Origin: Chitinivibrionales bacterium
Lineage (GTDB): Bacteria; Fibrobacterota; Chitinivibrionia; Chitinivibrionales; JANQEN01
Direction: 5' to 3'
Assembly (NCBI GenBank): GCA_028278335.1
Contig: JANQEN010000217.1
Coordinates: 1 to 64,000 of the forward strand
Length of the DNA: 64,000 nucleotides
In this document: positions 1 through 64,000 of the stretch, one piece after another
Layout: the number at the start of each line of letters is the position of its first letter
How positions within the stretch are numbered: the first letter of the stretch is position 1
Notes under the pieces: model-generated
Seen by the model: only the letters and a program-made list of their open reading frames with translations
What the model was told of the DNA's origin: nothing
Databases searched by the model: none
Position numbers and translations under genes: made by a program

Positions 1-49
1 GTTTCTCAAAAGTTTTGTCCCATGGTTTTGACAAAACTCTTATAGAAAC
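1..49. repeat. Imperfect inverted repeat / hairpin
   Basis: GTTTCTcaaaAGTTTTGTC (1-19) pairs with GACAAAACTcttatAGAAAC (30-49). Confidence 0.5.
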
Positions 50-348
50 AGTTATGCCGCAACACAACATAGGACATAATTATTGAGAAGCGGTATAACT
101 AAAAAAACTATATGATAGGCGATAAAAGATTTTAGAGATCGCCAGTTCGCGCACTGGCAGGCGCCTTACTTGGTCACTACGTTCTGCTGGGTAAAGAAGT
201 AAAACTCCTTCGGATTTTATTCTATTATATTTTTGCCCGGTCTTCTATTGCGAAGAAAAGTAAGCACTCGTAGGCCAGGACGGCTGGAGAGCACTGTGCC
301 GAAGGCGCAGCCTGTAAGGTGTTTGCCAGGATGGCAAACATGACAAGA

Positions 349-627
349 CGCCACCCCGCAATCACCCTATTCACCTCAGGTTCAGACGCTCGCTGAACTC
401 GTCTGCTTCGCAGACTCGGACAGCACCTCGCGTTTTTCTAAACCATTCGGCGGTGCGATTGAAGGGGTAAAAGATCTACAGCAAATATTCAACATTTGAC
501 TATCTTTTAATCTTTTGGGTTAGCCAGGCGGCGTGTGGCCGAAGGCCAGTCTGAGCAACGCGAAGACCGACCAGCGGGTAGCCCAGAGCCACGGCGACCT
601 GAGCGCAGCGAAGGGAACCCCCAAAAA
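349..627 (+). repeat. Interspersed structured repeat, copy A
   Basis: Shares ordered blocks with the reverse complement of 15564-15884: CCCCGCAATC(A/G)CCC, GGTGCGATTGAAGGGG, TTTAATCTTT, GTTAGCCAGG, GTGGCCGAAGGCCAGTC, AGCCACGGC and GGGAAC. Confidence 0.7.
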
Positions 628-736
628 CGTTTAAGAAAATTTAATTAAATATCCGAGAAGGTGCCCAAACAATCTGAATCATAAAAATAAAAAGAGGGGC
701 ACACCCAAATAATTTTAAAAACAACCCATACAGAAA

Positions 737-965
737 AAGTGCAAAATCTATTAATACAATAGAATAGGTTCAAATATTATTTTAATACATTCAACCCAGA
801 TTATGCAATAGGACATAGCACAGAAGCACAATCCTATGCCCATTAAGACTTTTAGGCTTTTCGGCCATATCACCTTGTAGATATGCCCTTCAAAACCTTC
901 AAGTCTTATTAAATCATATCCTTGCACTTCTGCATCTACTCCTACTGCATAGTCTGGGTTAAAAT
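737..965 (-). pseudogene. Possible coding relic with internal inverted repeat
   Basis: Minus frame reads LRYFNPDYAVGVDAEVQGYDLIRLEGFEGHIYKVIWPKSLKVLMGIGLCFCAMSYCIIW... without a clear start codon. The arms around 790-850 and 905-960 are imperfect inverted repeats. Confidence 0.3.
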
Positions 966-1045
966 ACCTTAAGCTTTAGGCAAAGGGAGATGGGCAAAGA
1001 CGTTTTCTTAAGAGATAGTTAAAATTTTTTAAATTGGAGGTGTTT

Positions 1046-1204
1046 ATGGCAATTGGAGGAGTTGATTCAACCGGTGGACAATTAGATAATACTCGTGAGC
1101 GGAAGCATACAGAGCGGGTAGAGCAGATTAAAAATGACAATATAGATCGACTTGCAAAGGAACGCGAAGATAAAACCCTTAACGAGGTAGACGAGACAGC
1201 TTAA
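1046..1204 (+). CDS. Small charged protein, 52 aa, unknown function
   Basis: ATG preceded by TTGGAGG; reads MAIGGVDSTGGQLDNTRERKHTERVEQIKNDNIDRLAKEREDKTLNEVDETA*. Below the ORF track length cut-off. Confidence 0.55.
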   Translation: MAIGGVDSTGGQLDNTRERKHTERVEQIKNDNIDRLAKEREDKTLNEVDETA

Positions 1205-2211
1205 ACAACCTGGGTCATAAGATAACCAAAAACAACCAAGAAGAGTCCACCGCAGAATCGGAGGATATGGGCGAAAAATTCGGCTCTGTCTTTATTTACA
1301 AAGCTAAAGAGTTTCTCCTTGCCTGCAAGAATAATATAGCCTGTGGTGCCAACTGTTAAACCTGCTCCCAGAGCCATCCCAAAGACAGCCAACAGACCAA
1401 GCCAATAGAGCCCTATAGTAATGCAGAGAACAAGCACGGTCCAGGCGAGGGGGCAGGGAACAATCCCCGAGAGAATGGCGATGATATAGAGCGGGTATTT
1501 TTTTAATTTTTCAGCGCTTTTCTTTTCATCAAAGAATTTGATCTTATCGCGAAATAGGGTCGTTAACATAATAACAATTCCGGTTACTATGACAAAAATA
1601 CCGCCAATTCTTTTTGCCACTTCCTGCATGTGGCGCTGGTCGCCAAAGGAGTGAATAAAGAGATACAAGAGACCACTCAGAAGAACTGCCATGCCGTTAT
1701 GTGTGAGGGATACGATTATTCCCGCTATTGCAGCATCGCTCTTTTTTCGTTTTGAGTCATCGGTGAGAAAGTAGGTCCCTAAAATAAGCTTCCCATGGCC
1801 CGGTCCTCCGGTATGCAATATTGCATAGATAAAGCAGATTATAAAGACCCAAAAGGCCTTGCCAAAGGACATATTCTCCTTAAATTCATGGACAAGCTGA
1901 GAAACTTTTACATTGAGAGTTTTTTGAAGTGTGGTCACATATTTTTTACCAAAATTGTACTTATACCAAAATGGCGGCTTCTTCTCTTTTTTATCAGAGG
2001 GCTTGATGGTTTGCTTCTCTGCACCTTCCTCAGAGATACCCGCTTCTTGAGTGAAGGGGTTGCTAAAATCATCGGCCTCTTCACTTGCAGGCTGCTCTGG
2101 TGCTACAGTTGAAGTAGCTGATTCATCCTGGGTCGTTGTTTGAGTATCGGTGACACCAAAACTTATCGAAAAAAGGATAAACAATAAAAGCGAGAAAGGG
2201 ATCAGTTTCAT
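1201..2211 (-). CDS. NicO/RcnA-like nickel/cobalt efflux or transport membrane protein
   Basis: Signal peptide, multiple TM segments and HTGGPGHGKLILGTY motif typical of the NicO family; pairs with a DUF1007 gene. Confidence 0.75.
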   Translation of the reverse strand: MKLIPFSLLLFILFSISFGVTDTQTTTQDESATSTVAPEQPASEEADDFSNPFTQEAGISEEGAEKQTIKPSDKKEKKPPFWYKYNFGKKYVTTLQKTLNVKVSQLVHEFKENMSFGKAFWVFIICFIYAILHTGGPGHGKLILGTYFLTDDSKRKKSDAAIAGIIVSLTHNGMAVLLSGLLYLFIHSFGDQRHMQEVAKRIGGIFVIVTGIVIMLTTLFRDKIKFFDEKKSAEKLKKYPLYIIAILSGIVPCPLAWTVLVLCITIGLYWLGLLAVFGMALGAGLTVGTTGYIILAGKEKLFSFVNKDRAEFFAHILRFCGGLFLVVFGYLMTQVV

Positions 2212-2212
2212 A

Positions 2213-2812
2213 TTATGAGTCAGTCTTAATTGATATAGTCGGACAGTTGGTGTATTTTACTTTTTTTAAACGTATTGAGGCTTGGATGTTTTGGGCTTTG
2301 TTTTGAATGCTAACATCTTTGGGCATAACCGTAAAAGCAACATAAATAACTGGGTCAAAGAAGTAAACCTGGACATCGGTTTTCTTTTTTGTAGCCTTTA
2401 ATTTTAAGGGGAGGAAAAAGGTGTAGGCCACGGTTTCATGTTCCTTCATGATGCGAGCGGAAAATTTGATTGGCTTTGGAACAGAGTACTTTTTTCCATT
2501 CACTTTAATAACAGTAAAGAATTCATTTTTTTCATAATCAGCACAAAACTTTTGATAAATCGCCTTTTGTTCCTCTTTGTTTAATTTTTGATCATTATTT
2601 TTGTCAAATTCCTTTTGTATAAACTGGGTAAACATGCGGTCAAAGGTCCAGTTTACAAATACACCATCAAGACCATTTGCATCAACACAGGCATGGACTT
2701 TGTAGTCAATGAATATGTGTGCATGACCAAATCCTAAGGAAGTTAGGAGGAGAACAAAAAAACCAAATTTTACTAACCTAGTCAGTTGAGACTGTTTCAT
2801 AAGCTTGTTCAC
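2213..2812 (-). CDS. DUF1007 family periplasmic protein
   Basis: Signal peptide then HAHIFIDYKV...DGVFVNWTFD; EF-hand-like DKNNDQKLNKEE; adjacent to NicO-like gene. Confidence 0.75.
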   Translation of the reverse strand: MNKLMKQSQLTRLVKFGFFVLLLTSLGFGHAHIFIDYKVHACVDANGLDGVFVNWTFDRMFTQFIQKEFDKNNDQKLNKEEQKAIYQKFCADYEKNEFFTVIKVNGKKYSVPKPIKFSARIMKEHETVAYTFFLPLKLKATKKKTDVQVYFFDPVIYVAFTVMPKDVSIQNKAQNIQASIRLKKVKYTNCPTISIKTDS

Positions 2813-3137
2813 ATAAAGGTTTAAAGTATTGAAAAATGCTAATCGGCTTAAGTGCTATTATTAAATATAAGGTAAATTTAATCTAAAATCCTAATAAATA
2901 TTAATATACATTGGCAGCAAATTGGAACCACAACATTATTCCCCTTCTTACCATATTTAGATAAACAACACAACATCAATAAAAGTTTACTTTTTTGGTG
3001 TACTTTGGTTAGTTTTTGTATATTATATAAAGGTGAAGTTAAGTGAACAGTGTAATATTGTATATTCATTTAGCTACATAGAATTACGACCCTTAGATTG
3101 AACTACTTGTTATCAAGGCTACAAAAACCTTTAATTT

Positions 3138-4097
3138 TTGACTCGTAGAGGTTGGTGTGCAATGCGTTTTAATTATCAAACATTGAGATTATCCATTACC
3201 TTTTTTACATTGTTTCTCTCATCCATCAATGCTAAATTAAACATTGTAACCTCTATTCCTGATATTGCTGATATTGCTAAAAACATCGGTGGCAACCATG
3301 TAGCAGTGTTTTCCCTTGCCAAGGGTACCGAAGACATGCATCGGGTCCCGGTCCGATCAAGTTTTTTACCTAAAATCAATAGGGCCCATCTTGTTTTAAG
3401 TTTGGGGCTTACTGCAGAAAGCTTTTGGTTAAAACCAATAGTAGCTTCTTCCAGAAATAAGTACGTAAAAATGGGAAATCCCGGGTGGGTAGAGGTATAT
3501 AAAGGATTGGAGATATTAGAAAAGCCCACTGAAGAGGAGGCTAAAACCCTTCAACACCACAAACATGGCAATCCCCATTATAATAACGGCCCCTATTGTG
3601 GAAAGTTTATGGCAAAGAACATCTACCAAGCCTTTGTTAAGAATGATCCTGATCAACAGGAGTATTACAAAAAGCAGTACGACACCTATGTGATAGAGCT
3701 TGATAAAATGGAAAAGCGGCTTTTGGCAAATGCCGAACCCCTTAAAGGTGTTCATGTTATATCATACCATGCGGATTTGTCCTATTTCGTCAAATTTTTT
3801 AGTATGGAATTGACCGGTTGTTTAGAACCAAAACCGGGTGTTCAACCCACTACGAAACACTTAGTCAAACTTGTGGAGCAGGCCAAAAAAGATAAAACCC
3901 AACTTATTTTATATCATCAAGCTCAAAATCCTCGGCTGCCACAAAAAATTGCGCAAAAAACCGGCGCAGAATTGGTCTGTTTTGCCAATATGGTGCACTC
4001 TCGAAAAAGCATTAAATCCTATATTCAATTACATGAATACAATCTTGCTATTATGCTAGAAGCATCAAAAAAATATAATCAGCGGCAAAACAAGTAA
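3138..4097 (+). CDS. znuA: Metal (Zn/Mn) ABC transporter substrate-binding protein, ZnuA-like
   Basis: EDMHRVPVRSS and HGNPHYNNGP motifs of cluster A-I metal SBPs; likely start at ATG 3162; followed by ATPase and permease. Confidence 0.75.
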   Translation: MTRRGWCAMRFNYQTLRLSITFFTLFLSSINAKLNIVTSIPDIADIAKNIGGNHVAVFSLAKGTEDMHRVPVRSSFLPKINRAHLVLSLGLTAESFWLKPIVASSRNKYVKMGNPGWVEVYKGLEILEKPTEEEAKTLQHHKHGNPHYNNGPYCGKFMAKNIYQAFVKNDPDQQEYYKKQYDTYVIELDKMEKRLLANAEPLKGVHVISYHADLSYFVKFFSMELTGCLEPKPGVQPTTKHLVKLVEQAKKDKTQLILYHQAQNPRLPQKIAQKTGAELVCFANMVHSRKSIKSYIQLHEYNLAIMLEASKKYNQRQNK

Positions 4098-4738
4098 TGG
4101 AAAGCTCAGCAAAGAAAACTATACTTGATCTAAACAATGCCTCCTTTGGTTATAGAAGTGGAAGAGTACAAAATACCATTGTTTCCCAGGTCTCCTTTTC
4201 TATCTCATTGGGTGAGTTTATCCTGCTGGTTGGACCCAATGGCTGTGGAAAATCAACACTGATTCGAGGAATTTTCAACCTGGTACCCTCCTTTGGAGGA
4301 TCCATAACCTGGCATATTCCCCAAAGTGAGATTGGCTATATTCCCCAGGAGTCAAATATCGATCATGACATTCCTGCAACAGCTCTGGATGTTGTCTGCT
4401 CAGCCAAGCCTTTTGCCTGGTCTAAAACAAAATTGCAAGGCATGGCAGCTTTAGAAAGTGTTGGAATGGAAGCCCATGCACACAAACGGTTTGGTGCTCT
4501 CTCGGGCGGACAAAAGCGACGAACACTCCTGGCACGGGCCTTGTTTGGCAAGCCCCGTCTTTTGGTACTTGATGAACCAACCGTAAATACTGACATGGAG
4601 ACTGCGGAAAATATCGAAAAGATTTTGGTTGATCTCTCAAGCCGTAACGAGGTCGCAATTCTTGCCACAACCCACTCGCAGAATTGGGCATCCATGGCAA
4701 AGCGGTATCATCTAGAGGGGGGCCGTATACGTGGATGA
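4097..4738 (+). CDS. znuC: Metal ABC transporter ATP-binding protein
   Basis: Walker A GPNGCGKST, signature LSGGQKRR, Walker B LLVLDEP. Confidence 0.85.
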   Translation: MESSAKKTILDLNNASFGYRSGRVQNTIVSQVSFSISLGEFILLVGPNGCGKSTLIRGIFNLVPSFGGSITWHIPQSEIGYIPQESNIDHDIPATALDVVCSAKPFAWSKTKLQGMAALESVGMEAHAHKRFGALSGGQKRRTLLARALFGKPRLLVLDEPTVNTDMETAENIEKILVDLSSRNEVAILATTHSQNWASMAKRYHLEGGRIRG

Positions 4739-5561
4739 GTTTCTCTTTACCCTCTCCTTTTCTATTGTTCCTCTGATTACGGTTAATCTCTTTGCCTTAG
4801 TTGCACCACCTTTGGGAGCCACACTCTCCTTGCGCAATGAGATTCTTTTGGGTATTGCTTTGCCACCAGTTGGCTCTGCTGTCATAGCTGGGGCAATTTT
4901 TTTTGGAGTTTCCCCAGATGCCATAGTTCTCCTCTATTTACTTGCGGCGATTTCAATTTTTCTTGTTATGATTGTACTTCCCCTCAATGTAGGAAAAAAA
5001 AGGATTTCTCTACGGCGACGAGAACTTATTTTAGCTGCCCTCTTTTGCATCGGTAATACATTAGTGATGGTCCTTATGTCTATATCTCCTCGGGTTGAGG
5101 CCCATTTTAGAAATCTGCTCCAGGGTGAGCTATTAGCGGTAACCGGAATAGAGTTGACTGCCACCGCTATTCTCACGATTATATTGATAGTATTTGGTTT
5201 TCTTTTTCGCGGGGTTATTTATGGTTACTCCCTTGATGAAGAGGGATTGCGTATTACAGAAAAATCCTACACAACGATTACCCTGTCATTCAGAGCTGTA
5301 GCTACACTGGTAATAACCGGCGGAATTATACTTATTGGACCACTTCTTACAACATCTCTGTTGATTGTTCCTGCTTTTTTAACAGAGCGCAGTTGCCGGG
5401 GGTTGGATAGATTCATGGTGGTAGTCATGGGAGTGGGCTTTTTTGGATCACTTTTGGGATTTCTTTTGGCTGTGGTGACCGATCTACCACCTGCACCAGT
5501 ATCGGTTTGTGTGATTATTGCTGTTGGGTATATTTCACAGCTTCTTTTTGGGCGACAGTAG
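4731..5561 (+). CDS. znuB: Metal ABC transporter permease (ZnuB/MntB family)
   Basis: Hydrophobic multi-TM protein overlapping the ATPase stop; LLTTSLLIVPAFLTERSC resembles the ABC-3 permease family. Confidence 0.8.
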   Translation: MDEFLFTLSFSIVPLITVNLFALVAPPLGATLSLRNEILLGIALPPVGSAVIAGAIFFGVSPDAIVLLYLLAAISIFLVMIVLPLNVGKKRISLRRRELILAALFCIGNTLVMVLMSISPRVEAHFRNLLQGELLAVTGIELTATAILTIILIVFGFLFRGVIYGYSLDEEGLRITEKSYTTITLSFRAVATLVITGGIILIGPLLTTSLLIVPAFLTERSCRGLDRFMVVVMGVGFFGSLLGFLLAVVTDLPPAPVSVCVIIAVGYISQLLFGRQ

Positions 5562-5668
5562 AGGACGTTATGGGCTTGATACATGCCCCTCTGAGCAGGC
5601 AAATATCTATGAAGAATAGCCCATATTGTATTATATTTATAGTAGTGCGGGTAGTATTATACATTTAG

Positions 5669-6826
5669 GTGTTTTGGGTAGTTATGAAGTCGATAAAAAA
5701 ATTCTCCCTCTGTACATTTGCTGTTGTTTACATCCTTATGATGTGCTCAATTGGCTCTGCCCAAGTTGTACCCTTTTACCCCGTAGAAATCTTTTTCTGT
5801 CCTGCTGGTTATACCAATAATCTCCCCGGTAACAAACCAGAGTTGTATTCCAGCTTCTCTTCACTCAAGGTTGTGCTCAACAAAGACCTTCCCTCCTCGG
5901 AGCGCTTTTCAAATACGGTCTCTTTGATAACCAACATTATTAAATATCACAACACAACTAAGTCGCGTGATTACCATCCCTTTTCCCTCAATCCGGTTCT
6001 TACCTCTCATTTCTTTGCAACAGACATTTTTACCATGGGACTTGATTTAGCGGGAAATGTTGAATTTCTGCCAGGGTTGGACCTTGATCGAAACACCTTT
6101 AATTATCAAAACTATCGATTTCGTGTTCGTCCCTTTCACTATGTGATTTTGCATCCCAACTTGATTTTTCAACAGGCCTTTACCTATGGGATTAGTCATA
6201 ACACTGATAAAACAGCACGTCTTAATGTAAATGATAAACTTGAGATGGTATCAAATGATTATTCGATTTTGAAATATGAATTTAAGACGATCTACCTCTC
6301 AAAATTTCACACTCGATTCTTTTTTATTCCCTATTACTTTCGAACCCAATATAGCGATGTGTCAATCAATGCAATTAAAAAGATCGACAACACCGTTCCT
6401 AAATTAAATGAAGAGGGCTTTGGCCTTACCGTTGGTATGCGGTATATGACCTTTACCTGGGGATTTGCCGAGGGCTCCTTTGAGTTTGAGCGTAATTTTG
6501 ATATGATCAATGATGGCAATAGTTACACAAAACTCAAATTTAATGCCAAGTGGGAAAATCAATACTTTACTGAGCGCTTTGGTTATTTGCTCATGTTTGA
6601 TCTTATTCGTCATGTGTCAGAGGGGGATATTACTGATTTTAAAGCTCTTTCAGACACCTATCAAGAGTTGGGCCAGTTAGAGCTCCGGGCCGATGTCATG
6701 CCCATTTTTAACTTAAATCGTAATGTAAGCTTACGCCCAGAATTTGACTGTGTATATAGAAATTTTACTGATAAGCCTAATACAATAAAATATCGGTACT
6801 GGCTACATTTGCATGTTTTATTCTAA
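5669..6826 (+). CDS. Hypothetical exported protein, probable outer membrane protein
   Basis: N-terminal signal peptide, aromatic-rich alternating strands, C-terminal YWLHLHVLF. Confidence 0.55.
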   Translation: MFWVVMKSIKKFSLCTFAVVYILMMCSIGSAQVVPFYPVEIFFCPAGYTNNLPGNKPELYSSFSSLKVVLNKDLPSSERFSNTVSLITNIIKYHNTTKSRDYHPFSLNPVLTSHFFATDIFTMGLDLAGNVEFLPGLDLDRNTFNYQNYRFRVRPFHYVILHPNLIFQQAFTYGISHNTDKTARLNVNDKLEMVSNDYSILKYEFKTIYLSKFHTRFFFIPYYFRTQYSDVSINAIKKIDNTVPKLNEEGFGLTVGMRYMTFTWGFAEGSFEFERNFDMINDGNSYTKLKFNAKWENQYFTERFGYLLMFDLIRHVSEGDITDFKALSDTYQELGQLELRADVMPIFNLNRNVSLRPEFDCVYRNFTDKPNTIKYRYWLHLHVLF

Positions 6827-6847
6827 TATCCTAAGAAGGGAGGAGAT

Positions 6848-7222
6848 ATGAAGAAAACAATAGTGATTCTCGTTGCCGGATTTCTCCTTTGTACTGTTTA
6901 CAGCTTGTATAGCTGTGGTGGTGGGGTGGTACCCTATGTACCAACCAGTAGTGGCGCTGGAGGAAGTACCTCCAGTGGATCATTCTTTCTTTTAGAGAAG
7001 GGTGTGGCGGTTGAAATGTTTGATGTTAAGAAGTTACAACCCCTGTTTCGAAACATTGTTCTTTCTGGCAATGAGCGGAAAGTGCACAGGAACATGGGTA
7101 AGGTTCTTGCCAAATATCAGACCACCAGCAAACAGGACAGTACAGCCATGAAAAACTCTGTTCATGGAGCTGAAATCAGTGACAGTACACTCCCCGTTCT
7201 CAATTTGCATAGGTTGCATTAA
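6848..7222 (+). CDS. Small hypothetical lipoprotein
   Basis: RBS GGGAGGAG; signal peptide with Cys near cleavage site (SLYSCGGG). Confidence 0.5.
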   Translation: MKKTIVILVAGFLLCTVYSLYSCGGGVVPYVPTSSGAGGSTSSGSFFLLEKGVAVEMFDVKKLQPLFRNIVLSGNERKVHRNMGKVLAKYQTTSKQDSTAMKNSVHGAEISDSTLPVLNLHRLH

Positions 7223-7244
7223 CCAAAAAGGAACCCTAAACTGT

Positions 7245-8234
7245 ATGAACATTTTTCGGACGGTTGGTATTTGTCTTGTTTTTTTTGTGAGTGTTACCTT
7301 TAGTCAAGATGAATCAGTACAAAGGGAGGAGGATACAAACGTTTCGGATACCATTGTAGAAGAATCCACACCAAAACCCCCCAAGGAGGATTCCTCCGCG
7401 GTTGTTGATTCTGAAGGTGATGATTCAGAGGACTTCTCAAATCCATTTTTTGTTGACGATGGTGCAGAAATTGAACCAGAGGAGACAGCTCCTCCAGACT
7501 CTTCAGAGGAGGAGGCTTCCTTTGTCAGTGGCTCACCTACAGCAGATCAGAAAGAGTTCTTTGATGATGGAGATCGTGCTGGTATAGACGTGTTGGTTGA
7601 TTTAGGTTTAGGTGCCAGTCTTCCTCGTTTCGATGTAAAACCGGACTATCTGGGTACTTCTGGTACACCAAAGTTCATTTTTAATTCGGGCATTTTGCTA
7701 CCCTTTGGAAGATTTTTTTATGGGGGCGTGCATCTGCGATTTTTACAGCTTGCCTTTACGGTAACGCACTCGGAATCAATTGACCTTGGTGTGATCAGTC
7801 GCCAAACCTATACTTATGATACACGGGAAACCATGACCTTTATCTCTCTACCGCTGCAAGCGGGGATGCGCTTTGAACTGAGCGCGGTCACACCCTATGT
7901 GTATGCCAGTGTCGAGCCTGCATATTTGACCAGTGGTCACCAATTCGCAAAAAAAACGACAACAACGACATTTAATGCCACTGGTGAAGAGGAGACTATT
8001 ACCTTTAATTCAGATATCGATCTTACTGATATTCGAGAACAGATACAGCTCTTTGTCGGTATTGGTGTTGGTTTGGAGCTTTCTTACGGATATGGTGCAA
8101 TTTATATTGATGGTGCCTTGCAGTATTCCCCCATTCAGACTGACAAATCAAATGATACCAGCAGTCTACCGCTTCGATCTTCCTGCAATGTGCTTTATAC
8201 GCCGGTTACCTTGGGAATCAGGTTTTTTCTATGA
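7245..8234 (+). CDS. Acidic exported protein with predicted C-terminal beta-barrel
   Basis: ORF track opens at 7164, but ATG 7245 (MNIFRTVGICLVFFVSVTFSQ) gives a signal peptide; Asp/Glu/Ser-rich linker then barrel-like strands ending GIRFFL. Confidence 0.6.
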   Translation: MNIFRTVGICLVFFVSVTFSQDESVQREEDTNVSDTIVEESTPKPPKEDSSAVVDSEGDDSEDFSNPFFVDDGAEIEPEETAPPDSSEEEASFVSGSPTADQKEFFDDGDRAGIDVLVDLGLGASLPRFDVKPDYLGTSGTPKFIFNSGILLPFGRFFYGGVHLRFLQLAFTVTHSESIDLGVISRQTYTYDTRETMTFISLPLQAGMRFELSAVTPYVYASVEPAYLTSGHQFAKKTTTTTFNATGEEETITFNSDIDLTDIREQIQLFVGIGVGLELSYGYGAIYIDGALQYSPIQTDKSNDTSSLPLRSSCNVLYTPVTLGIRFFL

Positions 8235-9616
8235 TCAGAGGAGTATGGATTAGATTCTCGTTGTGTTTAGCACTTGCTACCCTTGTCTCAATGACCGGGC
8301 TCTTTTGTAACTCTATTTCAGATGCTACAAAAACAACCGTTGAATACATAACTGATTTGTCAACGACCTATTTCCGTAAAGATACCCTCTTTTTCTTTTA
8401 TCCCCAAGAGGGGTTCCAGGTAGATTTTTATGGCACCAAATCAGTAAGCTATCAGAAAAAAGAGGACGGCGTAGAGAAAAAGCGCTCCTATAACGAAGAT
8501 TCTCTCTATGCTCGATTTACCACAGAACGGGACACCTTTCTTTTTTCCGGAGATTCTGTTCAGGGCCGAGCACAGTTTCATGTCAAAGATATTCAAACCA
8601 ATTTTAATTGGGACTTTTTTCTTAAGGCCTTTACCGATACAACCTTTCCCATTTTAATGGGAAAGATCATTGCAGACCATATTGATTCAAAACAGTTGGA
8701 TTCCTTGGTACAATGCGACTCTGCCTATAAACTGACTCCCTCCAATAAAGATTCTGTGATAAACACCCTCAACAGGATTATTGGTGTGACAAATTTTTAC
8801 CAGCAGTATCGCAGTGAAATCAATGAGTTTGTCTGGGACTCGACCTTTTATGAGCGATTGAGTCAGTTGTCAAAAGAGAATATTATGGACACCTTTGGTG
8901 TTGTTAATACAGGAATAGATACCTATCAGCAAGAAATTATTCGTCGGTTCAACTATAATATTTTTTCAACCTATTTTGACAACAACCCTGATGAACCTGT
9001 ATTTACGCCCTTTCCCGTATTGGGAAGGGTATATACTCTGTCAGTTAAAGAGGGCCCTACCACTAATCAATTAAGTACTATAGCCCGTCGATTCATGAAA
9101 GTAAACGATACCGCCATGCACCAACTTTTTTTTCAGGTTGCCAATGGCATTGTAAATACAGAAAAGGATAGTAAATTTAGCGGGTTCTATTTCTCAAGTG
9201 GCTTAGTTTGGAATGTCACACCGCTCCTTTTTCATCTTGATCTACCCTTCATTAGTCAACAGGAGTTGGTACCATTAGTTCAACCAGGGCATGCACAGAT
9301 TGTGTTTGATTCTGTGGTTGGCACCTATGAAAATGCGAAAAAGTTCTATCGGTTTACGGTGAATACTTCGCTATCAGGGGAGGCGCTCTTTAATGATGGG
9401 AAACAGTATACGGTTTCCGGAGCTGTAGTGCTTACCGCAGGTTTCTACAATCGTAGTTTTGGCAACATCATGTATTCTGTAGAAAATGACCGTGGCCATT
9501 TTCGTTATATGGATATAGATATTGAACTGTATGGTAAAAGCGCTTCAAAGCATGAGTTGCGCTATTCGGAAAAAAGAAAACTTGTTACCGATAGTCTAAA
9601 TAGTAGCAGCTATTAG
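8231..9616 (+). CDS. Hypothetical lipoprotein
   Basis: Signal sequence with lipobox-like TGLFCNS; overlaps preceding stop (ATGA). Confidence 0.55.
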   Translation: MIRGVWIRFSLCLALATLVSMTGLFCNSISDATKTTVEYITDLSTTYFRKDTLFFFYPQEGFQVDFYGTKSVSYQKKEDGVEKKRSYNEDSLYARFTTERDTFLFSGDSVQGRAQFHVKDIQTNFNWDFFLKAFTDTTFPILMGKIIADHIDSKQLDSLVQCDSAYKLTPSNKDSVINTLNRIIGVTNFYQQYRSEINEFVWDSTFYERLSQLSKENIMDTFGVVNTGIDTYQQEIIRRFNYNIFSTYFDNNPDEPVFTPFPVLGRVYTLSVKEGPTTNQLSTIARRFMKVNDTAMHQLFFQVANGIVNTEKDSKFSGFYFSSGLVWNVTPLLFHLDLPFISQQELVPLVQPGHAQIVFDSVVGTYENAKKFYRFTVNTSLSGEALFNDGKQYTVSGAVVLTAGFYNRSFGNIMYSVENDRGHFRYMDIDIELYGKSASKHELRYSEKRKLVTDSLNSSSY

Positions 9617-9625
9617 GGAATTGCT

Positions 9626-10612
9626 ATGTATAGAAATGTATTACCTCTTTACAAAAGATTGCTTGCAGGAACGATTGTCTTTTTCTGTTTAGTCATAGTA
9701 TCTTTTGTTGGTTTCCGTTGTAGTCACCCTGAAACGGTGATGATCTCTGAACCTGAATTGGTGCTTCCTCGAGACAGCTCGGCAATATTTCGCTCTGACA
9801 AGAGATACTTCGTTCTTGTTCCCGGTGACACCGCACTATTTGGTGGCACCAAGGCCTGCACTCTTTTAGTGAATGGTATTATTCAACAGGGGGAGACTTC
9901 TTTTGATTCACTTTACTTTAGAACCATTACTCTGGATACAAAAACAGAAACCTTTGGGGGTACATCCTATACGGTTTATCCTCAAAAGTACCAGTATGGC
10001 CCTTCTATTTCAAAGATTACTCAAGACGAGACTGTTCGCTACTTTACAATAAACGATACTGCCACTCTGCAATTGGCTTATGAGTATAAGGGTAAGCAGC
10101 ACCTCTTTGCAGAGAACAAACAAAAGGTTTTTCCACGACTGTTGGATATGGGAAAATTTGGCTGGTTCCAATCAGACACTACCACCATCCCCACAACCCA
10201 CAAATGGTCAACCTCGCCGCTTATTCGACAGCCCTTGAGATCAAACCAGGGAACACTATCCTTTGTGGGGTATACCTATGCACCTGAGGCTATTGCCTAT
10301 CCAGTAAGCCCAAAGCAGATATCCAGCAATCCCTATAAGATAAATGGTATTGAGTTTAAAAATGGTTCCTACATTAATTCTGTATACTCCTTAGAAGGAG
10401 AGATCACAGAAGATGATGAGATTGTGAATGTACACGGGGCCATCACTATTAAGCGCACCTATTTTGTTGATCGTGGGTTGGTTGATCAATCCTTGCATTC
10501 GGCCATTCGGAAAGATTTTTCCAATGGAACCACAGAACTACGAATTGAACAGAGCTATATTGCTCGTATTGATACAGCACGCATTTTTGATGAAACTGTG
10601 AGAAAGTATTAA
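9626..10612 (+). CDS. Hypothetical lipoprotein
   Basis: Signal sequence FVGFRCSHPE; same strand and tight spacing with neighbours. Confidence 0.55.
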   Translation: MYRNVLPLYKRLLAGTIVFFCLVIVSFVGFRCSHPETVMISEPELVLPRDSSAIFRSDKRYFVLVPGDTALFGGTKACTLLVNGIIQQGETSFDSLYFRTITLDTKTETFGGTSYTVYPQKYQYGPSISKITQDETVRYFTINDTATLQLAYEYKGKQHLFAENKQKVFPRLLDMGKFGWFQSDTTTIPTTHKWSTSPLIRQPLRSNQGTLSFVGYTYAPEAIAYPVSPKQISSNPYKINGIEFKNGSYINSVYSLEGEITEDDEIVNVHGAITIKRTYFVDRGLVDQSLHSAIRKDFSNGTTELRIEQSYIARIDTARIFDETVRKY

Positions 10613-10624
10613 GAGAAGAGACTG

Positions 10625-11836
10625 GTGGAATTTAGAAAGTATCTTTGGCAGGTTAGCGTCTTTATTGGTTTTATTATAACTGGGACCGTTCTTTGTGGTT
10701 GTTCTTCTCTATTTAAAGATAATCCTGTAGAACCACAAAAACCAAATCCTGTAACAATGCAGAGTAATCCCACAATTTACTCCAACGGAGTTCAAATTAG
10801 TTGGAGCAAAACCTCTTCGGAAAATTTTTCTACCTATAAACTCTATGTTGATTCACTATCAGAGGTGAAGGAATCATCAAGTAGACTTGTTGCTACTGTG
10901 GTGTACAAAGATTCAACCTCTTTTACCATTTCAAACCTCTTACCAGAAACCGACTATTATGCCAAGGTCTTTACCTATAATAATAATGCCGCTTCTGGGA
11001 GCAATCAAATCAAATTTACTACCAGCTCCTGCACCTGTAATGTCTTTACCGGTGAAAAGGAGCGTGGTATGGTTCGTGTGCCAGCTGGATGCTATAAAGG
11101 GAGCGACGGCTCTGTTGCAACAATCACCTATGACTTTTTTATGGATACTACCGAGGTTACTGAAAAAGAGTGGTTTGACATCATGGCTGATAGTGTTGTG
11201 GAATCAAATAAACCAATAGCACAGATATCATGGTTTCAAACAATTCTCTTTTGTAATAAAAAGAGCAAAGAGCTTTCTAAGGATACCTGCTATACCTTTT
11301 CAAGTGTTGAGATTGACACACTATCCTTCGAAATAAAAGACCTACCCCATTTGCAGTGCAATTTTTCTAAAAATGGTTTTCGACTGCCCACAGAGGATGA
11401 GTGGGAGTATGCCTATCGTGCTGGAGGATGGGAAGAGTTCTACTGGGGACGTGATAACAGTGTGAAACCCTATCCTGCAACTGCAGCAGATACAGCTGAG
11501 ATTTCGCAATACGCCTGGTGGCTTGTTAATAATGAGCCTGGTGGAAAAAAGGAGGTTGCCCTTAAAAAACCGAATGAGTGGTCACTCTATGATATGGCGG
11601 GTAATGTGGAAGAGTATATATGGGATATCTCTGTAGAATATCGAATAATGAATCGACTCAACTACGCTGGCCCGACTCTAACCCCGCAAAGCCTTGATAA
11701 AAAGGTAAAACGAGGGGGATACTTTAGTGGTGATAAACCATATTATCTATCTGCCTGGAACAGAGAGCGGAGTGCCACACCGGATATAACCTTTTATGAG
11801 CATACTGGCTTTAGAACAGTACGGAGAGCTAATTAG
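10625..11836 (+). CDS. Fn3 + FGE-sulfatase (SUMF1/EgtB-fold) lipoprotein
   Basis: GTG start; lipobox LCGCSS; Fn3-like ISWSKTSSENFSTYKLYVD; FGE fold motifs FRLPTEDEWEYAYRAGG, YDMAGNVEEYIWD, KRGGYFSGD, GFRTVRR. Confidence 0.8.
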   Translation: MEFRKYLWQVSVFIGFIITGTVLCGCSSLFKDNPVEPQKPNPVTMQSNPTIYSNGVQISWSKTSSENFSTYKLYVDSLSEVKESSSRLVATVVYKDSTSFTISNLLPETDYYAKVFTYNNNAASGSNQIKFTTSSCTCNVFTGEKERGMVRVPAGCYKGSDGSVATITYDFFMDTTEVTEKEWFDIMADSVVESNKPIAQISWFQTILFCNKKSKELSKDTCYTFSSVEIDTLSFEIKDLPHLQCNFSKNGFRLPTEDEWEYAYRAGGWEEFYWGRDNSVKPYPATAADTAEISQYAWWLVNNEPGGKKEVALKKPNEWSLYDMAGNVEEYIWDISVEYRIMNRLNYAGPTLTPQSLDKKVKRGGYFSGDKPYYLSAWNRERSATPDITFYEHTGFRTVRRAN

Positions 11837-11851
11837 TTTTTGTGAACCTCT

Positions 11852-12349
11852 GTGATCTTTTTTTTCTCATCATTAATTGTATCACTTAATATTGTCATGA
11901 TTCCCTATAAGAAACCACGGAGAATGTTTCTTAGAGCCCTATTCAATGGCCTTGCTGTTGTTGGAGGAGGTTTTCTTCTGTGGTTTACCCGTTACTTTTT
12001 TTTCTTTAAGCCCCATACAGTAAAAACAGTTATCGGCCCTTTTTCCTCTTTTCAAAAGGGGAGCGTGACTCATAGAGAACAGGACCGTCTTTTCCTTGTT
12101 CGTGATTCTAAAGGCCTCTATGCCATAAGTGACACCTGTACTCATCGTGGGTGTATGCTTAGAATGATACAAGAGACCTTTCAGTGTCAATGCCACCAAG
12201 CCAGTTTCTCCCTAACGGGTAGTCCCTTAGAGGGGCCGGTAGATCAACCCCTTGACCATTACTATATTTATGAAGGCAAAAACAGAGAGCTTGTTGTTGA
12301 TGTCACTAAGATTGTACACTCCACATTTAGGTATTTTGAAAAGGTATGA
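11852..12349 (+). CDS. Rieske [2Fe-2S] protein, membrane anchored
   Basis: CTHRGC...CQCHQASF Rieske ligands; N-terminal TM; probable start ATG 11898. Confidence 0.85.
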   Translation: MIFFFSSLIVSLNIVMIPYKKPRRMFLRALFNGLAVVGGGFLLWFTRYFFFFKPHTVKTVIGPFSSFQKGSVTHREQDRLFLVRDSKGLYAISDTCTHRGCMLRMIQETFQCQCHQASFSLTGSPLEGPVDQPLDHYYIYEGKNRELVVDVTKIVHSTFRYFEKV

Positions 12350-13155
12350 AAAAAAATAGAGAACCCTTAGAAACTATCCAAAGAATAAGCTATTTGCTTT
12401 TTGTAGGTAGTTTGATGGTAACGGTTCTATCCGGTCTTTTACTTGCATTCTATTATATCCCAACGCCACAGCAGGCACTTCTTTCCCTGCTTCATCTTAA
12501 GGAACACCTCTTTGGTGGCAGCTATGTTGTTGCCATACACCGTCTTTCTGGAACAGTTGCCTTTATATTGCTTTGGGGAAATGGGCTCCTAACGTTATGG
12601 ATAAAGGGTCCTTTCAAGAGCTATCGTCAAATCCTCTCTGTTTTCTTCCTTTTGAGTATTTGTTTTATTCTTTTTAGGATCACTGGCTTTATCCTGCAAG
12701 GGGACGAGCTGGCATTAACCAGTTTACAGATGCTCTTTTTAAAGAGTGGCTCCTCAACAAACCTAAGGCTGCCAAGTCTTGTAAGTCCGCTCTCCTTACT
12801 CTTTATAAAATTCTATCTGTTACACATTTTAATTCTACCTCTTTTTGTTTTCATCATCCTTAAACGGGTGTTTATAGCATACATTGACAACGGTGGAAAA
12901 AGAAATGCAGCCTCTCCGCTTGTATCACCCTATTTTATTTTTATTGTATACACTTTTTGTTTAATTACTATTGTAATGATTAGCCATTCATTTTTTCCAT
13001 CATTTTGGGGTACAGCTAGCCAAATCCCCCTTACAATGAACGTGCTTCTTTTCTTAGAGAGGAGTTTATCAATCTCTCTAATTGCTGTCGGTATAGTGCT
13101 CTTGGTTGCTCTTTGTTGGTATGGATCATTATCCTCCCGGAAAAAAGAGCTATGA
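12346..13155 (+). CDS. Cytochrome b/b6-like N-terminal-domain membrane protein
   Basis: LLLAFYYIPTPQQALLSL and IHRLSGTVAF in helix B region, LLHILILPLFVF in helix D region; overlaps the Rieske gene. Confidence 0.7.
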   Translation: MKKNREPLETIQRISYLLFVGSLMVTVLSGLLLAFYYIPTPQQALLSLLHLKEHLFGGSYVVAIHRLSGTVAFILLWGNGLLTLWIKGPFKSYRQILSVFFLLSICFILFRITGFILQGDELALTSLQMLFLKSGSSTNLRLPSLVSPLSLLFIKFYLLHILILPLFVFIILKRVFIAYIDNGGKRNAASPLVSPYFIFIVYTFCLITIVMISHSFFPSFWGTASQIPLTMNVLLFLERSLSISLIAVGIVLLVALCWYGSLSSRKKEL

Positions 13156-13685
13156 ATCGACGCACCCTTTTAGCTACTATTAGTGCGGGATTTCTCTTTA
13201 CCCTCTTGATTCCCTACAATCGGATACGAAGAGCCTTTTTACGGATGAGAAGCGCCGGTAGATTGGAATCAAAAATACTTGCCACTCTTGCCTCTGCTGC
13301 AGAATGTGTCTATCCTGAGGATCATGAACCGGGTGCTCAATCCTTGGGAATTCTCAACTTTCTAACCCTTCAAATCAATCAGGATTATTATCGCCATGCC
13401 ATACCGGGGTTAAAAAAGCTTGCCCAGAGCCTCGACCGGGAAGCACAAAAAAGAGGTGGCCTGTCTTTTGGTGATATGGATAGAACTTTACAAGATGCTA
13501 TTGTTGAAGCTGTTAATAGTGGGAGCTTGGACACAATCTACCCAGGTATTCAAAGAAACTTACATACACTCATTGATATTACCTTAGAAGGATGCTTTGC
13601 CGATTCTGTTCATGGTGGCAACAGAGAAAGGCAGGCATGGATAATTATGCAGGGTGGCATAAGGCAGGAGTGGTTTGATGTCTAG
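13152..13685 (+). CDS. Gluconate 2-dehydrogenase subunit 3-like protein
   Basis: MNRRTLLATISAGFLF N-terminus, ATLASAAECVYPEDHEPGAQSLGILNFL pattern; directly upstream of a GMC oxidoreductase. ORF track opens at 13113; ATG 13152 preferred. Confidence 0.65.
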   Translation: MNRRTLLATISAGFLFTLLIPYNRIRRAFLRMRSAGRLESKILATLASAAECVYPEDHEPGAQSLGILNFLTLQINQDYYRHAIPGLKKLAQSLDREAQKRGGLSFGDMDRTLQDAIVEAVNSGSLDTIYPGIQRNLHTLIDITLEGCFADSVHGGNRERQAWIIMQGGIRQEWFDV

Positions 13686-15318
13686 CCTTAGTAAAAAGTA
13701 TGATGTCTGCGTTATTGGTAGTGGCGCTGGAGGTGCACCTCTTGCCTGGAGCCTTGCTAAGCGGGGATTGTCAGTTGTGTTGCTTGAACGGGGAAAGCGC
13801 TATAGTCCTCGTGATATTCCCAAAGATGAGTATGCTGTTTGTAGAAAACCTCTTTTTCGTCCCTCAAGAACAGAGGGATTGCGCGAAATTCACTATGGGT
13901 CTGCATCTTCTCTAAATGCCAATTATCTTTGGACTGCAACCTGTGTTGGTGGGGCTACCCGGGTCATGTCGGGGTTCTTTTTACCAATGAATGAGGAGGA
14001 TTTTGCACCACGCTCTCGTTTTGGCTCAGTGCCAGAAGCATCTCACCAAGGTTGGCCAATCACCTATAACGACCTAGCACCCTACTATGATCAAGTAGAA
14101 GCTGCACTTGGTATGAGTGGCAATGCATTGCGCACCCCACATCAAGAAAAAGAGTTTTCCTGTCCTGCTTTAGAGGCCCACCCGTGCTCACAGCTGATTG
14201 ATCGCTCCTGTAAAGAATTAGGCTATTCTCCATTTCCCACACCCCGGGCTGTGCTTTCTGTTGATTGGCCCGAAAAGGATAGGGGGAAGTGCAGCTACTC
14301 GGGATTCTGTGGAAGCTATGGCTGCTTGACCGGTGCCAAGGGAAGCACCCATGAAACCTACATTCCCTGGGCTGAAAAGACAGGCAACCTAACTCTTTTG
14401 CAGCAACACTATGTGTACCGATTAGAATCTCAGGGAACAAAGGTCACTGCTGCATCCTGTTTTGACAAAGACGGTGTACCTATTCGTATTAAAGCTCGAC
14501 TCTTTGTCTGTGCCGCAAGTACCATTGAATCTGCACGGCTCCTTTTGAATTCTCATTCCACCACCTTTGCCCAGGGATTAGCCAATCGATCAGGCCAGGT
14601 TGGAAAGAATCTAAGTTTTACCATACCCTGCGAGGTGACTGGCTATTTTGACAAGGATTTGTTTCCTTCAGCATCACAATCCAACTCACCCTTTGTACAG
14701 CGAACAATACAGGATTTTCATACTCTAGATAACCCAGGATTAACCTATGCCCGTGGTGGGTCAGTAATTTTTCTCTTGCCCCATCCCAATCCGATCCAAC
14801 GGATGATATCTCTCTCCTATGGCCCCAATGGGAAGCGCATACTAGGCAAAACACTTAAAGAGCGGGCGCGACGCTACTTCTCTTTTAATCATCTGCAGTC
14901 AGACAGCTTTATTGAATTTCTTCCCAATCCAAAAACCTTTATAACGCTGTCACAAAACACCCGTGATATCTGGGGTATACCCAGTGCGAGAATTGCTATC
15001 CACCATCATCCACAAAACATTCTTGCATCGCAGATAATGGCCCAAAAAATTGCCGGACTCTATCAGCACATGGGAGCTCGATATGCAGAGTATAATCCTA
15101 ATCTCTTTACTGCGGGGGAACTTCAACAGGGGACCTGTCGTTTTGGTGATGATCCAACCACATCGGTGCTTGATCCTAACTGTCAATCTCATGATGTGCC
15201 CAATCTCTATGTTACTGATGGTAGTTTCATGCCCTCGGGCTTACCAGTACCATCAACATTTACCATAATGGCCAACTCCCTCCGTGTGGCTGATCATATC
15301 TATAAAAAGGGATTGTAA
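13675..15318 (+). CDS. GMC family oxidoreductase (FAD-dependent)
   Basis: YDVCVIGSGAGGAPLAWSLAKRGLSVVLLERG FAD motif; C-terminal NLYVTDGSFMPSGLPVPSTFTIMANSLRVADHI. Confidence 0.85.
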   Translation: MMSSLSKKYDVCVIGSGAGGAPLAWSLAKRGLSVVLLERGKRYSPRDIPKDEYAVCRKPLFRPSRTEGLREIHYGSASSLNANYLWTATCVGGATRVMSGFFLPMNEEDFAPRSRFGSVPEASHQGWPITYNDLAPYYDQVEAALGMSGNALRTPHQEKEFSCPALEAHPCSQLIDRSCKELGYSPFPTPRAVLSVDWPEKDRGKCSYSGFCGSYGCLTGAKGSTHETYIPWAEKTGNLTLLQQHYVYRLESQGTKVTAASCFDKDGVPIRIKARLFVCAASTIESARLLLNSHSTTFAQGLANRSGQVGKNLSFTIPCEVTGYFDKDLFPSASQSNSPFVQRTIQDFHTLDNPGLTYARGGSVIFLLPHPNPIQRMISLSYGPNGKRILGKTLKERARRYFSFNHLQSDSFIEFLPNPKTFITLSQNTRDIWGIPSARIAIHHHPQNILASQIMAQKIAGLYQHMGARYAEYNPNLFTAGELQQGTCRFGDDPTTSVLDPNCQSHDVPNLYVTDGSFMPSGLPVPSTFTIMANSLRVADHIYKKGL

Positions 15319-15321
15319 AAC

Positions 15322-15533
15322 ATGGCTGTACCAGAAACCATGAGCGCAATGGTGCTCATGGAGCAAAAAAAGCCCCTTGTTGAACAGGTGGTGGCCGTGC
15401 CCTTATGAAGATCGCTCCAAAGATTCCTATTAAAACTACGGTAACACCCTATCCATTGAGTCACGCTAATCAAGCACTGAGTGATTTGAGGAGTGGGTCG
15501 ATTACAGGTGCAGCTGTGCTTGTAGTGGAATAA
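15322..15533 (+). pseudogene. Internally deleted Zn-dependent alcohol dehydrogenase remnant
   Basis: Frame 1: MAVPETMSAMVLMEQKKPLVEQVVAVPL* (ADH N-terminus). Second frame from 15405: MKIAPKIPIKTTVTPYPLSHANQALSDLRSGSITGAAVLVVE* (ADH C-terminus). The middle is missing. Confidence 0.7.
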
Positions 15534-15563
15534 TCTCTAATAAATTTTTGGTTTAAAAAAAAT

Positions 15564-15884
15564 GGGCGTTCCCCTGCTTTGCAGGGTTGCCGTGGCTTCC
15601 CGATAAATCGGGATTTGATTTTTGTTGTTTTATAGTACCAACCAGGCTACCTTCGGTCGGTCCTCGCTCTGCTCGGACTGGCCTTCGGCCACCTTCCACC
15701 TGGCTAACGCGAAAGATTAAAGCCTGTCTAAAGTCCAAAGTCAAATTTCGAAAGGTAAAGTAGGATTTTAACCCCCTTCAATCGCACCGCATAGATATTT
15801 GGGAAACGCGAAGATCTGTTCGAGCCCACAGGGCGAGTTATCGAGCGACCAAATATCTGTGCGATAAGGGCGATTGCGGGGCGG
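15564..15884 (-). repeat. Interspersed structured repeat, copy B (inverted relative to copy A)
   Basis: Reverse complement shares ordered blocks with 349-627. Internal hairpin GCACAGATATTTGG / CCAAATATCTATGC. Confidence 0.7.
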
Positions 15885-16314
15885 CTTCTTTTGGTTACTT
15901 TTCTGAGCTGCAGCAGAAAAGTAACTCAGCTGTCGGGATGAGTCCCGGCGATTTTGAATATCTTTTTACTACTTTAATAGAGTAACTGTGAGCATATCGA
16001 CACACTGCAGAGCAGAAGTTGGTGTCACCACATTTTTAACTGACCAGCGAATGCGTTAATTCATTATAATCCTAGGATCACAACTTCCCTGCACTCCTCC
16101 CAACATCATTGAATTTTATTTAAGATAAGAACATCTTATTGTAATAGAAAATTGTATGGGATTCTGGCAGTGTTCTCAAAATATCGAGATGTCAATATTT
16201 TAATTGAGCAACACCAATACTTGATCCCCTTGCAAAGTTTTATTCCCACTTCATGAAGAACACTCTCCATTTCCCATACTATTTTGATGAATTCCTATGC
16301 TTTTAGCTAGTGAT

Positions 16315-16692
16315 CATACATTTTATTTATTCGGAAAAATAGCTTTGTACACGAATCAAACAGTTTCAGAATGGGCATTTTTTCTTTTGGTAATATATCA
16401 GACACTTTTTTTACGAGCATACAGAGCTTTGTGCGCCATTCAAACCCTTTTTTTATAGGCGCATAAGGCTTGGGCCGCCTTTCATACAGTTTTTTTAATG
16501 GCCCATTAACCTTTGGCCGCCATCCAAAAAGTTTTTTTACAGGCGCACACTCCTTAGGCTGCCATTCAAAAAGTTTTTTTACCAGCGCACAACACTATGG
16601 CCGACCTTCATAAAACTTTTTTAAAGGCGCACAAAGCTCTGGGAACCGACCCAAAAGTTTTTTGATGGGCGCACTAGGTAATATTGCCCGAT
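16315..16692. repeat. Degenerate tandem array, nine 42-bp units
   Basis: Units start at 16315, 16357, 16399, 16441, 16483, 16525, 16567, 16609 and 16651, approximating CAAAAAGTTTTTTTAMAGGCGCACANNGCTTTGGGCCGCCATT. Outer units are more diverged. Confidence 0.85.
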
Positions 16693-17000
16693 TTCAAGGC
16701 TCTTTTTGCGAAGATATTAGGAATCTGTATAAATAGGACAAATTTAGTTTGGTTTCATTATTTTTGATGAAAATGTTTTGGAATACCATCTCATATTAGT
16801 AGTGTCTGGTATTTTGTGTAAATGGTTTTTTAATAGTTTTTACCAAACTAAGCTAAATGTATCTAAAAGTGCCCTGGAATTGATTGGCTTTGTGGAGTAA
16901 TGGTATTTATATTATTGAGGAGTAATCTATAATAGAATTAATTTAAATAAAAATGTTAAAACTTTCATTTCTCATGATCTAAGATTATAAAGAGTTTTAA

Positions 17001-18008
17001 TTGGCAAAGTTGAAATACTTTCCACTTATGAGGGGACCTATGTTAAAATTTGTAATTGCTTTAGTCTTCATAATGAATGCAGCAATTTTTGCTGATCCAA
17101 GCAAAGCTGATCTTAGGTCTCAACAGAAGGCCATGCATAGAGCCTATTTCAGGAAAGAATATAAAAAATTCATTAAGTTCATGCCTGATTGGTTAATCTT
17201 GGGAATGGGAGGAAAAGATAAAGCTTTAAAAGTGGTAGCAAAGGATCCGCTGGGTGGAATTGGCAAATTTATTGAAGTAAAAATTTTAAAAATTAGTGAA
17301 ATTGTTGAAGAAGTCAATTGCTATGCAGCGTTTTCAGAGATTAGAACGTATTACGATTTTATGGGAGACACTGTTGAGCAGGATTCTTATGATATTGCTA
17401 TATTAGATAAAAATGAGGATAGTTGGAAATTTATTTCATCTCAGAATTCTGAACATCAGATACAGTATATTAAAGAGAAGTTTCCAAACCTACTAGCAAA
17501 AGTTGGCCTTCCAAAACACAAAATTAATAAAACCGCAGCCCATCATAACCAAGCTATCTCTTGGAAGAAATATAGTTTTATCGAAGATAAGTTTAGCATT
17601 AATTTCCCATTTCAACCAGTTTTAACAACTCAAGAGAAAAAAAATAAAAATAGTATAATTCAATTTAAATATTACTTAGCAAAAACATCGGATAGAGCAT
17701 ATAGCGTAAGTGTAACAAAAAACAAAAACGATAATATTAAATCAGGTAGAATAAATTTTAAAGAGATACGGAATAATTTTTTGAAAAGATCTATTGGCTC
17801 CAAATTAGTTCTGTGGAAAGATACTTTAGAAAATAGGATTCTTTTTAAAGAGTATAAGATCCAAATAAATAAAAAAACTTTGTTGTTTGGAAGAATGTGT
17901 TTTATTAATAGTATCTTATATAATATTGGGATGGAAAGCATAATAAATAGGAACTATAATCAGGATGTCGAGTTTTTAAATTCATTCTCAGTTTTAAATG
18001 GAATCTAA
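17001..18008 (+). CDS. Hypothetical secreted protein
   Basis: Long ORF; signal peptide from internal ATG 17040 (MLKFVIALVFIMNAAIFA); low-GC composition. Confidence 0.6.
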   Translation: MAKLKYFPLMRGPMLKFVIALVFIMNAAIFADPSKADLRSQQKAMHRAYFRKEYKKFIKFMPDWLILGMGGKDKALKVVAKDPLGGIGKFIEVKILKISEIVEEVNCYAAFSEIRTYYDFMGDTVEQDSYDIAILDKNEDSWKFISSQNSEHQIQYIKEKFPNLLAKVGLPKHKINKTAAHHNQAISWKKYSFIEDKFSINFPFQPVLTTQEKKNKNSIIQFKYYLAKTSDRAYSVSVTKNKNDNIKSGRINFKEIRNNFLKRSIGSKLVLWKDTLENRILFKEYKIQINKKTLLFGRMCFINSILYNIGMESIINRNYNQDVEFLNSFSVLNGI

Positions 18009-18174
18009 ATTTTGTAGGTATTAATTTACTTGTTGCGACACCTTAATCAGATTAAATCCAATTCAACAATGGGTGACCAGGGTAAAAAATGTTTGTATGG
18101 CATTGTTCTCTGAACAGTAGTTCTTAGCACTTTTATATTTAAATTAAGAAGCTGCTGGCCCAAAAAAAACAGAA

Positions 18175-19299
18175 TTACTTTCTCAAAGTATCAAGATACA
18201 GCTTTGTCTTTTTTTCAACAAGAGTGTAGGCTATAAGAGCGATTATGCAACAAAAGGGTATGCCCAATAGCCAAAAATAAGTTGATTTAAAGGGAAAGTT
18301 ACCATTAAGAATTAATTGAATAATTATATAAAAGAGATAAATTGATGCTATATGAGTTGCATATAAGGAATAACTAAATTTACCAATCCAAGACAAAAGT
18401 TTAATCTTAATTTTGTGTGTATGAAAGTTTACAACACAAATAATGGTTATGATGGAAGTAATTAATGCTGACAAACGGGTGATTTCAGAATATTTATATC
18501 GTAGAAAAATAATTAACCCTAAAAGACCTAATAAAGAAAGACATAAAACGACTTTTTTCATATGAACCCATTTGCATACAGTATCCCAATTCTTTAATGC
18601 TAAAATGCCAATGATAAAATAGAGATTAAATCCCATAAAATATGCAGATACAATATTTTCAACTGCGTGAAGTTGGCCATACACAATCCAACCTATTATG
18701 TAGAGTACCAATGAAATCACAACAGACATCTTAAAACGCAGAAGTAAAAGAGGAGATAAAAAATAGAAAATTACTTCATGGGTTAAAGACCAAAATTGTC
18801 CCACCAATGGTCCCCTAGTAATATAAAGTAAATTAGACACGACTATTTTAACGTTTAAGAAATTATCAGATCCATAGAGCCTTTTTAACAGGTATCCACT
18901 TTTTTGGTCTTTAAAGACATCGGGAATAAATAATACTAAAAGTAAATGAACTGCAATTGCCCATACCAAGGCTAAAATATAGGGAGGGTACAACCTAACA
19001 AGCCGTCTAAAATAAAATCCCTTTAGTGGAGGTTTATTTCGTAAACTGTAGGCTATAGAAAAACCGGATAAAACAAAAAAGAATATGACAAATTCTCCAC
19101 CATATCTGGTTAAATAAAGAGACGCCATTTTTAGATAGTCAAAAACACTCCATGCTTGTCTTGGATACATAGTAGAATATTCAAGAATACCAATAAACAA
19201 GAGTGCCCGACAGTGACCAATGGTAACACTTAATGAGGCAAATCCGCGTAAAGAATCGAGGATGGAAAAATCTAATTTGTTACTTGTTTTTGTTTTCAT
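18175..19299 (-). CDS. Acyltransferase 3 family (OafA/YrhL-like) membrane protein
   Basis: LDSLRGFASLSVTIGH, FFFVLSGFSIAYS, RRLVRLYPPYILAL, GKFSYSLYATH motifs. Confidence 0.85.
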   Translation of the reverse strand: MKTKTSNKLDFSILDSLRGFASLSVTIGHCRALLFIGILEYSTMYPRQAWSVFDYLKMASLYLTRYGGEFVIFFFVLSGFSIAYSLRNKPPLKGFYFRRLVRLYPPYILALVWAIAVHLLLVLFIPDVFKDQKSGYLLKRLYGSDNFLNVKIVVSNLLYITRGPLVGQFWSLTHEVIFYFLSPLLLLRFKMSVVISLVLYIIGWIVYGQLHAVENIVSAYFMGFNLYFIIGILALKNWDTVCKWVHMKKVVLCLSLLGLLGLIIFLRYKYSEITRLSALITSIITIICVVNFHTHKIKIKLLSWIGKFSYSLYATHIASIYLFYIIIQLILNGNFPFKSTYFWLLGIPFCCIIALIAYTLVEKKTKLYLDTLRK

Positions 19300-19387
19300 A
19301 AATTTAAAGCATAACTCGCTCGGAAAAATAGTGTATACCTATCTATTATAAAATTAATCGCACAAAAATTCCCTTCTAAAAGAATAA

Positions 19388-21127
19388 TTGAATTACCCCA
19401 CATATCCGTATATAATTAAGGAGGGTAAAAACACAGTAAGGATTAGAATAATGCCGGGTTTACGATCACAGTTGCTTAAAATTCAACGCTCTGTATTTAA
19501 TAGAAATCTGCGGCGTATCAAAGAGATGCTTGCCTATGATGCACATCTGCAGCGTTACTCAAAGCAGTATTATCGCAATTTGCGACACTACGATTCTGTG
19601 TCGACCAAGGCAGACCTTATCCGGCGGATTATTACCAGTGATGTGGTGTATCATGGGGATTATCACACCTTAAAACAGTCGCAACGGTCAGTGCTTCGCA
19701 TACTTCGTGAGATTGTTGAAAAGCGGCCGGTGATTCTCTGCTTGGAGATGTTTCATGGAGTGGATCAGCGTTTTTTAGATCAGTATATGTACAAGGAGAT
19801 CACCCGAAAAGAGTTTCATAAAAAGATCAATTACTCGAAAACTTGGGGTTTTAAATGGGAGCATTGGAAACCGGTCATTGATATGTGCAAAAAGAGAAAG
19901 ATTCCTGTGTATGGAATCAACTCTACCTCAACCAGAGATTCTTTAAAAAATCGAGATGTATACTCCTCAAAAATAATTGGGCGATTGATAATCCGGCACC
20001 CTGATGCCTTGGTATATGTGGTGGATGGCGATTATCATATTGCGCCAAGCCATCTGCCATCGCAGGTAGATAAAAAACTTGCCGAGTTTGATATTGAGGT
20101 AAAGCGAACCATTATATATCAAAATTCAGCCAATCTGTATTGGCAGCTTGCCCATGATCGAAAAGAGGATGCCTCAATTGTGCAGGTAAATGAGGAGAGT
20201 TTTTGCCTCATGAATACTACTCCGGCAAATAAGCTGCAATCTTACCTCAACTGGCTCGACTACTCTGATGATGCCTATCATCCGGTTCAGGAGGAGTGGG
20301 AGGATTCACCTCAGCAAACAGGAAGTACTTCGGTTCCTGAGATGGTACGAAGGATCTGCAATATTTTGGAGTTACCCTATCCTGAGGAGGAGATACAGAA
20401 TTTAGAGGTCTATTACGGTTCCAATCTTGAGTTTATGGGTATACTCAACAAAAGGCCCGAGCTTGCTACGCTAATCCCTCTGGTAAAGCAAAAGATAAAG
20501 CGAAGTGAAGGTTTTTTTATTGAATACTTCCGGGATGGTATTGATGCCTATCTTATCTATTTACCTACCTCGAGCATCAACATAGCAGCGGAAGAGGCAA
20601 CTCATTTTCTTAATGCTCTTCTGCGGCGGCGGCAGCATGGAAAGTCAAAACCCTTTGATCAATTTTATTCTATGGTCATGACCGAGGCTATTGGATTCTT
20701 TGGCTCGAAGCTTATCAATGATCGGCGGAAGGTGCAGACCAGGCATGCCTGTAGAAAATTCATGGGCTCCTTTAAAACAAAAAAGCCAAACAGAGAGGAG
20801 CGGGAAAAGATCGATCTCTGCTCGCTTATCCTTAAACACCGCTATCTGGAAAACATCTCAAAAAAACCCCATGACTTTACAAAGAAATTTAGTGACCTTT
20901 ACAAAACGCGCTCCCCAATACGGGGGACTCTGGCAACTCAGTTAGGGTATATGTTAGGTGATAAACTCTTTTATGCAGTAAAGAAGCGACGCTTTCCCTT
21001 AAAGGAGATTATCGATCTCTTTAATGATCCCTTTGACAAACCCTTGAGTGCCTTTACCACCTATATGGATATTTCTACTCGCCTAGCTCGCTTGCGAGGG
21101 CAAAAGAAGAGTCAGCCTCACTTATAG
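19388..21127 (+). CDS. ChaN-like (Tiki superfamily) domain protein with C-terminal extension
   Basis: VVYHGDYHTLKQSQ...RPVILCLEMFHGVDQRFLDQY...VVDGDYHIAPSHLP; no obvious signal peptide; start codon uncertain. Confidence 0.65.
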   Translation: MNYPTYPYIIKEGKNTVRIRIMPGLRSQLLKIQRSVFNRNLRRIKEMLAYDAHLQRYSKQYYRNLRHYDSVSTKADLIRRIITSDVVYHGDYHTLKQSQRSVLRILREIVEKRPVILCLEMFHGVDQRFLDQYMYKEITRKEFHKKINYSKTWGFKWEHWKPVIDMCKKRKIPVYGINSTSTRDSLKNRDVYSSKIIGRLIIRHPDALVYVVDGDYHIAPSHLPSQVDKKLAEFDIEVKRTIIYQNSANLYWQLAHDRKEDASIVQVNEESFCLMNTTPANKLQSYLNWLDYSDDAYHPVQEEWEDSPQQTGSTSVPEMVRRICNILELPYPEEEIQNLEVYYGSNLEFMGILNKRPELATLIPLVKQKIKRSEGFFIEYFRDGIDAYLIYLPTSSINIAAEEATHFLNALLRRRQHGKSKPFDQFYSMVMTEAIGFFGSKLINDRRKVQTRHACRKFMGSFKTKKPNREEREKIDLCSLILKHRYLENISKKPHDFTKKFSDLYKTRSPIRGTLATQLGYMLGDKLFYAVKKRRFPLKEIIDLFNDPFDKPLSAFTTYMDISTRLARLRGQKKSQPHL

Positions 21128-22921
21128 CTAAGGTCCAGCTTTTCTCACCACGCGGAAGCCACAATCCGCATAGGAATTACTTTCAGAAAGATGTCGCCAA
21201 GAACTGGTGCAGAGCTTTTTAAAGTTTAGGTAACTGCCACCGCGAAGCACATGTTTTAAACCAAAGTCAATTCCTGTTGGGTTAATAGCAAGGCCACTCT
21301 GTAGACTTTGCATATAGTAAAGCGAGAGTGTGTCCGCTGTGGTGGTGTCACTTTTATCATTACACCACTCCATGATATTTCCCGAAAGGGCATAGAAACC
21401 ATTAATTGTTGGCGGGGTGGTAACAACTTTCAATACAGAAGAACCTTGACCGGTATTATGGTTGAACTGTGTTTCAACACTGTTGTATCCCCAAGGATAC
21501 CGTCGCTTCCGGCTCCAATTGTTTAAGTATGATCCTGATTGAGCATACTCATACTCTGCTTCAGTTGGTAGACGATAGCCAGATTTTGCAAAGTCGCAGA
21601 CAAGGCTGTCGTTGTAACAGGACTCCTTTGAGTCAATAGTTGAGAGATAGTTGCAGAACCGAGCTGCTCCAACCCAATACACACCAGCTGTAGGTAAGTT
21701 TAAAGATGTTACTCTACATTTATACAGGCTATCAAGAGTGTCGCGATAGATTGGTTGACCAGGTATTCTAAGATTGATAAGCGTATCCACAAGCGAATCG
21801 GGTGCTCTTTTAAGGAGCACCTTTTCAATGGTGTCGGTAGTTGAATCCACATACAGGTGGATAGCCAATGTGTCAAGGGAGTTGAGAAACGCTACATATT
21901 GACTGTTAGAAATCTCCTGTCTTCCCAGATAAAAGGAGGAGAGAAATACCTCATGAACTGGTTTTCCCGGACCATTGACTTGTCCTCTTGTTGTTTGTTT
22001 ATCTTGCCATATATCGCCCATAGCAAAGAGTCCACCTCGAATACCGAGCAATTCGTAATTACTACTTGTCGCTATAGAGATCGGTGGCATGGTGTCAAAG
22101 GTTGATAGGTAGGCATGGGGAAGTACAAAGGTGCTGTCATATCCTCCTAAACTGTCAAGTGTTGTTGGGTCGCTATAGATCCAGGTCGAACAGGGATAGG
22201 GTGCGCCTTTGCTCACACGAGCTGTTGTGGATATACTGATCTTATAAGCACGGTTCTTTTGTGCCGGTATAAGGGCGACCGAGTCAGTAGCAGCTGCGGA
22301 TAAAGAGTCGATGGTAGTGCCAACTGAATCTCTAAGAAATATCAGGTAGGAGAGGACCTCTAAGCTGTCATAGGGGTACCAACTGACCATCGCATTGAAC
22401 CCATCGTAGGAGATACTTTTAAGCTTAGGAGGTTTTGGCTGCCATAAACGGGCTGGCTGGTAGATGTTGGGGCGGTTGCTATAGAGGGTGTCCGTAACAG
22501 CACCACTGGTTGGATCAACCAGAATTTTAAAGGCTGCATAGTTGACCCAATAGGTTTGGTTTATGGTAAGTCCCTCAAAGATGTAAGTGGTGTCTTTTGT
22601 GATAAAGACATCGATGTAATTCTGGGCCCCATCATAGAGATAGATAAGGTACTTAATCGTGTCTGGTGATGTGTGAGCAACCGGGGACCACTGTGCACGA
22701 AATCGACCGGAAAGAGTGGAATCTGCTCCAGTATCAATAATGCGCACCGAGTCAACCCGCAGGTTTGTTGGTGCAGAAATAGTGTCCGGCACAGGATCTG
22801 GCGGAATATCAGGAAAATCATCTTCGGTACAGAAGAAGTAGGTTGCAGCAAGTGCCAGCAATAACCAGAGAGGGAGTAATTTTTTAATCATTGTTTGTGT
22901 ATTGTATTGAGGATCTGTCAT
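21128..22921 (-). CDS. Lipoprotein with Fn3-like repeats and FGE-sulfatase domain
   Basis: Lipobox-like ATYFCTED; Fn3-like segments; YRLPTEAEYEYAQSG, ALSGNIMEWCND, LRGGSYLN, CGFRVVRKA. Confidence 0.8.
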   Translation of the reverse strand: MTDPQYNTQTMIKKLLPLWLLLALAATYFFCTEDDFPDIPPDPVPDTISAPTNLRVDSVRIIDTGADSTLSGRFRAQWSPVAHTSPDTIKYLIYLYDGAQNYIDVFITKDTTYIFEGLTINQTYWVNYAAFKILVDPTSGAVTDTLYSNRPNIYQPARLWQPKPPKLKSISYDGFNAMVSWYPYDSLEVLSYLIFLRDSVGTTIDSLSAAATDSVALIPAQKNRAYKISISTTARVSKGAPYPCSTWIYSDPTTLDSLGGYDSTFVLPHAYLSTFDTMPPISIATSSNYELLGIRGGLFAMGDIWQDKQTTRGQVNGPGKPVHEVFLSSFYLGRQEISNSQYVAFLNSLDTLAIHLYVDSTTDTIEKVLLKRAPDSLVDTLINLRIPGQPIYRDTLDSLYKCRVTSLNLPTAGVYWVGAARFCNYLSTIDSKESCYNDSLVCDFAKSGYRLPTEAEYEYAQSGSYLNNWSRKRRYPWGYNSVETQFNHNTGQGSSVLKVVTTPPTINGFYALSGNIMEWCNDKSDTTTADTLSLYYMQSLQSGLAINPTGIDFGLKHVLRGGSYLNFKKLCTSSWRHLSESNSYADCGFRVVRKAGP

Positions 22922-23016
22922 ATCTATATATTCGGTTATTAAAATAAATTATTGAGGGTGGTGGTATGATTATATCAATCTATTATTCAATTAATATAAT
23001 ACTTTAAGAAAATAAT

Positions 23017-23165
23017 CCGGGGGGAAGTCCCCCCGCATCAAGCTTCCTTCGCACCTTTGAACTGTTTGCATCCACAAACTCAGTTTCGCCTAGCCGGCGA
23101 ACCAGTGTTTGCGGGCAAACAGTAACGCATGTGCTCAGGTGATCTTGATGGCTCCCCCTTTTTTT
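23017..23165. repeat. Nested-palindrome intergenic element
   Basis: GGGGGGAAGTCCCCCC, CATCAAG...CTTGATG, GTTTGCatccaCAAAC, TCGCCtagccGGCGA, GTTTGCgggCAAAC. Confidence 0.5.
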
Positions 23166-23178
23166 ATTCGATATTTAG

Positions 23179-23205
23179 TCATTGCGAGCGTCGCGTGGCA
23201 ATCTC
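23179..23205. repeat. REP-like palindrome
   Basis: TCATTGCGAGCGTCGCGTGGCAATCTC, with palindromic ends ATTGC...GCAAT. Confidence 0.5.
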
Positions 23206-23299
23206 ATGATAATAAATAATAATGGTTGATACATTATGTTTACAATGATACTGGTAAGACTTTGGTAGAAAGGTGAAAGTAAAATCAAGTTATTTGATT

Positions 23300-24247
23300 T
23301 TAGTTCTCTTTTAATAACGACTCTTTTGCCTTTTCAATACCTTGGAGGTTGTTGATGTTGAATACCGGGGTAGAGCGGGCAAAGCCATTGACGCGAATCA
23401 AACCGGAGAGGACACGACCTGGGCCAATTTCAAAGAAGGTGTCTATTTCCATAGCTTTACAGGTTTCCATACACTCACGCCAAAATACAGGACTGGTGAG
23501 TTGATAGGTAACAAGATGCTTTATAGTTGTCGGGTGCTTTTCTGGCTTGGTGGTTGCATTGAGGATCAGGGTTGTGTGTGGTTTGTTGAATGTTTTTAAA
23601 TCAATCCAGGATTCAAAGGCTTCCCGAGCTGATGTAATAAAGTGGCTGTGCCAAGGGCCGGAGACCACAATTTCCCGGCATTTGCCCCGCTCCTCCTGCT
23701 TGACACGCTGAACAAAGCGGTCAAGGGTATCTCTACTCCCAGAGAGCACGATTTGATTCGGTGCGTTATCATTGGCAAGAGAGATATGGTCAGGTTCGTT
23801 TAACTCATCGAGGATCTCCTCGACCCGTTCAAGCGGTACAAAGAGGACCGCCATCATTGTGCCATCACAGCGACTGGCTGCCTCATCCATATGTTTTCCC
23901 CGAAAGGCGGCCATAGTTATGGCCATGCGATCATCCACCACACCAGCAGCAGCAAGAGCGGTTATCTCTCCTAAGGAGTGTCCCATCACCACATCAGCTC
24001 TAATGTCGGCCTCGCGTAGATGTCGATGGTACCCAAGGGAAACCGCACAGAGTAAGGGCTGTAGATATTGTGCCTTTAATAGCTCCTTTTCAGGACCCCG
24101 TAAACAGAGCTGTTCCAAATCCTTTTGGGTGTACTCGCTGGCATAGGCAATCAACTCCCGAAAGTAATTATCCGTTTTAAAGAGATCCTTGGCCATGCCG
24201 ATCTCCTGTGAGCCTTGTCCTGGGAAAAGAAATGCTATTTTTGCCAT
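23300..24247 (-). CDS. fabD: Malonyl-CoA:ACP transacylase
   Basis: FLFPGQGSQEIGM, GHSLGEITALAAAG, FFEIGPGRVLSGL; ATG at 24247 preferred over the upstream-extended ORF. Confidence 0.9.
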   Translation of the reverse strand: MAKIAFLFPGQGSQEIGMAKDLFKTDNYFRELIAYASEYTQKDLEQLCLRGPEKELLKAQYLQPLLCAVSLGYHRHLREADIRADVVMGHSLGEITALAAAGVVDDRMAITMAAFRGKHMDEAASRCDGTMMAVLFVPLERVEEILDELNEPDHISLANDNAPNQIVLSGSRDTLDRFVQRVKQEERGKCREIVVSGPWHSHFITSAREAFESWIDLKTFNKPHTTLILNATTKPEKHPTTIKHLVTYQLTSPVFWRECMETCKAMEIDTFFEIGPGRVLSGLIRVNGFARSTPVFNINNLQGIEKAKESLLKEN

Positions 24248-24260
24248 GTAATGATCTTTC

Positions 24261-24998
24261 TTAAGAAACGGTGGCTGTAAGACCACCATCAACGATAATT
24301 TCTTGGCCTACAACATAGGAGGCCTGGTCCGAGGCTAAAAAGGTTACCACCTTTGCAACCTCCTCTGGCGTGCCAAAGCGCTTGAGCAAAATACGCTCTT
24401 TATTATCCCGCTTTACTTGCCTGGGCATGACTGCTGTCATGTCCGTATCAATAAAGCCTGGTACCACCGCATTGACCCGTATTCCCTTGGGGCCAAATTC
24501 TGCAGCAAGGGCACGGGTAAAGGCCAAGAGTGCACCCTTTGATGCGGCATAGTTTGTTTGACCACCCACGCCAATTAGACCAGCAATAGAGGCCACATTG
24601 ACGATGGCCCCTTTCTGTGCAGTTAACATGGGACGACTTACCGCTCTAACCCAGCGAAAGACGCCATTAATGTTGGTGTCTAATACTTTATCCCACTCTT
24701 CAAAGGGCATCAACATGAGAAACATGTCTGCGGTTATGCCAGCGTTGTTTATCAACACATCAATGGTATTTGCTTCATTAAGGATTGCGCTAAGCGTGGT
24801 GTCAATAGCTTTGGGGTCCCTCTGAGAGCATTTAAAAGCGGTGGCATCACACTCCTTCGCCAAGGAACGTGCCTCTTCTTCATGGTTGTTGAAAGTAAAA
24901 TAGACTCGATCACCGGCAGCACAAAATTCCTTAACAATAGCCCGACCGATACCGCGGGACCCTCCGGTGACAATGATATTTCTTTTTGTTGATTCCAT
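24261..24998 (-). CDS. fabG: 3-oxoacyl-ACP reductase
   Basis: VTGGSRGIGRAI, NNAGIT, YAASKGALLAFTRALA, SDQASYVVGQEIIVDGG. Confidence 0.9.
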   Translation of the reverse strand: MESTKRNIIVTGGSRGIGRAIVKEFCAAGDRVYFTFNNHEEEARSLAKECDATAFKCSQRDPKAIDTTLSAILNEANTIDVLINNAGITADMFLMLMPFEEWDKVLDTNINGVFRWVRAVSRPMLTAQKGAIVNVASIAGLIGVGGQTNYAASKGALLAFTRALAAEFGPKGIRVNAVVPGFIDTDMTAVMPRQVKRDNKERILLKRFGTPEEVAKVVTFLASDQASYVVGQEIIVDGGLTATVS

Positions 24999-25006
24999 AG
25001 AGTGGT

Positions 25007-26113
25007 TTAGAGCTCGTCCAGTTTGACACTCAAGCTTTTAGGCATGATTGGTGGCATTGAAATGGTTGTAACCTGATCATCCGACCCTTCAACAGTAAAT
25101 GTTAAGCCGGCATAGGCAAGATCAACAGAAAAGAGGGCCAGCCCAATTTTTCGATTAAGAATAGGAGAATAACAGACAGCCTCCACTGTGGCAACAGATT
25201 TGCCTTCATACATAATATGTGCTCCTTCAGTAAAGGAGTCACAATCACCAAGAGCACTGACACCAATTATCTTTTTTGTCAATCCCTCTTCACGTCGCTT
25301 TTGTATTGCCTCTTGACCGATATAGGAGTCCTTGTCAAAATCGATCATCCATTGGAGCCCTAAAGAGAGAGGGTCCTTTACGTGCATACCTTCGGCAAAG
25401 ATATTAAAGAAGCGTCCCTCTAAACGGAGATCGTTATGAATAGCAACACCACAGAGACCACCCTTATGTTTTTTTGCAGCCTCTAAAAGGGTGGAAAAAA
25501 GTTTCTCTCCCAGCTCTTTGGGGGCCATAATCAGGTAGCCAAACTCCGAGGTTTTGCCAGCCCGAAATAGATGAATTTCTGTGTCCTCAAAGGGATACAT
25601 CTCAATAGAGAGATAGGGAAGACCCAATACATCAGTCCCAAAAACTTCCTTGGCAACACTCCAAGCTTTAAAGCCATCTATACTTATGACAATCTGCTCA
25701 TCAGTAACATTTTTACACTCTGCTTCAGCAGCACCCTGTGAATCTAAAATTTGTTGAAGAGTAGCATCGTCAACAATGCTTTCACAGAGAAGCACATACT
25801 CTTCATCATTATTGGCGATAAAACAGTCTGCTACTATCTGCCCATCGTCATTGGCTAAAAAGGTATGTAAGACTCTGCCAAAACGGGTTTTTGCCACATT
25901 TCCAGCCACAAGTCCGTCTAAAAAGTCCAATGCTGTTTCTTCTGGAATCACATACTTTTGCATAAAGGAGAAGTCTGTGATGCCAACAGAGTCTCGTATA
26001 TATCCATACTCTTTATCATTATCATGGGTGAGTAAAGGAATTTCGATGCCGAAACGATCACCAAAGGTGACGTTGTTCGCTTCTAAGTTATTTTTTAAGG
26101 GTACTGTTCTCAT
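25007..26113 (-). CDS. GcvT-like folate-dependent aminomethyltransferase family protein (orphan)
   Basis: FGDRFGIEIPL, VGITDFSFMQKY, LRLEGRFFNIFAEGM, DPLSLGLQWMIDFDKDSYIGQEAI. No other glycine-cleavage genes in the window. Confidence 0.75.
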   Translation of the reverse strand: MRTVPLKNNLEANNVTFGDRFGIEIPLLTHDNDKEYGYIRDSVGITDFSFMQKYVIPEETALDFLDGLVAGNVAKTRFGRVLHTFLANDDGQIVADCFIANNDEEYVLLCESIVDDATLQQILDSQGAAEAECKNVTDEQIVISIDGFKAWSVAKEVFGTDVLGLPYLSIEMYPFEDTEIHLFRAGKTSEFGYLIMAPKELGEKLFSTLLEAAKKHKGGLCGVAIHNDLRLEGRFFNIFAEGMHVKDPLSLGLQWMIDFDKDSYIGQEAIQKRREEGLTKKIIGVSALGDCDSFTEGAHIMYEGKSVATVEAVCYSPILNRKIGLALFSVDLAYAGLTFTVEGSDDQVTTISMPPIMPKSLSVKLDEL

Positions 26114-26406
26114 GCTGCTTCCCCCTGTTTATCTTGCTCTGAGATAATAAAATCAACAATTGTGTTGATTGAACGAAGCACAGAGGTATTGTTGTCGGGG
26201 ATTTTGATGTTAAAGGCATTTTCAACACAGAGTACAATCTCTAAAACGTCCAATGAGTCTAATCCAAGTCCCGCTCCAATGAGGGAGACATCTTCGTGGA
26301 GATCCTCTGCAGTATAAGGAAGGTTGAGACGGTTGATCAGATCCTCTTTAAAGGTCGTGATTACCGCTTTTCGTCTTTCAATGATCCGTTGTATATCTTC
26401 TGGCAT
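26110..26406 (-). CDS. Acyl carrier protein
   Basis: GAGLGLDSLDVLEIVLCVENAFNIKIPD (4'-phosphopantetheine Ser in DSL). Confidence 0.9.
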   Translation of the reverse strand: MPEDIQRIIERRKAVITTFKEDLINRLNLPYTAEDLHEDVSLIGAGLGLDSLDVLEIVLCVENAFNIKIPDNNTSVLRSINTIVDFIISEQDKQGEAA

Positions 26407-26475
26407 GGCATCAACTTCTTATGGCTTAGCTAAAAATTTGAATTCAGAAAAGGAAAACGGAGTAAAAATAATATC

Positions 26476-29400
26476 TTAATCCCTGCAATCCAAATCTAAG
26501 CGTAAGATCGCGGCGAAATTGTACCCCACATCGGTGGTGCTAAGGCATAGGATTGTTTTGGGGGGCTCATTCGAATTGCGCGTATCAATCTGCTCTAAAC
26601 CAGAGATTTGTGGCCACAGTTGGAATTTCTTTTTTAGTGATTCTAAGGTAGCTGCAAGGCTAACGAGAATTGATGCACTCTCAATATAGCCCGTGTTGAA
26701 GGTGGTGGTGATCAAGGGGATCTGCCCTGCCTGTGATCCTAAAAGAGCGTTTACTGCCTTGAAATATTTGCAATCCTGTTTATTGCCCTGTGGTGCCCAG
26801 ACAATGCAATCAATCTCCTCTGAATTGAGATGTGCTCTTTTGAGGGCTTTTGTGCAGGCCTGTTGCAGTCCTGAGGAATCCATTTGCTGCTCAGTAAAGA
26901 GCCCACCATCCATGCTCATACCATAACCCAACACCTCGGCGAGTATTGATGCATTACGTTCTTTAGCAGCAGAGAGTGTCTCCAGAACAAGCATTGATGC
27001 CCCTTCGCCAAGAACCTTTGCTTTGGGGTTTTCCGTACGGAGGCAGTATTCTCTCTCCTCTTCATGTTGGTAAAGAAAACCCATAAGATCGTAATTGGAA
27101 TAGGTCTGGGCATATACTTCGTCTGCTCCGCCAACGAGCAGCGCTTTAGCCCGCTTATCTGAAAGAAAGTCATAGGCATAGGCAAGAGCCTGAAGACCTG
27201 CGTGTGGTCCTGGGGCAAGAGTCATGCTTACACCTTTCAGGCAAAGCGCATTAGAGACCCATCCTGCTGTAGAGTTGGCTGTTATATTGGAGAAGCTGTT
27301 AATATCTGCCGTATACGTATCACTTGAAAAAACTGCATCCATGTGGCCGCTTTCGCAAGGGCCATTGCAGACTCCCAGTACAATGCCCACCTCTTCGGCG
27401 TTGCGTCGGTTCACCCGCAGGTTTGCGTCCATAAGCGCTACTCGTGCTGCCACCGTAGCATACTGACTAATGGGATTCATTCCGGAAAGGTCCAGGCGTC
27501 TGTCAATAGCCTTCACATCGATTGGGTCAACCAAACCAGCCAATTTCGACGTTACTTGGGAAAGACCGAGTCGTTCTACGGAATGTAACCCTTGCTTTTT
27601 TTCTAAAAGATGAGTAACCAGTGTATCTGTGCCAACACCCAGGGAGGTGACACAACCGGTGCCGGTAATAACAACCCGTTCATACTCTCGATCCCGAGGC
27701 TTTAGTTCTCTATCCCATTGGGTTATGGCAACAGCTGCGTTGTTTCCTCCAAAGGCATAGTTGGCAGAGAGGAATGCTTTATAGGAGAGACTACGATGTG
27801 TGTTGGGTACATAGTCTAATGTGCAGCCTGGTCTGGGTTCCGAAAAGTTAAGGGTTGGTGGAACAAATTCTTTGTTCATGGCAAGTATGGCACAGGTGGC
27901 TTCCAATATTCCAGTGCTTCCCATACAGTGCCCAAAAAAGGATTTTGTTGACACAACAGGGATGTTTTTGTCACCAATGAGCTTGGCAATTCCCCGACTC
28001 TCAGCACGATCATTGGCTTCGGTGCCTGTGCCATGGGCATTAATGCAGCCAATATCCTCTAAGTCAAGCTTAGAATCAGCTAGTGCATTTTGTAGTGTGC
28101 GCAAAGAGCCATCACCTCGCGGATCCGGTGCTGTTGGGTGGTATGCATCAGAGGTGGTGGCGTGACCTGCTATTTTTGCATGACAGCGAGCATGGCGTAC
28201 CAAAGCATGTTCCATCTCTTCTACAACCCAAAAGGCTGCGGCTTCACCAATATTAAGACCAATGGGGGTTGAGAAGGGTGCTGTCTGACTCTTTGAGGTT
28301 GCTTTCAGTGCGTCAAATCCGGACATGTTGGCTACACAGAGTGAGTCTGAGCCACCAACTAACACCACATCATAATAACCGCGGGAGATAAGCATGTGAG
28401 CAATACCCATAGCCCCGGTTGTAGCAGAGCAGGCTGTGGTGGCAACCCATACATCACCACCAATCCCCAATACTTGGGCCAGTGCTTTGCCAAAACCATA
28501 GTATTGGGCTTGAAGGTTCATCTTTTCATTAAAAGCTTTTGATGATTTTCCATGCTTCCACTTATACTCATCCTCTGCAGAAAGAAGTCCACCATTACAG
28601 GTTCCTAAGACTAAGGCGACTTGAGGTTTCACTTTTTTTTGATCAAAGGAAAGGTGGGCATCTTCCAAAGCCTTGCGTGCAGCTGCAATGGCATAGTGAA
28701 GATAGGGGTCATCAAATTGCTCCAGCTCCTCTTGAGATAAATAGTCCATTGCTGTAAAATCAGTAATCTCCCCACCAATGGTTGTACGAAAGTTGGTGGT
28801 GTCAAATTTTGTGATTTGCTTAAGTCCATGCGCTCCCTTTGCAAGGGCATGCTCAATTGTGGAAAGATCGTTTCCTAAAGGGCTAATTGCACCCATACCA
28901 GTGATAACTGCTTGACCACGCACACCTTTTCGCTGTAGGGGTATGCCAACAATTTTTTTTCCCTTTTCATAGGTGAGTGGTTCAAAGGCACTGGCATGTC
29001 GATCCTTTTTCATGGCAAAAAACTCTTTCCACACTTTTAAGAACTGTTCGTTTAATTGGTCTACACTCATATTCGGATGAGTTGCTACTACATGGGCGCC
29101 ATTATAGTGACTCCAATTTTTATCAATAATTCGATTCTGTCGTTCCAGACGTTCCCAATGTTTGGTGCCTGGGTAGGGCGTGAAGAGAAAAAACTCGGAG
29201 GTGTGAATATTCGCTTTTACATACAATTCCAATACGCGCTCAGCAATACTGGTATCATCCCAATCGCGACCAATTGCAAAGGAGCCAAAGAAACGAATGC
29301 CCCTATCTTCTAAGGACTTCACCAAATCACTGAGGAATTGCTGCTCCTTTTTACTACCCTGTATGGCTCGGATAGATACAGGATCTACGTTCATAGTGCA

Positions 29401-30234
29401 GTAAAAGTTTGCGATACCCGCCTTTGCCGCAAGATCTAAAAACTTTTTATCCGTATTCAGTGCCAAGGTTGATGAGACAAAGTACTTTTTTTTAAGGGGG
29501 ATCAGCTCTTTAAAAAGCTTTTTTGTATAGTCGATAATTTTTCTTTTTGGAAAGAAGAAGACATCGTCTGCTAAATAGACATTTTCATATTTAAGAGATT
29601 TGATCTCCTCGACTACCTGCTCAATTGGCCGGAATCGGATCCGATGTCCCATGTGTGGTGGAATGGCACACATGGCGCACTCATAGGAACAGCCACGGGT
29701 GATTTGAACAAGGTCCTCCTCCCAGGTGTAGGAGTCTTTATTGTAGAAGAGGTCCCGCCGGGGAAGGCGCATTTTAGCAAGATCAAAGGTTGATCCACCC
29801 CTATAAATTTTCTGAAGCTCACCCTTTTTCGTATCCTCAATGATTGTTTCCCAAGTTGGTTCTACTTCGCCAATATTGACTGCATCAGCATGTTTAAGAC
29901 ACTCATCAACCATAAAGGAGGGAAAAAATCCCCCCATGATAACCTTGGTTCCGTTGGCGCGATAGTTGTCAGCAATTTCAAAGGCTCGGGTTGCTTGGGG
30001 AGTAAAGCAGTTTATCGCAACAAGATCAGTTGGAGCACTAAAGTCGATAGGGTCTCCACTATTGTCATCTATAAGCTCAATCTCGATATCCGGTGGTGTC
30101 CAGGAAGCCATAATAGGGATACCAAGAGATGGTGGGGTTGTGAAGTCTCCTAAAAAATAATCCACCAGCCCCTTATCAAGTTCAGTGTTGGAGAGGAATT
30201 TTTCAAACCGGGGGTATACAAACGTAATTTTCAC
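26476..30234 (-). CDS. Fusion: radical SAM (B12-binding-type N-terminus) + ketosynthase + degenerate ketosynthase (CLF-like)
   Basis: Residues ~1-435: RGCSYECAMC (CxxxCxxC). Residues ~441-850: KS with TTACSATTG, NAHGTGTEANDR, FFGHCMGSTG. Residues ~857-1252: KS fold (VVITGTGCVTSLG) lacking the catalytic residues. Confidence 0.88.
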   Translation of the reverse strand: MKITFVYPRFEKFLSNTELDKGLVDYFLGDFTTPPSLGIPIMASWTPPDIEIELIDDNSGDPIDFSAPTDLVAINCFTPQATRAFEIADNYRANGTKVIMGGFFPSFMVDECLKHADAVNIGEVEPTWETIIEDTKKGELQKIYRGGSTFDLAKMRLPRRDLFYNKDSYTWEEDLVQITRGCSYECAMCAIPPHMGHRIRFRPIEQVVEEIKSLKYENVYLADDVFFFPKRKIIDYTKKLFKELIPLKKKYFVSSTLALNTDKKFLDLAAKAGIANFYCTMNVDPVSIRAIQGSKKEQQFLSDLVKSLEDRGIRFFGSFAIGRDWDDTSIAERVLELYVKANIHTSEFFLFTPYPGTKHWERLERQNRIIDKNWSHYNGAHVVATHPNMSVDQLNEQFLKVWKEFFAMKKDRHASAFEPLTYEKGKKIVGIPLQRKGVRGQAVITGMGAISPLGNDLSTIEHALAKGAHGLKQITKFDTTNFRTTIGGEITDFTAMDYLSQEELEQFDDPYLHYAIAAARKALEDAHLSFDQKKVKPQVALVLGTCNGGLLSAEDEYKWKHGKSSKAFNEKMNLQAQYYGFGKALAQVLGIGGDVWVATTACSATTGAMGIAHMLISRGYYDVVLVGGSDSLCVANMSGFDALKATSKSQTAPFSTPIGLNIGEAAAFWVVEEMEHALVRHARCHAKIAGHATTSDAYHPTAPDPRGDGSLRTLQNALADSKLDLEDIGCINAHGTGTEANDRAESRGIAKLIGDKNIPVVSTKSFFGHCMGSTGILEATCAILAMNKEFVPPTLNFSEPRPGCTLDYVPNTHRSLSYKAFLSANYAFGGNNAAVAITQWDRELKPRDREYERVVITGTGCVTSLGVGTDTLVTHLLEKKQGLHSVERLGLSQVTSKLAGLVDPIDVKAIDRRLDLSGMNPISQYATVAARVALMDANLRVNRRNAEEVGIVLGVCNGPCESGHMDAVFSSDTYTADINSFSNITANSTAGWVSNALCLKGVSMTLAPGPHAGLQALAYAYDFLSDKRAKALLVGGADEVYAQTYSNYDLMGFLYQHEEEREYCLRTENPKAKVLGEGASMLVLETLSAAKERNASILAEVLGYGMSMDGGLFTEQQMDSSGLQQACTKALKRAHLNSEEIDCIVWAPQGNKQDCKYFKAVNALLGSQAGQIPLITTTFNTGYIESASILVSLAATLESLKKKFQLWPQISGLEQIDTRNSNEPPKTILCLSTTDVGYNFAAILRLDLDCRD

Positions 30235-30534
30235 AATACCATCTCAGCTTTACAATGTTTGATTTATTTGGCTATTTTCTGTTGTTTTAAAGAATGATTC
30301 TTTTGATGATTTCTTCTCCTAGTTTGACCTCATCTTTTACGATTAAAATCAATAAAAATTCAACGACAAAGAAATCTCAAAATGATAAAATATAATTACG
30401 TTATAATAAGGTAGTAAAATTCGTAATTTAACCTTTTAAATGCGAGGAAAATAATATTAATTTATATATCTTTTAATCGATTACGGATTTTTTCATCCTG
30501 ATTTTGCAGAACCCTTTTGCATGCTAAGGTACTC

Positions 30535-31947
30535 ATGAAAATTACAATTTCAGAACAAGCGCAGTATTCTACTCAAATAGTTTTTATCTTTGAAGGGAGC
30601 AAACCTTCGATTGTCGATTTTGAGGGCAAGAAAGAGGAGATCTCAGTTCGTTATAATAATGAAAATACCAAGATATATTGCGGACTGGGCCCTAAAAAGA
30701 ACTGTACTGATGAAATTGTTCGATCTGCAGCTGGTGTGGCTATTCGAAAGGGTGCTGACTTAAAGCGTAGTGAACTCTCTGTGATTGTGCCTGTTTTAAA
30801 GAGAAAAGGCGTCCGTGCTGCTCAAGCTGCAGTAGAGGGAATTCTATTGGGCTCCTATACCTTCACTAAGTATAAATCGGATAACAAAACTTCTATAAAA
30901 AAGGTAGAGGTTGTAACAAAGGATCTCTCCTTAAGTGCGGTAAAAGCACTGGCAAAAATAAAGGAGGGGGTCTTTTTAACACGCGATTTAGTGAATGATA
31001 ATGCCAGTGTTATAACGCCACAAAAGCTTGCCGAAGAAGCGAAAAAGATAGCCGCAAAAAATAAACAACTCTCCTGCACAATTCTTTCTGAGAAGGAGAT
31101 TGACAAAAAGGGCTTGGGTCTTTTGAAAGCGGTTGGCCAGGGCGCGCCCTATCCTCCTCGCTTGATCATTCTTCAGTACAAGGGGAATGCCAAATCAAAA
31201 GAAACAACTGCAATTGTGGGAAAGGGAATTACCTTTGACTCCGGCGGATTAAACCTAAAACCATCGGGCTATATTGAGACAATGCGCACTGATATGGCCG
31301 GTGCTGCTGCAGTTTTGGGGACTATGAAAACCATAGCTGCTTTAAAGCCTTCGATCAATGTGATTGGTGTTGTTGCTGCAGCCTATAATGCCAATGATGG
31401 AGACTCCTACTTTCCTGGTGATATATACACCTCCTATTCCGGCAAAACAGTAGAGATTCATAACACCGATGCCGAGGGGCGATTAGTGCTCGCCGATGCT
31501 ATCTCCTATTGTATTAAAAATTATAAACCAACAGAGATTGTTGACTTGGCAACCTTGACTGGTGCCATAGTGATCGCCCTTGGTGATATGGCAGCTGGTC
31601 TGTTCTCCAATAATGATTCTGTGGCAGAAAAATTAGCAAAGGCTGGAGACGCTTGCAATGAAAAACTCTGGCGCATGCCCCTTAGTGAGGTGCACTCTGA
31701 TTCAATGAAGGGTGAGTTGGCTGATCTTCGAAACATGTCTAAACTACCAAAGCGGCATGCCGGCTCAAGTGCGGCAGCTGCTTTTTTAATGGCCTTTGTG
31801 GAAGATACTTCCTGGGCACACCTTGATATTGCTGGTGTTGCCTTTAATGATCGAGAAAGTCGTGGGGAAACGCCAAAGTTTGCCACCGGATTTGGTGTTC
31901 GATTACTCCTTACCTATCTATTAGGTAAGTCCTTTGGCTTGGCATAA
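30535..31947 (+). CDS. pepA: Leucyl aminopeptidase (M17)
   Basis: VGKGITFDSGGLNLKPSGYIETMRTDMAGAAAVLGT; NTDAEGRLVLADA. ATG at 30535 preferred. Confidence 0.92.
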   Translation: MKITISEQAQYSTQIVFIFEGSKPSIVDFEGKKEEISVRYNNENTKIYCGLGPKKNCTDEIVRSAAGVAIRKGADLKRSELSVIVPVLKRKGVRAAQAAVEGILLGSYTFTKYKSDNKTSIKKVEVVTKDLSLSAVKALAKIKEGVFLTRDLVNDNASVITPQKLAEEAKKIAAKNKQLSCTILSEKEIDKKGLGLLKAVGQGAPYPPRLIILQYKGNAKSKETTAIVGKGITFDSGGLNLKPSGYIETMRTDMAGAAAVLGTMKTIAALKPSINVIGVVAAAYNANDGDSYFPGDIYTSYSGKTVEIHNTDAEGRLVLADAISYCIKNYKPTEIVDLATLTGAIVIALGDMAAGLFSNNDSVAEKLAKAGDACNEKLWRMPLSEVHSDSMKGELADLRNMSKLPKRHAGSSAAAAFLMAFVEDTSWAHLDIAGVAFNDRESRGETPKFATGFGVRLLLTYLLGKSFGLA

Positions 31948-31998
31948 AAATTAATTGTTAATTTTATACAAGTATACCTCATCATTGTAAGTTGAAAC

Positions 31999-32394
31999 AT
32001 GATAGTTAAACACCTTATCTCTTCTCTTATGTGCGCAGTGATACTCATTGGAGTATCCTGTTCCTCACCCTATTCATCGCTGTTAAAAAAATCGACCTTT
32101 GCCACAGTAGAGCTTCGTGATCGTTGTGTTCAGTATCGGCTCACATCATCAGCAAAGCAAAAAGCTGACTCACTATTTACCACAGCAAAAAAACTTTCCG
32201 GAAAGCGTAAGGAAAAGGAGCGATACTATTTGATGAACCTTTCTGCTGCCTACTATACCATTGCTCTGACACAGCGTGAGACAATAAAGGTTCGTATCAA
32301 AGTTGACACATTGGAGCAACGGTTAATAAAAGCTGGTGAAGAACTAAAGAACTATAAAGAGGTCCTAGATAAAATCGCTACCATGAAAGAGTAA
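31999..32394 (+). CDS. Hypothetical lipoprotein
   Basis: Signal with lipobox VSCSS; helical remainder. Confidence 0.55.
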   Translation: MIVKHLISSLMCAVILIGVSCSSPYSSLLKKSTFATVELRDRCVQYRLTSSAKQKADSLFTTAKKLSGKRKEKERYYLMNLSAAYYTIALTQRETIKVRIKVDTLEQRLIKAGEELKNYKEVLDKIATMKE

Positions 32395-32399
32395 TTTTT

Positions 32400-33581
32400 T
32401 TACGTTAAGACTTCTAATTTGAAACCTGTATGCTGGGACAGATCAATGACGACTGGCTTGATCTTCTGATGGTTTTTTGATTGATACAATAAAATCTGCG
32501 GTTTCTCCAAGCAGACATTGTTTAGTCGTGCCACAACTCCATAATATCCAATAAGTTGAGCAGAGGGTGCTTGAACAATTTTAATTTTTGCCCCTACTGG
32601 ATAAATGGGAACAATAGCGGTGAGTGTTTTAACGATCTCTTTATTTAGGTGACTACCACCGAGTTCAATTAATCGCCGTATTGCATTTGGGATAGTATGA
32701 ACAGGGCACATCCGACCCGAAAGAAGCATGTCGTATTGATCTGCCACCGCTACAATCTCTGAAAATCGGTGGATCACATGCTTCCGTGAGAAGTCCTTGA
32801 GTGGTGGACGGTTTTCTCCGTGTAAATTTCGTGGGTAGCCTGATCCATCCTGATGTTCATGGTGTTGCAAAGCAACAGCTGCGCTGGTGGCGGTTATGGC
32901 TGGATTCTGAGAGAGCATAAGATATCCATACACCGCATGTTGCATGTACATCTCAAAATCATCCTCACAGGTAAAGTTACCCTGACATCGACGAATAGAA
33001 TCGGGAATAGCAATGAGGCCAAGATCGTAATTTATCGCTCCCATGGCAAGCTGTTTCATCTCTTCATAGGTAAAGTAATATTTTCTACCGATTGATAAGG
33101 AGATAACAGCCACGTTTATTGCATGGGAAAAGAGGTCGTCGTCGGTCTTTCTTAGGGCATTCATGTTTAAAACAATAGATGGTTGGTTCAGCACCTCATC
33201 AATGACCTTCTCAAGTGTATTGATAAAGGCAGAATTGGTTAAGAACTTTGTGAGGTATTGTTTGTTTTGTCGGATCATGCGACGTACATTGCGAGTGCCC
33301 TCTTGACGAATGGTAAACGACTTTTTTAGATCACTTACATTACGCTTAAAAGAGACCTGCAGCTCTCGCTCAACATGCTCGGAGATTATGTTTTCCGGAA
33401 TGACATCTTCGGTTTCTGGGACATGAATGTAAACCGCTTCAAATCCCAGCTGCTGAAGACGTCGTCGATAATTGCCAGTGAGTCGATATCCAGCTGCCAA
33501 TAACAATTCTCCGGTGGGAAGGAAAATTGATTTTCCTAAAACCATTTCATCTGTAACTTCATCTAAGGAGAGTCGAACCAT
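32400..33581 (-). CDS. HD-GYP domain protein with altered HD motif
   Basis: HHEHQDGSGYP intact; the expected HDIGK reads YDLGL. Confidence 0.8.
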   Translation of the reverse strand: MVRLSLDEVTDEMVLGKSIFLPTGELLLAAGYRLTGNYRRRLQQLGFEAVYIHVPETEDVIPENIISEHVERELQVSFKRNVSDLKKSFTIRQEGTRNVRRMIRQNKQYLTKFLTNSAFINTLEKVIDEVLNQPSIVLNMNALRKTDDDLFSHAINVAVISLSIGRKYYFTYEEMKQLAMGAINYDLGLIAIPDSIRRCQGNFTCEDDFEMYMQHAVYGYLMLSQNPAITATSAAVALQHHEHQDGSGYPRNLHGENRPPLKDFSRKHVIHRFSEIVAVADQYDMLLSGRMCPVHTIPNAIRRLIELGGSHLNKEIVKTLTAIVPIYPVGAKIKIVQAPSAQLIGYYGVVARLNNVCLEKPQILLYQSKNHQKIKPVVIDLSQHTGFKLEVLT

Positions 33582-33618
33582 GGTACTATTGTGTGATTAC
33601 TGTTTTTTGTTATAGGGT

Positions 33619-34731
33619 TTACAGTTTATAGGGAAACTCTTCCCACGCTTGGTCAACAAAGGCTTTATACTCATTTTCAAATCGAGAGCGGGGGAATCGT
33701 TCTGCATTCATCCTTATACGTTGTGGATCAAATTGACCCTCCTTAGAAAGAAATTCTTTAATTGCATCAATGATATTGTTCACCCGTTGTTTGTAGAAAA
33801 AGAGCCCGGTCTCTTCGTTGATTACGGTTTCTAAGGCGCCACCCCTACCATAGGCAATGACCGGTAGTCCTGCGGCTTGGGCCTCTACATTGACAATGCC
33901 AAAATCTTCCTCTGCAGAGAAGACAAAGGCCCGAGCTTTACTCAGGTAGTCAACCATTACCTCCTGCGGTTGATAGCCAACAAAGTGAATGTTTTTGTGC
34001 GCAATTGACTTAAGGTCCTTTTTTGCTGGTCCTTCTCCGATGATAACCAGAGGGAGCTTTAGCTCATTAAAGGCTTGAATAACTAAATCGATCCTTTTAT
34101 AGGGTACCAATCGAGAGAGGGTGATGAAATAGTCATCCTTTTTGTCGGCGATGTGGAAATTGTCAACATCAACCGGCGGATAGATGACCGTTGCATCGCG
34201 ATTGTAACACTTTTGGATTCTTCGAGCAATGTATTTAGAGTTGGCAATAAATTTGTTGACCCGTTTTGCTGACATAGCATCCCACATGCGAATATAATGG
34301 AATATGGCGCGGACCAAGAAGCTCTTAAGACCACCGGAGAGGTTACTGGTTTCAAGATACTGAAAGGTCAAATCCCAGACATAGCGCATGGGACTATGGC
34401 AGTAGCAGATGTGAAGTTGGTCCGATGAGTTGAGTACACCCTTTGCCACAGCATAGGAAGAGGAAAGGATGAGATTGTAGTCGCGGAGATCGAATTGCTC
34501 AATGGCCATGGGATAAAGTGGGAGAAAGGCTCTATGGTGTTTTCTGCCAAAGGGAAGTCTCTGTAGGAGAGATGTCCTCACTTCAGTATTCTCCCATTGG
34601 GTTCCAACTAATCCTTCGGGATCATGGAACAGGGCATGCATAGAGCCGGGGTACAGATTATAGATCGACTGAAGTACACTTTCCGCACCAGCCTGTGTCA
34701 CTAACCACTCATGTATAATTGCAGTATTCAT
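33619..34731 (-). CDS. Glycosyltransferase family 4
   Basis: N-terminal IIHEWLVTQAGAESVLQSI; LSRLVPYKRIDLVIQAF; FVFSAEEDFGIVNVEAQAAGLPVIAYGRGGALETV. Confidence 0.88.
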   Translation of the reverse strand: MNTAIIHEWLVTQAGAESVLQSIYNLYPGSMHALFHDPEGLVGTQWENTEVRTSLLQRLPFGRKHHRAFLPLYPMAIEQFDLRDYNLILSSSYAVAKGVLNSSDQLHICYCHSPMRYVWDLTFQYLETSNLSGGLKSFLVRAIFHYIRMWDAMSAKRVNKFIANSKYIARRIQKCYNRDATVIYPPVDVDNFHIADKKDDYFITLSRLVPYKRIDLVIQAFNELKLPLVIIGEGPAKKDLKSIAHKNIHFVGYQPQEVMVDYLSKARAFVFSAEEDFGIVNVEAQAAGLPVIAYGRGGALETVINEETGLFFYKQRVNNIIDAIKEFLSKEGQFDPQRIRMNAERFPRSRFENEYKAFVDQAWEEFPYKL

Positions 34732-34964
34732 GAAATTATTTCATTGCTCGTAAATATGATCAGGTTATCTGAACGAAATATCAGATAGTTTTTGTAGATA
34801 AAGTCTTGAATTAACAATACCTATCGTTAGTATAATTATAGCATTATGAAGATTGGTATGCACTTTAAAAAAATCTAACACATGAAAAATGCGGAATTTA
34901 TTATATTTATCGGATTATTTCGAAATAACCAAATTTAATTTTTTTAAATAAGGAAAGACTGATT

Positions 34965-35924
34965 ATGTTTCGTCCAGAAATAAAAGTATGTGATTGCACA
35001 GTCCGTGATGGCGGCCTGATGAATGACTCAAATTTCAGCCTGGAAACAGTGAAAAACATCTATAAAGCGCTCAGTGCTTCCGGTGTTGATATTATTGAAT
35101 TAGGATACCGTAATAGTAAGAAGATGTTTTCTCCTGAGAAGTTCGGTGCCTGGCGATTCTGTGATGAAGATATGCTTCGCAAGGCTACCGATGGCGTTGA
35201 GAGTAATGCAAAATTGGCAGTTATGCAGGATGCCCACAAAGCCTCTGCCGACGATGTGCTGCCAAAAGAGGATAGTGTCGTTGATATCATTCGCGTGGCA
35301 ACCTATGTAAAAGATGTGGATAAGGCAATTGCCTTGGCTAATAATGCCACGGACAAAGGATATGAGGCTGCCATTAATATTATGGCAATCTCCCATGCAT
35401 TAGAGCGGGAATTAGAGGAGGCTCTACAACAAATCGAAGAGGAAACAAAGGTCTTTTCCTGTTATATTGTAGACAGTTTTGGCTCTCTCTACAGTGAAGA
35501 TATTGACTATCTTATAAATAAATTTAAATCCATACTCAAAACTAAAGAGGTTGGTGTTCATTGCCATAATCAGCAGCAACTGGCCTACGCAAATACCATA
35601 GAGGCGATCATTAAAAATGTTAATTACCTTGATGGTACGCTCTACGGGCTTGGGCGAGCAGCTGGCAATTGTCCCTTGGAACTTCTTATGGGTTTTCTTA
35701 AAAACCCCAAGTTTGATATTCGTCCCATTCTCGATGTGATTGGCAAGGAGATCCTGCCCATGCAGAAAACCATGACCTGGGGATACACCATTCCCTATAT
35801 GATCTCTGGAATTCTCAATCAGCATCCTACCGATGCTATGGAGCTTATCAATCTTCCCGATAATGATCCAAACAAATTTAATTTTGCAGCCTTTTACGAA
35901 AAGCAGTCTAACGAAGAGTTTTAG
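34965..35924 (+). CDS. DRE-TIM metallolyase / aldolase catalytic domain protein (HMGL-like)
   Basis: VCDCTVRDGGLMNDSNF, VGVHCHNQQQLAYANT, DGTLYGLGRAAGNCPLE. Confidence 0.82.
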   Translation: MFRPEIKVCDCTVRDGGLMNDSNFSLETVKNIYKALSASGVDIIELGYRNSKKMFSPEKFGAWRFCDEDMLRKATDGVESNAKLAVMQDAHKASADDVLPKEDSVVDIIRVATYVKDVDKAIALANNATDKGYEAAINIMAISHALERELEEALQQIEEETKVFSCYIVDSFGSLYSEDIDYLINKFKSILKTKEVGVHCHNQQQLAYANTIEAIIKNVNYLDGTLYGLGRAAGNCPLELLMGFLKNPKFDIRPILDVIGKEILPMQKTMTWGYTIPYMISGILNQHPTDAMELINLPDNDPNKFNFAAFYEKQSNEEF

Positions 35925-35959
35925 AGGTTAACTGTAGTAAAAGAATGTAATGGCTCTTA

Positions 35960-37120
35960 TTACATAAGGTGTCGCAATGCCCAGACCAGCTTGGGAAATT
36001 TTCCCAGGCAGGTTCTGAATATCTTAGACATGGTTAATTGGTCCTGAGGAATTGCAGCAAGTGCCTGAGCACCTCGGTTATACTCCACATCAGAGACATT
36101 AAGCAGAGAATTTTTTACCTTTGCCAATTTAAAATGGCTTGATCCAAGTTTTTTATGCCAAGCCTTTTCATAGGAGTCGGCCAGCTTTGCCATCTCTTTT
36201 TCTGAATATGCATTAACCATTGAAACAGCAAATTGTGCAGCCAGGGTTCCCGATTTCATAGCCTCAGATATTCCAGCCCGGGAGATGGGATTTACCGTAC
36301 TCACCGCGTCACCGGCTTTTATGAGTCGTTTGAAGGCAATGGGTGAACGCTGTTTAAAACAGGGTATAGAGCCGCCATAGGCCCCGACAATGTTGCCCTT
36401 AGGGAAGTGTCGCTTGAGGAAGGTGTCCAGTAGTTTTTTAATGTTAACCTTGCTGCGAAGTGTTGTGCCAACTAATACACCGGCGTTGACGCTCTCCTTG
36501 TTTCGAGGAAAGGCCCAGGCATACCCACCAGGTGCTAGTTCTTCGCCGACATAGAGGTGCACTGTGTCGGTCTCCGCTCTAACACCTTCCACATGAGCAA
36601 AGTAGGCGGCTTCAAGGTCCTTTGGTTTTGAACTAATGGGCTCGTCATGACCAATACGTGAGAGTGGTCCAGAGCAATCCATGACAACCCGCGCCTCGAT
36701 GCTTTTGCCATCATCCAGAAGAAGTGTTCTTGTATCTGAGGGCTCTGATACAGAAACAACAGAGTGGTTAAAGAGACCAGTGGCTCCCAATTCCAAGCAC
36801 TCATCAGCCAGATCGTGCTGCATCAGGGCTCGGTCAATTATGTACCCCTTATTATTATCAGTGTAGGTAATTGCTGTGTTGTCAGGGGCATGCAGAGTAA
36901 GATTGCTTACCACCGAGCGGATCCAGGAAAGTTTTGGCTCTAAAACTTCATGAAACCCAAGTTTGCCCACCCCCTCTGCACAGGGGATCCGCTTGTTTTT
37001 ATCGGTGCTCTTTTCAATAAGAATCACAGAAAGAGGTTTATGATGGATGAGGATATTCCGGGCTGCGCAAAGTCCTGCAGGTCCAGCACCAATGATCGCA
37101 ATGTCATAAATTGTACCCAT
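35960..37120 (-). CDS. Geranylgeranyl reductase family FAD-dependent oxidoreductase
   Basis: IIGAGPAGLCAARNI; CAEGVG; GGYAWAFPRNKESVNAGVLVG; GDAVSTVNPISRAGISEAMKSG. Confidence 0.82.
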   Translation of the reverse strand: MGTIYDIAIIGAGPAGLCAARNILIHHKPLSVILIEKSTDKNKRIPCAEGVGKLGFHEVLEPKLSWIRSVVSNLTLHAPDNTAITYTDNNKGYIIDRALMQHDLADECLELGATGLFNHSVVSVSEPSDTRTLLLDDGKSIEARVVMDCSGPLSRIGHDEPISSKPKDLEAAYFAHVEGVRAETDTVHLYVGEELAPGGYAWAFPRNKESVNAGVLVGTTLRSKVNIKKLLDTFLKRHFPKGNIVGAYGGSIPCFKQRSPIAFKRLIKAGDAVSTVNPISRAGISEAMKSGTLAAQFAVSMVNAYSEKEMAKLADSYEKAWHKKLGSSHFKLAKVKNSLLNVSDVEYNRGAQALAAIPQDQLTMSKIFRTCLGKFPKLVWALRHLM

Positions 37121-37262
37121 AACACAATAAAGATATATCAGGTTTTTAGATTTTATCCAAACATATTAAAAGAAAACTCATTATTTCAAGCAAAAGGTAT
37201 ATTTAACGCTGATCAAGATAATTATAGTTTAAAATCTTTATATATATCAATGGAGAGAGCAG

Positions 37263-38738
37263 TTGGAGCCAGTTGAAAATTTAAACGATCAGATGAAGGT
37301 CCGTCGAGAGAAGATGGACCTCCTTCGCCAAGAGAAGATGCATCCCTATGCTGAGCGCTATGAAACAACCCATTCCTGCAAGCAAGCAAATGAACTTGCT
37401 GATGGTGTCAGTGGTGTGCGTGTTGCAGGCAGACTCATTGCTATGCGCTATTTTGGCAAATTAGCCTTTGGTCATATTTATGGGTATGAAGGAAAAATTC
37501 AGTTTGCTCTTCAGAAAAATAAGCTTAAAGAGAGCTTTGCCCTGTTTAAAAAGCTTGTAGATATTGGTGATTTTATTGGGGTTGCCGGTGAGATGATTAC
37601 CACAAAGACTGGTGAGAAAACAATTGATATTGCTGAGTGGACCTTCTTAAGCAAAGCGCTTCGACCTTTACCGGAAAAGTTTCATGGTATTGTTGATCCT
37701 GAGTTGCGCCTTCGTAGGCGGTATTTAGATTTGGTCATGTCCCCGGATATTATGGAACGCTTTAAAAAACGGAGCCAAATCATTAAGACCATCCGTGACT
37801 TTTTGGATGGTAATGACTTTGTTGAAATTGATACACCCATTTTGACGAATAAAGCCAGTGGGGCCTTGGCTCGTCCCTTTGTTACGCATAACAATGCATT
37901 GGATATTGATGTGTATCTTAGGATCGCTCCTGAGACCTATCTCAAACGGGCCATTGCCGGTGGGTTTGAACGGGTCTATGAATTTGCTCGATCCTTTCGT
38001 AATGAGGGTGTTGACGCTTCTCATTTGCCTGACTTTATGCTTTTAGAGTACTACTGTGCCTTCTGGAACTATGAAGACAATATGAACTTCACAGAAAAGC
38101 TCATGAAACATCTTCTCAATGAGATTGTGGGAAGTTTGACTTTAGAGTATCAAGGAACCACTATCTCCTTTGAGGGCTCCTGGCCTCGTGTCTCTTTCCG
38201 GGAGTTAATTCAAAAGGATTGTGGTATAGACATTAACCAGTTTGAGGATCGGGATTCACTTCTTGCAGAAATTAAAAGCAAAAATATCTCCTTTGAGGAT
38301 GAGGTTGATGTGTCTAAAGCTAGTCGTGGTACACTCATTGACCTCCTCTATAAAAAGGTCTCAAGACCCAAATTGATTGACCCAGTGTTTATCATTCACC
38401 ATCCCTTGGATCTTTCTCCGTTGGCACGCAAAAATGATGAAAATGACCTGATCGTTGACCGTTTTCAATTGGTTGTCAATGGCTGGGAGGTGGTTAATGC
38501 CTACTCCGAGCTAATTGATCCCCTTGATCAGGCACAACGATTCAAGCAGCAGGCTGATGCACGGGCTCGTGGTGATGAAGAAACCATGGACTTTGATCAG
38601 GATTTTCTTCTCTGTATGGAATATGGGATGCCACCCATGTCAGGGTGGGGTATGGGTGTTGATCGAATTATTGCCCTGTTGACCAATGCAACGACATTGC
38701 GTGATGTCGTACTCTTTCCCTTACTTCGACCTGAATAG
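37263..38738 (+). CDS. lysS: Lysyl-tRNA synthetase (class II)
   Basis: RRRYLDLVMSPD, FLDGNDFVEIDTPIL, VYEFARSFRNEGVDASHLPDFMLLEYY, GWGMGVDRIIALLT. Confidence 0.93.
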   Translation: MEPVENLNDQMKVRREKMDLLRQEKMHPYAERYETTHSCKQANELADGVSGVRVAGRLIAMRYFGKLAFGHIYGYEGKIQFALQKNKLKESFALFKKLVDIGDFIGVAGEMITTKTGEKTIDIAEWTFLSKALRPLPEKFHGIVDPELRLRRRYLDLVMSPDIMERFKKRSQIIKTIRDFLDGNDFVEIDTPILTNKASGALARPFVTHNNALDIDVYLRIAPETYLKRAIAGGFERVYEFARSFRNEGVDASHLPDFMLLEYYCAFWNYEDNMNFTEKLMKHLLNEIVGSLTLEYQGTTISFEGSWPRVSFRELIQKDCGIDINQFEDRDSLLAEIKSKNISFEDEVDVSKASRGTLIDLLYKKVSRPKLIDPVFIIHHPLDLSPLARKNDENDLIVDRFQLVVNGWEVVNAYSELIDPLDQAQRFKQQADARARGDEETMDFDQDFLLCMEYGMPPMSGWGMGVDRIIALLTNATTLRDVVLFPLLRPE

Positions 38739-38765
38739 AACCAAAAGAGTGTAAGTAGATACTAT

Positions 38766-39998
38766 ATGGAATGGTTTATTGCTCAAAGATATCTGTTAGA
38801 GAAACGCAAATACGGCTCTAATACTGTTGTTGCTCTATTTTCAACAGTCGGTGTTTTTTTAGGGTCGCTGGTCCTTATTATTGCCCTTTCCATTGCAAAT
38901 GGCTTTGAAAAAGAGGTGCGTGACCGCATTGTGGGTACTCTTGCTCATGCAGAGATTTTACAATTTCACTGTGAGCCCTTTGAGGGCTATGACTCGTTGC
39001 GACAGGAAATCCTGAAGCACCCCAAGGTAGTAAGTGCGGCACCCTATATTATGGGCAAGGTCGCTGTGGAGCACAATCAGGTGCAAGAGGCTGCTATGGT
39101 TAAGGGGATTGATCAGTCCCTTGAGCCAGAGGTAACTGAGATTGCTGAGGCTATCAAAATCGGCACATTCTCTTTAGATTCAATTGTTTCTAAAAGAAAC
39201 AGGAAACTTCCAGGAATACTCATTGGTATGGGCATGGCCAATAAAATGGGCGTGCGGGTCGGTGCTGAGGTTGTTCTCATTACCTTGGTTCCTGTGGAGG
39301 GTGAGATAGATCCGGTGCCAAAAATGATGCGTTTTGCCATAACCGGTATTTTTGAAACCGGCATGTGGGAGTATGACTTAAATCTTGTCTACATATCTCT
39401 ATATTCAGCACAACGCTTTTTTAAAACTGATGGAGTCGAGGGTATTCAGATAAAGACAACCGATCTTTTTAAGGCCGGTGAGATTGCCGATGAGATCAAA
39501 GACTCACTTGGTGGATATCCCTTTCGATCTGAAAATTGGCATAGTAAGAACAAGTCACTTTTTAAGTGGATGAAGCTTGAAAAGTTGATAATATTCATTG
39601 TCATCTCACTGATTATGGTTGTTGCCTCTTTTAATATCATCTCCTCATTAATTAGAATTATTGTAGAGAAACGACGAGAGATTGGTATTCTTATGAGCAT
39701 GGGTGCCTCCTCTGGAAAAATCATGATGGTCTTTATGCTCTACGGAACTATGATTGGTCTGATTGGTTCAACTTTGGGGACTGGGTTGGGGGTAATTCTC
39801 TCCTATGCACAGCATAAGTGGCAGCTGATAACACTTCCCGGTGATATTTATTTTATAACAAAATTGCCGGTTCTGCTTCGCATGACTGATACGGTTGCCG
39901 TTTACATGGTGGCAAATGTTATCTGTATGCTCGCTGCAATCTACCCTGCTTGGCGAGCCTCAAAGACTCCACCAGCAGAATCTTTACGCTATGAATAA
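38766..39998 (+). CDS. Lipoprotein-releasing ABC transporter permease (LolC/E family)
   Basis: N-terminal FIAQRYLLEKRKYGSNTVVALFSTVGVFLGSLVLIIALSIANGFE; FtsX-like C-terminal TMs; followed by LolD-like ATPase. Confidence 0.87.
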   Translation: MEWFIAQRYLLEKRKYGSNTVVALFSTVGVFLGSLVLIIALSIANGFEKEVRDRIVGTLAHAEILQFHCEPFEGYDSLRQEILKHPKVVSAAPYIMGKVAVEHNQVQEAAMVKGIDQSLEPEVTEIAEAIKIGTFSLDSIVSKRNRKLPGILIGMGMANKMGVRVGAEVVLITLVPVEGEIDPVPKMMRFAITGIFETGMWEYDLNLVYISLYSAQRFFKTDGVEGIQIKTTDLFKAGEIADEIKDSLGGYPFRSENWHSKNKSLFKWMKLEKLIIFIVISLIMVVASFNIISSLIRIIVEKRREIGILMSMGASSGKIMMVFMLYGTMIGLIGSTLGTGLGVILSYAQHKWQLITLPGDIYFITKLPVLLRMTDTVAVYMVANVICMLAAIYPAWRASKTPPAESLRYE

Positions 39999-40032
39999 CC
40001 CATGAGAGATAGAACCTGTTGAAAGTAAATCT

Positions 40033-40701
40033 ATGGTACGTGTTGAGAATTTAGTTAAAGTTTTTAAAGAGAGCGCAGATCCTATCCGAGTGTTGGATAG
40101 CACCTCCTTTTCAATTGAGACCGGTGAGATGGTTGCACTGATAGGGCAAAGTGGTGCTGGAAAAACAACGCTGTTGCAAATTTTGGGTGGTCTCGACACA
40201 TACACATCGGGGCAGGTTATTATCGATGGCAATGAAATCGGATCAATGAAGCCAAAAAGTCTGTCTGAGTTTCGGGGAAAAAAGATTGGCTTTGTGTTTC
40301 AGTTTCATCATCTCTTGCCAGATTTTACCGCAGTTGAGAATGTGATTTTACCAGGACTTATTGTTGGCAGTCAACGTCCTGTTGCAGTTAAAAGGGCAAA
40401 AGAGCTTTTACAAATAATGGGCTTAGAAAAAAGATTTACTCACTTTCCAACCGAACTTTCTGGAGGAGAGCGCCAGCGTGTTGCCCTGGCCCGAGCACTT
40501 TTCAACGAACCCGCTCTTATTTTAGCGGATGAGCCAACAGGAAACCTTGATTCCTCAAACAGCAAACATTTGATGGAGTTATTTCGCAAGGCAAACAGTG
40601 AATTAAATCAAACATTTTTAATAGCCACCCACAATGAGCACCTCTCTGCCACCATGCACAGAACAATAAAAATTGAGGATGGCAAGATCATCGACACTTA
40701 A
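40033..40701 (+). CDS. lolD: Lipoprotein-releasing ABC transporter ATP-binding protein
   Basis: GQSGAGKTTLLQILGGLD, LSGGERQRVALARAL, ILADEPTGNLD. Confidence 0.88.
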   Translation: MVRVENLVKVFKESADPIRVLDSTSFSIETGEMVALIGQSGAGKTTLLQILGGLDTYTSGQVIIDGNEIGSMKPKSLSEFRGKKIGFVFQFHHLLPDFTAVENVILPGLIVGSQRPVAVKRAKELLQIMGLEKRFTHFPTELSGGERQRVALARALFNEPALILADEPTGNLDSSNSKHLMELFRKANSELNQTFLIATHNEHLSATMHRTIKIEDGKIIDT

Positions 40702-40811
40702 ACGATTATTAGAAATTCAAGATAACTGTTTTCATTTTTAAAACAATCTTTTAATTTTAACTAAAAGCGCATTAGAAAAACGTGTTTAATCCAATAGGAG
40801 CGTGAGGATAG

Positions 40812-41354
40812 ATGGAAAATAGGAAATGTGATGAATGCAATATGGCGCCAGCGAACATCCATCTCACTCAAATAGTTCAAGATGAGATGAGCGTATTACA
40901 TCTTTGTGAAGATTGCGCTAAAAAGAAGGGCATATCTATTGTCATTCAAGATGAACAGCAGGACACCTTGGCACAAGTACCAAGCAAACCAGTTGAGAAA
41001 ACTGTAGAGGAAAAAAAGAGTGATGACCAAGAGGTACCTCAAATTACCTGCCCCTCCTGTTTTATGACTTTTGCTGAGTTTAAGAAACAGGGATGGCTTG
41101 GCTGTACAGCCTGTTATCGATCCTTTGAAAAGGAGATTGGGGAGCTTTTGGTACAGGTCCATGGATCAGCCCAACATAAGGGGAAGGTCTATGACAAATC
41201 CTGCGATAAAGTAGCTGTTTCAGAGGATATGCATGTTTTACGATCCGAGCTTGCGCATGCTATCAAGTCTGAAAAATTTGAATTGGCAGCCCTCATTCGT
41301 GATAAAATCAACAGCGTTTCAGACAACAAGCCGCCGCACAATAAACAGGAATAG
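40812..41354 (+). CDS. mcsA: McsA-like zinc-finger / UVR-motif protein
   Basis: CDEC, CEDC, CPSC and CTAC pairs; C-terminal UVR-like LAHAIKSEKFELAALIRDKI; next to McsB and ClpC. Confidence 0.85.
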   Translation: MENRKCDECNMAPANIHLTQIVQDEMSVLHLCEDCAKKKGISIVIQDEQQDTLAQVPSKPVEKTVEEKKSDDQEVPQITCPSCFMTFAEFKKQGWLGCTACYRSFEKEIGELLVQVHGSAQHKGKVYDKSCDKVAVSEDMHVLRSELAHAIKSEKFELAALIRDKINSVSDNKPPHNKQE

Positions 41355-41356
41355 TC

Positions 41357-42409
41357 ATGATCCCCGGAGAAATTATTGAACAGCTACCGCCATGGTTTAA
41401 AAATGACGGTCCCGACTCAGATTGTGTTATTTCCACCCGCGTTCGACTGGCTCGAAATGTTGTTGATTATCAATTTCCTCTTAAAGCTTCGCTATTAGAG
41501 AAGAAAAATCTCTTTGCCGCTATAACTGAAGCAGTTAGCACAATCCCGCAATGTAAAGATTTTACACCATTAAATTTTTCAAATGTAGAAAAAGTTCAGC
41601 AAGAATTCTTTTTAGAGAATCGCATTGTCAGTAGTGACCTCATTGTTCAAGAGGGAGATCGGGGAGTGATCTTCGAGTACGGAAACTCAATGAGCATCAT
41701 GGTCAATGAAGAAGACCACATACGCATGCAGGCGCTCTGTTCTGGGTGTCAACCGGAAATGGTTTGGCAGACTCTCAACTCCTTGGACGATCAACTGGGA
41801 CAATTGGTTCACTATGCCTATGATAAAAAGTTGGGGTTTCTAACAACCTGTCCAACCAATTCTGGGACTGGTTTTCGCATATCCTTTCTTATGCACCTTC
41901 CAGGTTTGGTCCTTACCAAATCGATCGATTCGGTCTTGGCTGGAGCAAGTCAAATGGGCATGGCCACACGAGGCTTTTTAGGAGAAAGTTCTGATGTGGT
42001 CGGTAATTACTTCCAGATTTCAAACCAAGCAACCATGGGAGCTTCTGAAGATAAATTTACCGAGGATACTTTAGCAATTGTCAAGAAAATTGTTGATTAT
42101 GAACGGGCTGCGCGAGAACGAATTCTTGAAGATGCCAAGGTTGAAATCACGGATAAAGTCTTTCGGTCCTATGGATTGCTCAAATATGCGCGAACCTTAA
42201 CTGTTGAGGAATTTCTCAACTTAAGCTCTGCACTTCGATTTGGAATAGAATGTAACCTCTTTCCCGATATGGAGATAGAGCTTTTAAATCGCATGACCCT
42301 CCTTTCTCTACCGGCGCATATGGAGCTCTATTTCAATAAAAGAATGGACCGGGATGCTCAAGATATTTTTAGGGCAGATTTAGTTAAAGAATTTCTTCCA
42401 ACCATTTAA
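41357..42409 (+). CDS. mcsB: Protein-arginine kinase McsB
   Basis: ISTRVRLARNV; LTTCPTNSGTGFRISFLMHLPGL; GNYFQISNQATMG. Confidence 0.9.
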   Translation: MIPGEIIEQLPPWFKNDGPDSDCVISTRVRLARNVVDYQFPLKASLLEKKNLFAAITEAVSTIPQCKDFTPLNFSNVEKVQQEFFLENRIVSSDLIVQEGDRGVIFEYGNSMSIMVNEEDHIRMQALCSGCQPEMVWQTLNSLDDQLGQLVHYAYDKKLGFLTTCPTNSGTGFRISFLMHLPGLVLTKSIDSVLAGASQMGMATRGFLGESSDVVGNYFQISNQATMGASEDKFTEDTLAIVKKIVDYERAARERILEDAKVEITDKVFRSYGLLKYARTLTVEEFLNLSSALRFGIECNLFPDMEIELLNRMTLLSLPAHMELYFNKRMDRDAQDIFRADLVKEFLPTI

Positions 42410-42520
42410 TTGTCTAACTCTTTGTCGATATAATATAATTACCACGATTATCCAATTGATTACAGGTATTTATTATATTTCTATATTACTAATGAACAAT
42501 ACAATCGAGGAATACAAAGC

Positions 42521-44965
42521 ATGATGAATGGAATGTTTACTGATCGGGTTAAAAAGGTAATGCAAATCGCCCGGGAAGAATCAGTAAGATTAGGGAATGA
42601 CTACGTTGGTACCGAACACTTGTTACTTGGTTTGATTAAAGAGGGCGATGGCGTTGCTGTTGCTGTACTGAGAAGCATGGGCGTTGATTTAGAGGCGCTG
42701 ACTTCAAATATTGAAAAGGCAATCACCTCTGCCGGTGGTATGGTAACCATTGGACAAATGCTTCCCTTTACACCGCGCGCAAAGAAGGTGTTGGAGATTG
42801 CCGCCAATGAGGCCCGGTCTATGTCGCATAAGTACATTGGGACTGAGCATTTACTTTTGGCTTTGATGAAGGATACCGAGTCAGCAGCTGCAAATGCATT
42901 GGTTGCTGCGGGGCTTGAATATGAGAAGGTGAAAGAGGAGATCAATAAAGTTTTACGGGGTGGTGAAAGTGTAGGTTCTCCCTCAAAGGAGAAGAGCAAG
43001 ACGCCCTTTTTAGATCACTTTGGTCGAGACTTAAATGCCATGGCCAAGGATGGACGGTTAGATCCTGTAATTGGTCGCGAAAAGGAGATTGAACGGGTGG
43101 TACAAACCCTCTCCCGTCGGAAAAAGAATAATCCCGTACTCATTGGTGAACCCGGAATTGGTAAGACCGCTATTGTTGAAGGATTGGCTCAGAAAATTGT
43201 TGAGAAGGCCATTCCTCAGGTGTTGGAGAACAAACGGGTGATTAATCTTGATATGGCCTCTATGGTGGCTGGTACAAAATATCGAGGTCAGTTTGAAGAG
43301 CGTCTTAAAGCGCTTATGGTTGAATTGCAGAAAAATGAAAATATTATCATTTTTATTGATGAACTCCACACCATTGTTGGTGCTGGCGGATCAGAGGGAA
43401 GTCTTGATGCATCGAACATCTTTAAACCTGCGCTTTCCCGTGGAGAGATTCAGTGTATTGGTGCTACGACTCTTGACGAATATAGAAAGTATATCGAACG
43501 GGACGGTGCCTTGGCACGTCGTTTCCAAACCATTATGGTTGACCCACCAAGTGTCAAGGAGACTATCCAGATCCTCCAGGGACTTCGTCATAAATATGAA
43601 GAGCATCATAAGGTTACCTTCTCTGATCGTGCTATAGATCAATCGGTCAAGCTCTCTGAGCGGTATGTCTCTGATCGATTTCTTCCGGATAAGGCTATTG
43701 ATATACTCGATGAGGCTGGTGCCCGTAAACGTCTGTCGAGCATGGAGATTCCGCCGGAAATCAGAGATATGGAGCGCGAGATCGAGGAAGTTATCAAGGA
43801 CAAGGAGAAATCCGTTGAAGAGCAGGACTTTGAACATGCAGCAAAACTTCGTGATAAACAGGATAAGCTTAAGGGTGCTCTCTTAGAAAAGAAAGCGCTT
43901 TGGCGTAAATCAAAATCCGAAGAGCGGCTCCTAGTGGATGAGACCACTATAATTGAGGTGATTGCCACCATGACCGGTATACCCTTGTCGCGTTTAGAGG
44001 AAGAGGAATCTCAGAAACTGTTGCATTTGGAAGATGATCTTAGAAAGCGTGTTGTGGGACAAGAACAGGCTCTTGAATCGATTTCGAGAAGTATCCGGCG
44101 ATCCCGTGCTGGTTTACATAGTGCTAAAAGACCGATTGCCTCATTTATTTTCCTTGGACCCACCGGTGTTGGAAAGACCGAGCTCGCAAAGACTCTTGCC
44201 CAGATTCTCTTTGATACAGAAGACGCGTTGGTACGTATTGACATGTCGGAGTATATGGAGAAGTTCGCCGTTTCTCGTTTGGTTGGTGCACCTCCTGGAT
44301 ACGTTGGCTACGAAGAGGGTGGTCAGTTAACTGAAAAGGTGAGAAAGAAGCCCTACTCGGTGATCCTCTTTGATGAAATTGAAAAAGCCCATCCCGATGT
44401 CTTTAATATTCTTTTACAAATCCTTGATGATGGTATGGCAACCGATGCCTACGGTCGTCATGTAAACTTTAAAAATACCATTATTATCATGACCTCCAAT
44501 GCGGGTACTCGGGATGTAAAAAAGACCAGCCAGGTTGGATTTGGTAAATCGGATAGTCTTACCTCTTACGAAGCAATGAAATCTAAGGTGATGGATGAGT
44601 TGAAACGAATATTTAACCCTGAGTTTTTGAACCGGGTTGATGAGACAATTGTCTTTAATCCTCTTGGCAAAGAGGAAATTGCTCAGATCGTTGAAATTCA
44701 TCTTAAAGAGGTGTCTGAGCGGCTGTTGGAACGTGAGGTTAAACTCAAGATTAATAGCAAGGCAAAAGCATTTATTGTGGAGGAGGGTTTTGACCCGGTC
44801 TTGGGAGCTCGCCCACTCAATCGATCTATTCAACGTCTCTTAGAAGACCGACTTGCTGAGGAATTTCTTAACGAAAAAATTCATGATGGCGATACTGTCG
44901 AGGTCGGTTTTTCCAAGGACAAATTGACCTTTACCAGTAAACCAACAGTCAATGAAACCTCGTAA
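42521..44965 (+). CDS. clpC: ATP-dependent Clp protease ATP-binding subunit ClpC
   Basis: Two Clp_N repeats, two AAA+ modules ([18 protein letters not shown]), UVR-like [22 protein letters not shown]. Confidence 0.93.
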
Positions 44966-47900
44966 GTGGATTATACTGGTAGGATTATGCGCTTGTGTTT
45001 TATTGGGAACCTTCTTTTTTGTAAAAAGATCGCTTAAGAAAAATAGAAACATAGAGCAATTGTTGGTTCAGTATGTGGCACCCTTAGTAGGCGGTGCCTT
45101 TGATGTTGAGAACATTGACATCGGTATTTTTTCTGTGCACCTGTCTGGTGTCAAGGTCGCCATTCCTCTAAAGTCTTTTCAGATTAATGTCACCAATATT
45201 AAAATAGGGTTTTCTCTTTTTGAATTCATTCGCACCCGAGGAGATGTTACCCGCAGCATCGATAAGGTGATATTTGTTGACCCGACGATTGAATTCGCGT
45301 TTTCTAACCTGGATGCAATTACTGATACATCTACAACTACAGGTCAAAGCTCCAGTTTTACCCCGGTTCCTATTAAAGATATTCTTATTCAAAACTGCCG
45401 AATATTTCTAAACGCAGGGCAACAGGAAAGAACTGCTTTGGGAGAAGGACTCACTGGTCGACTCTATGGACGAGATGGTGCCATTCTCTTTGATCTTACT
45501 GGTCGTTTTGGCTCTGTAAAGAAAAATGTTTTTCTCTCTGGAGAGTTTGATACACAAAAAAAACAACAGCACCTCTCAATACGGTTGGCAAAGGCTCATA
45601 TAAAGAAACCCATACAGTTTAATACTCTCACCTTGAATAATGGGGTCCTGGATGGCGTATGCGAATTTTTCTTTACCGATACAACCTTTCCAGAAAACAT
45701 AGAGGCTCATGGGGCAATCACTGTTGATGAAGGCGTTGCGTCACTTTTTTCTATTGATAGTGCCATTCATGATATAACAATGCAGTGCTCTTTAAAGGAA
45801 GATAGGGTGGCCATTGACACACTATTCGCTGCATGGCAGGGGGCTTCGATCACTGGAAAGGGAGATGTTGCTTTTTCCCAAAAACAACCCAGTAGCTGTT
45901 ACGTACGCATAGACGGTATGGACATTTCCCAACTTTCTAAACAATCTGAGAGACAATCGTCCGTTGTTAGTGGTGTTGGGTGGGTTGAGGTCTTTGGCAA
46001 CAATAGGAATAGAAATCATGAGTTTGTGACCGATATTGTGGTTAGTGGATTTACCGCCTTTGGATCACCCTTCAACACTATTGCTGGACGCTGTCGAATA
46101 GGAATGACTCAAACTGTTGTAGACACGCTCTTTGTCAAGCATCGACAATTTCGTGCTGGGGCTTCCGGTGTTTTAAATTATGCAAAAACACCGATAACCT
46201 ACTCTTTTACTATTGATGGAGAAAGTGACCTCTCTTCCATTAGGGATGATTTCTCTGGTACAGCGTCTATCAATGGGTCAATAAGAGGACTTGACGAAAA
46301 GTATACGACAAATATGACTATAAGGGGAGATTCTCTGTCGCTCTATAGAATTCCCTGCGGTAATCCAACCTTTACTTTAAAAAACATCGGATCTAAGATT
46401 TCTATTTTAAGTGAGAAATCTTCCAATAGCACACTCCTACTTTCTGGAGAGATTGATAGTCTCACCTCTGAGACACCACAATGTGATCTGTCCTTTTCTA
46501 TAGCACCATCTGTAATTCGTCAATTTATCAGTGGGATGAGCGATAAAAAAAAGATTGTCCTAGATAGTGTTGATTTTTCTGGTACCCTCAAGGGACCCCT
46601 CATGACCCCAAACATTCGTGGGAGAGTATTTGCTCAAAGCGGATTATTTAAGGGGGGAGCACAAATAGAATTAGATACCAGAGCAGATAATAAACCCTTT
46701 CTATGGCGTGTAAGAAGCCAGAACGTTTCGGTTGCAGACTCTGCGTATTTCTTTATGGCTCACGGCCTTTTGCAGCATGATACCCTGACTATTTCCTCCT
46801 GTACCTTTCTTGACACAGTGCAGTGCTCTGGCATCATTTTGTTGGGTGATTCGGGAGCGCTTGATTTGTCCGGTGTTTTTCAATCGGTCTCTCTTAAGGC
46901 GCTCAATCAATTCGCCTTTAATGGTACTCCTGTTGTTGAAAATGGGATTCTCCAGGGAACCTTTCGACTACAGGGACCTATACAGAGTCCAAAATCGACT
47001 ATGCAATTCAGTCTTCGGCAAGGCTCTTTTTCCGGGATATCCTCTTTAAACACTGACGTCGTTTGTCATGGTACCGGGAGTCAGTTTACTGTTTCTCCCT
47101 TTGTCATTCGTAAAGATAAGAGAATCTTAATTTCTATTGATACCATATCAAATAGTGGGCACCTCACCCTTTCAGGTTCTTTTAAGGAGGTTGCCATTGG
47201 GGAATTGCTTAAAAAGGGCATTGAGGAAGATTTTACCTTATCCGGTCTGGTATCGGGGAAATTTAGTACGGCCAGCACGGGCTTTCCCATCTCCATATCG
47301 ATGTTCTCCAAGGAGATCGTATTTAATTCTTGGAAACTTGATTCAGTTACTGCTGGCTTGAGTATTACTGAGAAGGGTGTTTCGATTGATACCCTTTTAG
47401 CCTCAGATTCGACTCGGTCAACCTGCATAGCCAAGGGAGTCGTACCCTGGCCTTTTTTCAATAACAGTGAGGAGGATCACGATACTCTTCGTGGTTCACT
47501 CAAGGTATCCGGTGATCTTTTGGCCTCTTTAGAACGACACTATTACTCTCCTGTGGGTGGTCACGGGAAGGGTTCTATCAACATACAATTTTTCGTTGCT
47601 GCTGATGAGTGGCATTTTGAAGAGGCCGAGGCCTCTATACCCTCTGGTCTTATGACAATAAACCCCTTTGTTCCAGATCATGCAAAGGAGGTCTCCTTTT
47701 CTGCATCAATGGATGACTCCTCTAAACTTCACTTTGATTTAAGAGGGAGAATAAATCGGAAACCGGTGCGAATTTTTAGCAGTCATGATGTGCCAAAAGG
47801 GTTTGAATCAATTACTATTGGCAATATTGATTGTGGTGTGATTGCTGTGAGCACACCAAAAAATGGTATTCACATATTTATGCCAGGATTCATGGAGCGA

Positions 47901-49040
47901 GGTACTGTTGTAGAGGTCGACTTTGCACCCATAGCACCTTTTAAGCAGTTTGCCCTCTCTGGACCTATGGAACGATTAAAGATCAATGGCACCTGGATAA
48001 TACATAATACTGAGTTTACCTTTCCCTTTTTAGAGGATGAACCGCCACCTATGGAGGAAGACCCGTTCCCCTATATCACCTGGAATCTCAATGTGAAGGC
48101 GGGAAACAGAAATGTGATCTATTACTTCAATGTGGGAGCAAAAAAACGAAGACTCATCCGGTTTGTTGAATGCTATGTGGATCCCTCCCACACAATCAAA
48201 ATTCGAGGTCGAGAGTATGATGGGACCTTTAAGCTCTATGGAAGCTTAGCCTCCTATAGGGGCTATGCCTTTTATGGAAAAACTTTTAATAGGAATTTTA
48301 AGCTGGAGCTTGATTTCTTTCCCATTAAGAATGACATGGGTCCTGGATTCAATAATATGCCAATCATTGAGGGTTCTGCCGAGGCATTTTCCGATAGTTC
48401 CCGCTATGATCGAATAACCTTAACCGTATTGACCAGAGATTCTTTAACCGGGGTGTTGCGTGAACGGGGGCGATTTAAAGATATTGCCTTCCGTGTTTCC
48501 TCAGATTATGAGGAGATCCCCGGAGAGTCAGAAAAAGATTTCTATCGTGAGGCGGGACTCAATTTTATCACCCTTAAAGGAGCGGGGGAGATCGTCTCCG
48601 ATTTTGGCGACCAATATTTACAGCGTTATCTTTTACAGCGATTGGAGAGAAAGCTGGCTCGAAGAGTCGGTCTTGATGTAATCAGTTTTGAAACTTCCAT
48701 TGCTTCAAATTATTTTAATTACTTTTATAACAATCGAGATAATTTTGATGATCTATCTGAACAGTGGGGATACCTAGCATTTGCCAATGTAGGGCTTACC
48801 TTGGGAAGATATTTCTTTCGAGATAAATGGTTTTTAAAATGGAGGACCGAGCTAATCCCCCGAGATATGATATTGAATCCAGAGCATAATATTGGCTTAG
48901 AGTACCAGCCAATGGAATATTTTTGGATGGATTTTAATTACGGTTTTTATCGATATGAAAATCTCTTTCAATCAAACCCTAAGGTTCGGATGCAGCTTCG
49001 AGTACCCATTGGAAAATTTAGAGATGCGATGAATTTCTAA
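44952..49040 (+). CDS. tamB: TamB/DUF490-like translocation and assembly module protein
   Basis: N-terminal TM, very long beta-rich protein, C-terminal DUF490-like region; immediately upstream of BamA. Confidence 0.78.
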   Translation: MKPRKWIILVGLCACVLLGTFFFVKRSLKKNRNIEQLLVQYVAPLVGGAFDVENIDIGIFSVHLSGVKVAIPLKSFQINVTNIKIGFSLFEFIRTRGDVTRSIDKVIFVDPTIEFAFSNLDAITDTSTTTGQSSSFTPVPIKDILIQNCRIFLNAGQQERTALGEGLTGRLYGRDGAILFDLTGRFGSVKKNVFLSGEFDTQKKQQHLSIRLAKAHIKKPIQFNTLTLNNGVLDGVCEFFFTDTTFPENIEAHGAITVDEGVASLFSIDSAIHDITMQCSLKEDRVAIDTLFAAWQGASITGKGDVAFSQKQPSSCYVRIDGMDISQLSKQSERQSSVVSGVGWVEVFGNNRNRNHEFVTDIVVSGFTAFGSPFNTIAGRCRIGMTQTVVDTLFVKHRQFRAGASGVLNYAKTPITYSFTIDGESDLSSIRDDFSGTASINGSIRGLDEKYTTNMTIRGDSLSLYRIPCGNPTFTLKNIGSKISILSEKSSNSTLLLSGEIDSLTSETPQCDLSFSIAPSVIRQFISGMSDKKKIVLDSVDFSGTLKGPLMTPNIRGRVFAQSGLFKGGAQIELDTRADNKPFLWRVRSQNVSVADSAYFFMAHGLLQHDTLTISSCTFLDTVQCSGIILLGDSGALDLSGVFQSVSLKALNQFAFNGTPVVENGILQGTFRLQGPIQSPKSTMQFSLRQGSFSGISSLNTDVVCHGTGSQFTVSPFVIRKDKRILISIDTISNSGHLTLSGSFKEVAIGELLKKGIEEDFTLSGLVSGKFSTASTGFPISISMFSKEIVFNSWKLDSVTAGLSITEKGVSIDTLLASDSTRSTCIAKGVVPWPFFNNSEEDHDTLRGSLKVSGDLLASLERHYYSPVGGHGKGSINIQFFVAADEWHFEEAEASIPSGLMTINPFVPDHAKEVSFSASMDDSSKLHFDLRGRINRKPVRIFSSHDVPKGFESITIGNIDCGVIAVSTPKNGIHIFMPGFMERGTVVEVDFAPIAPFKQFALSGPMERLKINGTWIIHNTEFTFPFLEDEPPPMEEDPFPYITWNLNVKAGNRNVIYYFNVGAKKRRLIRFVECYVDPSHTIKIRGREYDGTFKLYGSLASYRGYAFYGKTFNRNFKLELDFFPIKNDMGPGFNNMPIIEGSAEAFSDSSRYDRITLTVLTRDSLTGVLRERGRFKDIAFRVSSDYEEIPGESEKDFYREAGLNFITLKGAGEIVSDFGDQYLQRYLLQRLERKLARRVGLDVISFETSIASNYFNYFYNNRDNFDDLSEQWGYLAFANVGLTLGRYFFRDKWFLKWRTELIPRDMILNPEHNIGLEYQPMEYFWMDFNYGFYRYENLFQSNPKVRMQLRVPIGKFRDAMNF

Positions 49041-49091
49041 AAAAAGGACAATTTTTTAAATATACCTTCGTATTAGATACCATGATGGCGA

Positions 49092-51410
49092 TTGACAACC
49101 CTGAAACTCAACGACAATAAGACGTTCGGAGAATTGATGTATAAAAAGTTATTTTACACCTCTGTTTTAACCCTGGTCATTGTATGTGTAAACTCCTACG
49201 GTAAAATATTGGATACTCTAGTAATAGAGGGACTTTCCATAAATAAACCTGCGGTTGTACTAAATAATCTTCCCTTTCAGAAGGGTAAAGAGTTTTCCAC
49301 AATGGATATTCAACGATCCATAAAAACACTCTATCACTTAGGACTTTTTAAAGATATTTCACTATTCGTTACAGAGGAGACTGACACCTCTGCATCGCTG
49401 CTTTTAAAAATTGAAGAGTTCCCCCAATGTGAGGCCGTAGAGTTTTCTGGCTTTAAAAAAATCAAGGAGGATGAGCTTGAAGAGGAGGTGTCACTACGAA
49501 AAGGCTGGTCCATTAGTGATGCTCAAATTCATGAGAATATCAAGATTTTAAAACAACTCTATGCAGAGAAGGGCTACCTCCTGGCTGAAATTGAGGCTGA
49601 TCTTATAGAGACTAAAGTTCCTGGAAACGTCATTATTAAATTTAAGATCAAAGAGGGTAAAAAGGTCCGGATTAAAAGTATTCTTTTGTCTGGAAACAAA
49701 GCCTTTTCTGAGAAGAAGTTAAAAAGAAAGCTCAAGACCAAGGAAAAAAAGCTTTTCAGTAGTGGCGAATATGATGAGGAGAAATTCAAGCTTCATAAAG
49801 ATAGCTTGCTTACCTATTATCACGACAAGGGTTATCTCGATGCAAAAATTGACCGTGATAGCGTATGGTATGGAAAAAATAAGCGTGACATCTTTATTCA
49901 AATAAACATTGTTGAGGGTACACGCTACTATGTTGGCGATTTCTACTTCACCGGTAATAAAATTTTGGAGAAGGAGCATTTAGCCAATCAAACCAATACC
50001 ATGAAAAAGGGGAAACATTTTAGTAAAAAGAAGTTTGATATGACTAAAATGCTCATCTCCAATGCCTATCGTGAGGAAGGATATCTATGGGTTGGTGTCG
50101 AGGATAGACCTAATTATCGGGGCGATACTATTGATATTACCTTTACCATTACTGAAGGACGTCCTGCTATTGTACGCAAAATTGACATTAAGGGAAATAC
50201 CAAAACGCGAGAAAAGGTGATTCGTCGAGAGCTGCAACTTTTTCCCGGTCAGAAGTATCGTCAATCGCGTATGGAAAGAAGTATGCGTGAGGTCATGGTG
50301 CTTCAATACTTTGAGAATGTTTCACCCGATCTTCAACCCAATGAAGACGGGACTATAGATTTGGTTTTTGATGTTGTGGAAAAGGACAATATTGGTCAGT
50401 TTTCTGCAGGTGCGCAATTTAGTCAGCTAGAGGGATTTGGCGGAAACTTTAGTATTGCTATTCCCAATTTTCGTGGAGCAGGAGAGCTCTTAGATGCGAC
50501 TGTGGAGATATCAAAATATTCAAAACGATTCTCTCTCGGCTTTGTAGAGCCCTGGATATTCAACTCACCAACCAGTTACTCGGTATCTGCTACCTATTGG
50601 AATAGCACCTATTGGCAAAGAAATTATCAGCAGACCTATCTTTTGCAGAGCCTCAGGAGGCGGTTGAAATGGCCCGATGATTTCTTTTATGCTACATTAG
50701 GGTATCACATCGGTTATCAGAAGGATGATCGTTCTCTGCCTTCTCAGAAAGTTATTAATAATAAGGGGTTTTATATTCTTAAGGAAGGAATTCTAAGCAA
50801 GGTACGATTTAGTATCGAGCGTGATGATCGTGACAACCGTCTCTTTCCAACGCGGGGTTCTTTTTTCTCAACAACCGCATGGATTGCGGGACTTGGCGGT
50901 GATTTTAAATATGTCAAAGGTATTGCTGAGTATCAAACCTATTTTCCTTTATTCTGGAAATTTGTCTTAGGTGCTCGTTCGAAGTTTGGACTGCTCGATG
51001 GATTTAAGGGAAACAAATACATTGATACCTATGACCTCTTTGCCGCAGGTGGAATCTATGGTGTGGATGGTGTGATCAGAGGATATGCGGAGCGAGCCTT
51101 TGGACAACGGAATAGCCGAGGCTTAGCTATGCTTACCTTTACTGGAGAGCTTCGCTTTCCCATTCTTGAGCAACAATTATATTTAGCAGCTTTTTCTGAT
51201 GCTGGTAATGTCTGGGACGCCTTTGAGGATATTGATCTTAAGGACCTTTATCCCGGTGTTGGAGCAGGATTTAGACTCAATCTTCCAATGGTGGGACTTA
51301 TTGGGTTTGATTTTGCTTGGGGATTGCGAAAAGCAGGCTCAGGAAATCCTCATTTTGGTAAGGAGATTAATGGGTTTCAACCCAGCTTCACCATGCAGCG
51401 AGGATTTTAG
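49092..51410 (+). CDS. bamA: Outer membrane protein assembly factor BamA
   Basis: Signal peptide, multiple POTRA-type repeats, Omp85 barrel with RDDRDNRLFPTRGSFF and VDGVIRGYAERAFG. Confidence 0.92.
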   Translation: MTTLKLNDNKTFGELMYKKLFYTSVLTLVIVCVNSYGKILDTLVIEGLSINKPAVVLNNLPFQKGKEFSTMDIQRSIKTLYHLGLFKDISLFVTEETDTSASLLLKIEEFPQCEAVEFSGFKKIKEDELEEEVSLRKGWSISDAQIHENIKILKQLYAEKGYLLAEIEADLIETKVPGNVIIKFKIKEGKKVRIKSILLSGNKAFSEKKLKRKLKTKEKKLFSSGEYDEEKFKLHKDSLLTYYHDKGYLDAKIDRDSVWYGKNKRDIFIQINIVEGTRYYVGDFYFTGNKILEKEHLANQTNTMKKGKHFSKKKFDMTKMLISNAYREEGYLWVGVEDRPNYRGDTIDITFTITEGRPAIVRKIDIKGNTKTREKVIRRELQLFPGQKYRQSRMERSMREVMVLQYFENVSPDLQPNEDGTIDLVFDVVEKDNIGQFSAGAQFSQLEGFGGNFSIAIPNFRGAGELLDATVEISKYSKRFSLGFVEPWIFNSPTSYSVSATYWNSTYWQRNYQQTYLLQSLRRRLKWPDDFFYATLGYHIGYQKDDRSLPSQKVINNKGFYILKEGILSKVRFSIERDDRDNRLFPTRGSFFSTTAWIAGLGGDFKYVKGIAEYQTYFPLFWKFVLGARSKFGLLDGFKGNKYIDTYDLFAAGGIYGVDGVIRGYAERAFGQRNSRGLAMLTFTGELRFPILEQQLYLAAFSDAGNVWDAFEDIDLKDLYPGVGAGFRLNLPMVGLIGFDFAWGLRKAGSGNPHFGKEINGFQPSFTMQRGF

Positions 51411-51501
51411 CTCTGTTGACCTTTTTATCCTTGGGTAAAGGATTCGGTTCGTTAACATTTGTTGATGTACCAAATATTAACCTGAAAAATTGTTTTTAGA
51501 C

Positions 51502-51523
51502 ATGACAGCTTTTTAGCTGTCAT
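51502..51523. promoter_or_regulatory. Perfect 9-bp hairpin in bamA-skp intergenic
   Basis: ATGACAGCT-TTTT-AGCTGTCAT. Confidence 0.5.
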
Positions 51524-51561
51524 TGAATATTAAAATAGGAAATTTAATAACTAATTAATAC

Positions 51562-52113
51562 ATGTCCGCTGAGATGAAAGGAGGTTTTACCATGGTAAAA
51601 TCTTTAAAAATTCAATATGTAGCTTTGGCACTTTTAAGTCTTGCTTCACTCCTATTTGCTGAGTTGAAGATTGGGTACATTAACTCTGAGAGAATTCTTG
51701 CAGAGTATCAAGGTACCAAGGATGCCTCAGAAAAGTTTCAGAAACAGGTTGCCAGATGGGAGCAGGAAGCATCGGATCGTCAAAAAAAGATTCAAGAGAT
51801 GCAGGAGCAATTGGAGAAGCAGAGCCTACTCTTAAGCGCGGAACGTAAAAAGGAGATTGAGAGCACCATAGAAAAGGAATCTATCGAGCTGAGGAACTTT
51901 GTGGCTAAGATCAATGGTCAAGAGGGTGACATGGCAAAGAAATATGCTGAGCTGGTAAAACCGATTGTAGAGAAGATAAATAAGATTCTTGATAAAATGG
52001 CAAAGGACGAGAACTACGATTTTATTATGGACACTCGGGGAGGTCTGGTTTACGGTAAAAAGGCCTACGACTTGACAGAGAAGGTCCTCCAAATTTTAAA
52101 TAGCGAGAAGTAG
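51562..52113 (+). CDS. OmpH/Skp family chaperone
   Basis: Signal peptide, KIGYINSERILAEYQG, long coiled coil; between BamA and LpxD. Likely start at an ATG after AAAGGAGG. Confidence 0.88.
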   Translation: MSAEMKGGFTMVKSLKIQYVALALLSLASLLFAELKIGYINSERILAEYQGTKDASEKFQKQVARWEQEASDRQKKIQEMQEQLEKQSLLLSAERKKEIESTIEKESIELRNFVAKINGQEGDMAKKYAELVKPIVEKINKILDKMAKDENYDFIMDTRGGLVYGKKAYDLTEKVLQILNSEK

Positions 52114-52118
52114 CCTCG

Positions 52119-53147
52119 GTGAAACTATCAAAGATTGCCGAAGTTCTTGCCTGCGAAGTGTCTCCCGAGGCAAAAGATCTTGACATAGAAAATATTGCCT
52201 CTGTTGGGCTGGCTCAGAAAAACAGTATTACCTTCCTCTCTGACCCAAAGTATAAAGATAGTCTGGAAACATGTCTGGCACCAGCTGTTATTGTTAAAAA
52301 GGGTGTGTCTGTTACTGGAAAAACCAGCCTTGAGGTAGATGACCCTTACCTTGGATATGCTTTGGTTGCTCAACTTTTTGAGGACACTACTCCGATTTTT
52401 GGCACCGGTGTGCATCCAACCGCTATTATTGATTCTACTGCAAAACTGGAATCTTCTGTGTGCTGCGGCCCAGGGAGTGTTGTTGGCAAAGACTGTCGCA
52501 TAGGTAAAGATACCATACTGGGTGCCAATGTTGTTATTGAGCCCGGTGTTACTATTGGTAATGACTGTCGAATAGACTCGGGAACAATTGTTCGTCGGGA
52601 TTGTCAAATAGGCAATCGTGTCATTATTCAATCTGGATCAATTATTGGAAGCGAGGGCTTTGGTAATGCTCTAAATAAAGGAGTGTTTGTCCGAATTCCC
52701 TGCTTCGGTACTGTGGTTATTGAGGATGAGGTAGAGATCGGTGCAAATGTTACCATAGATCGAGGAAATTTCGAACCGACCATAATTAAAAAGGGCGTTC
52801 GTATAGACAATTTAGTTCAAATCGCTCACAATGTTGAGGTCGGAGAAAACACAGCTATGGCTGCTCAGGTTGGTATTTCTGGGAGCACCAAGGTCGGTAA
52901 GGGTGTGCTTCTGGCAGGTCAGGCTGGTTTTGTTGGTCATATAACCATTGGTGATGGAGCCTTTGTTGGCGCCAAGGCTGGTGTGAGTAAGAGTGTGGCG
53001 CCCGGTGAAAAGGTCACCGGCTATCCAGCCCGTGATCTTATGAAGACCCGTCGCATTGAAGCGGCACAACTTTATTTGCCTCAGATACAAAAAGAGGTTA
53101 AGCGGCTTCGAAAAGAGATTGAAGCATTAAAGCAAGAAAAAAAGTAA
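52119..53147 (+). CDS. lpxD: UDP-3-O-acylglucosamine N-acyltransferase
   Basis: Left-handed beta-helix hexapeptides, IAHNVEVGENTAMAAQVGISGSTKVG. Confidence 0.92.
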   Translation: MKLSKIAEVLACEVSPEAKDLDIENIASVGLAQKNSITFLSDPKYKDSLETCLAPAVIVKKGVSVTGKTSLEVDDPYLGYALVAQLFEDTTPIFGTGVHPTAIIDSTAKLESSVCCGPGSVVGKDCRIGKDTILGANVVIEPGVTIGNDCRIDSGTIVRRDCQIGNRVIIQSGSIIGSEGFGNALNKGVFVRIPCFGTVVIEDEVEIGANVTIDRGNFEPTIIKKGVRIDNLVQIAHNVEVGENTAMAAQVGISGSTKVGKGVLLAGQAGFVGHITIGDGAFVGAKAGVSKSVAPGEKVTGYPARDLMKTRRIEAAQLYLPQIQKEVKRLRKEIEALKQEKK

Positions 53148-53162
53148 CATTCATAATTTGAT

Positions 53163-54536
53163 TTGAAGGAAATAGGTATAATGGCAGTACAGCATACCAT
53201 AAAAGAGAGTGGCTCTTTAACTGGTGTTGGTTTACACACTGGAGTCGAAGCAACCGTTACTATGCACCCCGCACCAGAGAACTGGGGAATCCGGTTTGTT
53301 CGGACTGATACTCCCGAGCCAGTAGAAATCCTTGCAGATATCGATAATGTTGTGGATAACTCCCGCGGGACCGCCATTGGGTCTGGCGATGTGCGTATTT
53401 ATAGTATTGAGCATATCATGTCTGCGCTCGCTGCCTTAGAGATTGATAATTGCAAAGTTGAGGTTAATGCACAAGAGGTGCCACTTATGGATGGTAGTGC
53501 AATGCCCTTTGTAAAATTGATTCAGGGGGTGGGTCGACAAAAACAAGAGGCGAAACGGGAGTTTATCGTTATTGACAAACCGCGATGGCTCTATGACAAA
53601 GATGAGACTGCAATCAGTGTGTTTCCTTCAGACACTTTTCATGTCACACTTGGTATTGATTATAAGAATCCCGCCTTAGGAGCTCAACACACAACACTTT
53701 TTAAGCTCAATGAATACGTTGAACAGTTTGCTTCGGCCCGAACCTTCTGCTTTCTTTCGGAGATTGAAAAACTACGTGAAGAGGGCCTTATTAAGGGTGG
53801 TTCTATAAACAGTGCGGTGGTTGTTCAAGATATACCCTTAACGGATGAGCATCTTAACTATCTTCGAGAACTCTTTAATGAGGAAGGTCCCTTGGAGATT
53901 GGTGAAAATGGCTTTTTAAATAATACCGAACTACGATTTCCCAATGAACTCTGTCGACATAAAGCAGTAGACTTAATTGGCGATCTCTATCTTCTTGGTA
54001 AACCAATTCAGGGGCATATCTTCGGGATTCGCACCGGCCATGCCGCTAATATAGAATTGGCAAAAAATATCCGTAAACATATAAAAAAGCAAGCCAAAGA
54101 GCTTTTGGTGGATCATAAAAAGATTCTTGAATTATTGCCCCATCGCTATCCCTTTCTGTTGGTTGATCATGTGCTTGATATTGAGCCAGGCGAGAAAATA
54201 GTGGCCACAAAAAATGTCTCCTTTAATGACAACTTTTTTCAGGGGCATTTCCCGGGGAATCCTATTATGCCCGGGGTGTTACAGGTTGAGGCTATGGCAC
54301 AAGCTGGAGGCATCATGGCATTGTATGGTGCCGAGAATGAAAAGGATAACGCCATGCTCTTTTTAGGTATTGACAAAACACGATTTCGCGGCCAAGTGCG
54401 CCCTGGTGATATCTTACGGATTGAGGTAGAGACACTTCATCGAAGAAGAAGCACCATTCGCCTTTTGGGAAAATGCTTTGTCAAGGACACTCTTGTTTGT
54501 GAAGCCGAGTTAATGGCAATGATTGGAAAGAAATAG
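53163..54536 (+). CDS. lpxC-fabZ: Bifunctional LpxC-FabZ fusion
   Basis: LpxC N-terminus HTIKESGSLTGVGLHTG, SARTFCFLSEIEKL, HKAVDLIGDLYLLG; then FabZ LLPHRYPFLLVDHV, QGHFPGNPIMPGVLQVEAMAQ. Confidence 0.93.
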   Translation: MKEIGIMAVQHTIKESGSLTGVGLHTGVEATVTMHPAPENWGIRFVRTDTPEPVEILADIDNVVDNSRGTAIGSGDVRIYSIEHIMSALAALEIDNCKVEVNAQEVPLMDGSAMPFVKLIQGVGRQKQEAKREFIVIDKPRWLYDKDETAISVFPSDTFHVTLGIDYKNPALGAQHTTLFKLNEYVEQFASARTFCFLSEIEKLREEGLIKGGSINSAVVVQDIPLTDEHLNYLRELFNEEGPLEIGENGFLNNTELRFPNELCRHKAVDLIGDLYLLGKPIQGHIFGIRTGHAANIELAKNIRKHIKKQAKELLVDHKKILELLPHRYPFLLVDHVLDIEPGEKIVATKNVSFNDNFFQGHFPGNPIMPGVLQVEAMAQAGGIMALYGAENEKDNAMLFLGIDKTRFRGQVRPGDILRIEVETLHRRRSTIRLLGKCFVKDTLVCEAELMAMIGKK

Positions 54537-54560
54537 ACACTTTAAAAAGGTAATCTCCCT

Positions 54561-55346
54561 ATGCCTACAATTATTCATCCCAACGCTCATGTTGATTCAA
54601 CCACGCAATTAGGAGAGAATGTCTCTGTTGGTTCCGGTGCTGTGATTGAGGGGGATGCACAAATTGGTGATGGTTGTCAGATTGGATCGAATGCTTTTGT
54701 TGGCGAACACACAACTCTTGGAAGAGAGTGTAGACTCTTTCATGGCGCAGTTGTAGGAAGCATTGCTCAGGATTTAAAATATCAGGGTGAAGACGTTGTC
54801 TGTGTTGTTGGAGATCGAACTGTATTTCGGGAATACTGTACTATAAATCGTGGAACCAGTGCCAGTGGTGAAACGGTTATTGGTAATGATTGTGCCTTTT
54901 TAGCTTACTGTCATGTTGGCCATGATAGCTATATCGGCAATAATGTGGTTGCCTCAAATACATTAAATATTGCCGGCCATGTGACGGTAGGAAACAATGT
55001 GTGGTTTGGCGGTGTCGTTGCTGTGCATCAATTCTGTCATGTAGGTGATCATGCTTACCTTGGTGCATACTCAAAGGTGGTCAAGGATGTTTTGCCCTTT
55101 GCACTCGTTGGTGGTGGCGTTGAAACGTTAAAGATTAGTGGTATTAATAAAGTTGGTTTAGAGCGGCGCGGATATGATGAACCGAGGCGTCGTAAGATTC
55201 TCAATGCCTACAAAGAACTCTTTTTACGTAAAAAAAATCTTTCTGAAGCTGTTGAGTTGCTTGAGCAATCGCATCCTGCAGATGATGATATTGGATTGCT
55301 TACGGCATTTATAAAAAAATCTCAACGGGGTATTTACCGCATGTAG
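54561..55346 (+). CDS. lpxA: UDP-N-acetylglucosamine acyltransferase
   Basis: IHPNAHVDSTTQLGENVSVGSGAVIEGD; CHVGHDSYIGNNVVASNTLNIAGHVTVGNNVWFGG. Confidence 0.93.
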   Translation: MPTIIHPNAHVDSTTQLGENVSVGSGAVIEGDAQIGDGCQIGSNAFVGEHTTLGRECRLFHGAVVGSIAQDLKYQGEDVVCVVGDRTVFREYCTINRGTSASGETVIGNDCAFLAYCHVGHDSYIGNNVVASNTLNIAGHVTVGNNVWFGGVVAVHQFCHVGDHAYLGAYSKVVKDVLPFALVGGGVETLKISGINKVGLERRGYDEPRRRKILNAYKELFLRKKNLSEAVELLEQSHPADDDIGLLTAFIKKSQRGIYRM

Positions 55347-55354
55347 TAACCCTT

Positions 55355-56521
55355 TTATTGTGGAAGGATCCATCTTCCCAGATGTTTATAGGTTTTTGCT
55401 TTTTCACCCTTTATTGAAAGTCGCTTCTTGTTCAGATAGGCCTGAACAGTTAACCCCAAGGATAGGGGCATACGATCATTGTGAGGAATGTCTAAGCTCT
55501 CAATTTTTTTTACGGGAATTGGCTCAAAGTAAGCGGTGATAAAATTGACTAGCGCAATATTATTAGTTCCGCCACCAGAAAGCCAAAGACTCTTAGGTTT
55601 TTTTGTTGAGGTCCAGATCTTTTTAAAAAGATTGTTTGCAATCTGCGCGGTAAAAGCCGTAACCGTAGCGAGCGTGTCCTCTGAAGAGAGGCCCTTAAGG
55701 GCCTTGTGCCCTAGGATCTCATTAAGATGGTTCTTGTCTGAGTAGAAATCAGCTTCAACAGAGTTTGATACGTCTGTTATGAGCGCAACAAGCGTATCAG
55801 TGTTGACCTTGCCGGACAGGGTTGATGTACCATCACGATCAAAACCACAGTCCTTTCCGGCCTCCTTTGCTGCATGGTCCAGAAGAGCGGTGCATGGACC
55901 AACAGCTTCATCAACCACCACCTGTTTACCCACTGTGTCAAGAATGGTTAGCCGTGAAACCAATCCTAAATCTAAAAAAACAACAGACTCTTCTGCAATC
56001 TTTTCTGCAATTTTCATAGTGCCATAGAGCACGGAAAAAGGAGCCGTTGCTTTTTCGAGGATGCCTTGGCGAAAAAAATCAGTTAGAACCGGTGCATGTA
56101 GGTTGTTTGCCAATACCTGTAAGTCACCGCAGTCAAGGCTCCACTGCTCATCAGCCTGTTTGTCTTGTAATGTTCCTTTCCAGAGAATATGTTTTTTTAC
56201 AACAATACAGTCAGGTGGCTGCTTCGTCTTGGGTATTGTGTTAAGCAAATTTGAGGCACAGTGGTTATAGTGCATGGTCATTAGATAATCTAACTGAGCA
56301 AAGTCATTGAGATTAAGACTGGGATTTTCCTGTTGGGAACATTGAGAAATGAGGTCACAGATTTTTTGTGGATAGGGAACAAGCTGGTTCCCTATTATGG
56401 TCCAACCAGATTCTTGAGCCTCTATATAGAGACATTGAATACCAGCATGAATATTTGAGGCAACCAGAATAAGGAGTTTGTGTCGTTTCTTTTTAGATAA
56501 TTTTTCTACGGTCATCTTCAT
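55355..56521 (-). CDS. Anhydro-N-acetylmuramic acid kinase-like protein
   Basis: GPCTALLDHAAKEAGKDCGFDRDGTSTLSGKV; TLATVTAFTAQIA; LWLSGGGTNN. Confidence 0.72.
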   Translation of the reverse strand: MKMTVEKLSKKKRHKLLILVASNIHAGIQCLYIEAQESGWTIIGNQLVPYPQKICDLISQCSQQENPSLNLNDFAQLDYLMTMHYNHCASNLLNTIPKTKQPPDCIVVKKHILWKGTLQDKQADEQWSLDCGDLQVLANNLHAPVLTDFFRQGILEKATAPFSVLYGTMKIAEKIAEESVVFLDLGLVSRLTILDTVGKQVVVDEAVGPCTALLDHAAKEAGKDCGFDRDGTSTLSGKVNTDTLVALITDVSNSVEADFYSDKNHLNEILGHKALKGLSSEDTLATVTAFTAQIANNLFKKIWTSTKKPKSLWLSGGGTNNIALVNFITAYFEPIPVKKIESLDIPHNDRMPLSLGLTVQAYLNKKRLSIKGEKAKTYKHLGRWILPQ

Positions 56522-56826
56522 AACACCAGAGAGTCTGATTGAAAATCAAAATTTATTATTTGCGAAAAGTAAAATATCATTTGCGGTTATGACCCAAATA
56601 AAATAAATTATATAGGGTAGATTAAAAAAGCGGTTCCCCCTATTATCAAAAATCCTCAATAGGGCGAGATTCGCCTATTCTGTAGATACAATATTTAATA
56701 TATAAAAAACTTGACTGAGGTATTTATAATTAAGTATTATATTATCGATAAAAGCTATAATTATAACTTGTGTAGCATTAAAAGGTTAGATAATTCAAAA
56801 CAAAAGTCTAATACATAAAAGGAGAG

Positions 56827-57123
56827 GTGATCTATATGTCTAAGGTGTTTGCGATTTCTCGATATGTGCTAGTCGGCTCTTTTGTTGCAATGTGTTTTAT
56901 GACAGGTTGTACAAAAAGACCATCCGAAGAGCAGTTGACACAGCTTGAAGAGGCGCGTGCTGCAGTTGAAAGCGCTGAAAAAAAGCTGGCAGAATTACGT
57001 GAAGAGCGTATGAATCTTGAAAGTCAATTAAGTCAAAAGCAGGCGATTCTGCAAGAGCATGAAGCAGAACGCGATGACCTTCGTGAAAAGATGGCTGCTC
57101 GCGAAAGTGGTGGAACCGAATAA
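56827..57123 (+). CDS. Small coiled-coil lipoprotein
   Basis: RBS GGAGAGG; lipobox MTGCTKRP; Lpp-like heptads. Confidence 0.7.
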   Translation: MIYMSKVFAISRYVLVGSFVAMCFMTGCTKRPSEEQLTQLEEARAAVESAEKKLAELREERMNLESQLSQKQAILQEHEAERDDLREKMAARESGGTE

Positions 57124-57164
57124 TTATTGAATTAAACAAAAGAGTTGGAAATAGGAGGTAGGTA

Positions 57165-57914
57165 ATGAAATATATTGGACTTGTACTTTTTAGTGTGTGT
57201 GTACTCTTCTCTTCTGTGCAGGCAGAAGATCCAGTTTGGAGATACCAAATGAATCCAGAAGAATATGACACCATGACTTTAGAGTCGTATGAAGTTATTC
57301 TAGCAGCAACCTTAGCACGTGAAAAAGAGTTGAAAGAGCAGATTGCTCAAGAACAGGCTCAAATTGAAAGCCTGCGTCAACAACTTACAGACATAGACGC
57401 CCAAATTGCTGCAGTAATTCAGGAAAAGTATGATATTCTTGGTATTACTGAACAGGATGTGATCGATGCAGAAAATGAAATTGCTTCGATTCGTCAAGAG
57501 TTGGAGTTGCTTCTTGGCTTGACTCCTGAGGAGTTACTTAAGCGCAAAGCGGATATTGATAGAAATGAAGCACGGATCAATGCGCTCAAGGAGAAACCTG
57601 TTTCCTATCTCTGGCGTATTAGAGACCAAATCATCGAATTGGAAGATCTTTTGGCACGGGTCAAGGCAAATCTTCCTGATAAGTTAGCAGAATATACTGT
57701 TCGCTTAATTCCTGAAAGACGCGACTGCTTATATCGTATTGCGGAATATGATGAAATCTATGGTGACCCAACCCAATGGCCTCAGATTTATCGTGCGAAC
57801 AAGTCACTGATTGACGGTTCCTACGACCGCTATCTGAAGAACGTGGAAGAACCAAAATACTCACGACCACAGGATCTCATTTTTCCAGGTCAGGTTCTGG
57901 ACATTCCTCGTTAA
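57165..57914 (+). CDS. Exported coiled-coil protein with C-terminal LysM-like motif
   Basis: Signal peptide; long coiled coil; DPTQWPQIYRANKSLI...LIFPGQVLDIPR. Confidence 0.72.
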   Translation: MKYIGLVLFSVCVLFSSVQAEDPVWRYQMNPEEYDTMTLESYEVILAATLAREKELKEQIAQEQAQIESLRQQLTDIDAQIAAVIQEKYDILGITEQDVIDAENEIASIRQELELLLGLTPEELLKRKADIDRNEARINALKEKPVSYLWRIRDQIIELEDLLARVKANLPDKLAEYTVRLIPERRDCLYRIAEYDEIYGDPTQWPQIYRANKSLIDGSYDRYLKNVEEPKYSRPQDLIFPGQVLDIPR

Positions 57915-57968
57915 GGTATGGTATAATACTATTTTGAGTTGACGCTTAAGGGCAACAATCAAGATACA

Positions 57969-58004
57969 GGCTTGAATCAGCAATGATTCGAGCCGCTTTT
58001 TTTT
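57969..58004 (+). terminator. Rho-independent terminator
   Basis: GGCTTGAATCA-GCAA-TGATTCGAGCC followed by GCTTTTTTTT. Confidence 0.85.
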
Positions 58005-58090
58005 AAGCGTTTTTTAACAACATACTGTAGCCTTTTGCTCTATGATACATTATGAGACAAAGGTAAAATTAACAGAAAGAGCATTGTGCC

Positions 58091-58189
58091 ATGGGCATTA
58101 TAAACCAGTTACAATCAGTGCTCATAAAAGATGTCAAACCTTGGCTTTTACAATTTCATATCTCAGGACCAAAGATTTATACTGAATAA
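58091..58189 (+). CDS. Possible 32-aa upstream ORF
   Basis: MGIINQLQSVLIKDVKPWLLQFHISGPKIYTE*, stop overlapping the next gene start (TAATG). Confidence 0.25.
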   Translation: MGIINQLQSVLIKDVKPWLLQFHISGPKIYTE

Positions 58190-60507
58190 TGGCTAAAGAG
58201 CAGACAAAAATAGCCATCGTAAAGGATAAGATCAAGGAGACAACCTTTCTTAAAGCCGTTCAAAGGCGGCTGAGAAAGAATCGTTTTCTTCATTTTATAA
58301 CCACACCCTTTGTGGTTCTCTTTTGTACTATCTGTGCTATAGTCCTGTTGTTTCCCTATACGTCAACAGTCCAAACCTTTCATCTCCCCAAGGAGGGAGA
58401 CGTTTCAAAGGAGACGATTATCGCGCCGTTGACCTTTGATATTATGAAAGGCCAGGAGGAGCTCTCAGCTGACAAGGCGGAAGCGGAAAAACAGGTGCTC
58501 TTTGTATTCGATCGGGACATGGAAAAAGAGGGGCAGATAAAGAAAAAACTGACGACCCTTCGTTCAAACATAGCAAAGTTGACCGATGAAAAGACCGCCG
58601 ATACTATTCAATTTACTATACGCTCGCAGCTTAAACGGGAGCTTTCCGACAATACCATTGCGGAGTTTGTCAAGCGCCCCTACCTGCTCGATGATGTGAT
58701 CTTTCAAACGCAGCAGATACTAAAAACCGGTGTGCTCAGTGATTTATTAACTCCCTCTAAAGCAAAACTTGAGGAGCTTCAGCGAAAATACAATAACGAT
58801 TTTAAAAATTATCATATCTATGACAAACCCTATATCATTGTCCGGAAAGATTCGATCGATTCGCCTCTGCCGCATAAAGATCTTCCGGTAAAGGAAGAGG
58901 GACTTGATATTATCATTCATACGTTGAAGGTGGAGCGTATGTTTGACCAGATGGCTCTCAATTCAGTATATGAATTGCTGGATGCTTACCTACTTCCCAA
59001 TATTCGATTCAATGGGCAAGAGACAGAACGGCGACAACAACTTGCACGGATGTCAGTGCTTGCCACCAAGGGAAAGGTACTCAAGAATGCTGAAATCGTT
59101 CGTGAGCATCAAGAAGTAACCAAGGAGATTGTTGAGAAGCTTCGCTCTTTACATAGTACCATCGAATCCAAGGAGCATGGTAAGGAGAAACGGAGAATTC
59201 TGCGAATTAATATTGGTAAAGTACTTTTTACCATTGTGTTGTTAATACTTCTCAGCTTCTATGTCATGCGGTTTTATGGCGAACGACTGCGAAAGACAAA
59301 ACATCTTGTGGCGTTGTCCTCCATACTCATTGTACAGTTATTGATAATTCGCGTTGGTCTCATCCTCATTTATCGCTATTTTGAGGGAGGTACCGAGGTC
59401 AGCCTCTTAATTCCTGAGCTTCTTATTCCTACAGCAATCGCTTCTATCTTAGTGTCAATACTCTTTGGCCTTCGTCTTAGTTTTGTTTTTACCCTTTTTG
59501 TTGCTACCTATTTTAGTATATCTCTCTCCTTTAACCACTCCCTATTCATAGGAACACTGTTAAGCGGATTTATTGCAGGGTATGCAACGCATCGTATTCG
59601 GTATCGATGGGACTTTTTCAAGGCAATGCCCCCCATTATTACGATCTATGCACTTTTTCTTCTTATCTGGAACCTTGTTAGCTATAACTTTTCACTATGG
59701 GCTCTTACTCAAAACATTGGTTTTAGCATTATCAATTGTATTGTTACAGTCCTTCTTTCTATGATGGCTGTGGCACTGTTTGAATACTTCTTTGATATCA
59801 CCACCAATATGACTCTGGTCGAGCTCTCAGATATGAACCATCCTTTACTCAAGCGACTCTCCATTGAAGCAGCTGGAACCTATAACCATAGTGTGTTGGT
59901 AGCCAATCTTGCCGAGTCCGCTGCAGAGCGGGTCAATGCCAATCCTCTACTTGCCCGTATTGCCTCCTATTATCATGATGTGGGCAAACTGGTTAAGCCG
60001 AACTACTTTGTCGAAAATCAAAAACTGGAAAAAAATATTCACGACAAGCTCTCTCCCAATATGAGTGCCCTTATTATTTCTTCCCATGTTAAAGAGGGAC
60101 TTGAGCTTGCTAAAAAGTATAAACTTCCTACGGTTATTTCCGATGCAATTTCTGAGCACCATGGCACGAGCCTGGTCTCCTTTTTCTTTGAGAAGGCTGT
60201 AGAACAGGATCAGCATAATCAGGTAAAGGAGAAAGATTATTGCTATCCCGGACCTCGCCCACAAACGCGGGAAAACGCCATCATCATGCTTGCTGATTCG
60301 GTTGAAGCTGCTTCACGAAGCCTCTCTGCCTCATCACCTAAGATGCTTCGAGCGTTGGTAAAGAAGATAATCCACGATAAATTTGCCTCCTCGCAATTGG
60401 ATGAATGTAATATTACCTTTCATGATCTTGATAAAATTATTGAAGGATTTATGCCGGTGCTACAAGGTATTTTTCATACACGTATTGAATATCCGAACAA
60501 AAAATAG
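58189..60507 (+). CDS. 7TM-HD (PgpH/YqfF-like) phosphohydrolase
   Basis: Extracytoplasmic 7TMR-HDED-like region, TMs, HD domain TYNHSVLVANLAESAAERV, ASYYHDVGKLVKPNYFVENQ. Confidence 0.88.
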   Translation: MAKEQTKIAIVKDKIKETTFLKAVQRRLRKNRFLHFITTPFVVLFCTICAIVLLFPYTSTVQTFHLPKEGDVSKETIIAPLTFDIMKGQEELSADKAEAEKQVLFVFDRDMEKEGQIKKKLTTLRSNIAKLTDEKTADTIQFTIRSQLKRELSDNTIAEFVKRPYLLDDVIFQTQQILKTGVLSDLLTPSKAKLEELQRKYNNDFKNYHIYDKPYIIVRKDSIDSPLPHKDLPVKEEGLDIIIHTLKVERMFDQMALNSVYELLDAYLLPNIRFNGQETERRQQLARMSVLATKGKVLKNAEIVREHQEVTKEIVEKLRSLHSTIESKEHGKEKRRILRINIGKVLFTIVLLILLSFYVMRFYGERLRKTKHLVALSSILIVQLLIIRVGLILIYRYFEGGTEVSLLIPELLIPTAIASILVSILFGLRLSFVFTLFVATYFSISLSFNHSLFIGTLLSGFIAGYATHRIRYRWDFFKAMPPIITIYALFLLIWNLVSYNFSLWALTQNIGFSIINCIVTVLLSMMAVALFEYFFDITTNMTLVELSDMNHPLLKRLSIEAAGTYNHSVLVANLAESAAERVNANPLLARIASYYHDVGKLVKPNYFVENQKLEKNIHDKLSPNMSALIISSHVKEGLELAKKYKLPTVISDAISEHHGTSLVSFFFEKAVEQDQHNQVKEKDYCYPGPRPQTRENAIIMLADSVEAASRSLSASSPKMLRALVKKIIHDKFASSQLDECNITFHDLDKIIEGFMPVLQGIFHTRIEYPNKK

Positions 60508-60515
60508 GAGCTGTT

Positions 60516-61139
60516 ATGACAGTTACTAAGGCTGACACAAAGATGATTAAACGAAAACATGTCTTTATAAATCGCAAACTACAGGGGCGGTATATGGTGA
60601 CCTTCTTAGTCCCCATGCTCATTATGCTTGTGTTTATGCTTTTTACCCTCTATTTTGCTGCTCACAGCATTATTAACACGGCTGCTATTATTGTTAAGGA
60701 GGATGTTCAGAATATCGTAACACTCAACTCTCAGGACCAGGTTGAGCCCTCTGTTGAGTCCTATGAGAAGACCTTCACGGACATCAAAACATATCTTCGT
60801 AATTTTGCAGAGAATAAAAAGTATCGAAGTGCGGTACTCTCGTCACTTCTTTTGGTATTTGGGATTGGCCTCTTTTTAATTATTGTACAATTGGTGTTAC
60901 TGACCATTTTCTTTTCCCATAAGCTGGCGGGTCCACTCTATCGATTTGAGACCGTATGTCATAATATTATCAATGGTAAATATACGGACAAAATTGTTTT
61001 GCGTAAAGGGGATGACATGGTGAATCTGGCAAAGCTTCTCAATGAGGTGATTGAGAAGACCAGAAACCTCTTGAAAAAGTTGGTTGAAACTAAAGATGAG
61101 GAAGAGCGAAAAAGAATAATAGATTCAATTGAAATTTAA
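60516..61139 (+). CDS. Membrane protein with HAMP-like region
   Basis: Two TM helices; HKLAGPLYRFETVCHNIINGKYTDKIVLRKGDDMVNLAKLLNEVI. Confidence 0.65.
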   Translation: MTVTKADTKMIKRKHVFINRKLQGRYMVTFLVPMLIMLVFMLFTLYFAAHSIINTAAIIVKEDVQNIVTLNSQDQVEPSVESYEKTFTDIKTYLRNFAENKKYRSAVLSSLLLVFGIGLFLIIVQLVLLTIFFSHKLAGPLYRFETVCHNIINGKYTDKIVLRKGDDMVNLAKLLNEVIEKTRNLLKKLVETKDEEERKRIIDSIEI

Positions 61140-61203
61140 TATTGACAAAATTGCCTAAAATGAAGTAATTTAACGAGTCTTATTTGAAAGAAATGGCGGT
61201 AAT

Positions 61204-61431
61204 ATGAAAGGACCTTTTTTCTCACAAACTAATTTTCGCTTGCTTGGATTAAGCATAGCCCTCTTAGTAGTGGGATTCATTTTGCTGGGTCAAGGCCCGG
61301 TTCAAAATCATCTGTCCTGGAGTGTGGCACCGGTCCTTTTAGTTGGAGTATACTGTGTGTTGGTTCCAATCACGATACTCTATAAGAAAAAAGAGGACGA
61401 GCCAACCGCAAAGGAAAAAAAGGACACCTAG
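61204..61431 (+). CDS. Small two-TM membrane protein (possibly DUF3098-like)
   Basis: FRLLGLSIALLVVGFILLGQGP...; two hydrophobic segments. Confidence 0.55.
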   Translation: MKGPFFSQTNFRLLGLSIALLVVGFILLGQGPVQNHLSWSVAPVLLVGVYCVLVPITILYKKKEDEPTAKEKKDT

Positions 61432-61505
61432 GGCGTTTAGCTCAGCTGGTATAGAGTACCTGCCTTACAAGCAGGTGGTCGTTGGTTCGAATCCAACAAC
61501 GCCCA
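61431..61505 (+). tRNA. tRNA-Val (TAC)
   Basis: Acceptor GGGCGTT/AACGCCC, anticodon loop CTTACAA, T-loop GGTTCGAATCC. Confidence 0.95.
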
Positions 61506-61518
61506 TTAAAAGATATGT

Positions 61519-61595
<77 letters not shown>

Positions 61596-61604
61596 CAATC
61601 GCAA

Positions 61605-61637
61605 AGCCAATGTTTATTCAACATTGGCTTTTTTTTA
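61605..61637 (+). terminator. Rho-independent terminator after tRNAs
   Basis: AGCCAATGTT-TATTC-AACATTGGCT followed by a T run. Confidence 0.9.
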
Positions 61638-61699
61638 TGCACAACCATATAATTAAAAGTGCAATTTACGTTATCATCATCTTCACAAGAATAGTGCCT

Positions 61700-63598
61700 A
61701 TGGGTTCTCCCATCGTCATAGTCGGACCAATTCCCAAAGCTGATTTGAAGCTGTTTCGATCGATTGCTAAGATGAGTGATATTGCAGTAAAGGTAAAAAA
61801 GAGCGTTGAAGAGTTATCCGGAGATGCTTCATCAATTCCTCTTGCCTACCTATCCTATCTTCCTGATACTGAGCAAGCCCTGGCCGATCTCTTTGCCAGG
61901 CTGCCCTTGGGTGCTAATGAGCACTTTTTAATATATCAAAAGACTGAGCATGATAACTACCCCGCCTATTTCGACACCTTTGCGATTTCTGGCGCCTTTG
62001 AAAGTCCCCTTTCAACACTCGCTGTGCATAATATGTTTAACACAATGCAATTTTACAAAAAAACATCAACTCAATCTAAAAGCATCATTGGCGAGGTTAT
62101 TCGGTACCGAAAGCAGAAACAGCAACTTATTACCATAAGCACAGCCCTCTCACATCACCTTGATTTAGGTTCACTTCTGCTTTTGATTCTTCGAGAGTGT
62201 TGCGATATTGTCAATGCCGATGCTGGTAGCATTTACATACGAGAGCGTCACGGGCCAGGGGGTTCCTTTACTGATAAACTTCGCTTTAAAGTGTCACTCA
62301 ATAATTCCATTGACTTTAAGGCCACAGAAGAGTTTACCATACAGATAGATACCAAGCGGATCGCCTCCTATGTTGCGGCCACTGGCATGCCTCTTAATAT
62401 TCCCGATGTGTATGCCATTGACCCTTCTGCTCCTTATACCTACACCGATGACTTTGACCGGCGCTTTAATTATCATGTGACATCCATGCTGACGGTACCC
62501 TTAAAAAACGTTGAAGGTGCAGTTGTTGGGGTACTGCAGGTAATGAATAAAAAACGGGATGGCGTGGGAAAACTATCAACTCCTGCTATGGCAATAAAGG
62601 AGACTCTCCGCTTTTCCTATTCCGATGAGGAGTTTTTAGAGTCAGTCGGGGCTTTGGCTGCCGTTTCTATTGAACGAGCTCAGCTCCATGAAAACATCGA
62701 AGAGATCTTTGAGGGGTTTTTAGGCTCCTCCATAGCAGCGATTGATGAGCGAGACCGGGTTACCTCTGGTCACTCCCGAAGGGTTATGGGCTATGCCATG
62801 GCTGTGGTTGAGGCAATCAACAAAACTAAAGAGGGTGTGTTTGCCAATCTTCGCTTCTCCCGTGATCGCAAGCGGCAGTTTAAATTCGCTGCAATCCTCC
62901 ATGATATTGGAAAGATCGGCGTCCCCGAAACACTCCTTAACAAGGAGTGTCGTCTTTCACCAGCAGCGCTTGCAACTTTGTTGGCTCGATTCGACACCGC
63001 CCATTTTCAGCTACTCATCGGATCGCCGGTAGAGGAGTCCCATTGGCACAGTCCTGAGGAGGTTGATGAGGATCGGCAATTTGTACTCGCGGTGAATAAG
63101 GCTGGATACCTTAAGGAGGAGGAGTTAGAAAGGCTTTCCCGTTTAAGAAAAAAGGGTCTTACTTCTATTGATGGTACTCCTTCACCGCTTATTACTGATG
63201 ACGAATGGGACGCACTCTCTATAAAGCGGGGCAATCTAACCGATCAGGAGCGAGATATTATCAACTCTCATGCCTCCTCATCCTATAGAATTCTCTCAAA
63301 GATACCCTGGACACCGGAGCTAAAAAAAATCCCCACCATTGCAGCGCATCACCACGAAAAACTTGATGGTAGCGGATATCCCGAGGGATTAAACAATACC
63401 GAGATGTGCTTGGAAGAGAAGATCCTTGCGGTTGTCGATATTTATGATGCAATTGTCGCCCATGATCGGCCCTATAAGCCAGCCATGCCCCATGAAAAGG
63501 CTATTGCCATCCTTCGTGAGGAGGCCGAAGCTGGTCGTTTAGATAGCGATATTGTGGAGTTCTTTGTGGAACAGGGTATTCATGATATTTTTGATTAA
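61700..63598 (+). CDS. GAF + HD-GYP domain protein
   Basis: GAF region (DAGSIYIRE...LTVPLKNVEGAVVGVLQVMNK), AAILHDIGKIGVPETLL, HHHEKLDGSGYPEGL. ORF track opens at 61610 inside the terminator; ATG 61700 preferred. Confidence 0.88.
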   Translation: MGSPIVIVGPIPKADLKLFRSIAKMSDIAVKVKKSVEELSGDASSIPLAYLSYLPDTEQALADLFARLPLGANEHFLIYQKTEHDNYPAYFDTFAISGAFESPLSTLAVHNMFNTMQFYKKTSTQSKSIIGEVIRYRKQKQQLITISTALSHHLDLGSLLLLILRECCDIVNADAGSIYIRERHGPGGSFTDKLRFKVSLNNSIDFKATEEFTIQIDTKRIASYVAATGMPLNIPDVYAIDPSAPYTYTDDFDRRFNYHVTSMLTVPLKNVEGAVVGVLQVMNKKRDGVGKLSTPAMAIKETLRFSYSDEEFLESVGALAAVSIERAQLHENIEEIFEGFLGSSIAAIDERDRVTSGHSRRVMGYAMAVVEAINKTKEGVFANLRFSRDRKRQFKFAAILHDIGKIGVPETLLNKECRLSPAALATLLARFDTAHFQLLIGSPVEESHWHSPEEVDEDRQFVLAVNKAGYLKEEELERLSRLRKKGLTSIDGTPSPLITDDEWDALSIKRGNLTDQERDIINSHASSSYRILSKIPWTPELKKIPTIAAHHHEKLDGSGYPEGLNNTEMCLEEKILAVVDIYDAIVAHDRPYKPAMPHEKAIAILREEAEAGRLDSDIVEFFVEQGIHDIFD

Positions 63599-64000
63599 AT
63601 AGGCACCCAATATTAAAGTAAATCTTTCTAAAGCTGTTAGTTTCAACGTGAACAAGAAGCTACTATCGTTGCCTGGATTCGCGGACAGCAGCGATGATAT
63701 CTTTAGTAGTTGCCTTTGTCTTAATACCCTTAACTTCAAGGGGTGATTTTGTTGCCTTTCGTACTGGCGAGATTGAAAAAATCTGCCCATCTTTCCTTTT
63801 TATTCTGACAGAGCCTTCTCGACGGGCTAAATCCAATTCAATCTCCTATTTTTTTGAAAAAGGTACAATTGTACAAATAAGATATATCGCTATCAATCAA
63901 AGAACAAGTGAATTACTGAGTTGCTAGATTGTAGCAAGGATGTGTTAGTGCATTAATTTATTTTTTACCCATGAACAAAATACAAGAACAGGTTTCCCTA

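Follow-up and report, generated by a model that had tools for sequence, protein, structure and literature searches.

The way in which anaerobes make strained or polycyclic lipids is not yet settled. Radical chemistry of the kind performed by radical SAM (rSAM) enzymes is suspected, but not proven, to give rise to ladderanes and other exotic lipids. When candidate ladderane rSAM enzymes were expressed in E. coli, the enzymes were undetected and no new fatty acids appeared (PMC4790861). In the window analysed here, the whole stretch of 64,000 nucleotides from a Chitinivibrionales bacterium, one gene encodes an rSAM unit, a ketosynthase (KS) and a second, degenerate ketosynthase in a single chain, which raises the question of whether such a fusion is real and what pathway it would serve. 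We propose, with a probability of about 0.6, that the fusion stands at the centre of a lipid pathway resembling type II polyketide and fatty-acid synthesis, whose rSAM enzyme is built into the chain-elongating pair of KS and chain-length factor (CLF). With the rSAM bound covalently to its KS-CLF, in a compact operon, the choice of substrate carriers is narrowed, and whether the rSAM acts on a chain bound to the KS or to the acyl carrier protein (ACP) becomes directly testable.

Architecture of the fusion protein

The fusion gene (26476..30234, minus strand) begins with GTG and translates into 1252 aa without an internal stop, which shows that the single uninterrupted ORF described in the earlier note is real. 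Its reading of the chain as an rSAM, a complete KS and a degenerate KS was confirmed by Pfam, NCBIfam and motif alignment, the domain search recovering the rSAM unit, a FabF-type KS and a second KS fold; the domain junctions, which it had placed at ~28914 and ~27690, are correct to ~20 bases.

The N-terminal rSAM unit (residues 1-425; 28960..30234, minus strand) comprises a cobalamin-binding-like Rossmann domain and a radical SAM barrel, according to Pfam and AlphaFold2, with the Pfam Radical_SAM match at 177-285 over the cut-off. The CX3CX2C [4Fe-4S]/SAM motif, C182-C186-C189 (29668..29691, minus strand), is invariant in 22 fusions and 33 aligned relatives. Pfam also recognises two ketosynthase units. 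The first is the catalytic KS domain (residues 439-842; 27709..28920, minus strand), which carries Cys602/His734/His769 in motifs invariant in the 22 fusions and is matched by NCBIfam fabF at 1e-143, with the best stretch at 442-837. The rSAM cysteines and the KS triad are kept together in 22/22 aligned fusions, one of which ends at a contig edge. Of the three parts of the protein, the rSAM unit is the best conserved in the alignments, and it is therefore probably active.

The second unit (residues 850-1252; 26479..27687, minus strand) is a CLF-like pseudo-ketosynthase by Pfam and alignments, in which the active-site Cys is replaced by Pro1008 and the His loops by WAPQGNxQD and NTGYIES. Across the aligned fusions the Cys is never present (mostly Pro, Asn in two), both catalytic His are gone and the WAPQGNxQD loop is invariant; the loss of these residues and the gain of this loop mark the second KS as a chain-length-factor-like partner. 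According to the motif alignment, it is a KS copy devoid of canonical active-site residues, of the kind described for the proposed ladderane-type clusters, and the two domains form, by motif only, the active-KS and inactive-CLF pair of highly reducing type II polyketide synthases (PKS).

The Rossmann domain leads to the question of cobalamin. An AlphaFold2 model of the rSAM unit, built from 33 relatives (pLDDT 92.1), has AprD4 (6fd2) as its best solved fold, with TM 0.76/0.73; AprD4 is an rSAM dehydratase that is not known to need B12. The cobalamin enzymes MgmA, TsrM, CysS, TokK and OxsB match at TM 0.55-0.62 (query-normalised), and the structures of two of them, CysS and TokK, were solved with pantetheine-type substrates. 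These folds, a weak Pfam B12-binding match at residues 70-129 and partial HpnR/HpnJ matches in NCBIfam are what a cobalamin-dependent methylase of the HpnR/TsrM/CysS class could leave as a trace, an enzyme that would C-methylate the growing chain of an ordinary branched or polyene lipid. However, the B12-binding match scores 26.2 bits, under the 32.1 cut-off, and AprD4 leads the cobalamin enzymes by a wide TM margin. On these two grounds we lean towards no cobalamin use by the fused rSAM, and we regard the methylase as a possible but unlikely identity.

Distribution and phylogeny

The earlier note had asked whether the same architecture occurs elsewhere. Full-length copies, 54-70% identical, were found in further Fibrobacterota as well as in MAGs of Omnitrophota (four) and Victivallales (one); the same fusion lies on 15 contigs of independent assemblies. 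Among 168 Fibrobacterota genomes it is present in 17 (the genome of the window counted), spread over 13 of 41 genera, with one copy cut by a contig end, and all of these genomes belong to the order of the window, Chitinivibrionales. A wider sampling placed it in 1/384 Omnitrophota genomes and, in full, only in 1/198 genomes of the Victivallales class. In the tree, the rSAM domains from Omnitrophota fall within those of Fibrobacterota, beside the branch of the window (96/89), which suggests horizontal transfer.

The possibility that an assembly or annotation artefact joined separate genes had been named in the earlier note as grounds for abandoning its reading. Full-length copies are present in more than 20 assemblies of three phyla, and this recurrence in independent assemblies excludes chance or a chimeric contig. 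In one genome of the Victivallales class (L062) the KS-CLF part does form a separate gene of 813 aa, which would fit such an artefact; yet the L062 KS is placed by the tree inside the fusion clade, so that the separate KS-CLF is a derived loss and was rejected as the ancestral state. We therefore give an artefact practically no chance. L062 has the KS-CLF, the ACP, a GcvT-like protein and a ketoreductase (KR), and the fused rSAM domain is absent; its genome holds no close rSAM, only one 25% identical to that of the fusion. The rSAM step is thus dispensable in one lineage, and the GcvT-like protein is tied to the ACP/KS side.

Genes around the fusion

The type II PKS/FAS context suggested earlier gained support from the acyltransferase (AT), ACP and KR genes beside the fusion, all on the minus strand. 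The ACP (98 aa; 26110..26406) is a Pfam PP-binding protein with the phosphopantetheine Ser51 in GLDSLD. It is followed by a GcvT-like folate-fold protein (368 aa; 25007..26113; Pfam GCV_T), with a 4-base overlap between its start and the stop of the ACP; by a FabG-type KR (245 aa; 24261..24998) with the SDR motif YAASK; and by a FabD-type malonyl-ACP acyltransferase (23300..24292) with GHSLGE and a real start probably at ~24247, the last two assigned by Pfam and NCBIfam.

In relatives the order is fusion, ACP, GcvT, KR and AT, with a second KS-CLF of 770 aa before the ACP and a 4HBT thioesterase before the KR as variable members. No second KS-CLF of the 770-aa family was found in the genome of the window, whose best other KS is 36% identical to that of the fusion. 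A FabZ, a PlsC-type acyltransferase and an FMN-reductase-type flavoprotein that ends in an SCP2 domain follow or flank the cluster in relatives or sit on another contig; in the genome of the window they form a PlsC-FabZ-flavoprotein operon on contig C169 (L077), which is assigned to the pathway by co-occurrence and by adjacency in relatives. The pairing of the GcvT-like protein with the ACP, this distant operon and the second KS-CLF of many relatives are observations beyond those of the earlier note.

With KR and ACP in the window and FabZ on C169, the genome encodes the KR/DH/ACP set of highly reducing type II PKS. Within the fusion cluster, no gene was recognised as an enoyl reductase. The window shows no aromatic-starter genes (ammonia lyase, AMP ligase) near the fusion. 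Of the relatives, only L041, L043 and L044 have an ammonia-lyase-like gene next to the cluster, in a neighbouring set that also includes MMPL and acyltransferase genes; in L086 such a gene lies near the distal operon.

Co-occurrence was evaluated in the genome of the window and 40 relatives (17 with the fusion, 24 without). The flavoprotein was found in 16 of the 17 fusion genomes and, above 38% identity, in none of the 24 others (Fisher p ~2e-10, not corrected for phylogeny); in G004, where no fusion was detected, a comparable PlsC-FabZ operon includes a relative at 34% identity. An invariant CX2CX2CX7C motif, which resembles the cluster motif of iron-sulfur flavoproteins, is shared by the flavoproteins that accompany the fusion. 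The GcvT family, at identities of at least 47%, was found in 15/17 fusion genomes and 0/24 relatives without the fusion (Fisher p ~2e-9, likewise uncorrected for phylogeny); in the two fusion genomes where it is missing, a contig ends at the fusion.

The GcvT-like protein

The model of the GcvT-like protein (pLDDT 92.3) matches the T. maritima T-protein with TM 0.89/0.91. D96 aligns with the catalytic Asp of that protein and E190 with its pterin-contacting Glu, both invariant in 15 relatives; we assume for these equivalents the catalytic and pterin-binding roles of T-protein. Membership in a glycine cleavage system, with P and H proteins, is not supported, as the gene sits in a PKS operon, overlaps the ACP gene and scores 119.6 bits, below the NCBIfam GcvT cut-off of 235.9. 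A separate GcvT-like gene, 22% identical, lies on contig C234 of the same genome.

YgfZ and IBA57 belong to the same fold superfamily, and the rSAM enzyme RimO requires YgfZ (PMC10002905). The GcvT-like protein could thus be a YgfZ/IBA57-type helper that keeps the Fe-S cluster of the rSAM intact rather than a one-carbon enzyme. However, the KGCYxGQE motif of YgfZ/IBA57 is absent from the GcvT family alignment, the fold is far nearer to T-protein than to YgfZ (TM 0.64/0.72) or IBA57 (~0.57), the catalytic Asp and the pterin Glu are kept, and the protein is still present in L062, where the fused rSAM is lost. Motif, fold and the rSAM-less locus all disfavour the helper role, which we consider very improbable. 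As for a one-carbon enzyme, the coupling of the GcvT and ACP genes suggests, by analogy, that the ACP arm plays the role of the lipoyl arm of H-protein in glycine cleavage. This pairing, if true, would add folate one-carbon chemistry to carrier-protein assembly lines.

Proposed pathway

The multidomain architecture is real, conserved and apparently undescribed, and it is best placed in a lipid pathway of the type II PKS/FAS kind that combines radical with folate-type components. A search of openly accessible journal papers returned no described system with an rSAM-KS fusion, or with GcvT together with rSAM and polyketide genes. What was observed is the architecture, the integrity of the KS and rSAM motifs, and a set of genes that occur together; from these we infer the following reactions, their order and the product.

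The AT would load malonate onto the ACP, and the fused KS would, with the CLF as the pseudo-partner that holds it, condense malonate onto the growing chain, with reduction by the KR and dehydration by the FabZ encoded elsewhere in the genome. As no enoyl reductase was recognised, the chain would be expected to keep its double bonds (polyene-like). An enoyl reductase of general function, encoded at another place in the genome, could saturate it, so that the polyene character is putative. The fused rSAM would generate a 5'-deoxyadenosyl radical and take hydrogen from the chain while this is attached to the KS or ACP, which would trigger C-C bond formation, a cyclisation or some similar change. 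Electrons for this step may come from the co-occurring flavoprotein, which has the CX2CX2CX7C motif and the SCP2 lipid-binding domain. In a partnership like that of GcvT with H-protein, the GcvT-like protein and the ACP would pass a one-carbon unit between folate and the chain on the ACP, and the PlsC-type acyltransferase would then place the chain into a lipid. The product is best read as a radically modified, probably unsaturated acyl lipid.

A more specific scheme can be drawn, in which the ACP stands in for H-protein: a folate one-carbon unit, supplied by the GcvT-type enzyme to the chain on the ACP, would be turned into a new carbocycle (cyclopropane, cyclobutane or bridged ring) by the fused rSAM during elongation. 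This we regard as speculative and, taken as a whole, rather unlikely; to our knowledge, no PKS or FAS has a GcvT-delivered one-carbon unit turned into a carbocycle by a fused rSAM.

Besides the motifs, the gene order and the co-occurrence, the proposed pathway is supported by the fold matches of the rSAM to CysS and TokK with their pantetheine-type substrates, by the standalone sister rSAMs beside KS-CLF pairs and by the T-protein fold with conserved D96 and E190. Two observations count against the pathway as proposed: the loss of the rSAM in L062, which keeps KS-CLF, ACP, GcvT and KR, and the lack of linkage between the C169 operon and the fusion in the genome of the window.

Relation to ladderane-type clusters

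The rSAM clade of the fusion (100/99) is sister to standalone rSAMs that lie beside KS-CLF and KR genes or are fused to CrtI-like oxidoreductases. The link to ladderane lipids drawn in the earlier note holds in so far as the nearest relatives of the rSAM adjoin KS-CLF pairs and CrtI-like oxidoreductases; it fails as to membership of TIGR04072, against which the fusion scores 56.9 bits with a cut-off of 360, and the filing of the fusion as a ladderane rSAM was rejected on that score. The genome of the window has a true TIGR04072 member elsewhere, beside T6SS and IMPDH genes and not in a lipid cluster.

The original parts list of candidate clusters for ladderanes or polyunsaturated hydrocarbons comes from Kuenenia stuttgartiensis and Desulfotalea psychrophila (Rattray et al., PMC2649909), and it matches that of the clusters in which relatives of the fused rSAM lie. 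A homologous pathway, with the rSAM running a cyclisation cascade towards a ladderane-type (polycyclobutane) lipid or a polyunsaturated hydrocarbon, would also agree with the sister clade, which accompanies KS-CLF, KR, FabZ and CrtI-like oxidoreductases, CrtI-rSAM fusions included; with an Omnitrophota genome whose KS/CLF cluster holds a true TIGR04072 rSAM (626 bits) and, immediately upstream of it, a weak relative (31-35%); and with antiSMASH 'ladderane' clusters reported from Fibrobacterota, Omnitrophota and Verrucomicrobiota MAGs (PMC9902471). Besides the low TIGR04072 score, it is opposed by the gene content: no CrtI/phytoene-desaturase-like gene is among the cluster genes of the window or in the C169 operon, and neither a CrtI-like gene nor a tandem rSAM pair was found near the fusion, whether here or in relatives. 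Moreover, the term 'aminomethyl' is absent from the text of PMC2649909, and anammox bacteria are the only group associated with ladderane lipids (PMC9902471). We consider such a pathway improbable. Being outside TIGR04072 and devoid of CrtI, the fusion system is, on sequence grounds, related to ladderane-type clusters but not a member of them.

Comparison with known systems

AprD4, a radical SAM diol dehydratase, provides the best solved fold for the rSAM unit, but it is 17% identical, acts on an aminoglycoside substrate (paromamine) and is not fused to a KS. In the swf clusters of sponge symbionts (PMC3908369) an rSAM adjoins a polyketide/fatty-acid synthase, as here; that synthase, however, is a type I PKS and the rSAM is separate. 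These clusters were also rejected as a precedent for an aminomethyltransferase with an rSAM, since the aminomethyltransferases on the fosmid lie outside the swf operon (PMC3908369).

The cispentacin system has a type II PKS-like KS with a degenerate partner, AmcF-AmcG, whose ring formation on an ACP demonstrates that cyclisation can be aided by a pseudo-KS partner (PMC10698177). The KS, ACP and FabZ described here are weakly similar to AmcF, AmcB and AmcE, with matches under curated cut-offs, whereas no rSAM is mentioned in PMC10698177. The highly reducing type II PKS (KS-CLF of aryl polyene, flexirubin and ishigamide) share KS-CLF, ACP, KR, a FabZ-type DH and an acyltransferase with this system, which differs in the lack of aromatic-starter genes in the window cluster, in the fusion of KS, CLF and rSAM, and in its GcvT-like partner.

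The clusters proposed for Kuenenia and Desulfotalea (PMC2649909) likewise combine FASII genes, rSAM enzymes and KS copies without active-site residues, and relatives of the rSAM of the fusion lie in such clusters. In contrast, the system described here has no CrtI and falls outside TIGR04072; its rSAM is fused to KS-CLF, and it includes a GcvT-like protein and a flavoprotein-SCP2.

Genes flanking the cluster

Upstream of the gene for the radical SAM-KS-CLF fusion lies a divergent leucyl aminopeptidase gene (30517-31947), which keeps this place in many relatives. Downstream of the cluster, positions 21128-22921 encode an FGE-sulfatase/GldK-like protein, and none was found in the fusion cluster of the relatives. 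A geranylgeranyl-reductase-like FAD protein is encoded about 6 kb upstream of the start of the fusion (35960-37120), outside the conserved gene set.

Related KS-CLF and radical SAM proteins

In many relatives the fusion is directly followed by a second KS-CLF protein of 760-777 aa with intact KS motifs (for example, L033:10391-12703 and L034:7078-9360); the window contains none. The Victivallales-class locus L062 encodes a KS-CLF protein that has lost the radical SAM domain (8790-11231), and the ACP, GcvT-like and KR neighbours are still present beside it. In the sister clade, the radical SAM domain is joined to a CrtI-like oxidoreductase in one protein at L056:11483-14281, where KS and CLF genes adjoin it, and at L076:6099-8108.

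TIGR04072 radical SAM genes and a ladderane-like cluster

The window's own genome carries a true TIGR04072 radical SAM protein (420 bits; contig C130, L070:11412-12779), adjoined by an HpnJ-like one; its surroundings are T6SS, MscS and IMP dehydrogenase genes, not lipid genes. In a Victivallales genome, a TIGR04072 protein (540 bits), another radical SAM protein, a CrtI-like oxidoreductase and KS genes (L063, G171:C303:15000-34000) lie about 20 kb from that genome's radical SAM-KS-CLF fusion, on one contig. A ladderane-like cluster was also observed in an Omnitrophota genome (L066, G169:C51:38000-57000), including KS/CLF, an MMPL-like transporter, acyltransferase and AMP-ligase genes, an HpnR-like radical SAM protein and a TIGR04072 member (626 bits), upstream of which another radical SAM protein presents a distant likeness to that of the fusion.
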